A stretch of DNA of 64,000 nucleotides, taken from the NCBI GenBank assembly GCA_036925085.1, contig JAUPFP010000071.1, positions 310,001-374,000 on the forward strand, in the 5' to 3' direction. The DNA is from Brachycybe producta. Its lineage: Eukaryota; Arthropoda; Diplopoda; Playtdesmida; Andrognathidae. Under the pieces are notes generated by a model. The model saw only the letters and a program-made list of their open reading frames with translations, did not search any database and was not told the DNA's origin. Positions 1 through 64,000 of the stretch are shown here, one piece after another (within the stretch, counting starts at the first letter, position 1; every line of letters starts with the position of its first letter). The position numbers were made by a program, and so were the translations under genes.

Positions 1-935
1 TTATGTGCCACTGCTGCCTCCAGGATACTCTCCCCTGCTTTATTTCGCTCTCCATAGCCCCACCCACCATGTACCTCTTCATACCCTTCTCTACCTCTAC
101 CTACATGTCCGTTAAAGTCCCCACCAATTATGACCCGTTCCTTCCTACTCAGGCCCAACATTAGGTCATCAAACTGTTCCCAGAATGCTAGCTTCCTGGC
201 TGTATCTAATCCAACCTGGGGGCCATATGCACTAACTACATTTATAACAATGCCACCCCAAACTACCTTTACTACTAACAGCCTACTATTTATCCGCCTA
301 ACCTCAACCACACTATGTCTGAGTTCCTGATCTAGGACAATTCCCACTCCATTTCTACCCTCCTCACTACTTGCATAAATTAATTTATACCCATCCCCAA
401 TGTCCCTGGATTTATCCCCTTTCCATCTTGTCTCCTGCAGACATGCAACATTTACCCTCCTAGCTTTTAGAACACTAGATAACTCCCTAGTCTTCCCTGT
501 CAAACTCCCTATATTCCAGGTGCCAAACCTAAGTTTAGTACCTCCACTTCTACCACTACTTCCAAGACCTCCTTGTTGTTGATGCAGGACTCGCTTCTTT
601 AGCCCCACCCGTCCACTGTGGGGTAGCCCTTGCCAATTTGTCACAGCCACCGGGCGTTGCAGCTGCGCGTCGCTTATGGCGGGGGACGCCCTAGCCATAT
701 TCGGAATACTATTTCGAACCAACATCATATGTTTTGGCAAATCTTTACAACCGGCTGCCAACCTGACGTCGACCCTCCACTTTTGCACCCGGGCTGGGGG
801 ACCGGCAATGGCGTGGTTTGGTTTTGGTCTGCCCTGAGTATTTTATGCCCTCAGTACCCTCCATATCTGGCGGGCATTCCCCTATCCGCCACCTGGGGAG
901 GCACCCGATAGGGGACCAACTACCCCCACGGGAAA
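1..935 (-). mobile_element. RTE/BovB-like LINE, 5' leader and APE endonuclease domain (3' part beyond window)
   Basis: Read on the - strand, an uninterrupted frame runs from about position 740 to the window edge (last full codon at 5-3). It contains the hallmarks of an apurinic-type endonuclease of non-LTR retrotransposons: FGTWNIGSLTG, a catalytic-type LQETRWKG, NVVSAYGPQ and GGDFNGHVG, in the expected order and spacing. The enzyme nicks target DNA to prime reverse transcription. The wording closely resembles the CFDP2/BovB-like (RTE clade) endonucleases known to me; the clade is inference. An in-frame ATG pair lies near 729-734 and another ATG at 696-698, so the start is uncertain. Positions about 740-935 are non-coding leader, recognisable because the same leader recurs at 35295-35475. 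No stop or frameshift is seen in the visible part. The reverse transcriptase would lie outside the window. Confidence 0.85.
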
Positions 936-17041
<16,106 letters not shown>

Positions 17042-17322
17042 AGATAAAAAAAAAAAACTACCAACTGCTTAGAGAAATAAGAAAAGGAAGACGAGGAGAA
17101 AGAAAATGACTTCAAAAAAAGTGTGTAGAGAGAGAAAGAGAGAAAATTTCAGGACAAAACCGATATTTATGCAGCGCAGAATGTTCATTTCAGATAATTT
17201 TCCACAACTCAGAAAAAATAATGTATTTCAAAATGCAAACTATATATCTCGAGAGAGAGAAAGAAAAAGAGCGACAGAAAGAAAGAAAAAAAAACTCCAG
17301 GTTCGCACAAAAAAAAAATAAA
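17042..17322 (+). other. ATP6V1A: V-ATPase A 3' UTR with candidate polyadenylation signal
   Basis: Purine-rich sequence with GAGAGA stretches. The first AATAAA after the stop is at 17317-17322; another is at 17672-17677. Which is used cannot be read from the sequence. Confidence 0.5.
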
Positions 17323-18766
17323 ACTTAACAGGAATGTTTCTGTAACAATTTCCACAATAATTGTGTATCTTTCTCTCTTTGTAATTCCCCATTCTACTCC
17401 TTAACACGATAAAATGCGACACATTCCAAAATATAAAAAAACTCATTTCATATGTATGTCGTTAACATGAAAATAATAATGTTGTTGTTATTCTCTCTTA
17501 AATGTATTTCGTTCCATCTGATGTCTCTTTTTCTCTTCTTGTGAAATGTACTTTAAAAAAAAAGCAAAATATTAGAAAGAAAGCAAAAAGATTAAATCTT
17601 CATTGGACCAAATTGAGTAGGTAGCTAGTCTTGTGACGTCATAGTTAGGTTATTATCAGAGGTTATTATCAAATAAAAATAAGCCCACAATATTGAATAT
17701 GAATGTTAATTAATAATACTTGAGTGTCATCGAAACCTACCTACCTTCCTTCCTTCCTTCCCACCTCCTCCGCCTTTACAATTCAAACTTTCTTCTCCCT
17801 ATTACAACAAATTAACGTAATCATTTCAACTTCTCTCTCTTTTCATGTCAAAAAATGTGAGCACACTTGTTATCTAATTGAAGTTGATTAGCAGCGCCTT
17901 TTCTCTTAGCGTCTAATTAGCTAAAACTTAATTAGACGTACAAGAATAAGAATAAGAAAGAAAAAAAGGGACAGGTTTTCACGTTAAAGAGTCACCATAA
18001 TCTTATCTTCACTGTCAATGAACGTATAAATTAACAATTAGTTCTCAGCCCAAACTATTTTAGAATCAATTTTGAGGAGTCACTTCTAAAAACAAACTTT
18101 GGTTTCTTAGAAACAAATTAGTTGAAATTACTTAAGAGAATTGTGTCTTTATTTTGTTTTTGTTTTGTTTTTTTTCTCTCTGTATGAAGACTCATTATCA
18201 TCAGGGTTTTGATTGATTAATTAAAAGTTTATTTGTTAAAGCGATAAAGACAAATTTAATGACTTTATGTCTGTCTGTGTGTATGGAATTGGTGCAATAT
18301 ATAATTATAATCCTTATTACGGATCCTCCTATATAATAATCATTTTAGTCATGATGTAGTCAATTGTTTTCACTCTTTAAGAAGATGTAAATATAATCAG
18401 TATGTTGTGGTCAGTCTCTCACAGTCGGTCATGAAAAATAAAAAGTAAAAAAAAAAAAACTGCCAACAGGTTCATGTGTTTGTTATTAATTATTCAGAAA
18501 TAACTTAATTGGTGTTTCTTCAAGCAATGTTTGCTTCACACAGACCACTTTGTGGTGCCTAAGGGTCTCTACACACTATCCTGTCGACTTCCTAAATACA
18601 CACTGAATTTCAATTCAAAATCTATAGTGCGATATCTGTTCACGGTCAACCGGACCCCGCGCCTTCACTGTATAGCGTGAATCGACCCTAAAAATGGTTC
18701 CAGTGTCTTTCTTCACACAGACTACAGTTAAAAGCTAAGGACAACTCAGTGGACCACATACAAAGA

Positions 18767-19134
18767 ATATTCAAAGTTACATCTTTACCTGAATGTTCAA
18801 ACCTACTCTGAATTGAACCTAATTTATGAATTGTGCATTGTGCATTGCGCATACGAAATGAAGACAGTGTTGTCTTGCAGACTTCACTGGGAATGTATTG
18901 CACCCAATATTTCAATTGTAGCTCTTCGATTTACGTGCAAAGAATTTTTAAAGTAGCATTCTCATGAGTACCGCGTTATCTATAAAAACACCTTAACCAC
19001 GTCCACTCTGAATTGGCCTATTTTATGAATCATGTACTATTGTACTTCGCATAGGAAATGAAGACATTCTTGTCTTCCAAACTTCACTGGGAATGTATTG
19101 CATCAAACATTTTTATTGTTGTTCTTCCATTTAG
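18767..19134. repeat. Diverged tandem duplication, period about 200 bp
   Basis: Two consecutive units share ACTCTGAATTG, GAAATGAAGACA, TTGTCTT and ACTTCACTGGGAATGTATTG (second halves at 18881-18900 and 19081-19100). Many substitutions suggest an old duplication. The 75-residue - strand frame across it is not a gene I recognise. Confidence 0.7.
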
Positions 19135-19865
19135 CTAAATATGATTACAGTTTCTGGCATCACAAAGTTGGTTCATATGAAGCCAGCCCCTTAAAGCACA
19201 CAAACTTAGCACATAAAACTCAAAACTTGGATCCTGTAAGAGCAGAGGTATTCAACATAAATAACGTTTAGCAAATACGGCACTCCTGAAAAAAGGTTCA
19301 AAGAAGTGCTAAATTTCCTTCTTGAATATGTGCCCTAAATCTGTTTTTGGGGGGAGGGAAGTTCTTTTGTTTTAAGTTTCAATTTCGACGTAAGGATTAT
19401 TTATTTAACGGGATCCTTGGTAGCTAAAATGCTGTTGAATCTAAACCTGAATCATCATCATTAATCCCCTTTTAAAATTAATTCAATGCTTCAGCTTCTG
19501 AAACTTACAGCCTTGATGAAAAACGATGAGAAGGATGAAGAGAAATTGAATTCTAGACCCACACAAAACGCTAGAGAAAATCTAATTTACGACGAAAGAG
19601 ACGAGGGGGAAAAAAAAAAAAAGTACGACAGAAACCGAAGACGGGAAGCTAAAAAAAATCTTAGTAGTTAGAAACTAAATTGTTTACATACACACCATTC
19701 AGTCTTGGTGGAATTTCCTAATGCCTAGTGTATCCCTAGTGTTTTCACATGCTTCAGATTCATCTCTATAAAAAAAAAGTTAAATTTGGCACCAAAGACA
19801 GTTAAAAACGCTAGATGATTTCAACAATGTATATTTTATGGATATTATTGGAAATATAAATTATT

Positions 19866-20132
19866 AGGGCTCGGATTTTTATGCAATATTAAGGAAATAT
19901 TTCTCCATCTATGGCTCAAGGGCCAATTGTCAAACTTCAATCCCGTTTAGATCAAGCAACAATTATCGTTTTTTTTTTTTCAATCAGAAACACTGGTTAG
20001 AAACTAGAACTCTAACCTCTACCCATAATTGCAGTTGCTCTAATGCTGATAAATGATTACTTGACCAAATTGACACTTGGGGGTCACAAATTGAGAAACA
20101 TTAGCTTGGTATTGCATAAAAATCCGAGTCCT
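19866..20132. repeat. MITE-like family C, copy 2
   Basis: Begins AGGGCTCGGATTTTTATGCA and ends TGCATAAAAATCCGAGTCCT. It carries the internal landmarks of copy 1 (GATCAAGCAACAATTAT, AACACTGGTTAGAAACTAGA). About 267 bp, non-coding. Confidence 0.85.
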
Positions 20133-20730
20133 ATTAATTATGTTTCATAACCATGAAAAACTAACAGTCTACTACTGTAAAAAAAAAAAATTCAAAATTC
20201 CACAAGGTCTCTCTTAATTAACATAACGGTGAATATAGATTGCGAATTTGTTCAAGGTGAAAAACATTCAAACAATTCGAGGCGAATTAAGCATTTGGAG
20301 GTCCCAAGTTCGCCTACTAAAATTTTAAGGCGCAAAACTGTTTTATTCTCTATGAAAGTATCATCATAGAACAACAAAATTTGCCATTATACTATCATTA
20401 TTTTTCATTTTTATGAATTAACAAAATGTTAAAAAATAAAAATTTAGATTCCTTTTTGTTTTTTAGGCCCTGTGATACTGAGGTCGCAACAAGCGCGCGC
20501 AATTATTGCGCCCTTGCGGTGATGCTCAACTGCTAACAATCTCAGCTACGTTTAAAAGCATACTTGGAATGTTAATTTTCATAAGCTGACCATTTATTAC
20601 AATTAAGTAAATTATTGTCATACTTAAGCGAAAGTAATAGGAACAAGAAAATTAAAAAAAAACACGTTTTGTGATACTTATAAAAAAAAAATGTCTAAAA
20701 ACTAAGAAAAAACAAGGACTAATCCCCTCT

Positions 20731-20813
20731 TGTGTCTGGTTGGTGTAAGTGGTTAGTGTCTCAGACTCTCTCAGCCGATAGTTATGTTGGTCATGGGTTC
20801 AATCCCCGTACAA
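20731..20813 (+). repeat. tRNA-like Pol III promoter module (SINE head)
   Basis: An A-box-like TGGTGTAAGTGG at 20741-20752 and a B-box match GGTTCAATCCC at 20796-20806 have tRNA-like spacing. A T-arm-like stem (ATGGG/CCCGT) and a 7-bp acceptor-like pairing with one mismatch (CTCTTGT/ACAAGTG) can be drawn, but the D and anticodon arms are poor. A SINE-type tRNA-derived head rather than a working tRNA gene. Confidence 0.65.
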
Positions 20814-21031
20814 GTGACAGGCAGTTAGAGATAGGAGAGAACTTCAATTGGCTCCGCCCTTGTTATGACAAGCGGCAACTTCTAATTTGTTGGTTATGTA
20901 GTCTGACGGCACATGCTCCGCCCTTTTCAACGTCGAACCACACAACAAACTAATTAGAAGTTGCCGGTCGTCATAACAAGGGCGGAGCCAACTGAAGTTC
21001 TCTCCTATTTCTAACTGCCTGTGTACAAGTG
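20806..21031. repeat. Foldback family B, copy 1
   Basis: The left arm runs from TACAAGTGACAGGCAGTTAG through GGCTCCGCCCTTGTTATGAC to CAACTTCTAATT. The right arm mirrors it (AATTAGAAGTTG, GTCATAACAAGGGCGGAGCC, CTAACTGCCTGTGTACA). The arms are about 80 bp with a spacer of about 55 bp. It abuts the tRNA-like module on the left and family A copy 1 on the right. Confidence 0.8.
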
Positions 21032-21037
21032 TGAATT

Positions 21038-21606
21038 ATTATATATAAAGCCCCGTCTGTGTTTCTTTCCTTTTGTCTATGAGGACGAAAACCTTGAACA
21101 CGTCAGAATTTATATAAATTTAAATGAATAAATGAACCGCTTTTCTTTCTCAAGGTCAACTATATGTTGCACCCTTCCCATCCAAGAACCCCATGATATT
21201 AAATTGGAGAGGGGAAAAGGTTGGAAAGTGTAGAGGGGGAGAGAGAAACGTGGAGGGGGAAAAGTGGGAGGGAGGAGGTGACTGAAATTGAAATGAAAAG
21301 AGTAAAAAAGGAACAAACGACGCGCATGCGCACACCAGCGAAAATGAAAAACTCATTTTCTCTTTCAAATATAAAAAAGGGGCGGGGATAATAGTAGCAA
21401 AATTAAACTCGAATTTGTCACAGGCAATTGTGCCCAGCATTAGAATTTCTTTTGCTCATCCCTTTTATGAACGTCATCAATTTCTAATTGGTTTGTTACT
21501 TGGTCTGACGTCATAAAAGGGCGGAGGAAAAGAAATTCTAATGCTGGCCACAATTGCCTGTGAATTTGGCTCCCGTCATTTATGACGGGTTACCACCCCA
21601 CTAGTT
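21038..21606 (-). mobile_element. Family A non-autonomous element, copy 1 (with hairpin module)
   Basis: Read on the - strand it starts CTAGTGGGGTGGTAACCCGTC and has the hairpin CCCGTCATAAATGACGGG next to the end. The large hairpin module spans about 21420-21562. Then come CGCATGCGCGTCG, a pyrimidine-rich stretch, GGGTTCTTGGATGGGAAGGG and AGTTGACCTTGAGAAAG. The far end (ACAGACGGGGC then TATATAATA) is at the low-coordinate side. It has no coding capacity. The small ORFs are frames through the pyrimidine-rich part. Confidence 0.8.
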
Positions 21607-21665
21607 TTCAAATATTTCAGAAGGTGGTGGACAAACAAACAAATTATGAAGATAAATAAAAGCGA

Positions 21666-21666
<1 letters not shown>

Positions 21667-21711
<45 letters not shown>
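21667..21711. repeat. AAT microsatellite
   Basis: About 15 uninterrupted AAT/TAA units. Confidence 0.9.
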
Positions 21712-21712
<1 letters not shown>

Positions 21713-22234
21713 GGTTAATAATTAAAACACAATCTCATACATGCTAATAGCAATGAAATGAAACTTCAAATACAGTCACACCTTGCTATAACGCTTTGCC
21801 TCTATAGGATATATCGATTATTATATAAGTTGACCAAATTCTTCATCTTCGTACAGAATGGGATTAACATTGATCATTATTTCAGTGATGATTCAGGTAA
21901 CGATGATTTGATTAACGATACCATTTTTTCAGGAACGCAATATCGCTAAGCAAGGTATACGTGTAAACTCATGTCAATGGGTGCAATCAGAAAATAAAAG
22001 TATATTCTTTTATGCTTTAAAGAAACTAGAAAGGTGATAGCACCGTCTTTTAAAAACAATTTTGTAAAACAATTTCTGGATGTGCTTGATTTTGCCATTT
22101 CCGTCTCAAACATGAAGCCACCAGAGCCTCATATGACGTGCACCTATAATCTCTACATATACACATTATTTGCATGTATGTATATTCTCACCTTCAAACT
22201 GAAGGTTTAATTTAAGTTTAATTTAGTCTTTTAG

Positions 22235-22508
22235 GCCTTGTTTCCATTGGGGCACAAATTTCAAAACTTTTTGAAAATTTCAACTGGCGAAAAATTGAAC
22301 CAACGTGGCCTTTTTTTTATCATAGGCTGATAGTGAATGGGCCGGGGCCATGCGTCTTCCATTTTTCACCAGTTGAAATCTGCAAAAAGTTCAACTGGTG
22401 AAAAATTGAACAAACGTGGCCCCCCGCCCATTCACTGTAATAGGCAAAGGCCACGTGTGTTCTATTTTTCACCAGTTGAAATTTTCACCCCAATGAAAAC
22501 AAGGCCTT
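22235..22508. repeat. MITE family D, copy 1
   Basis: The ends are inverted: AGGCCTTGTTTCCATTGGGG and CCCCAATGAAAACAAGGCCT. Four internal copies of AATTTCAACTGG or its complement CCAGTTGAAAT lie in both orientations, with ACGTGGCC repeated. About 274 bp, non-coding; probably a hAT-like or other DNA-transposon MITE, superfamily undetermined. Confidence 0.8.
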
Positions 22509-22744
22509 ACAGAAAATAAGTATGTTGAATTAATACTTGGCTTTTTAGCCGGGTAGTCGGAGCTGGTCATGGCCATTCCCCGACACACTTTCACTTGGCT
22601 CCAAGCTGATTGTAGTTGCACTGAATTGAATTGAATTCTCTTTTCGTTTTAGTGTTTTCTATAGTTTTCTGATTGCACCCGATATTTGTCTTCACTTTAT
22701 AAATTTGTAGCATGGGCAGTGTGCCCATTGGCTATTTAAACTCT

Positions 22745-22828
22745 TACCTGATAACCAATTGGCCATCTTAGTTTTTATGAGTTGCTGCATTGTGTGCACT
22801 TTAGACTGTACACTCATTTGCATATTAG
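22745..22828. repeat. Dispersed repeat F, copy 1
   Basis: Shares ACCTGATAA, TTAGTTTTTATGAGT, ACTTTAGACTG and TTTGCATATT, in the same order and orientation, with 24435-24509. Confidence 0.7.
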
Positions 22829-22967
22829 TTCATTTTAAGCGAAATGTAGTTCAGATGTCGCCAGTAGTATAATGCTCTCACTGTGTTATACAAGTGTTGA
22901 AATAGCCTCCAAAGCGATGCGATGGCGATAATGCAAAAGAATTGTACGACCTCATCATAAAATCTAA

Positions 22968-23701
22968 TACCTTGTAGACACACGAGTTAAATGAATTCAA
23001 ATTAAATGTGTTTAGATGAATTATACGGAATCCGGTTAAGGACATGACCACCAAATAAAAATTTACTTTATTAATATTTTAAATTAAAATACTTAATAAT
23101 TTTGTCAAATAGTTAATATATTATATTTAAGTATTAACTCAATTTTTTGAGATTATGAACTGAATAAATTGAATTCGACATATTGTCCATTTGCCCTTCA
23201 CAGGGCTCTGTAGAACGTGTTTAATATTTAAATGCATTTAACTGTGTATGTGTGTACAAAGGCAGGCAGCTAGACGTAACGTTCAACTGCGCAAATTAAC
23301 TGCACATGTCTACTGTTCTATGACGCACCGTTCATGTTAAAAGAACATAGAACAGTAGACATGTGCAGTTAAATTTGCGCAGTTAAACGTTACGTCTAGG
23401 GGCAGCCTAATACCTAGTACACAATTGATAACTTAAATGCATTTAAATAACAAACGTGTTCTACAGAGCCCTGTGAAGGACAAACAAACAATATATTCAG
23501 TTAATAATCTCAAAATATTGAGTTAATACTTAAATATAATATAATAAACTATTGACATTAAAATATTGATTTAGTATTTCACTTTAAAATATTAATAATT
23601 AAAGTCAACTTTTATTTGGGTATATGTCCTTAACTGGATTCCGTATAATTCACCCAAACATTTAATTTGGATTCATTTAACTCATGTGTGTATACAAGGT
23701 A
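22968..23701. repeat. 734 bp palindrome-type foldback element
   Basis: The left arm 22968-23320 is mirrored by the right arm 23347-23701 around a spacer of about 26 bp. The outer ends are TACCTTGTAGACACACGAGT and its mirror ending TACAAGGTA. Internal mirrored landmarks include TACGGAATCC, GGGCTCTGTAGAACGTGTT, CTAGACGTAACGTT and ACTGCACATGTCTACTGTTC. The inner part is almost perfect and the outer arms are more diverged. No ORF. Confidence 0.9.
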
Positions 23702-24434
23702 TAAGGAATGTATAATGCTAAACTTATTAACTTTTCCATGAAACTTCCTGTCAATCGTTCATGGTTTTAGAACTAACTTTGACTTAACAATCGTTAAGAA
23801 CTCGATCTCAAGCTACACTAAATCCAAAGAGTTTCCCAAAATAAATCGTACTTGTACTCTTGAAAACCGTTTAGCCCATAATTCAGAGTTAATTAATTTA
23901 TGTCCATATATATCATATTCACCATGTGAAGCGTCAAAAAACGAAGCAAATGCTTACCACTCTTATTATAACACACTTGGCATGCAGGCACGTGTTTTAA
24001 AGACTGGCAATTTTAGCCAAAGTGGACTTCCAAACTGGACGACACCCTCACAACCTCAATACTGAACAAACAAAAATGGCGTTCCTAGTGACGTAACATC
24101 TAAAATATTTTCAAAATGAATAAATAATAATATTATTAACACATAGTCTGAAACGAATCTTTGCTATTGGCTGTTCAGTGCCCCTATTAAAAAGTAAACA
24201 AAAACTGTCCCTTTAATTAATTATTTCAATGCTCAAAGTAGACCTTGGTACTAAATTTTCCAAAATTTTAGTTAGAAAGTTATGTTTCTACTTACTCCTG
24301 ATTCTGCAACGTGACTTTGACAACAAACATTTTATTTACGGACTAAAAATGTTGCTAAAGTAATTTAAATGTTGCAGGGTTTACATGCATATTTTCAATG
24401 AAAATGTTCATTATAAGCTACTTAACTTGTATCG

Positions 24435-24509
24435 TACCTGATAATAAATTGACCTTTTAGTTTTTATGAGTATTGCATGGACTTTAGACTGCACACTAAT
24501 TTGCATATT
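24435..24509. repeat. Dispersed repeat F, copy 2
   Basis: Direct-orientation partner of 22745-22828, with the same four blocks in the same order. Confidence 0.7.
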
Positions 24510-24559
24510 TTTTGTCATCGAATTTTAGACACATTTTAATTAATGATTGGTGCAGGTAA

Positions 24560-25040
24560 ATATCGAAGCCAAAATTATGATCATAATTGTGACTAACAAT
24601 CCGGTTTTAGATCAAGCAACAATTATGGATTTTACAATCAAAAACACTGGTTCGAGGGTAGAACTGTAGTTAACAACTGTAACCAGACATCTAGCTTCTA
24701 ATCAGCTTTTTTTGAACGGGCAATTAGAAAACGGGATAAACAGAAGTTGGCTCCACCCTTTTTATGACGAACGGCGACTTCTAATTGGTTTGTTGTGTGG
24801 TTCGACGTTGAAAAGGGAGATCAGACGTCAGACTACATAACCAACCAATTAGAAGTTGCGTTCGTCATAAAAAGGGCGGAGCCAACTTCTGTTTATCCCG
24901 TTTTCTAATTGCCTGTCTTTTTTATTAGAAAAAAATATTATTTAGCTCTAACGATGACAATTAATGTACAGTACTTTACAATTGGCACTTGGGCCACAAA
25001 TTGAAAAAACTTGCTTGATATTGAATAAAAATTCAAGTCC
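24560..25040. repeat. MITE-like family C, copy 3, interrupted
   Basis: The left half (GATCAAGCAACAATTATGG, AACACTGGTTCGAGGGTAGA) and right half (GGCACTTGGGCCACAAATTG, CTTGATATTGAATAAAAATT) match family C. A family B foldback (24718-24914) splits them. The left terminal repeat is poorly preserved, so the left border is approximate. Confidence 0.7.
24718..24914. repeat. Foldback family B, copy 2, inserted in family C
   Basis: The left arm is GGGCAATTAGAAAACGGGAT, AGAAGTTGGCTCCACCCTTT, CGACTTCTAATTGGTT. The right arm mirrors it, ending CCCGTTTTCTAATTGCC. Arms of about 72 bp, spacer of about 52 bp. It shares the core CTCCGCCCTT and CTAATTGGTTTGTTG with family B copy 1 and with the hairpin module of family A. 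Confidence 0.8.
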
Positions 25041-25217
25041 TAAACATAATAATAAAAAAAACGAATATCTGAAAAAAGAATATAGTTACTTTAATTATAT
25101 TTCTTCCATTATACTTTTTTTAATTAGTTTATTTTTTTTTACAATTTTTACAAACACTTTTTTTTGTATTGAGTAAGCAGAAAACTTCCATTTTGTTTAA
25201 GTTGGGCTCAGTCACTA

Positions 25218-25836
25218 TTTATTTATTTATTTATTGCAGTTATCATATAGGACCATTAATTTACTATTTATTTTATTTAATGTACTGTTCAAATGGATAT
25301 GAGAGAACTCTTTTTCGTCAAAATAGAGAATTTTTAACTTATCTTGAACAGTTAAAATTAAAAAAAAAAATGAATTTCAAACGAAAGAAAATCTAGTCCA
25401 ATGGTTTCTCTGCAATTAATATCACAAAAAAAAACTTCTTGTGTAATGTAACCAAATGGGTTCAAATGAAGCAGCAGCAGCAACAAAAAAAAAGAGAAAA
25501 TGTAATCAATACAATTGTAACATGACATAAATCTAATATGTTAAAAAGTATGAAAGAAAGAAATGATCAAAATCGATTTTTAAAAGTCTTGAAACACACA
25601 AAAAAAGAAGAAAATTAAGATAGAATTGTTGTAAAAGATGAGAGAATAACTAAAAAAAAATCCTTCAGCATATTAAGAATAAAAGATGATTTTTTTCTTC
25701 TTCTTCTTCAATGTGAAAGTCACATCATATTTTTTTTGAGGGAGGGAGAGAGAGAGAGAGAGACAGAGAGAAAATCAAATGAAAAGCGAGAAAGAGGCAC
25801 CGTTAACAAAGAAAAGGATTCTTGAGTTTTGAAAAG
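25218..25836 (-). other. Dopamine receptor 3' flank/UTR with candidate polyadenylation signals
   Basis: On the - strand, four overlapping AATAAA hexamers (TTTATT on + at 25218, 25222, 25226 and 25230) lie about 610 bases after the stop. The stretch is AT-rich with a GA-run at 25744-25764. Confidence 0.4.
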
Positions 25837-26051
25837 CTAGTTTCCAAAGAGAATTTTCTTAAAAGCTTTTCGAAATTCTGGATTAAAGATGGTGTAGATG
25901 ACTGGGTTAATAAAAGAGTTCATGTATCCGAGCCAAGTGGTGAATACAAAGGCAGTGAAGCCCGGTTGCCAACTGGGCTCATTTAGTTTGATGCAAATAG
26001 CGTCTAAGATGTTACAAGTGAAGAAGGGCATCCAACAAACGAGGAAAACTC
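25837..26051 (-). CDS. Dop2R: D2-like receptor last exon (TM6-TM7, C-tail)
   Basis: Encodes [19 protein letters not shown] to [18 protein letters not shown] and the stop at 25837-25839. The acceptor on the - strand is TTTTTTTAG (complement at 26052-26060). The first two bases complete the Gly codon begun in the preceding exon. Confidence 0.95.
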
Positions 26052-29000
26052 CTAAAAAAAAATTAAAATAAATCCATCATTTTTGTGTACAAATTCAATA
26101 TTAGATCATTCATTCAATAATTAAAAAAAAATCGTAAAACTCAAGCGATTCTGATGTTTATTTAATATGCAGAATATCGGTCATTTGTGAAAAGATTGAC
26201 ACAACGCAAAAATACTTTAAAAATTTCAATTGAATTAAATTTTTTTATAAACATGAGGCTGGTTTCACACTGTACGATCATGTCACTATCAGATGATAAC
26301 ATGGCTGACCAGCCTTTTTCATTAGAATAAGCATATAGTAATTGCAATTGCTCTACCGATGATGATTAATTCATAATTGGCATTTGGGGCCACAAACTGA
26401 GCCACAAACTTTGCTTGATAAAATCAATAAAAAAAAAGATCCGAGCCCCTTTCTTGCTATCTTATCACGATATTGTATTAAAATAAATGCATCATACAAT
26501 TATTTTTTAACCGTTTCCACTATATATAATAATGCAGATATCAAATTTGTTATTCCGTTCCATGATGGACCACACTAAGTGACAATTACCGTTTTCGAAT
26601 TTCAAATTCAAGCTTGAAATTGTCAAAAATAAAAACATTTTTATGTATTTAATTTCAAATCCAGGATCTGCACACATCAAGAGAGATTAAAGACATTTAA
26701 AAAAAAGTAACAGGATATATTTTTCTAAGTTGAAAAAAAATCTCTTGATAAAATGTACAAAATATCACAAAAAATAAATAAAAATAAATGGAGAAGAGAC
26801 TTTATGGCTTTTATTCTTACTTTTTTTAACAAAAAAAAAAAAGAGAGAAAAAGATAGGATGGAAAAAAAGATAGATACTCATTCATCATCCACAATCTCA
26901 AATCTATTTTCTCTCTCTTGTTTTTTTTTATTAAAAGTAAAATCTTCCAAAATTGAAGGTAAGCTTAAATATGAAACATCCATACAAACAAAAAAAAAAC
27001 ATAGTTAAAACAAACAAGCAAAAACAAAACAAAAAAAATGAAATTTGACAAGAAAAAAAGATAAGGTGTGAAGATTTTGTAAGTTATTAAGAATCTAAAA
27101 GGGGTATAAAAAAGACACTTGTTATCATTATCAGACACTAAAAGAAAAACAGAAGTATGATTGGATTACACTTTAGGGAAAACTGACATGAAAACATCAA
27201 ACGTAAAAAAAACCGCTTCTCGTTCTAGAAATTAAATTTAAATTAGAATTGAATTGAATTGGAGGGCCTTCAATTTTGACACACAGACTAATTAAAATAT
27301 TATTAAATACACCAATGAATTTCAAAGCAACTAATAAATGACACATGCAATTTGGAAACAAAAAAAAATATTATCAATAAGACAGAAAGAATTGTTTTTT
27401 TTTGTAGTCAAAGAGGCTGGTTAGAGGCTAAAGTTAAAATAGAACAAAAATTCAACTGTATTTCAAATTCTAGAAGAGCTCTCTAAACCTTAACTGGCCT
27501 CTTTGATTACAAATAGCATAATTCTTCTTGACTTAAGTTATCACTGTTAAAGTGGAAAATCAATTCTGACCATTTTAGTAACATTTTAGATATTTGCACA
27601 ATTTCTAAAATAGCAATCCAACCTCGTTAAGTTTAGGTTACATTAGAAACTCAGCATACTGCCTATACTTGCGTCGCCCTTAGAGGAAGCTTGTGACTTC
27701 CGAGGGATTAACAAAAAAATGTAGACTTGTGTCTGATAAAAAGGGGTAATGACAAAAGAACGCAAAAATCCTTTTGTTTAAATTATTGAAAACATTTGCT
27801 ATTATCTCTCTATTGTCAGACAAAATGACACAATCCTAATTTTTTCGTTAATTCTTTTGACGTCATAATCTTCATCTAAGGGCGACGCAAGTATAATTGT
27901 GCAGATTTATTACCAAACTTTTTATTTTTGAAAAGTTATTTGGAAATTGACTTTAAACCTTTGGTGGTAATAAGATGTTTATTTAAAAAAATCACGTACC
28001 AAGAACAATTGCTAATGTTTTTGTGGCTTTCCTTTCCTTTTTGGCAGCAGATTTCTCTCTCTTCTTCCGACTGCTCTTGTGACTCCTTGCCAAATGGAAC
28101 CGAGGCCTCTTCCTCCTCGAAGGACTTACGCTACCCGTCCGACCGAGACTGGCTGTCAATTCCGAAGTGGACCTCACCGAGCCTGAAGGATTCCGTAAAG
28201 TCCCATTACGCTTACTTCCCTTAGGATGCCTCTCCAAAGGAGGATTTCTGTGAGGTTCATCTAGACAAGAGTCTCTTCGTATAATGGGAATATCTCCGTG
28301 GAATGGAGTCTCCTCCATTTGAGACGGTCCGTACCCCGAATCACGGTTTCCTCCGTTCGACGTAGGATCTCTGTGCAGTAGAAGCAACGTAGTAGGTGGC
28401 TGTGGTGGTGGCAACGGCGGCGGTGAGGATCTAATTGAAGGTGTGAGGGTGGACGACGTGTGTACCGTTGAACTGGATCGTCCGTCATCTGTCACCACAG
28501 GTCCCAGAATGAACTCCGACGACCGATCGTTATTTACCACATGACACCCCGTGTTAGACAGTTTCTCTTCGAGTTCACCTTCGTCGTCCTCGTTTTCCTG
28601 ACTGCCACTTTCAGTGTTTGCCGTTGGACCATCCGGTTCGAGTGACACGCACAAAGTGACCGTTTCCTTGTAGCGGCACAATGTCTTGCACGTGTGATGA
28701 GCTCCGCCTCCTCCTCCTCCTCCCGGTAACCGTTTCGAGTGCGCCACGTTCTCGATGACGGTATCAACGACGTTCACCGCGTGTGCTCTCTTAGCAGCTG
28801 CCGATTTTTTGGCCCTCTCACGGATCACCTTAAAGATCCGATAATACAAGAGCACCATTATGATACACGGAATGTAAAATGAGCTGAGCGACGAGAAGAT
28901 GATGAAATCAGAGTTGTAAAAAATGCATAGGGAGGGATCACGATTTGGAGTCGTGTTCAGACCCAGAACGATGGGGGTACCAATGGCAGCCGACACCAGC

Positions 29001-31295
29001 CACACGATGGCAATCGTCATGGCTACCCTTCCACTGTTTTTGTGTTTAGCATACTTTATGGGGCGGGTCACTGCAATGAACCTAAAAAATAATATTAAAA
29101 AAAATCAATTAAAAAAATTACAATTTTCGTTATGCAAATAATTTCCTGTCTTGTATTTGCAACAACAGTAGTATTTATTTTAAAAAATAAATGCTAATTA
29201 TTATATTGTTGAAATTCTTTTAAGAAACTTCCTTAAATTATATGATTTTAAATTTTTATAATTGTGTAATTTTTATACTGTGAATTTTATAATAAATTTT
29301 ATAATTATAAAAAAGTAATACATATCATTATAAAACTGTGGTTAAAATTCTAGTATGATTTTTTTATATTTTTTGATAGTTATAATTCGTGAACAGAAAA
29401 TTGCAACGCAAGAATAATAAATCATAAATTTCATCCATAATTTAACAACTTTTATCTAAAAGAAAATGAATTTCTTACATATTCGAATGAAAATTTTATT
29501 TCTTTCTAAACATCTTGATAAATTATTTGAAGAGGCAATTAAATGTTGCAATTACATGATTGTATTGCCTTTTGGTTATCATGCAGCAGTAATAGCTTGT
29601 TTTGATAGCCCTCAAACTGACCACAGTTTGATGAGCTGGTTACAAGTGCTGAATTTCTTTTTTTATATATACCAACTAAAACAATACTTCTGTATTAAGC
29701 CTTTGATTCTACCCTAACCTTATACCAGTAATGGGTGATATGGACACACTAAATTACAAAAAAAAGCATGTGTGTATGTCTTATGTGTATGTGTGTGTGT
29801 GTGACAACCACCAAGGACCACCATTCAAGGTGATGTTTCTAGACTGATAAAGCTGTAAAAAACCTATTCCGAGTGATTCCTTTGTGGCAGGAAGTAGCTT
29901 TAGCTGTGATGGTAATTTTCTACTGGCCATCAAAAGCTTATAAAAAAGGCAAAAAAAAAAACAACACCCCATTGTAGACAGATGGCAAATAGCTGAACGC
30001 GTGTGTCATGTATAATATATATAAAAATGACATCAACACCATATAACAGCTCTTCCACTCAAAATGTGGTTGTTGCATTTATTGATAAAAGTGTCAACAG
30101 AAACAAAATACCTGGAATCCAAAATTTCACAGATATTCTATAGTAAAAGAAGAACAAGACGAGCAAATATGTTTAATATTAAAAAAGATACTTTGACACG
30201 TTTGGTGACATTTTATTTTTTTTTTTTTGCAAAAACATGTTTGGTTGAAAGCAGTGTCACATTTTAAATATTTTTATGTCACCTTTTTCATTTTTTCCCC
30301 ATCATGATAGTCACAACTTGTGTCTTTGAATATAGGATTATGTTAAATACATCATCTTCTAAAACCTCCTAAAAGTATTGAGATTTTGTGTTCACAGTGA
30401 TTGCCCATCTGTCAGGCTGAGTGAACAGTTAAGGTTTAAATATTGCTCAAAGTTTTCAAAGCAAATTTAAGAGAAGAAAAAAAAAACATTAAGTGTTTTA
30501 AAAACTATAAAAAATAGGAATTTCATATAGATTATGACAATTTTGATTTTAGAAATTTATCCGTTTAAAAGAAAATAAAATTATCAAAAAAAAATCTCAA
30601 ATTTTTAAACTGGAATAAAGTTTATTCTTTAAAAAAATGAACATTAAAATGTCCTTACATAATTCTTTTTTACTATAAATTTGTAAAATAATGTTCATGT
30701 TGATTGCTATAAAAAGCAAAGGAAATAAATACGTTTCTGATGATTTTTTTAGTAAAACCCCCCCAAAAATTTATAATTTAAAATTAAAGTAAAAAGTCCA
30801 CGTATTTTAAAAGATACCAATAGGAAAGAAAGTACATTTATTTTCTTCATTTACTAGTCTACTTTCTGAGACACCAAAGTTACTTCTATTTTCTTACTTT
30901 CTATTTTAGCAGCCATTTAACATACGCTCGTAGATAAAAAAAAGTCTCCTAAGACTAAGGATCTTTTTACCCGGCTGTATACATCTCAAACGACAACGAG
31001 CGTTGGAGTAGGAGGCTAGCTAATTAGGAGCGCCTTAAATTGGCACCTTATGGCGCTTAGTACCGGACACCAAATTAACATCCTCTGCCAACAATACACG
31101 CCAAACATAACTACAAAGACGCATTGCTAGCCTCCACCTTCAATCCTCGTGGTTCGTTTGAGATAGAACACGTCTGTTTACTCACCTGTCTATGCTGATA
31201 GCAACCAGGTTAAATATGGACGAAGTGCTACAAGTGACATCCATGGCTATGTAAAAATCACACAAAGTAGGGCTTAAATCCCAGTTGACATTCAC
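25837..31295 (-). CDS. Dop2R: D2-like dopamine receptor (partial, three 3' coding exons)
   Basis: Class A G-protein-coupled receptor for dopamine, expected to couple to Gi/o at the plasma membrane. Exons (- strand order) 31295-31186, 29081-28000 and 26051-25837 splice in frame with GT-AG introns to give 468 residues from just before TM3 to the stop. Hallmarks: TM3 Asp in [14 protein letters not shown], the [16 protein letters not shown] segment spanning a junction, ECL2 Cys in DPSLCIFYN, the TM5 serines in [13 protein letters not shown]6 [10 protein letters not shown] and TM7 NPVIY. The C-tail is very short ([10 protein letters not shown]), typical of D2-like receptors. The third loop is long (about 250 residues) and carries [25 protein letters not shown] and [10 protein letters not shown], resembling fly Dop2R as I recall it. 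TM1-TM2 exons were not found in the window. Orthology to Dop2R is inferred from these motifs. Confidence 0.93.
26335..26452. repeat. MITE-like family C, copy 4 (right half only)
   Basis: Contains TAATTCATAATTGGCATTTG, GGCCACAAACTGAG, TTTGCTTGAT and AAAGATCCGAGCCC, the typical right end of family C. The left half is absent or unrecognisable. Confidence 0.65.
27664..27895. repeat. TA-flanked MITE (about 230 bp)
   Basis: Perfect 18-bp terminal inverted repeats, TACTTGCGTCGCCCTTAG at 27666-27683 and CTAAGGGCGACGCAAGTA at 27876-27893, are flanked by TA on both sides. This looks like a Tc1/mariner-type MITE. It lies in the receptor intron about 105 bp from the exon carrying the third loop. Confidence 0.8.
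28000..29081 (-). CDS. Dop2R: D2-like receptor exon, end of TM3 loop to start of TM6
   Basis: Begins with the last base of the Arg codon of the DRF motif, then [21 protein letters not shown]4 [16 protein letters not shown]2, TM5, and the long third loop ending [15 protein letters not shown]. The loop includes a run of seven glycines, an acidic patch ([11 protein letters not shown]), a Pro-rich stretch near [11 protein letters not shown] and several Ser/Arg clusters suitable for phosphorylation. The donor on the - strand is GTACGT. Frames of 72-98 residues on the opposite strand are shadows. Confidence 0.96.
29082..31185. other. Dopamine receptor intron
   Basis: 2,104 bp intron without exons. 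It is mostly AT-rich, with a GT-run at about 29792-29802 and a MITE at 30984-31163 that ends about 20 bp from the splice donor of the TM3 exon. Confidence 0.75.
30984..31163. repeat. 180 bp MITE beside a splice donor
   Basis: The ends TCTCAAACGACAACGAG and CTCGTGGTTCGTTTGAGA are inverted, and the match continues with gaps to GGAGGCTAGC / GCTAGCCTCC. GC-richer than the surrounding intron. No coding potential. Confidence 0.75.
31186..31295 (-). CDS. Dop2R: D2-like receptor exon with TM3
   Basis: Encodes [19 protein letters not shown] to LVAISIDR, including the ECL1-TM3 Cys of the conserved disulfide and the amine-binding Asp. The donor is GTGAGT on the - strand; the acceptor is TTAATAG. It starts in phase 0, so the missing upstream exon must end at a codon boundary in ECL1. 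Confidence 0.95.
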
Positions 31296-32645
31296 CTATT
31301 AAATACACACACAAAAAAAGAACAAAAATAGTTATTTATGTTGCCCAATAAAGATGAAGCAGATGAGGCGTTCATTAATTATGTATATTGAACAGAATAA
31401 TTAATTGAGAAGCTCAAGGTGAGGAGAAAAAAATATAAGAGAATGAATGAATATGCAAAAATATTTCATGTATCAAATTAAGAGTTCCTGTGTTCCTTTT
31501 TTTCCTTCTTCTTCCTCTTCTTTTAATCATAATAAGTACCAAGGAGGCACAGATTAAATACACACACACACACAACACCGAGAAAAAAAAAATGCACCAT
31601 TTTCAACCCCATCCTCTCTATAAATTTTTTTCTCTTACCTCAAATTATCTTCATTTTACTAATATCAACATAAAAAACATCAAAAGAAATCTTTGATTTG
31701 AGAAATAAAAGTGAAAGTAAAAAAAAAGAGAGAGAAATAAACTGAAGAAGAGCTCATTTCACTCTTCAGTTCACTTGGAAAAGAAAATGTTTTCAAGTCT
31801 TACATTATATCTCAACTTAATGTTAGATAAGATTTTTTTTTGAAAGATAAATTGCTTCAGCTGTGAATTGAGCGTCATTTTTGACGGAGACAGATGTTCA
31901 TTTAAAGAAAAAGAAACACAAGAGCAACGCTACTCTATTAATCGTTATTCGTTTGTGGCCCAATATCTTTAATAAAAAAAGACAGACAAAACTGTTTTTT
32001 TTTTCATCTGCTTTTTCTTCCAAAATCCTCCTTCTAAAGATTCCTCTTAAAATTCTAAATGAAAATAAAATTAGTGTGTGAGAGAGAGAGACAGAGAGAG
32101 AGAAAGGAAAAAAAATCATCAGAACTCTAAAAAATATACAAAAATTCACTCTTATGAATAATTGATGAGATGCAAATTAAAACAAGAGAATCATTAAACA
32201 TCATCATCATTTGCAGAAAAAAAACCTAATTTATATAAACGTCGTTGATAAAAAATAGAAGAAAAAACAAACAGCATTTCTTTATTTTATACAGAAATTA
32301 TATCTGGAAGGGTTTTGTGAATTGTGACAGAAATATCTAAAAGTAAGTGCCCTTAAGTGATCCATATCCAAAGTCAGTTCAGTCACAAACACAAAATAGA
32401 AAAGTCAAGAAGTTATTTAAGACTCTTTCGATGTTAGTCCACACCTCATAAATCCCATTCTTCTAACATAAAATGAGCAATTAAGTGAACCCACAACTAT
32501 ACCTACCTGACTTCGATGTTAACAATACAATTATATTAAAAGAGGCCACACCATGGACTCAAGTGCCCAGCCACTTTTATTTAGTTAAGAAAAAGATTTG
32601 CCCATTGGTGGCCACATACACAAAATGCAGTGACATAAACACACT

Positions 32646-32720
32646 TAGGGCCTGTTTCCACTAGGCTAAAATTATGAAACTGAAAATTTCAACTGGAGAG
32701 AGAAAACGGGGCTCACGTAT
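32646..32720. repeat. MITE family D, fragment
   Basis: AGGGCCTGTTTCCACTAGGC followed by GAAAATTTCAACTGGAGAGA matches the left end of family D. The right end was not located. Confidence 0.5.
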
Positions 32721-32884
32721 TAATTATCATGATGACTCTTCTAATTTCAGGAAAATTTGAATTTCTTTTAATAAATTGTTTCTCAAAATATTAGCGTACT
32801 ACTTAAACAACATTTGTGAAGCAGTTTTACTAATGAATATTCGCCACTGCACTAATAGATTTTTGTTGGTGGTCATCATTATAG

Positions 32885-33032
32885 TCCATCCACGACGTCA
32901 AAAGAGAGCCACGGAGACCCAGAATCTCGTGGCCTTGACGACGGTTCGAACATGACAAAAATCGTTAAGACCACGACAGAGCCTGAGTTCCCGGGACCAA
33001 AAATAACCACACAGAAAGAACTAGCGAAACAT
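32885..33032 (+). CDS. Candidate orphan exon, 49 codons, unknown protein
   Basis: A block of clearly higher GC than its surroundings is bounded by a good acceptor (TACTAAT about 50 bp upstream, CATTATAG at 32877-32884) and a consensus donor GTGAGT at 33033. The open frame starts PSTTSKESHGDPESRGLDDG and continues through SNMTKIVKTTTEPEFPG to QKELAKH; it is Ser/Thr/Lys-rich and looks disordered. I do not recognise the protein. It lies on the strand opposite the dopamine receptor. The opposite strand is also open, so the strand choice rests on the splice sites. Confidence 0.4.
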
Positions 33033-33239
33033 GTGAGTTAAAATTAACATTATACTTGTATACTAAATAAATGGTACATGTATTACATTATCTAGTTGTG
33101 GCTCATTTACATATTAGCATCTCCCAAAAAAAAATAAAAACGGTCAAAAAAGTTAATAAGTTTGTTAATTATAATTTTAAGTTTTGACGAATTTGTTTCA
33201 GTTTACTAGATAATTTTGTGCCCAAGACATCTTGAATAA

Positions 33240-33420
33240 AATTAGTGCCGCCCAGGGGCGCCCGCAGGATTGTTTCAAATGGAAAGATGGTAATGGGGGG
33301 AAGGGGGGAAGTGACTTAGGTTTAACATGAAAATAATTAATAAAATATCTTATGATATAAGAAATTTGACTTTTGAAAGGGGAGAAACGCCCCATTTGCC
33401 AGTAGTTACGGTAAACAAAA
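33240..33420. repeat. Degenerate transposon-like fragment
   Basis: CAGGGGCGCCCGCAGGATTG followed by a G-rich tract and, 110 bp on, GGGGAGAAACGCCCCATTTG. It resembles ends of degraded DNA transposons; the family is not identified. Confidence 0.35.
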
Positions 33421-34237
33421 ATAGCAATGCAGTTTTTTTAAAATATTAACTAATGTATGAGTACATACAGGACATTTAATATTTCAGTGCCGCTAAGCTG
33501 AGTCAGATGCCTCACTCGCATTGCCCTAGTTATGGCTCTGTTCGAACCAAATAAGTACTGGTATGTTGTTATTGCTGCAACTAACTAATATTTCAAATGT
33601 ATAGTTTTTATAGTTTCTTAGATATTCATATTTAAACAGAATGCATTTTACCTGCACCACATGGTAGGCTTATAAAAAAACAAAACATCAGCCCCAGTTT
33701 GAAATTTGTTAAACGTTTCTTGAAACTAACAACCAAAATAGTTGCTAATTTGCAAAAGTGCAATTTTTTTAGTGAAACAAACTAACATTAGAAGCAGTTG
33801 GCATTGTCTTCTCTACATATCTGTGTCAATCTCATTTTCACAAAATTTACCAACTGTAAATAGTATGAAAATCCTATATGAATATAGTTACAATTTTACA
33901 AAAGAAATTCGATTTCCTCCATAAAACAGGAAGAAAAAAAAAACAGCTGTCTAGAAAATTAATTTAAGACAAACAGGAAGAAGAAAAAAAACTTGAAGTA
34001 ATGAATTTTTTTTTAATATGATTGCACAAAAAAAAAATTCTTCCCGTCTTAAAAAAATATTGTTGCAATTTCAGTGTAATGAACGGAAAGCGAACAAAAA
34101 AATCTAAAAGAGCAATAATAATGAAATGTGATTCATTCAGCATTCTTTCAAGAAAAAAAAAAGAAAAAAAGATTTTTTTTTCGTATAAAAAATAGTAAAA
34201 AAGAAACCTTGATTCTTTCTTCCGCATATTTTTGTAA

Positions 34238-34281
34238 CCATGATGATGATGATGATGATGACGATGGTCATCATCATCATG
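34238..34281. repeat. ATG/CAT microsatellite, self-complementary
   Basis: CATGATGATGATGATGATGATG is followed within 10 bases by CATCATCATCATG, so the array can fold on itself. Confidence 0.8.
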
Positions 34282-35147
34282 TGTCAACCCAACCACTGAA
34301 ACATGGGTGGAAATATCATAATCAATTTCAGTTTAGGAACTTCAAGCCCGAATTTATCATATATATAGAAGATCTATTGATTGTGCAGTGTCCACATCAT
34401 CCAATCCACAGTTTAGGAAAATGCTCAATCGAACCAATAAAAAATCAATTAAAATAACAAGCCCATTACTTCTGAGACACCTTGAGTTTATTAAAGTGTA
34501 CCATTAGACACTGACTCTCTTATTTCTACACTAATATTATTATCTTCTACAAAGAATTTGGTGGAACTAATATAGTATAAAGTAGAAAACATTCCTTTTG
34601 AAAGGTAATTCTGAAAATGCTCAATAAAATTAGCATTTCATTTGAATCAAAACGAGGGGAAAAACATCCTTATACTATAAAACATGTACTTGTATTTTAT
34701 TAACATTTTAACGAATTTCATGATGATGGTTTTTCCAACTTTGTGAGCGGCAAGTTTTTGTTTTAAATTTAAAGTTTCATAGAAACTAGAATACACGTAA
34801 CTTAGTAAATATGCAAAAAAAGTATTTTCGTAATAATATTTTGTAAATAAAAATTTTAATAACAGTTTAAAAATGCCCAACTTTCACATTCTTTGGGTGG
34901 GGGGGACGGCCCGGGGAAAAAAAATTATTTACCTGGCCCTAAAAAGTAAGAAACTACAAAAATGTCTATTTATCCACTCTCCCCCCTTTTTAATCACAAT
35001 ACAACCTACAATAAAAATGCGAATTTCTTTTACTATTTATTTACACAAGTAAATTTTTTTTCTTTCTTTCTAAAAAATATTTTCTAGTTTTTATTCTTTT
35101 TCTCCCAAATTGTGTTCTTTTACTTATTTGAAATCTAAATATTAATC

Positions 35148-35475
35148 GAGTGCCAGACAGGCCAGTCCGCCCCTGTCTGGGAAACTAAGTCATTATCATC
35201 ATTTACTGCACCTTTTTCCCGCAATACGCAGGGTCGGCTTTACGGGTTCTAGCTCTCCACTCCTTTCCAAAATAATATTAAGAATAATCATGAATTTTGG
35301 CGAATCTTTATAAACGGCTGCCAACCTGATGGGACTAGAGATCCGCAATGGTGGGGTTTGGTTTTAGTCTACCCTGAGTATTTTATTTCCTCAGTTTCCA
35401 CCGTGACAGGCGAGCATTCCCATATTCGCCACCTGAAGAGGCACCCGATGGGGGACCAGCAACCCAACATGGGTG
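35148..35475 (-). mobile_element. Non-autonomous derivative of the LINE at 1-935
   Basis: Positions 35295-35475 match the LINE leader at about 735-930: AATCTTTA, ACGGCTGCCAACCTGA, TGGTTTGGTTTT, CCTGAGTATTTTAT, GGAGGCACCCGAT-like AGAGGCACCCGATGGGGGAC. On the low-coordinate side follow CTTTACGGGTTCTAGCTC and CGCAATACGCAGGGTCGGC and an ATCATC-type tail (TCATTATCATCATTTA). On the - strand this reads leader, short middle, ATGATGATAATGA tail, as in an internally deleted LINE or LINE-derived SINE. The extent is approximate. Confidence 0.6.
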
Positions 35476-36700
35476 TTTGTAAAATTTTAATTTTATTAAA
35501 AAAATATTATCAGGAAATTGGAACATCATATCATTTCAGCATTATCAGCTACTATTCTAGTTTATAACATAAAGGTACTTTAAAGTTTGTCTATCTAATT
35601 AATATCGTTTTAACTAATATGAAGAATACCTAAAACAAAACAAAAAACGCCAACTTAAATACATTTAAAAAGTTTTATTGAGATTCGCGTGTTGGTAAGA
35701 CATTTTGCACATTGCCTAAAACGCTATGAATTCTGCAAATTTACAACCAAATTAAAGGAATTCGAAAATGTCAAGAGATTCCGTAAAATGACAAACTTTT
35801 TTCACTTTGACGGTAACGTACGACAAATTTTGTAATAATAACCTCAATTGCGAACAAAAAAGTAAAAATTTAACTTATGCAATAAAAAGCACTCAGAATA
35901 ATAACGAAATGAAAAAAAAAATTCAAGTGTTTTTGCCCAATGAACTCGAAGTTCTTTCATTTTCAATATGCATAAGATGAATTTCAAATAGAATAAAAAC
36001 AAGATGATAAAAAAGGCCAATAATAGGTTTATACACTATCGATTTCATTAAATAATTTAATATCATTGTTAATGCATACAAGTGGAAAAAGATAAAAGAG
36101 GAAAAGAGAACAAACCCCCCCCCCCCAACTGATACAAGACACAGTGCTCAAAAAATGCTAAAGTGATTTTACCTAGGAGGCTAGGAAGTGGGTTGAAAAT
36201 CTGTATTAGAAAGAAGAGAGTGGGAGAGAGAGAGAAAAAGGAAAGAGATGAGACAGAAACAGAAAAAAATTGTCTCTACTATTAATTTTCTATGTTGTTT
36301 TCATTGTACTCCATATATAAAAAAAATATAAACCACCATCAAACAAGCCACTAAAACCTGAAAAGCTGGTGGCTAATTGAAACATGAAGCCTTGTAAAAA
36401 ATCATTAAAATAAAGAAGATATTTCATGCCTCCAATATGATTCTGTGAGTGGCTGACCACTGGTCATCAATAACTGACATGTGGAAAAAGAAGGCATTTG
36501 AGAATTCATAGGATTTTGAAGCAATGCTATTTGGAAATTACTTTGACACTCATTATATACTAAAATTTTACTAGAAGTGGTCTGTTGAGGTTTTTTTTGG
36601 CTGCAAGGCTCCTACTAGTTGCAATATTTAAAGCAAGATTCACTGCAATGTGCCCTTGAATTAATTGCAAATCTCAATTTGATAAATACTCTTGCAAGAC

Positions 36701-37542
36701 TTAAGAGCCTATATGTGTGACGCCATTTTGAATATTAGCAGATGACAATTATAGTTCCACTTTTCGCCGTTTAGTGGCGCCCCACAGCTAAGCCATTGAA
36801 ACCAATGAGAAAGAGAAATTCCTATTTTAAAAATACATGGTTCAGGCAAATGTTTTGTTTTCTGCAACGAAAATTGTTATTTTCAAAATTCAAATTGCAA
36901 TATGTACATAACAATATTGCTCATCTAGTGATACGTTGGTACAAATTTATAATTAGTTTTTCTATTTTTAATTTCGCTTAAAATCTCGTATTTGTAGCCC
37001 ATGTTAAATTCCTATTTAAAAATACATGGTTCACACAAATGTTTTGTTTTCTGCAACAAAAATTGTGATTTTCAAAATTCAAATTGCAATATGTACATAA
37101 CAATATTGCTCATCTAGTGATACATTGGTACAAATTTATAATTAGTTTCTCTATTTTTAATTTCATTTTAAAATCTCGTATTTTTTTAGCTCATGTTAAA
37201 TCCCATAGGCTACAAACGCTCCTCCGTTTATACATTTTATAGGATCTAAATTTCCCACTAACCATAAGTTTCATGATACCCTAAAATTTGACCACTAATT
37301 GTATACGACTCAAATGACTCACCATTGTAGATCAAAAGTTGCTCTTCCTTTTTTCAGTAGTGCATATTTACCCCCAAAAAGAGTCGTTATTAAAATATAC
37401 CCACTTTTATCCATCGATAAGAGAAAAAATGGCGGACAAAAGTGTATCAAAATTGATTTTTTTGCCACATGTTGACGTCACAGCTACAGAAGCGCCTACA
37501 TGCGAAGATTTTTGTAAGTTTTTTTTCACTGTAGGCTCTTAA
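36701..37542. mobile_element. 842 bp DNA-transposon-like element with internal tandem duplication
   Basis: The ends are TTAAGAGCCTA (36701-36711) and TAGGCTCTTAA (37532-37542), a perfect 11-bp inverted pair. Inside are subterminal GACGCCATTTTG and GTTGACGTCACAGC and a tandem duplication (36818-37200). The 67-residue frame starting MADKSVSKLIF is not recognised. Non-autonomous. Confidence 0.6.
36818..37200. repeat. Tandem duplication, two units of about 190 bp
   Basis: Units starting near 36818 and 37008 share ATTCCTATTT, AAAATACATGGTTCA, CAAATGTTTTGTTTTCTGCA, ATATGTACATAACAATATTG and CTCATCTAGTGATAC, with about 5-8% differences by eye. Confidence 0.9.
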
Positions 37543-39783
37543 AGTGGTTTCTTGCACACAGTCTTACTGAAAACGTTCATATTCGTTTTTTTGTTGCAAT
37601 ATTTGAATTATTTCTTGCACAGAATCTTGCGACAAAAATAACCAGTTTGATCGCAGCTTTACGTCGGCTTTTCCAAATGTGGTTCTGCCTTTTTTTAAAA
37701 AAAAAAATTAGTAGTATATGTAGGACCTTATAGTCTGAGTAACTTTAAAACTGACAGTTTAATTGGGAACAAAAGAGAAACTACCACGCTCGGTATAAAT
37801 CTAAAAGCAAAGAACATTTATTACAAACTGGTTTGTGGACATTTGGGTGGCGATAGCTTGTCACTTTACTCCTATATAAATAAAGAATGTAAAGATTAAA
37901 AGAGTGACCATTGGATTCTGTCCAAAGTATCCAAAATAATGCAGTTTATTTTTGCCTGAAATATTTGAAATTACATTTTTCTATACACAAAGATGTATTG
38001 AATCTAAGGAGAGTAAGGTCCAACGTAAGAATTCATAACAGCACAAAGATAAGACCTACAGCTTTTACAATTTGTCAACTCATGATTACTGAATGGATTA
38101 TTAAAATGAAAAAGCCCTTTCCATGTGCCTACCATACATTGTAAAGAAAATCATACTTAATATTTATTAAAGAAATAAAGAAAATCATTTACGAGAAAAT
38201 ACAAATCAAAAAGCTAACAGCTTTAACAAATAAATAAAAACAAAGAGATTGCAGCTCATTTAAATAACCAAACCAGTTATCTTGAGCTAACAAAATCTTA
38301 ACAGACAGACACAAAAGTCAGCCAGTAAAATCATGTGAGGGTCGGATGACCAATGTCCACCCATTCTGAACGAAACAGGAAGAAAAAAAATCTCTTCCAA
38401 ATATCATTCCAATGGAAGAAGAAAATGACGGATTTTTCTTTCTAGTATTTTTTTCTATTTCCGGACATTGGACATGAATAATGCCTATTGTAGTCCCTTT
38501 TGAAGGAAGGAATGGGTCAATGCAACATTCATACAATACATACATATACACACAGTTGATATATACACTACTACTATCTGAAGACACACTCTCCCAACTA
38601 ACTTCCCCCATTACTTTTCCAAATCATAATAGTATACTGAATGAAAGAAGTTCAATCATAAGAACAGATAAAATGCAACTCAATATCGTAAGAAGAAAAA
38701 AAAAACTAGAAAAAACATCATTCAGTACATTCACTGTAGAAAATAGAAATATATATACATATAAATATATATATATATATATAATGTTTAATATATACAT
38801 TTTTGTTTGGATATTCTAGTATTAGGTCCAGCCGTCCATTAAATGTTGTCTATTTTTTCAGATAATAATAATGTATCTTTCTTTTCCTTTCAAGATGAAA
38901 AAGTCTTTCATTAGGAAAATGGGAAAACAAAACTGCATAAATATCATATTATATAATAAAGAACGATGATGTTTCAGAAACAATGAGGGAGATTACATGG
39001 TACCACTTATGCCGATAGAAGTATCGATGTTATGGCCTGGCCTCATAAACGGGCTCCACACGTTCTCACATCACATGACAAATTATTTGCAATACAGTGT
39101 CAATAATCCTTCAAAGTGATTAATATCGTTTAGATATTGCAATGTATAACCCTACACAGTTTAAGTGTGACTGTCATTTTCCTAATAAGGTTTATCATCA
39201 AGAAAGATCAATATATAATTATTTGTTTTGTCTTTTGATCCAATCACGTTCCTTTATTTAAAAATGTGGTCCTTATCCGTTTGCGATTTGTAATTATTAG
39301 GAACTTAACCAAATCATTATATCGACATTCGATTCTCCACCTAGTTTAAGCGGAACAAACTGCGGCTGTGTATTTTAAAAAATAACTTTTCTTCTTTAAC
39401 ATTGGTCTATGGGTTCAATAGAAAAACGATGCTAGCGGTCTTTTTGGAGATTTTTCAAAGTAATTTTGCGACATCTGTAGCCTCTTTGCCTTTTCATATG
39501 CTATTTAATCTTGTTTTGAGATATTATTGAACTTAAGATAGCTTTTGATTAGCTTTAAATTTTGCAAAGTGTCTTTTTTATTTCACAACAGCTACTGAAA
39601 TGATGATAACCACCAAATCTATGAAGCACAGGGATGGGGGGCCCGGGCTTAAAGCCGACACTGAGTTGTGTTTCTTACATACTTTATATGTACTGTACAT
39701 GAAGTATGGAACCTGGACAGGAGGACATAGATCGATACTTAAGTAGTCCTGCATAATCACGTTCAATGTTGTGTAGAATCCTT

Positions 39784-39784
<1 letters not shown>

Positions 39785-39817
<33 letters not shown>

Positions 39818-39818
39818 G
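39785..39818. repeat. AAC microsatellite
   Basis: Eleven ACA/AAC units in a row. Confidence 0.9.
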
Positions 39819-40508
39819 ATCGATTCAATCAAGAATAGAAAAAAAAAGAACCAAGAAGTTTGCTGTTCACTTTTTAAAGAGTCATTAAGTAGAAGAAGCA
39901 GAAGGGAAAACAAAAAAAGGAATCAACAGAATTTTAAAGAGGTCAATATAAAAGAGGTTAAGAAGGTTTTATGCCCAAAGTAATGGGGAAAAAACAGAGT
40001 GCAATACTGACTGAAATATACAAGACAGAAAACTCTATAAGGTTTGGGTCAACGGAAACGTTTTTTTTTTCTGCTCAGTGCTAAAACTGGACATGATCGT
40101 GTTTTCGTTTGTTTCTAATTCATCTCATTTATCATCCAAAGTGACACAAAGTTCAAGATCATTTAAAATCCATCCATCCATCCATCCAGTGTCTTACCAT
40201 AATCCATCACCATAGACAGTACCTTAACTACTGTATTTACCAATCAGAAGTAACATTTTTTTTTGGTAAAGAAGTCCTATGTAATCACCTTGTTATTCTT
40301 TATTATTTATGTCAACTAACTTTTTAGTTGTTTTTTTAAAGTATAGGCCATAATGTATAAAGATAACATTTTTTATAGAAGCAATAGGAATAGTTTATTA
40401 GAAAGTTAAAAACTAGAATAGTAGAGGATGTTCCTAAAAGTATTTTCATTGAAGACATCCTTAATAGCCAAATTATTTTCAAATTACCAAAAATAAATCA
40501 GTTTTAAA

Positions 40509-40514
40509 GATAAT

Positions 40515-40560
<46 letters not shown>

Positions 40561-40561
40561 C
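40509..40561. repeat. AAC microsatellite
   Basis: About 17 uninterrupted AAC units. Confidence 0.9.
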
Positions 40562-42187
40562 ACTTTTAAGACCTTCACATATAGTTTCTATTTTATGACA
40601 AATTTTGAATTTTTTTTTCTTTAACTTTGTTTCTAAAAAAGAGCTTACGTCCATTATGCGAAATAAATGTTTGCCTGAACTGTTATTAGCATATTTACTT
40701 TAAAACAAATTGCTTTATTTATTATGCTAATGCTTATTGATTGGCTTCTGACTATAAACGATATAATGAACTTATTATTCTGAACATGTTGCGTACATTT
40801 TTAAAAATGAACTTCATTCTGAAAATGAATTAAAAATCAAGACAAAAATTAGAAGAAGAGAAAAAAAAAATGTAAAACTAAATTCAATATTTGCTAATTT
40901 TTAACGGTGCTAAAACTTTTATTTTCTTGTAATTTGCGTAAAAGATAAATATGCACCAAAATGCATTAATTACAGTTGTTTTAGTTACACAACAATTCGT
41001 ATAGAAAAAAGTTGAGCGTTTCTAACAATTAAAATAGTCTGAACGAAGGTTTAAAATTCCAAAACCACTTTCATTAATTATTTATGTTCTAATCCATATC
41101 TACTGTAGGTGAAGGGTTTTTTATGATAATAACTTTACAAAATTAACGTTTCATAGAATTTTTTAAAAGGTTCGTCACCATTTTCCCACGTTTGTTAATC
41201 CAAAATGCAAAAATGTAAAAATTGATCATTTCAAGACTGCCATGAATAGTTTTTTTTTTCTAAAAAAAAAAGATCATTTTGGAATTTCTCTTTTCAGGTT
41301 GAATTAAACTTTTAGTTTTAAAATGAATCTTGAAATTCTTTTGTATGTCAATTCAAACTTGATTTGAAATCGGTTTGCTGCACTCTCACAAGCACTATTA
41401 ACCTATTAAAATTGTCGAATTTGAACCTAACCTGACCTATCCTGACCACAATTCTGATGACTGATGAGAATCCATTTAGATAAAAACAACTGTAACCTTA
41501 ATGTTTCCTTTTTAAGATTCAAATGAAACCTTAACACCGCACCATTGTTTATCTAAATGCAATTCCCTAATTTCTCATTAAAAGTGTGGTCAAGACAACA
41601 GTCCTACTAAAATGTAAGAGAGACAAAAACTGACTAATAAGTAGATACATCTTGAAATTATCTTCCCACAGAAGTTGATTTATTAAAACCATGCACACTT
41701 GAAGAAATTTAACTCCCTTTTCTCTCCGTCTCTTTCTTACTGCCTCTTTCACACAAACCACACCGGAATTTAATTAACATTAATCGCCACAACTCTTCCA
41801 GTTGATGTTTTGACATTTCCGTTTTCTCAACCATGTAAAACTAAATTATCCGCCCAGCAAAAACTCCCCTCCTACAACACCACCACCACCTTAAACAAAA
41901 CACCTAAAAGACACGACCATTTCCCAACCACTGAACCAAATTTGATACCAACGTTTGTGTTGATAGAAATTAAAACTGAAGACAATCCCCATGTCATGTT
42001 TATTTTTAAAATAAATAAATAAATAAACAAATAAAAAGAGTATCTAGCTACCCTTTGAATGAAACAACCAGTAAAAACAAACTAGTATGGGCATGGTTCC
42101 ACAATGAACATAATATACATTACATTCAAAACATTGAAAATGACAAGAGAATGGCAACAGGTTGGAGAAATTGGATCTACCCATATA

Positions 42188-42188
<1 letters not shown>

Positions 42189-42237
<49 letters not shown>

Positions 42238-42238
42238 C
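42189..42238. repeat. TA then GA microsatellite
   Basis: About 17 TA units directly followed by GAGAGAGAGAGAG. The short ORFs with alternating Ile-Tyr on both strands are produced by it. Confidence 0.9.
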
Positions 42239-45200
42239 CCACTTTCATTCATTTTTTTCTGAATTCTATCTGACAAGGTGCACAAATCATATTTTTCAAA
42301 GAAAAAAAAAATTCAACACTCTAGAAAACATTTTTTATCGGAAATGACACAAAACTCAAAAGACAAAAATTTCAGATAGAACCAACATAATAAAAAAAAA
42401 AACGAAAAGAAAAACATTCTTGACAAAGTTCTACATATATATTATATACATGTATGTATTTTTTTTTTACTTTCTCTACTGTTAAAATAGGTAAAATATA
42501 AAAAAGGTGTTCTTTGCACACATGGACCTGTAAAGTGCATCCATTCAAACAGATCAGCTGAGATAACGAGATTCATCAACAAAAGATTTACTTTTACATC
42601 AGACGGGAATATAAATGGGCTTCCAAAAAGCAAGCAAGAAAGACAGAAATGAAAAGAAAAATAGAAAAGGCATCTAACTTTAGACATAAAACCCATGTTA
42701 CACCAGAAATCTTTTAAGATCTCTCTTTCCCTCTTTTTTTTTTCTTCAATGCTTTCTCTCTATATAAGAAATGAGTCACCTTATTTAACACACACATTGA
42801 AAAGAAACCCTCTTAAAACTGAAATAGGTGTGTACTAAAGTCTAAAAGAAAAATTTTTAGAAAAAAAAAAAAAAGCAAGAAACCTCCATTCAATTGAACA
42901 AACTGAATTAAAGAATCAAAAAATGTTAGTGAAAGAAAAACAGAATACAGCAAAGCAAAAATCCAATCCACTGGAGACAATAGCAAGTAAATGTGGTGCT
43001 GATATTAAATATATAACAAATAAAAAGTGTTTTGTATTGAGAGGTGTATGTTTGCTTGCTATACTAAAAACAACCTAAATTTTAAGATTTTTGTTATATA
43101 GTCGTATATATTTTCTCTCTCTCTTATGTGTGTTTGTATGTGTGGGGAGTAGGCCCTCCCCCTTCTTTATCTAGAAAAATCCTTGTCCGACATTCAATTC
43201 TAGGTTTTTTTTTCCATCAATGTTATCTACAAACACTTGGGATATGATGAAAATAAGTTTGACTCTAAAAACACGCGAAAGAATCACACATCCAATGCCA
43301 ATGTTTTCTTTCCAAATAAAAGAAACATCCTTGGAAGATGCTGATGATATCAGCAAAATGACATAAAAATGGGGAAACCATAGAACAACAAACAAACTCG
43401 TCAACTTTTAATTTCCTTTTTCAAATTTAATAACCCACAAAATAAACTAATCGAGACATAAAAATTACTGTGTGGAAGAAAGTGACACTTTGTAATACTT
43501 CCAACACATGGTTATTTCATTGTCATTATTATACATCGAACACATTCATTCATATGTAAAGTGGCATGAAATTGTGCAGATACACAGTATGTCAACTCAA
43601 GATTACTTAAACATTATGTTCCTTAAATAATAGGCACATCACTATGTTATTTTTAGAATTTTATAGTTGGACACTGGGGCAAAGTGTGTTTCAACCACAA
43701 TCCAATTCAGAAAAAAAGGTCCTTCATTTAAATAATCCAATCAGTAATTTTAAATTTCATAATACTATAGACCAGCAGGCTAATAGTTATCAAGCAAAAT
43801 ATTGCCCATGAAAATTCATTGAATTTTTACTCCAAAACATGTACTAAACACAATAATGCCGCATTTATAGTCTGCACTTCAGGACGCCATCTTCTGTGAT
43901 ATGTATTCAAATTGTACCCAGAGTGAACTCAATGTACCAACCGACAAGTAAAATTTCAAGCACAGGCTAATAATAATGCTCAGTTGAGCGGTAGGATTAT
44001 CACCCTGTAAGATGGCAATCACACAATACATTTCCATGCAGATGTTGAAACTTTACATGCATTAATAATTATTCAAACAGTTAAGTGTGAGTTAATTCTG
44101 AGTCTTACTGTGAATAAATAAATACATCAACTAACGTGCACAACCACAAGTACTTGCAAAAAAAAAGATCATTAATTATGCATTAGAGTTGAGTTGTGTC
44201 GCCACTCAGTCAACCAACTGACAACATAGCAAAACTATGAAAAATTTTGCATGTCAGATTGACAACTTTGCTGCAAGTGCTATGAAAAGACGCCAACCTT
44301 TGCACACGAACCGTTTCTGAAGTCGGTAACGACCACTATTGGTTGGACCGTTTTTGCAATGTATTGCTATAGAAATACACCGAACCTTTGCATAAGAAGC
44401 CACACGATAACTTAATTTTGTAGTCGAACTCGACCAGCAAAAAAGCCGAGAGACTAACAGGTGATGCGAACAACAACTGAAACAATTTCAGTCACATTTG
44501 GAATTCATTCTTTAGTGTTTTCACTTCCACCGTCGAGACGTGCACCACATATTAAAAGTTAAAACATTGCAACAACAAAAAATAGTAATTTTATTCTCCA
44601 TGTAAGAGACTGCAATCAATCCTATGAATTATTTTAGAGACCGACGTCCCCCAGTTTCATTACATATTCATATTGAGCTTAAATAATCGAACAGTTTTTA
44701 ATTAAACTTAGTGCAAAACAAGACCAAAGAAAAACTAATATTTAGGTCTTCTTTTTTTAAGGTTAGGAATTAGAAGATTTATTATTCCATAGTTCATTTT
44801 TACTACTTTGAATAATAATCTTAATGACATGAACAGATTTAATTAATTAATAGACGTACTCATGTAGTTTTTATATATGAATGAATGTGCAGTGCAATGC
44901 AATGCACATTAAAGAAATATAGGCTTAAAACAAACTTAATGCTCATATACAAAGCTACAAAAACCCATTTTTTCTCTCTCTAAACAATGCGTATTGTTAA
45001 AAAAGTAATCAACATTAAAAAAACACTTTTTTGCTTCAGATGTTCATTGTATTCTGCCATGAAATATAGTTATTTAATTTTTAAAGAGAAGAAAAATGAT
45101 GTGGTGTTACCTTCTAAAGATTATGACATAGGTCTACATAAAATGTAATTATTACTTATTAAATAATGTTATACTTATATATTTCTTGATGAGAGTGGAA

Positions 45201-45861
45201 AAATGGGCCTACATAAAACTAAGTTTCTCTTCGCTTTTATAAAAGATTAAGTAGGGCCTAACATAAAAAAAACTTCAAAAGTAATCATTTTTCCTCGCAA
45301 TTCATTAATTTCGTGTATAGAAAAAACTAGTAAATATGAAATGGATCTGAAGAGAAGAAGAAAAAAAAACCTCATAACAATGTATTGTAATACATGGCAT
45401 GTAGTGATGGTGGTCATTCATTTAGAATTACTAACTTTACATGAGCTAATTTAACTAATTACTATCACCACAATAGATTACATAGTTAGAATAAAGAACA
45501 CCACAGATGCTCGTTTTTACATTTTACCAATTTGGCCTTTAACCACAATCCAAACCAAAATACGTCACAAGCAATTTTTACCAGCTGCTCCAATATAATG
45601 TACATGTAATGTATGTAAATTGTTCCACTTTGTCCTTTTTTAGCGATTCAACAAAATGGGATTGAAATAATTTTACGAATTTAGTAACTAGTTAACATTA
45701 TAATAATGATCTCTTTTATAGTAATTATGCAGCATTAACAGTTTTAGAAGTATACAACGTTGATTTATTTTTAGATGCAATTTTGAAAAGAAAAAGAAAA
45801 AAATCAAAGTTTGTTAAGAAACTAAAATAGTACAGGGTGGGTGAAAATTATATATATATAT

Positions 45862-46396
45862 TAAGCCAGGTCTGTGTTTGTGAGTGTGTGGTTAACGCTG
45901 TACAATTTATATAAATTTAAATGAATAAATGAACCGCTTTTTTTCTCAAGGTCAACTATATGTTGCACCCTTCCCATCCAAGAACCCCATGATATTAAAT
46001 TGGAGAGGGGGAAAGGTTGGAAAAGGGGGGGGGGGGAGAGAGAGAAACGTGAAGGGGGAAAAAGTATGAGGGGGTGACTGAAATTGAAATGAAAAGAGTA
46101 AAAAAGGAACAAACGGCGCGCATGCACACACCAGAAAAAATGAAAAACTCATTTTCTCTTTCAAATATAAAAAGGGGAGGGGATAATAGTAGCAAAATTA
46201 AACTAGAATTCATTACAGGCAAGTGTGCCCAGCATTAGAATTTCTTTTGCTCCGCCCTTTTATGAACGTCATCAATTTCTAATTGGTTTGTTACTTGGTG
46301 TGACGTCATAAAAGGGCGGAGGAAAAGAAATTCTAATGCTGGGCACAGTTGCCTGTGAATTTTCCTCCCGTCATTTATGACGGGTTACCCCACTAG
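45862..46396 (-). mobile_element. Family A non-autonomous element, copy 2 (with hairpin module)
   Basis: Same architecture as copy 1: - strand start CTAGTGGGGTAACCCGTC (at 46396), hairpin module about 46213-46355, GCATGCGCGCCG, pyrimidine-rich part, GGGTTCTTGGATGGGAAGGG. The low-coordinate end is CCAGGTCTGTGT preceded by TATATATATTAA. The overlapping 70-88 residue ORFs are frames through the pyrimidine-rich part. Confidence 0.85.
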
Positions 46397-46806
46397 TGTT
46401 AAAATATTTTCAAAAAGGAAGTCTTTAAAAATAAACTTTTATGCCAGTTTGAAAATGATCAAGTTTCACGGTTTTTTTTTGCATCACTGTTTAATAGAAG
46501 AGGAAAGATAATATTTTCAAATTGTCCTAAAAATGTTTATTTTTATTAAAAAAATATTCTACTATTCTAGTTTCTAACAAACGTAGTTCTTTACATATTT
46601 AAAATTGCGTGTGTTATGAATCCACCTTAAAAATCAGCTCAACAAATTTCTCTGTGTATAAAGAGAACGTTAATTTATTGTTTCACAAGAAAATTCACAA
46701 AATACCAAATTTGCTGGAAACTACGGGTGGCCATAAAGTCTAGAAACATCAGGCAAGCATGCATAATAAATGATTTATTCATATTACATTACAATACCAG
46801 GCACAT

Positions 46807-46929
46807 CTGTGGTTCTCGAAACTTTTTTTTAATTATGGCACATAAGTTTTTGTCTGAAGAAATTGCGACACTCCTCACAAAACTCACGGTACAATAGTGG
46901 GCCATAGCACATTTTTTGGGAACCATTGG
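46807..46929. repeat. hAT-like MITE
   Basis: Begins CTGTGGTTCTCGAAACTTTT with ATGGCACATAAG and ends GCCATAGCACATT then GGGAACCATTG, an inverted pair resembling the CAGNGGTTCTCAAAC ends of hAT MITEs. Confidence 0.6.
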
Positions 46930-48542
46930 TTTAGTGCGTACGTGTAATAGCACGTAATAGCAAAATTTTGTTTATTTTATTTTTTTTAACAATAATTAAA
47001 ATTTATTTGAAAATATCCAAAATTTCGCTGCACACCCTATGCGATTTACTGCAAAACATGATATTATGTTCAATGTGTAGTTCCTATGTTTTCAGATTTT
47101 ATGGCCACCAAGAACAATAGTAGATGACAATGTGCTAATAATATTTGAATGATGATGGCATCTTTAAAACTGAATACAGACTTATCAAATCTGACCAGTC
47201 AATTGTTCCTTTTCAATGCAATAAATTGACCATTTATATGGTTAATTTTGTTAATTCAATCCAACTTTTTTTGCTCTTCAATCTTGGCTCGAACGATCTG
47301 CTCAGCCTGAAATCTACTTCAATTATTAGGTTGAACTGACCTGAATTAGCAAACTTTAGAACACTAAAGAAAAATAGACATAAATGGTGGTTTAAATGTC
47401 TGTGTCGGTTTTTAAAGACAACCCAAGCTTATTAACAAGCTTGCCAGAATTGATCGTATGTACCTAACGTCAGAAAATAAAATTTCGGCTGATAATTAAT
47501 TCTACTCAAACACAAATCTCAAATATGAAATTTTTTTTTCTCTCTCTTTTCTCGTAATCGTATGAATTAAGCTATAAAATACATGTACGACTATTACAGT
47601 ACAGTATGCATTTCAGTGGTATATGTCCATTATTACTGTATGTAAGTTTTTTTCTTCTTTCTCTTCTTATTTTCTCGCCAACCTCTAATGTTATTTGCAA
47701 GTGTTGAGATTGACAGTTATGGAAGAAACTTTTCTCAAGAAAAACACTTCACTGCACAAACTCAATTCTTTTTTTTTTTTCTTCGTATTTCTTCCGTTTT
47801 ATGCTTATGTATTGAGAGATCTGTTTTACAAATGCTCCAAATTATTTTTTTACACATTTTCAGAAAAAAAAAGCGATGAAAGAGAAAAAGCAGAAGAAGA
47901 AAGAGGAAGAGGAGGGAAGAGGGAATGGAATATTAAAAGTTTGGTAATGAGGAATCGTGATTTCTTCCTCTTCTTATTTTCGATCGACTTAAAAATCAAA
48001 TTCGAAATATATTCAGCGAGGCGTATAGAAGTAGTGGATGGAGAGAGAGAGGAGGTTAGTGACACACATCATTACTTCAACGTCAAGTTCCGTTTTCAGT
48101 TTTTTTTTTTTAAATTTATTTTTTATATTCTATCCTCATTTTGACGTCGACGACGACGACACAAGAAAATAAGCCTTTCACTTGCAGGGTGTTTCAGATT
48201 TGGTATAAAGTATTAATGAAACCGGTGGCCGCGAAATGAGTGTCTTTCATTGCAACTTTTCTACCTAACTTACACCAACTGCTGCTCTTAGAAAAAGAGG
48301 AAGAAAAAAAAACTCTCTCAACTCTCTGATGTTCATTCAGAATGAGAGATGATAAGACTAAAAAATTGTAAGAAAATTTGTCTCGTGACATGAATCAAAA
48401 AGACACACAAAAATGATATGAAAAAACCATTTCCAACCATCTCCAAGCACTTTAAATAACTTACGAGCTGCGCATACCCATTATTGCTCTACGTAAAAGC
48501 AATAATGTCCACACACCAAAACCACCACCAATACAATTTTCT

Positions 48543-48628
48543 GAGAGCTCTCTCTCTCTCTTTCTCTCTCTCTCTCCCTCTCTCTTCTCTTCTCTCTCTC
48601 CTTCTCTAGCTATCTCTCTCTTTCTCCC
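48543..48628. repeat. CT-rich microsatellite
   Basis: An interrupted (CT)n tract. Confidence 0.9.
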
Positions 48629-48769
48629 CCTCAGTACTAGCAGTGAATTAAAATCATTGGTGTAACAAGTTTAATATTGCCTGAAATTACAATTTCCACA
48701 CGAACTTTAATTTGAATCCTCTGAGTAGGATTCCGACATAGAAAAAATCATTTCAAATGTAACCAGTAG

Positions 48770-49072
48770 GGCTCGGATTTTTATGCGATATTAAGCAAGT
48801 GTTTCGCAAATTGTGGCCCAAGTGCCAATTATGATGTATTCATCATCATAAAACAACTGCAAATTCTGCAATTACGCTTTTTCTAATCATAAAAACTTGT
48901 TAGAAGCTAGAACTGTAGTTGACAACTGATAGTAACCTCTAACCAGCTTTTATTTTTATTAGAAAGCACATAATTACAGTTGTTTAATGATGATTAATAC
49001 ATTATTATTGGCACTTGGGCCACAAATTGAGAAACATTATTGCTTGCTAGTGCATACAAATCCGAGACCATG
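48770..49072. repeat. MITE-like family C, copy 5
   Basis: Begins AGGGCTCGGATTTTTATGCG and ends TGCATACAAATCCGAGACC, with internal GGCCCAAGTGCCAATTATGA and its mirror GGCACTTGGGCC. It is flanked by ATGTAACCAGT and ATGTAATCAGT, a plausible target-site duplication with one difference. Confidence 0.85.
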
Positions 49073-49220
49073 TAATCAGTAAAACATGTTTTTATGTTGA
49101 AACCTTGGTTTATAGAGAATTCAAGTTGCATTTATTTTCTTCTTCAATTTGGGCTTTAAAGTACTGAAAAATATCCTGAAAATTCTTTATTCAGATCAAA
49201 AGTTGAATAATATAAATATA

Positions 49221-49525
49221 CTAGTGGGATAACCCGTCATAAATGACGGGAGCAAAATTCACAGGCAATTGTGCGCATGCGCGTCGTTTTTTCCTTTTTT
49301 TACTCCTTTCATTTCAATTTCAGTCACCCCCTCCCACTTTTCTCTCTCTCTCCCCTTCTACACTTTCCAACCTTTTCCCCTCACCCCTCCCACTTTTCTC
49401 TCTCTCTCCCCCCTTCTACACTTTCCAAAGGAAGAGTTCAAGATATAGTTGACCTTGAGAAAAAAAAAGGTTCATTTATTCAAATTTATATAAATTCTGA
49501 CGTGCTTCAATGGTTTTTGTTACTC

Positions 49526-49556
<31 letters not shown>

Positions 49557-49575
49557 AGACCTGGGATATTATATA
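49221..49575 (+). mobile_element. Family A non-autonomous element, copy 3 (hairpin module absent)
   Basis: Starts CTAGTGGGATAACCCGTCAT and keeps ATTCACAGGCAATTGTG, then goes straight to CGCATGCGCGTCG, so the hairpin module of about 140 bp and its flank (about 240 bp in all) are missing. A duplicated pyrimidine-rich part, AGTTGACCTTGAG, a CA microsatellite and ACACAGACCTGG then TATATATAATA follow. Confidence 0.85.
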
Positions 49576-51037
49576 TATAATATTTTTATTTTGTAAAAGT
49601 TATCGTTTTGCTTGTTCAAATTATTAAGTTTATATTTATATTTGCAATAGCTTTATTATCAATATAGTAATAATTTTAAAATAATGCAAAACATTGACTA
49701 AATAAATGATATATTTTAAAATTATTGCTCTAAATAATTAAAATGTTTTAAGAACTTCATGATTTAAACAAAATTTGACTTTTATCAAATAAATATACTT
49801 TTAAAAAAAACACCATGCCATGATATTACGCAATATTCGAATCGCAACAGCGGTCTTCTGTCACTGTCTAATTTTCCATAAATTGCTTAATTTCTAAAAG
49901 TAATCCATGTATTCAATCTTTTTTTTGTGTGGTATAGTTTATGTAGACCATAGTGAGCCATATACCACTTGAGACCTCATATGAACATACAATGTAAATG
50001 AAAAAGATGTTAACTCAAATTGACAATGAAGTAATCTCCACATGAAATCACCCCCTAAGAAGACCAACTTTTTTTTTTCTTCTTCATGTAAACATAATCG
50101 TTCAAAGTTAATATGCAAATAAGTCCCATCAAGCACACAAACGTATACATCTAAAATCAAATCAAAAAAAAAAAAAAAAAGAAACATGATGAGAAAAGAT
50201 GGAGGAGAGTAGAAAGCAGGGGGTGTGGGGGTTGATATTCCTGGGAAACATTAAGTGGGGCTAATGAAGAATGAATCTAATTTCACACACAAAGCTAAAC
50301 TCAATCAAAATGCTGATGAGGTAGAACAGCGTCAATTAAAATGTAAACGAATGTCATCATCATCATCATCATCAGCAGCAGCCTCATCTAATCGAAAAAG
50401 GATAAAAATGCTTTCTGTCACTAAGCATTTTTCATTTGTTAACATCAATTAAAAAAATTATTTTCACTTACTATATACAAAGTGTTTCTTATAAATTAAA
50501 GAGTGTCTCATCATTAAATTTGCTAAAAGAAAGATTTACAAAATGAACGTCAACTTTTTTTTTTGAAGCCACTTCAAGAAAACAGACACAAAAAAAGACA
50601 TCAAATAAGTTCAAAATCGAAGAATTTTCGTACTTGAATTTTAACCTGAACCCTCTGTATAGCGTTATAAGTTCAAACATAGAAAAAATCTGTTCAAAAC
50701 ATACTGTAGTCAGTAAAAATAGGAATTTTCTAAGTTTGGAATTCAGGTTCAGAGAATTTAAGTGGAAGTTCAAGCGCTAACTGCTAAGTTTCCTCGTTGA
50801 ATCTGAGCTAAAGTAGACAATCGTGAATATATGGATGAAATAATTTTCACCTTTACATATTTAAAAATAGACCTAAATAGACCTTAATATATTAATTTTC
50901 ATTCAAAAAAAATAATTAACATTTTTCACAACAATGTTAATTAAAATTGGTCATTTTCAAACTTCCATTATATAACCGTCCTTATTTCTAGTTTAAAACG
51001 AATTTCGAAGTTGTTTTTCTTCTAAAAACCAGTTAAG

Positions 51038-51642
51038 CTCCGTTTCCAATGAGGATGGAAATGGGTTATAAAATGGAAAAAAAAAGCATAAATAAACGCT
51101 GAAAAAAGTAGGTTCAAAGTAGAGTTGAATAATTTCAACTTTTCTGCTGTGGTTGAATTTCTTTTGAACTTGTTTAAAGTAGGCCTGCTAGCTATTTTTC
51201 GTTTTTCCCTGGTTTGGCGAGTTTCTATTTCATCATTTTCTTCAATTTTTTTTCAATTAATGTAATGCATTTTAATTACATGTAGGCTATACTTAATTAT
51301 AGTTTCAAATAAAGAACATCATTTCAAAATACTGATCATGAGAAACGGCACTTTATATTTTAGTTAAAATATATATAAGGGTTTATATAAATAAAGATAA
51401 ACACGATAAGGGTTTTCTCACTTCCATTGACCTAACACAATAAACCAAACCGTTATATACTGAATTATATATTATATATTGAATTGTTTTTCTCCTAATA
51501 GTGACATTTTATTATCCAGCTAAAGGAAATATATTATAAAGATATACATACAGTATATGCACCATACTAAATTGTCATTTTTCGCCAGTTGAAAGTTTCA
51601 TACTTTTAATAATTTTTACCAAGTGGAAACAAAACCTTATAG
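51038..51642. repeat. MITE family D-like element (diverged)
   Basis: Left GCTCCGTTTCCAATGAGG and right TTTCGCCAGTTGAAAGTTT ... AGTGGAAACAAAACCTTAT are in inverted orientation and match family D ends. The 600 bp span may include later insertions, so treating both ends as one element is inference. Confidence 0.45.
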
Positions 51643-52008
51643 ATGTTTCTAAAAAAAACATTTAGTGTTCCGTTCTTAAACCTAGAAATAACCATAGGCA
51701 ACAACTTAGTTAAGCTTCCAATTATGACTTCACCAAAATAAAACAGAAGTGGATAAAAAATGAAATACTATTTCAGGAAATAAAATATAACAACGTTTTT
51801 TTTTTTTTAGAAAAAATACAATTTAAACAAAGGTAAAATGTTGCAAAGAATATTTGGAATTAGTTATTAAGAAGAAAAAATGCAGTACGAGAGTAAAAAT
51901 GTAATTATTTTTGCACAGAATTCCACAGCTATTAAACACAAACACAGAAGAAGGCTTTCTAATAAGCTAATGTGCATCACATAATGGAATGGAACAGATA
52001 ACAATGAC

Positions 52009-52009
<1 letters not shown>

Positions 52010-52056
<47 letters not shown>
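52010..52056. repeat. TAA microsatellite
   Basis: About 15 uninterrupted TAA/AAT units. They produce the poly-Ile ORF on the - strand. Confidence 0.9.
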
Positions 52057-52936
52057 CAAAGAAGCAAATAATGTGTTTTTTTTCTTCTCTCTCTTCAAAT
52101 AGGTACAATGGGGCAATAGAAGAGAAACGGGTGCTGTTATAAATCTCCTTTTTTTAAGCCATTCCCTCCTCCACTTCTCTTCTTCTGTTTTTATATTAAC
52201 TAAAACCATACTAAAACATGGAACGATTGAATAAATGAATAGAAAACAACAATAAAGAAAACACTTTAGAATGTTCTGTTAAAACAATAGATGGGGGGGG
52301 GGCTCCTCTCTTGCTGTCATTCAAATTTTTAATGCTTCAACACCCATAATTAACTTTAAAAGATGAGTGACAAAACTCATTGTAAACTATGTACTTATAC
52401 TAAGATTAAATTTTATTATTGGAGGAGCTACGACTTTAGTAACATTACAGCATTTTACAACATAGGCATTAACTCTTGTAAAAACAACACACTCGTAAAT
52501 CCATTATAGTGAAGTCTGAAAATAAAAAAAACTTCAAAACTAGAAAGCCAGTTTGATTCAATTTATGTTCAGGTTTCCTAATTGTGTACAAACCAATCAT
52601 CAATTTGGATTTCGGTCATCACTTTATGTGGTACTCAAAGCTTTTGTGAGCAAATTGTCTCTGAATGCAAAATTTATTCTATAATATTTTAACTAATTCA
52701 AGTAGAATAAAAGCTATAAAAAACTATGGTAAAAGTATGTAATATTTGTTTTATTTTAAATTCTTTAATAAATCAGTTTTTACAAGGATAAAAAACATTC
52801 ACATTTTATTAACTAAAATAGTCAACAGGAAGAATAAACGTATTTTCATGTATTTTAAAAATAAATCTTGTTATGGCAATCTTAACAGTTTTTGTTTAAA
52901 AAGCAAAAAAAAAAAAAAACAAGATTGTCAAAAATT

Positions 52937-52997
52937 GAAATAGTCTATTTTTCAAAATACCATTTTCATAATGGTATTTTGAAAAATAAACTATTTC
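52937..52997. repeat. Short near-perfect hairpin
   Basis: Arms 52937-52962 and 52972-52997 (26 bp, one mismatch) with a 9-base loop; the arm core is TATTTTTCAAAATACCA. Confidence 0.75.
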
Positions 52998-53357
52998 TAA
53001 ATCAATTTCAATTCAATCAAAATTAAAGTATATGCATTTTATTTATTCCATAATGTTTGAACTCGTAAAATGAAAGATTTGAAAAGCTTTGACAAAAGAC
53101 ATTGTTTTTATCGAGAAGCACTTCAAAGTTCACTAGAAACTAGAAGAGTCAATAAGAAGAAAGAATTTTCATGAAAAAATATTTAAAAAAAAAGTTTTTT
53201 TTAGAAAATTTGATGGTTTATGCCTAAAAAAACAAAATACAAAAATTGAAGTAAGTTTATTTTTTTGAAGTTATCATCACAAACGTACTTTCAATGTCAT
53301 ATTCTATTACTGTTCTAGTTTCGAATAAACTTTAAAGATTTTTTTTAAATTTTCCTA

Positions 53358-53768
53358 AAGCCTTGTACAGACTGGCCCATAATCGCCAAAAACATTGTGG
53401 CCAGCAATGTTTCCCAACGACTGAAGACGTTTTTGCAGATGCAAAGCAACGTCGCCTGAGTATCGGGCGGCTTGACACCAAAAAGTGTTGCTTGTTTCTG
53501 TTTCCCACTTCAAATAGAAAAACGTCACTCAGACACTACCCAGAAGAGAACAAGCGATAAAAAATTTTATTGGGAAGGTGCAACACTAAGACCACCGGTG
53601 GTCAGCAAATCCAATGCAGAACTGAACAACATATACTGAATTCGATTTGGGCGCGCAACATACATGGCCACATGTATCCAGATATAAGTCGCTGGTGTCC
53701 GATGAAGATATTGCCAAGTCGCTGCATACGTGTGCCTCGCGACTATCGCTCGGTCTGTACCAGCCTTA
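53358..53768. mobile_element. About 410 bp non-autonomous DNA element, GC-richer than flanks
   Basis: The left end AAGCCTTGTACAGACTGG and the right end (reverse complement AAGGCTGGTACAGACCG) form an imperfect terminal repeat, continuing weakly with ATAATCGCC / GATAGTCGCG. The internal GTCGCCTGAG and AAGTCGCTGG motifs are repetitive. Two unrelated short ORFs (65 and 100 residues) fall inside; I recognise neither as a transposase. Confidence 0.55.
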
Positions 53769-54736
53769 AGTATTGTGTTCCCACTAAGTTTGCAACAAAC
53801 TGTCTGCTAAATGCAAAAAAGTTATGGTTGCCTTCAAAAACAGGAAATTTAGAGATTTTTTTTTCTATTTAAACTTTATATATAAAAGATTTTCAACAAC
53901 TTCACTCCTACCCTCCTTCTATTCATCTCAAGAAGAAATGTCATTCTTTGAGTCGATAAAAAGAAATAAGTGACAAAAGCAAAACAAAATCCGAGTGTCA
54001 GGATGTACGGACCAATTGAAAAGGAAAAGGAATGAAAACGTGTCCCTTATCAAAATACAAGAAGAAACTGAAAAATATCACAAAAATCCAATGAACACAT
54101 TTTGATTCAAAAACTATCCCTAATGCTGTATCTTAACATTGGAAGTGCCATATCATTCTTTCTTGTGCAAAAAAAAAGATTTTCATTCAATTTAATGTAA
54201 AGGAAAAACTTCAAAAAATGTTGAATAAGTTGAAAATGTTGAATTAATTTATGGATCAATTAATTCGTATGTGTCATTCGATTTACAACTGAAGTTCATT
54301 CATGAAATATTTTTCTCGCTCTCTTTTCACTATTTATTACTAAACAGGGGTCGGGTCGGTGGTATTTATTTACATAGCATATGAATTTTCAACTTGATAT
54401 AAAAATTGACTTTTATCTCTTATGCAATTCACGCGTGGTCAAATGAAATTCGCGTCAATTTGAACTTTCAAACCCTTCTATATTTTTTCTTCTATCAAAA
54501 CCCAACCACCACCCCCTTTTTTAGTCTTAACAAAAGTGTTAAAATTCGCTGACGATAAAAATATATCATACATTTTTATCAAGTTTTATGGCAACTGAAT
54601 TCCTCGCGGGGATAAAATCATCAAATAAAGTTGATGAGATATATATTTACTTTATAGACTAGAACAGACTAATGTCAACTGTTATTTAGCCTTAGCTTTT
54701 TAATTGGATTGAACAACATTTTTCTCTCGTCCACGA

Positions 54737-54754
54737 TTGCTCTTAATATATACA

Positions 54755-54848
<94 letters not shown>

Positions 54849-54879
54849 TGTATATATTAAGAGCAATTTTTAGTTTACT

Positions 54880-54936
<57 letters not shown>

Positions 54937-54955
54937 TTTTTTAGTAAACTAAAAA
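54737..54955. repeat. Two adjacent palindromes with (TA)n cores
   Basis: The first palindrome is TTGCTCTTAATATATACAGT + (TA)n + ACTGTATATATTAAGAGCAA (54737-54866). The second is TTTTTAGTTTACTAAAA + (TA)n + TTTTTTTAGTAAACTAAAAA (54868-54955). TA-centred cruciforms; a plausible source is expansion at the centre of small palindromic elements. Confidence 0.85.
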
Positions 54956-56092
54956 TTTCATCAACCTATAATAACTTGTTCAAACAATGAGCCAAAAAGA
55001 ATTTTTGACCTGGTTCAACTGAATGCCAATAAAAATAACGAATAATAAAGGAGATCCCCCTTCTACAGTGATCATGAGACTATAACTAATGGGCGCTATC
55101 AACCACCACCATAACTACCACCAATCAATCAATTTAAGATAAAAAAATGCATTTTTCAAAAATGTATATCATTTAATCATTATTCATAGTTATTTTTGTG
55201 TACAATGTACTCATTGTACACGCACTTACATACTGAGGAAATAAATCGTACTTAATCACAAACTTTAAACGAAAAATATACGAGAAATCAATTTTTAGTT
55301 AGAACTTAGAAGAAGAAAAGAAAAACACAAACACATAATTGAAATAGTGAAACTAGTAGGAAAAAAAAAATAATAATAATAATAAAAAAGATTCCATTAG
55401 CGAAGAAAATAAGAAATAAAAAGATTTCAATCAACTGGTGTTAAACATAGAAATTCATAAATAAACAATTTTTCGATTACTTTCCATTATGTTTGAGCTG
55501 ACAACAACATTTCGAGAAAATTATTTCTAAAACCTAATACACCATTTTCAAATTAAAACGCACTCATAAAAAATGAATGAAATAAATAATTCCACTAATT
55601 GCATTTATTTTCTTTTTCGGTGAATCAAAATTAATTCATGAATATGTTTATGAAAATAAGTAAAATTGCGTAATTAAAATAAGAAGCAAATAACTAAAAT
55701 TTTCATGAACTTTTTTTTTGTCTATAAACATTTTTGATGCCATAAAATTACACCATTTGGAACAAACAAATTTGATTTTAGAATAATTAAGTAATTACAG
55801 CATTCGAAGTCAAACATATTTCAAAATTTAAGATCCAATTATATTCTTTAATTTTAATAATTTTCTAAGAAAATGTTGCCTCAAAGCATTCAACTGAAAA
55901 GCAAATGAATATTAATTACTATTTTAAGCGTAATAAGGTGAACAGAAAAATGAAAAGAAAAAAACCCTCACATGTATATATTTTATTTAGTTTTTATATT
56001 TTTTATGTTTTACTTTATGTTTTTACTATTTTATACGGTGGCCGAGAGGTGCAATCCCTATATACAAACACACGACAACACCCAATACTCTA

Positions 56093-56528
56093 CGACAACT
56101 TCCAAAACTCCACGACAACTTCCAAAACTCCACAACAACTTCCAAAACTCCACGACAACTTCCAAAATTCTACGACAACTTTCAAAACCACAACAACTTC
56201 CAAAACTACAACAACTTCCAAAACTACAACAACTTCCAAAACTACAACAACTTCCAAAACTACAACAACTTCCAAAACCACAACAACTTCCAAAACTACA
56301 ACAACTTCCAAAACTACAACAACTTCCAAAACTACAACAACTTCCAAAACTACAACAACTTCCAAAACTACAACAACTTCCAAAACCACAACAACTTCCA
56401 AAACCACAACAACTTCCAAAACCACAACAACTTCCAAAACCACAACAACTTCCAAAACCACAACAACTTCCAAAACCACAACAACTTCCAAAACCACAAC
56501 AACTTCCAAAACTACAACAACTTCCAAA
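56093..56528. repeat. Left-arm tandem array (21-bp then 18-bp units)
   Basis: About five 21-bp units (core ACGACAACTTCCAAAACTC) precede about nineteen 18-bp units ACAACAACTTCCAAAACY. The 18-bp unit is clearly an internally shortened version of the 21-bp unit. Confidence 0.95.
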
Positions 56529-56909
56529 CTTATTAAATATTATTTCATTTATATTTATTTATAATTATTGAATTTAGTATGCATGTGCACACACACACAA
56601 ACGAGTGTGTGTGTACACACTCATTTGTGAGTGCTTGAGCGCGCACGCTCATTTGTGTGTGTGCATGATTGTGAGGTTGTGTGTGTGTTTGCGGTTGTGA
56701 GTGCGTGTGTACGCTCATTTGAGTGTGCATGCGCACGCTCATTTGTGAGTGTGTGTGCACACTCGTTTGTGAGTGTGCGTGTGCGGTTGTGAGTGTGCGT
56801 GTGTATGTTCATGTGAGTGTGCACACACACACGTGTGTGTACACTCAATGGATTGTGAGTGTTTACTACAGATCCCTTTTAGGACATACACTATGTGAAT
56901 TTTTTTCTT

Positions 56910-57320
56910 CGTTTAAACGACCTAGGCACTCGTTTAAACGACCTAGGCACTTGTTTAAACGACCTAGGCACTAGTTTAAACGACCTAGGCACTCGTTTAA
57001 ACAACCTAGGCACTCGTTTAAACGACCTAGGCACTCGTTTAAGCGACCTAGGCAATCGCTTGAGCGACCTAGGCAATCGCTTGAACGACTGCCTAGGTTG
57101 TTTGAACGACTGCCTAGGTCGTTTGAACGACTGCCTAGGTCGTTTGAACGACTGCCTAGGTCGTTTGAACGACTGCCTAGGTCGTTTGAACGACTGCCTA
57201 GGTCGTTTGAACGACTGCCTAGGTCGTTTGAACGACTGCCTAAGTCGTTTGAACGACTGCCTAGGTCGTTTGAACGACTGCCTAAGTCGTTTGAACGACT
57301 GCCTAAGTCGTTTGAATGAA
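56910..57320. repeat. Central 21-bp arrays in opposite orientation
   Basis: Left: about 7-8 units carrying CCTAGG and CGTTTAAACG. Right, from about 57080: about 11 units carrying CCTAGG and CGTTTGAACG with different spacers (GCACT versus ACTGC). Each unit contains two small palindromes. Confidence 0.95.
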
Positions 57321-57759
57321 GGAAAAAAATTTACATAGTGTATGTCTTAAAGGGGATCCATAGTAAACACTCACAATCCATTGAGTGTACACACACGTGT
57401 GTGTGCACACTCAAATGAACATACACACGCACACTCACAACCACACACTCACAGTCACAGTCACAAACGAGTGTGCGCATGCACACTCACAAATGAGCGT
57501 GCGCATGCACACTCACAAATGAGTGTGCGCACGCACACTCAAATGAGCGTACACACGCACTCACAACCACAAACACACACAACCTCACAATCATGCACAC
57601 ACACAAATGAGCGTGCACGCTCAAGCACTCACAAATGAGCGTGCACGCTCAAGCACTCACAAATGAGCGTGTACACACACTAGTTTGTGTGTGTGTGTGC
57701 ACATGCATACTAAATTCAATAATTATAAATAAATATAAATGAAATAATATTTAATAAGT

Positions 57760-58060
57760 TTGGAAGTTGTTGTAGTTTTGGAAGTTGTTGTGGTTTTGGA
57801 AGTTGTTGTGGTTTTGGAAGTTGTTGTGGTTTTGGAAGTTGTTGTAGTTTTGGAAGTTGTTGTAGTTTTGGAAGTTGTTGTAGTTTTGGAAGTTGTTGTA
57901 GTTTTGGAAGTTGTTGTAGTTTTGGAAGTTGTTGTAGTTTTGGAAGTTGTTGTGGTTTTGGAAGTTGTTGTGGTTTTGAAAGTTGTCGTAGAGTTTTGGA
58001 AGTTGTCGTAGAGTTTTGGAAGTTGTCGTAGAGTTTTGGAAGTTGTCGTAGAGTATTGGG
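57760..58060. repeat. Right-arm tandem array (18-bp then 21-bp units)
   Basis: The complement of the left array: about twelve 18-bp units and about four 21-bp units, so this arm is about seven units shorter than the left. Confidence 0.95.
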
Positions 58061-58587
58061 TGTTGTCGTGTGTTTGTATATAGGGATTGCACCTCTCGGC
58101 CACCGTAATTTTAACTATTTTACATACTTTGGGTTTGTATTCCTAATGACTGCAAAGTCAAAGGTAGCGCTAAACTCATCAACTTTTACATGAAAAATCT
58201 TATCAAAAACAGTTTCTGAGTTTATTAGACTACCTCCGAACAAGGGAGTTAGATATATATCACTAATATAACCATACTAGTGGGGTAACCCGTCATAAAT
58301 GACGGGAGCAAAATTCACAGGCAATTGTGTGCATGCGCTTCGTTTTTTCCTTTTTTTTTACTCATTTCACTTCAATTTCAGTCACCCCCTCTCACTTTTC
58401 CCCCCTCCACGTTTCTCTCTCTCTCTCCTCCTTCTACACTTTCCAACCTTTTCCCCTTTCCAATTTAATATCACGGGGTTCTTGGATGGGAAGGGTGCAA
58501 CATATAGCTGACCTTGAGAAAAAAAAGCGGTTCATTTCTTCATTTATTTAAATTTATATAAATTCCGATGTGCTTCAATGGTTGTAC

Positions 58588-59454
58588 CTTAGACTATTAC
58601 TCTACTGGACTGGCAACTCCCTATCTTCTAGATGTTAAAGCGTTAAAAGCATGTTCATAGGCAAAATAAGGCAAAGTGACGCAGCTCCGCCTGGTGGCAT
58701 TATTTTAAAAGAAAATCGTTGGATAGATTTTTTTTTTTTTTGCAAACGGGAAGACATTGGGGGTGAATCATGTACTGTATGGTAAATTTTAGTTTTTTCA
58801 CGTTTCACTGGATTTTCCAATTTTAATTCTATTCTAGGAATCCAGTAAAATGCGGATAAAAAAGTAAAATGAATTTCCATATGTGATATTCTGCCGTGAA
58901 TTTGTGTAAATCTTAGTGAATCTCGTAAATGATTTTTTTTAATGTCGGCCCAGTTGTCGTTTCGTCTCCTAAGCAAAAAATGGTTGGAAAACGTTGTTGT
59001 TACGGTGTTTGTGACTCGCGTTTTCCTGATAACCAAAACAACCAAAACAGGTAACATTTTACAAATTACCTAATCCTAAAAAGGAACCCTTAAATTGTGG
59101 AAGGTGGGTTGCTGCTTGCAGCAGAAAAAATTTTACAATAGCTAATGTGAAGTCATTTACATACGTTTGTGGGCTACATTTTGTTGGTGAAAACGGACCC
59201 ACGCGTGAAAATCCTGACCCTTTACCAGCAAGTTATTCACTGTAATTCTTCATCGGCCATACTTTTTATAATATATATAAAAAATCCACCCTATATAACT
59301 ACAAAATAAACTCATCCAAAGTTTTGCTTTGACAGTAATGTTCATATACCATAGTCCCGCTAGAGGCGCCACTTCAAAAACGACGTCACGACGATTGAAA
59401 ACTGTCCAGCACAAAATTTCTGGAGTTGCCAGTCCAGTAGAGTAATAGTCTAAG
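58588..59454 (+). mobile_element. 867 bp THAP-containing DNA transposon remnant
   Basis: Perfect 33-bp terminal inverted repeats (58588-58620, 59422-59454; outermost bases CTTAGACTATTACTCTACTG) are flanked by identical GTTGTAC on both sides (58581-58587, 59455-59461). It carries a broken THAP zinc-finger frame and nothing else recognisable. TIR length, 7-8 bp target duplication and a THAP DNA-binding domain are what P-element-like transposons have; the superfamily is inferred, since the catalytic domain is absent. Confidence 0.85.
58980..59245 (+). pseudogene. THAP domain, frameshifted, truncated before any catalytic domain
   Basis: Frame 1 from ATG 58980 reads MVGKRCCYGVCDSRFPDNQN (first Cys pair, CX4C-like). 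The match resumes in another frame from about 59048: FYKLPNPKKEPLNC, GRWVAACSRKNF, VCGLHFVGENGPTRENPDPL, then stop TAA 59243-59245. The order Cys-Cys, Trp, Cys-x2-His and a PDPLPA-type ending is the THAP C2CH signature. The shift sits in a short duplicated ACCAAAACA stretch. An AG|GTAACA donor lies at 59050/59051, so an intron boundary cannot be fully excluded, but the continuing homology argues for a frameshift. Confidence 0.8.
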
Positions 59455-60089
59455 GTTGTACAGGGTTACTTCAGACAGACAGATAGCCACACAGACCTGG
59501 CATAATATATATATAATAATAACATCACAAAATAATTAAGTTTTTACATCTAATTATGATCCTCTACATACACAAAACGTTGGTTAGTAAAAAAAAACTA
59601 ATAATTTAACAGCCATATTCATAAAATGTCTCCAAACAAGTGAATTTTGCGCCGCCATTGTGTCATTTTCTAAAAGTGAGAATGGATAAAATGGGAAGTG
59701 AAATATTTTCACATAATTTATTCTTTTGTAGAACTTATATAATCTTATTAAACATAAATAGAACCTAATCAATCTAATTACATACATCAAAACTGCAAAA
59801 AGATAGTACAAAGAATGAAATTCGGGTTAAAACATTAACCATACTATATATTGAAAATATCATGATATTCCCCCCCCCAAAAAAAAATCGTAATTTTTTC
59901 AAAACCTACGTTTAAATAAGCATTCATTAAAAGAATGTAACATGATATAAATTATACACGTACCAAAGAAGTAAAGAAAAGTTAAATGTGCTAGCAGTGA
60001 TTGCCTCATCACAGGGGCTTTATACAAAATGATTCAAAAATAAACCAAATGCATTATCAAAATAACGTGAAAAAAAAAGTGTGGAGAGA

Positions 60090-60118
60090 GGGAGAAAGAG
60101 AGAGAGAGAGAGAGAGAA
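60090..60118. repeat. GA microsatellite
   Basis: About 12 GA units in a purine-rich stretch. Confidence 0.85.
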
Positions 60119-61322
60119 ATTCTTTTCACGTTTCGTTTAATTCAATGAAGTTTATAAGAAAATAGCCACCTATACATATACTGTATACTGTATATCATTT
60201 TATTGTTTACGTCTCAAAGCGGAAATAAACGGGTGTTGAGACGAAGTTAGATGCAGAAAATAACACACAAAGAAACCCAGGTACATTTACCATGTAGACA
60301 AAAACGTTGGAAAAAAAAAGCTATACCAAAATAAGCAAAAAAAAAAAAAACAACCATCAAGCAAATAAAAACAAGATTTACAACATAAACAAAGATCCTT
60401 AATACACATAGATCTCAGTAGACAAACATAGATTTGATAAATAAAAACAAAAAAAGGATTTATAAAAGGAAGAGAAGAAGGTGAAATAGAAGAATGAAAA
60501 ATAAAATGGAGAGTTTTTTTCAACAACAAAAACTATAAAAAAAATATTTAACAGAGGAGTTTGTCATTTCTATTGTCATGAATAGAATACGGAGTAAGTT
60601 TGATCATAAAAGACAATAGAAAAGAGAAATGGGACGCATGTTTCTTACATATGTACAGAATATATAGAATGAACCTAGGGAATCACAAGACAAAATAAAT
60701 CCTCTTTTCTTATAGAAAAACAACAACAATAACAACAATGAGAAACCTCCTTGGTATTATGCTAGTAAAACACTGTAAATAAAATTCATATTAAATTTAT
60801 GAAAATTATTTCAAGCTGCCAGTTACAAGAAGAAGAAGAAGAAAAAAAAAATGCTGCACTGTTTACGCTCGTATTTCTTTCTTTTTTAAAAAAAACTTTT
60901 AAAGGATTCAATCGTAGAAATTTATTAGGTGGAAAAAATCAATTCCATAATCCTCTTTTTATAGAAGAGCAGATGAAAAGTATAAGAAACAGCTGTCCAT
61001 CTAACATCAAACACACATAGACAAACATTTGCATATGTGGTAGAAAATATAGCTAGATTTGCAAACATTTTTTTAGAGGAAATAGTTGCAGCCTATATAT
61101 ATATATATATATAGTACCATGTTTTGAGTTAAACGTTTGACCCCCAATGTTTACATCGGTGATTCCCAAAGGGTGTGTCATGAGTTTTGTCAGTTTAAGC
61201 GACGACATTTTGAATGTTACATTAAATGTACAGTGTATTAATCTAATTTAATATTTTTAAAAAAGTTTTAACTTATTGAAAAATGCAAAATAAACAAAAC
61301 TTTAAACACGTATGCACTAAAA

Positions 61323-61438
61323 CAGAGGTTTCCAAAGGATGTGCCGTAGTACACTAGTGTGCTGTGCTTTTTAAGCATGTCTTCAGGGGAAAAAAATACT
61401 GTGCCGTTAGCAAACAAAAAACAGTCTAGAAACCACTG
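61323..61438. repeat. hAT-like MITE
   Basis: CAGAGGTTTCCAAAGGATGT at the left and TCTAGAAACCACTG at the right are inverted, with GATGTGCCGTAG / CTGTGCCGTTAG inside. 116 bp, non-coding. A related phrase occurs at 61160-61190. Confidence 0.6.
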
Positions 61439-62258
61439 GTTTATGTAATACCTGACAGTAAGGGAAGAAACACACATTCTGAAAACATCCCAATGCAGAG
61501 GATCATTGAAATATAACTGAATTCCATTTATGAATTTTTATTTTCTGGTGGTTTTTCAACATGTGTGATTCTTCACTAATAAACTTTTGATCTTTGTATC
61601 AGAAATGGTGGCACTGGCTCGATTCACTCGTAGGTAACCAAATAAATATTAACCTCACCAGATAGGAATGTTAAAGACATAAAATATTATTTCCGAAAAT
61701 TCCGGGGATTAAAACTACAGCTATTTTTCCTCTAGAAATCTAAGTGAATCTAACTACATTCTTTTTAGCAATATATTTTCTACTACTCGTAGACATCCCT
61801 ATAGACACACGTATGTACACAATAGTGAACACAAACACACACAAACACATACAAACACTGTATATAACGTTAAAAAGGAAACATGCACACAAACATACAC
61901 AGATGCACCTATTATGCAGTGTGTACACACAACCAGTAGTATATTCACGAGAAACTAAAAAGATGCACATATATGCAATATTAATAATAAAACACATTTG
62001 TAATTTCCCACCATCCACTCACAATTCCAATATTTTGTGAATGTTGCCCTTCAGAGACAACCCCCTCTTTATTGTAAAGAACCAAAAAGATTTTTTTCAA
62101 TATTTTATCTTATTTTCAGCTGTCCACACATAGGTTACATAAATAAAATGAACATACATTTAAACTAAGTAAGGTAGGCTTTTTTTTAAAAAAACTAGAA
62201 AAAAGAAACTTAAGTGCAACTATTTTTCTCCCATCTTTCATGCATTTTTATATAATAA

Positions 62259-62812
62259 CTAGTGGGGTAACCCGTCATAAATGACGAGAGCAAAATTCAC
62301 AGGCAATTGTGCCCAGCATTAGAATTTCTTTTCCTCCGCCCTTTTATGACATCAGACCAAGTAACAAACCCAATTAGAAATTGATGACGTTCATAAAAGG
62401 GCTGAACAAAAGAAATTCTAATGCTGGGCACAATTGCCCATGATAAACTGTAGTTTAATTTTGCTACTATTATCCCCTCCCCTTTTTATATTTGAAAAAG
62501 AAAATGAGTTTTTCATTTTCTCTGGTGTGCGCATGCGCGTCCTTTGTTCCTTTTTTACTCCTTTCATTTCAATTTCAGTCACCCCCTCCCCCTTTTTTCT
62601 CCCTCCACATTTATCTCTCTCCCCCTCCCCCTCCTTCTACACTTTCCAACCTTTTCCCCTCTCCAATTTAATATCATGGGGTTCTTGGATGGGGAGTGTG
62701 CAACATATAGTTGACCTTGAGAAAAAAAGCGGTTCATTTATTTATTTAAATTTATATAAATTGTACAGTGTTAATCGCTCACACCCACACCCACACACAC
62801 AGACCTGGTATT
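62259..62812 (+). mobile_element. Family A non-autonomous element, copy 5 (with hairpin module)
   Basis: Starts CTAGTGGGGTAACCCGTCAT, hairpin module about 62299-62443 (TTCACAGGCAATTGTGCCCA mirrored by TGGGCACAATTGCC), then GCGCATGCGCGTCC, pyrimidine-rich part, GGGTTCTTGGATGGGGAGTG, AGTTGACCTTGAG, a CACACC microsatellite and ACACAGACCTGG. The 141-residue ORF through it is not a gene. Confidence 0.85.
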
Positions 62813-64000
62813 CATTTTCACGGAGTTTAGAAAACGCACAAATTTCTGTCTACGTTTAAAAAACCCAGACGACTATTAGATTTTTCTTTGAAATGGAGAC
62901 AGATTTTGGAAGGCGGCCATCCATGGTAACTGCAATTGTGCCAATGTTCTTATGCTCGCCATTATTCACATTATAACGGACATAGCAACCAACTTCTTAA
63001 TCCCTTTTTTATTGTGTTTATAAAAGAATCAAAGCTTTAAGTCGTACACACATTCACATTCACAGTCACACAATGATCACGCAACTTTTCTACATACTGA
63101 CATCCCAACAACCAAAACACACGTTACTGATTATTATTATTAATATTATTATTAATGTACATCATCAAATGCCTCGGCTTTAGCAACAAATAATAATAAC
63201 GCCAACAAAGACCATTGAAATGGAATCACGCAAACATAACTTTTGCATTACACATTGTCACAATGAGAAGAAGCTTCAAATAAAAATATAAAAAAAGTCG
63301 TGGCACTTCCATAAGAAAACAATAGAAAATTCCATTTTACCTAGTGTTTAATCAAAAAGCATTGGTAAAGAAATAGACAGAGAGAATCTAGTATAATTAG
63401 GACTTCTTAAATTAATAACCCCTAACAGCTGTTTCTGTTACAAACGAACTAGTCCCTCCAAAAAACGTGAAAGATCAAAACGGAAACAGGTTCAACAGAA
63501 ACGAAGACGAATAATATTTTTCCATTTTAATCAATCGAAAAAGTGCATTACTTCATTTTGAAATAGAGATAACCACTTAGGAACCTAATTTTATCTTTCC
63601 TCGTCCGAATGAAAGACAAGTTTGCTCAACAGTTCCATTGCGAATTTCTCTCAACATATTGATTTGGAACTAACAAGATATATATCCACGAGCTCAATGG
63701 AGTTTAAATTTCAGCATAAAAATAAGTTGACATAACTTCAAATATTCTTCTTCAACTTCAAATATATATTATGTTTATAATGTTAAATTGTACATCATTC
63801 ATAATTAATCAATCATAATGAATTTTCAAGAAGCTCACAAATAAATTGCAACAAAGTTGTGACGTGGTTGCTTGCATTGCACTCCAGACATTCCGATTAT
63901 ATCACAACAATCTTAATTGATTTCACTCATTTAATATAGCCGTAATTCTAAAAAAAAAAACCATTTATATTGAGCCATAATTTACATTGGAAACCGTTAA

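Follow-up and report, generated by a model that had tools for sequence, protein, structure and literature searches.

In the papers cited here, foldback transposons for which a superfamily is named belong to Mutator, as does Tm1 (PMC3169594), or to P, as does Galileo (PMC3573991); these and the other papers named here are cited from extracts of their text. The subrepeats of Galileo have been proposed as accessory sites for its transposase (PMC3573991). IS3EU transposons have TA..TA termini and target-site duplications (TSDs) that are usually 6 bp long (PMC10045372), and rust IS3EU elements have terminal inverted repeats (TIRs) of >30 bp, ends of the form TAYGG..CCRTA, and 6-bp TSDs (PMC12730594). 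Styx has an IS3EU-like transposase, and its gain in copies has been attributed to host repair (PMC10853768).

Here, we analyzed a palindromic element of about 2 kb in a 64,000-nucleotide stretch of DNA from the millipede Brachycybe producta (the window; contig JAUPFP010000071.1, positions 310,001 to 374,000). We consider it probable that this foldback-shaped element is a DNA transposon of the cut-and-paste, non-autonomous kind, moved by an IS3EU-type transposase that is encoded elsewhere.

Layered architecture of the window element

The element occupies positions 56034 to 58107 of the window (2074 bp) and is an inverted repeat from end to end. Its 25-bp ends (56034 to 56058, plus strand; 58083 to 58107, minus strand) are exactly reverse-complementary, with no further match in the window at up to three mismatches and none in 100 shuffles. 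When folded as single-stranded DNA, the 2074 nt formed 906 pairs, of which 873 were at most 400 nt off exact mirror symmetry. An earlier interpretation made from the letters of the window (the sequence-only reading) had described a 2.07-kb inverted repeat with exact outer ends, and the identical ends and near-mirror fold confirm this description. The ATTTTA that it placed at both ends is an exact match as well, forming the left TSD at 56028 to 56033 and the right TSD at 58108 to 58113 (both given on the plus strand).

Both arms contain the same layers in the same order, given here from the outside inward, with the left arm (plus strand) before the right arm (minus strand). The outermost layer, T, is the TIR, which begins TACGGTGGCCGAGAGGTGCAATCCC... 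and runs for ~54 bp before the arrays start (T, 56034 to 56087; T', 58054 to 58107). It is followed by an outer array of 20-bp units (a; CTCCACGACAACTTCCAAAA), with five units at 56088 to 56187 and four at 57974 to 58053, the boundaries being placed by eye, and then by an array of 18-bp units (b; CTACAACAACTTCCAAAA), with ~19 units at 56188 to 56528 and 12 at 57758 to 57973. Inside these arrays lie an AT-rich spacer (A, unique sequence, 56529 to 56591; A', 57696 to 57757), a GT/CA layer (g, 56592 to 56845 and 57384 to 57695), a unique spacer (J, 56846 to 56901; J', 57328 to 57383), and an inner array of 21-bp units (c; TCGTTTAAACGACCTAGGCAC), which occupies 56909 to 57085 on the left and, inverted, 57086 to 57319 on the right, with the center of symmetry near 57085. 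The window element therefore has the foldback type of architecture, that is, long inverted arms of tandem subrepeats with little or no middle.

Counting from unit to unit, we found 18-bp steps 19 times in the left arm and 12 times in the right arm, and 20-bp steps 5 and 4 times, respectively, which is close to the unequal numbers of 18-bp units (about 19 versus 12) reported earlier. The mirrored, layered arrangement of tandem arrays also stood; the period of 21 bp given for the outer array did not, as it measured 20 bp. By eye, the 18-bp unit could be a 20-bp unit that is two bases short, and a diverged array unit seems to be recognizable in the inner part of T.

The window contains other recognizable features. 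Part of the right flank of the element (58124 to 58239) belongs to a high-copy repeat, with stretches of ~40 to 120 bp found in dozens of places at 74 to 91% identity. Pieces of a dispersed repeat, ACTAGTGGGGTAACCCGTCATAAATGACGGG...ATATAGCTGACCTTGAG, recur at four or more sites within the final 20 kb of the window (49208 to 49301, 58264 to 58525, 62246 to 62728, and, inverted, 45870 to 46289), and the flanks of other copies of the element partly match it. Two coding stretches were identified farther away, one with an ATP-synt_ab domain (3301 to 3783, plus strand; E 7.6e-40), read as V-ATPase subunit-like, and one with a 7tm_1 domain (27992 to 29104, minus strand; E 4.9e-20), which is rhodopsin-type GPCR-like.

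Copies, target sites, and structural forms

We searched the host assembly (295 Mb in 442 contigs) for the 23-bp end at up to two mismatches and detected 120 matches (59 forward and 61 reverse; positions listed for 100 of the 120), compared to 0 for a reversed control. The sequence-only reading had proposed a genome search with the outer end as a check, and the result shows that the element is not single-copy. Our sample of copies was drawn from 43 genome stretches around ends. Both ends were present in 34 of these, which together with the window element gives 35 paired copies, spanning 0.3 to 5.7 kb. Within the DNA sampled around each, the other nine stretches had a single end only, with the second end sought at up to four substitutions (L031) or up to six (L042, L044 to L047, and L049 to L051).

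Directly outside TACGG...CCGTA, 28 of the 35 paired copies have a perfect 6-bp TSD, four have a TSD with one mismatch, and three have none. As a control, we combined the left flank of each copy with the right flanks of the others, and 0 of 1190 combinations were perfect, while 15 of 1190 had one mismatch. Aligning copies in order to define the target duplication, which had also been suggested earlier, thus yields a length of 6 bp. All 16 symmetrical copies have a perfect 6-bp duplication, every one different, and their flanks have only stretches of dispersed repeats in common. One copy (L024) is nested inside the end of a sister copy; subtracting the element and one ATATAG leaves a 19-base stretch of uninterrupted sister sequence, GTTTGTATATAGGGATTGC, which represents the empty site (assessed by eye), and the sister end is itself truncated just past the nested insertion.

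Because the ends are multicopy, the TSDs are 6 bp long, and one empty site is present, the element is a real DNA transposon, dispersed in many copies, and not an assembly artifact. A palindrome can also arise as an artifact of assembly or as a one-off local inversion, and in keeping with this, our joined-flank search for the window locus detected no allele lacking the element among the 40 of 665 candidates scored in the assembly. However, the perfect and mutually different 6-bp duplications around all 16 symmetrical copies rule out chance and local assembly error; artifact or local inversion is refuted as a general explanation, and its probability is practically negligible. The 25-bp end had 0 exact matches to viral contigs. 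Elsewhere in the assembly, we observed mitochondrial COX1 on contig C442, in which TGA reads as Trp and AGA as Ser, as in the invertebrate code, and COX1-like matches on nuclear contigs (C1:12697416-12698753 and C17:3332011-4029047) that are probably nuclear copies of mitochondrial DNA.

The 16 symmetrical copies, which include the window element, share the layer order T-a-b-A-g-J-c / c'-J'-g'-A'-b'-a'-T' and have no unique middle. There are irregularities within this form: one J was undetected in L017, stretches of 30 to 70 bp in c fit no layer in L010, L016, and L017, a 1-kb stretch lies within the right arm of L012, and a and b calls alternate in L010 and L022. Eight copies are asymmetric and have an end variant, ...AATGCC (the TGCC form); the stretch outside the known layers measures 339 to 386 bp in seven of them and 2293 bp in the eighth, L027. 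The family also includes small forms of 324 bp (L036), 420 bp (L035), and 497 bp (L037), as well as an old MITE of ~120 bp.

Several copies carry additional sequence. In L029, the arms of a complete copy enclose a reverse transcriptase/RNase H fragment (5173 to 6155); the TSD of this copy has one mismatch. The right arm of L027 seems to be interrupted at ~7284 to 9009 by an insertion that starts CAGGGTTGG, ends CCACCCTG, and has the flanks TTGTAAAG; by eye, it looks hAT-like. In L047 (2487 to 4277), three arrays follow a family end, with periods of 21 bp (4 units), 23 bp (58 units, GC-rich), and again 21 bp (17 units). The 58-unit and 17-unit arrays differ in sequence from those of the window element; therefore, one family end carries quite different satellites.

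Arm lineages and array turnover

We aligned the A-g-J region of 44 arms and constructed a tree from the 30 arms that belong to 15 of the symmetrical copies. One group in the tree consists of one arm from each of 11 copies, with the partner arms elsewhere, and has weak support (78/62). We labeled arms as lineage X or Y from the tree in these 11 copies and by looser position in the tree in three more (L016, L020, and L022); L019 falls outside these 14. Two columns of J in the alignment (637 and 642) read C,A in 15 arms, each from a different copy, and T,G in another 27. In the window element, J of the left arm has T,G (lineage Y) and J' of the right arm has C,A (lineage X). One C,A arm is paired with one T,G arm in 14 of the 15 two-armed symmetrical copies, and the rule of one X and one Y is broken by L019, with T,G and C,G. 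Because the J columns were picked after the arms were labeled, they do not constitute an independent test for the 14 copies; the 13 J-bearing arms of other forms do. Twelve of these 13 carry T,G, which we therefore take as ancestral, and the remaining arm (L033) carries T,A. The derived arm (C,A) most likely had a single origin.

Distances between arms were also compared. In a comparison of 12 copies, arms of the same lineage in different copies differ by 0.0205 and 0.018, whereas partner arms of one copy differ by 0.035. No arm among the 30 has its partner as its nearest relative; depending on the arm, 4 to 26 of the remaining 28 are closer to it. At informative sites, X-arm distances correlate with Y-arm distances across 14 copies (r=0.744, 27/20000 permutations) and across 12 copies (r=0.353, 204/20000 permutations). 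With raw distances, the Mantel test gave a modest correlation for 14 copies (r=0.43, 829/20000) and no correlation for 12 (r=-0.03, 7823/20000). Average-linkage clustering of the 15 symmetrical copies into two to four groups produced no X/Y split; at five groups, 11 of the 15 were split across the same two groups, and the other four had one arm apart.

We did not detect gene conversion between the arms of a copy, either in the 16 symmetrical copies (unit-variant sharing of 0.801 versus 0.806 expected, 12987/20000) or in the eight TGCC copies (0.616 versus 0.587 expected, 4223/20000). When all 29 copies were pooled, sharing was above chance (0.682 versus 0.622, 18/20000), an excess that may be due to subfamily structure. 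We also considered whether the symmetrical copies came from a copied long arm of the TGCC form and found no support for this origin, as the outer spacer region of X arms and Y arms alike lies at a distance of 0.23 from the short arm and 0.34 from the long arm.

Given that an ancestral and a derived spacer state occur together in 14 of 15 two-armed symmetrical copies, the most likely history is that of one founding palindrome, formed once and transposing whole, whose arms then evolved as separate lineages. The sequence-only reading had offered movement as a palindrome and change of the arrays after the palindrome formed as alternatives, and the evidence favors both.

Over the 29 copies counted, unit steps comprised 501 of 18 bp, 346 of 20 bp, and 21 of some other size. 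Three X arms, those of L013, L018, and L021, have zero substitutions in the aligned spacer region, where L013 is ~46 bp shorter, but these arms contain 20, 22, and 7 outer units, respectively; most steps measure 20 bp in L013 but 18 bp in L018. The inner 21-bp arrays of the same three copies have 6+34, 8+11, and 8+18 units. Substitution-free spacers combined with such unlike unit counts indicate that unit number changes faster than bases. The likely mechanism is slippage or repair after misalignment, acting while the element transposes or shortly afterward. By analogy with the Galileo subrepeats, the 18- and 20-bp units are putative extra transposase-binding sites.

Superfamily assignment and comparison with known systems

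In 29 of the 35 paired copies, TACGG is present at both ends, which fits the TAYGG..CCRTA of IS3EU. These copies further resemble IS3EU in their TA..TA termini, in a TIR of >30 bp (~54 bp), and in a 6-bp TSD (28/35 perfect). The combination of TACGG...CCGTA, TIR length, and TSD length points to IS3EU rather than to Foldback or Galileo. Because no transposase was found, we infer membership in IS3EU from these features, and we regard it as likely.

The copies that we scanned contained no transposase, and none could be tied to these ends; the longer, transposase-bearing copy that the sequence-only reading suggested looking for was not found. Eight open reading frames from L027, L029, and L032 corresponded to RVT_1, RNase H, or nothing relevant. 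The transposase expected for IS3EU is an IS3/IS481-like DDE enzyme that lacks an HHCC motif. Searching the genome with an IS481 model gave no candidate above the model cut-off among the 50 of 1865 that were scored. Of these 50 places, 49 lie within open frames of 1467 to 4082 aa, which we take for retroelements, and the top place is an rve-domain integrase, retroelement-like in look. Two other candidates were rejected. A 12.6-kb pair of end-like sites on contig C16, considered as an autonomous copy, proved to consist of unrelated sequence on the left and a separate ~120 bp MITE on the right. A possible sibling end family (TATGATGGACGAGAGG..., 587 matches) included, among the 100 of 587 matches listed, a facing pair 4.5 kb apart whose two sites lie in the same type of longer repeat and not in ends of the element family, and we judged the candidate family to be an unrelated dispersed repeat.

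That no transposase was identified would also suit an undescribed DDE superfamily sharing TA..TA termini and 6-bp duplications by chance. This is unlikely, as TACGG fits TAYGG exactly and both the TIR and TSD lengths fit IS3EU. The termini are TA..TA here, not AG..CT as in Polintons; moreover, the paired copies are just 0.3 to 5.7 kb long, and the eight open reading frames contain nothing beyond the matches given above. A non-autonomous derivative of Polinton/Maverick, which would share the 6-bp TSD (PMC10045372), is therefore very unlikely.

The TSD is 6 bp long, not 9 bp as in Foldback (FB). It likewise differs from the 9 bp of Tm1 (PMC3169594) and the 7 bp of Galileo (PMC3573991), and we regard it as highly improbable that the element is a true relative of Foldback (MULE) or Galileo (P), even though its long inverted arms and internal tandem repeats of varying number recall Galileo (PMC3573991) and Tetris (PMC4079207). 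The likeness to FB/Galileo proposed earlier holds as an analogy of architecture but not as kinship, since the 6-bp TSD and TACGG...CCGTA fit IS3EU and not MULE (FB) or P (Galileo). The foldback-like architecture holds whatever the enzyme.

Under the IS3EU assignment that we favor, an IS3EU-type transposase acting in trans would recognize the TACGGTGGCC... ends and excise the whole 2-kb palindrome, which would then be inserted at a 6-bp staggered cut, producing the TSD; copies might be gained through host repair of the excision gap. We propose more tentatively that an IS3EU-type transposase may routinely mobilize kilobase-scale, near-perfect hairpins with long-lived arm lineages, one ancestral and one derived, whose arrays change size with almost every jump; one TIR would thereby act as a generator of new satellites, of which the 23-bp and 21-bp arrays behind the L047 end may be an example. 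The arm-lineage test distinguishes palindromes that formed once and move whole from palindromes re-formed in each copy. Contrasting substitution-free spacers with unlike unit counts makes it testable whether arrays are resized as the element transposes, which has been proposed as a way in which satellite DNA arises. We found no described IS3EU foldback in the literature searched, although the family may already have an entry in Repbase. Twenty bases of the element end did not occur in the literature text searched, and where "IS3EU" and "foldback" appeared in the same paper, the latter stood only in the title of a reference on Tetris.

In its 6-bp TSD, TA..TA termini, TAYGG..CCRTA ends, and TIR of >30 bp, the element is like the IS3EU/GingerRoot superfamily as described in the extracts cited (PMC10045372, PMC12730594), from which it differs in being a foldback palindrome with layered arrays and in the lack of a transposase in the copies found. 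Styx of Zymoseptoria shares 6-bp TSDs and solo TIRs; its TIRs are 36 bp long, its copies reach ~8 kb and contain coding genes, and the extract describes no foldback (PMC10853768). Galileo, from Drosophila, is similar in its very long inverted arms, its copies consisting of two TIRs only, and arm tandem repeats whose copy number changes in each arm independently of the other, whereas its units are ~210 bp, its TSD is 7 bp, and its transposase belongs to the P superfamily (PMC3573991). Tetris of Drosophila virilis is also an apparently non-autonomous foldback with tandem repeats in its TIRs and a short MITE-like relative with the same ends. However, its units are ~220 bp and founded satellite arrays, and the extract names one repeat layer, compared to the nested 20-, 18-, and 21-bp layers found here (PMC4079207). 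Tm1, a Mutator/Foldback element of root-knot nematodes, has composite inverted repeats of variable length and both MITE-like and longer forms, but its TSD is 9 bp and its transposase is of the Mutator (Phantom) type (PMC3169594). If the assignment to IS3EU is true, it would add a third independent origin of foldbacks to those in Mutator and P, and kilobase-scale hairpins with subrepeat arms would represent a convergent end state of DNA transposons.
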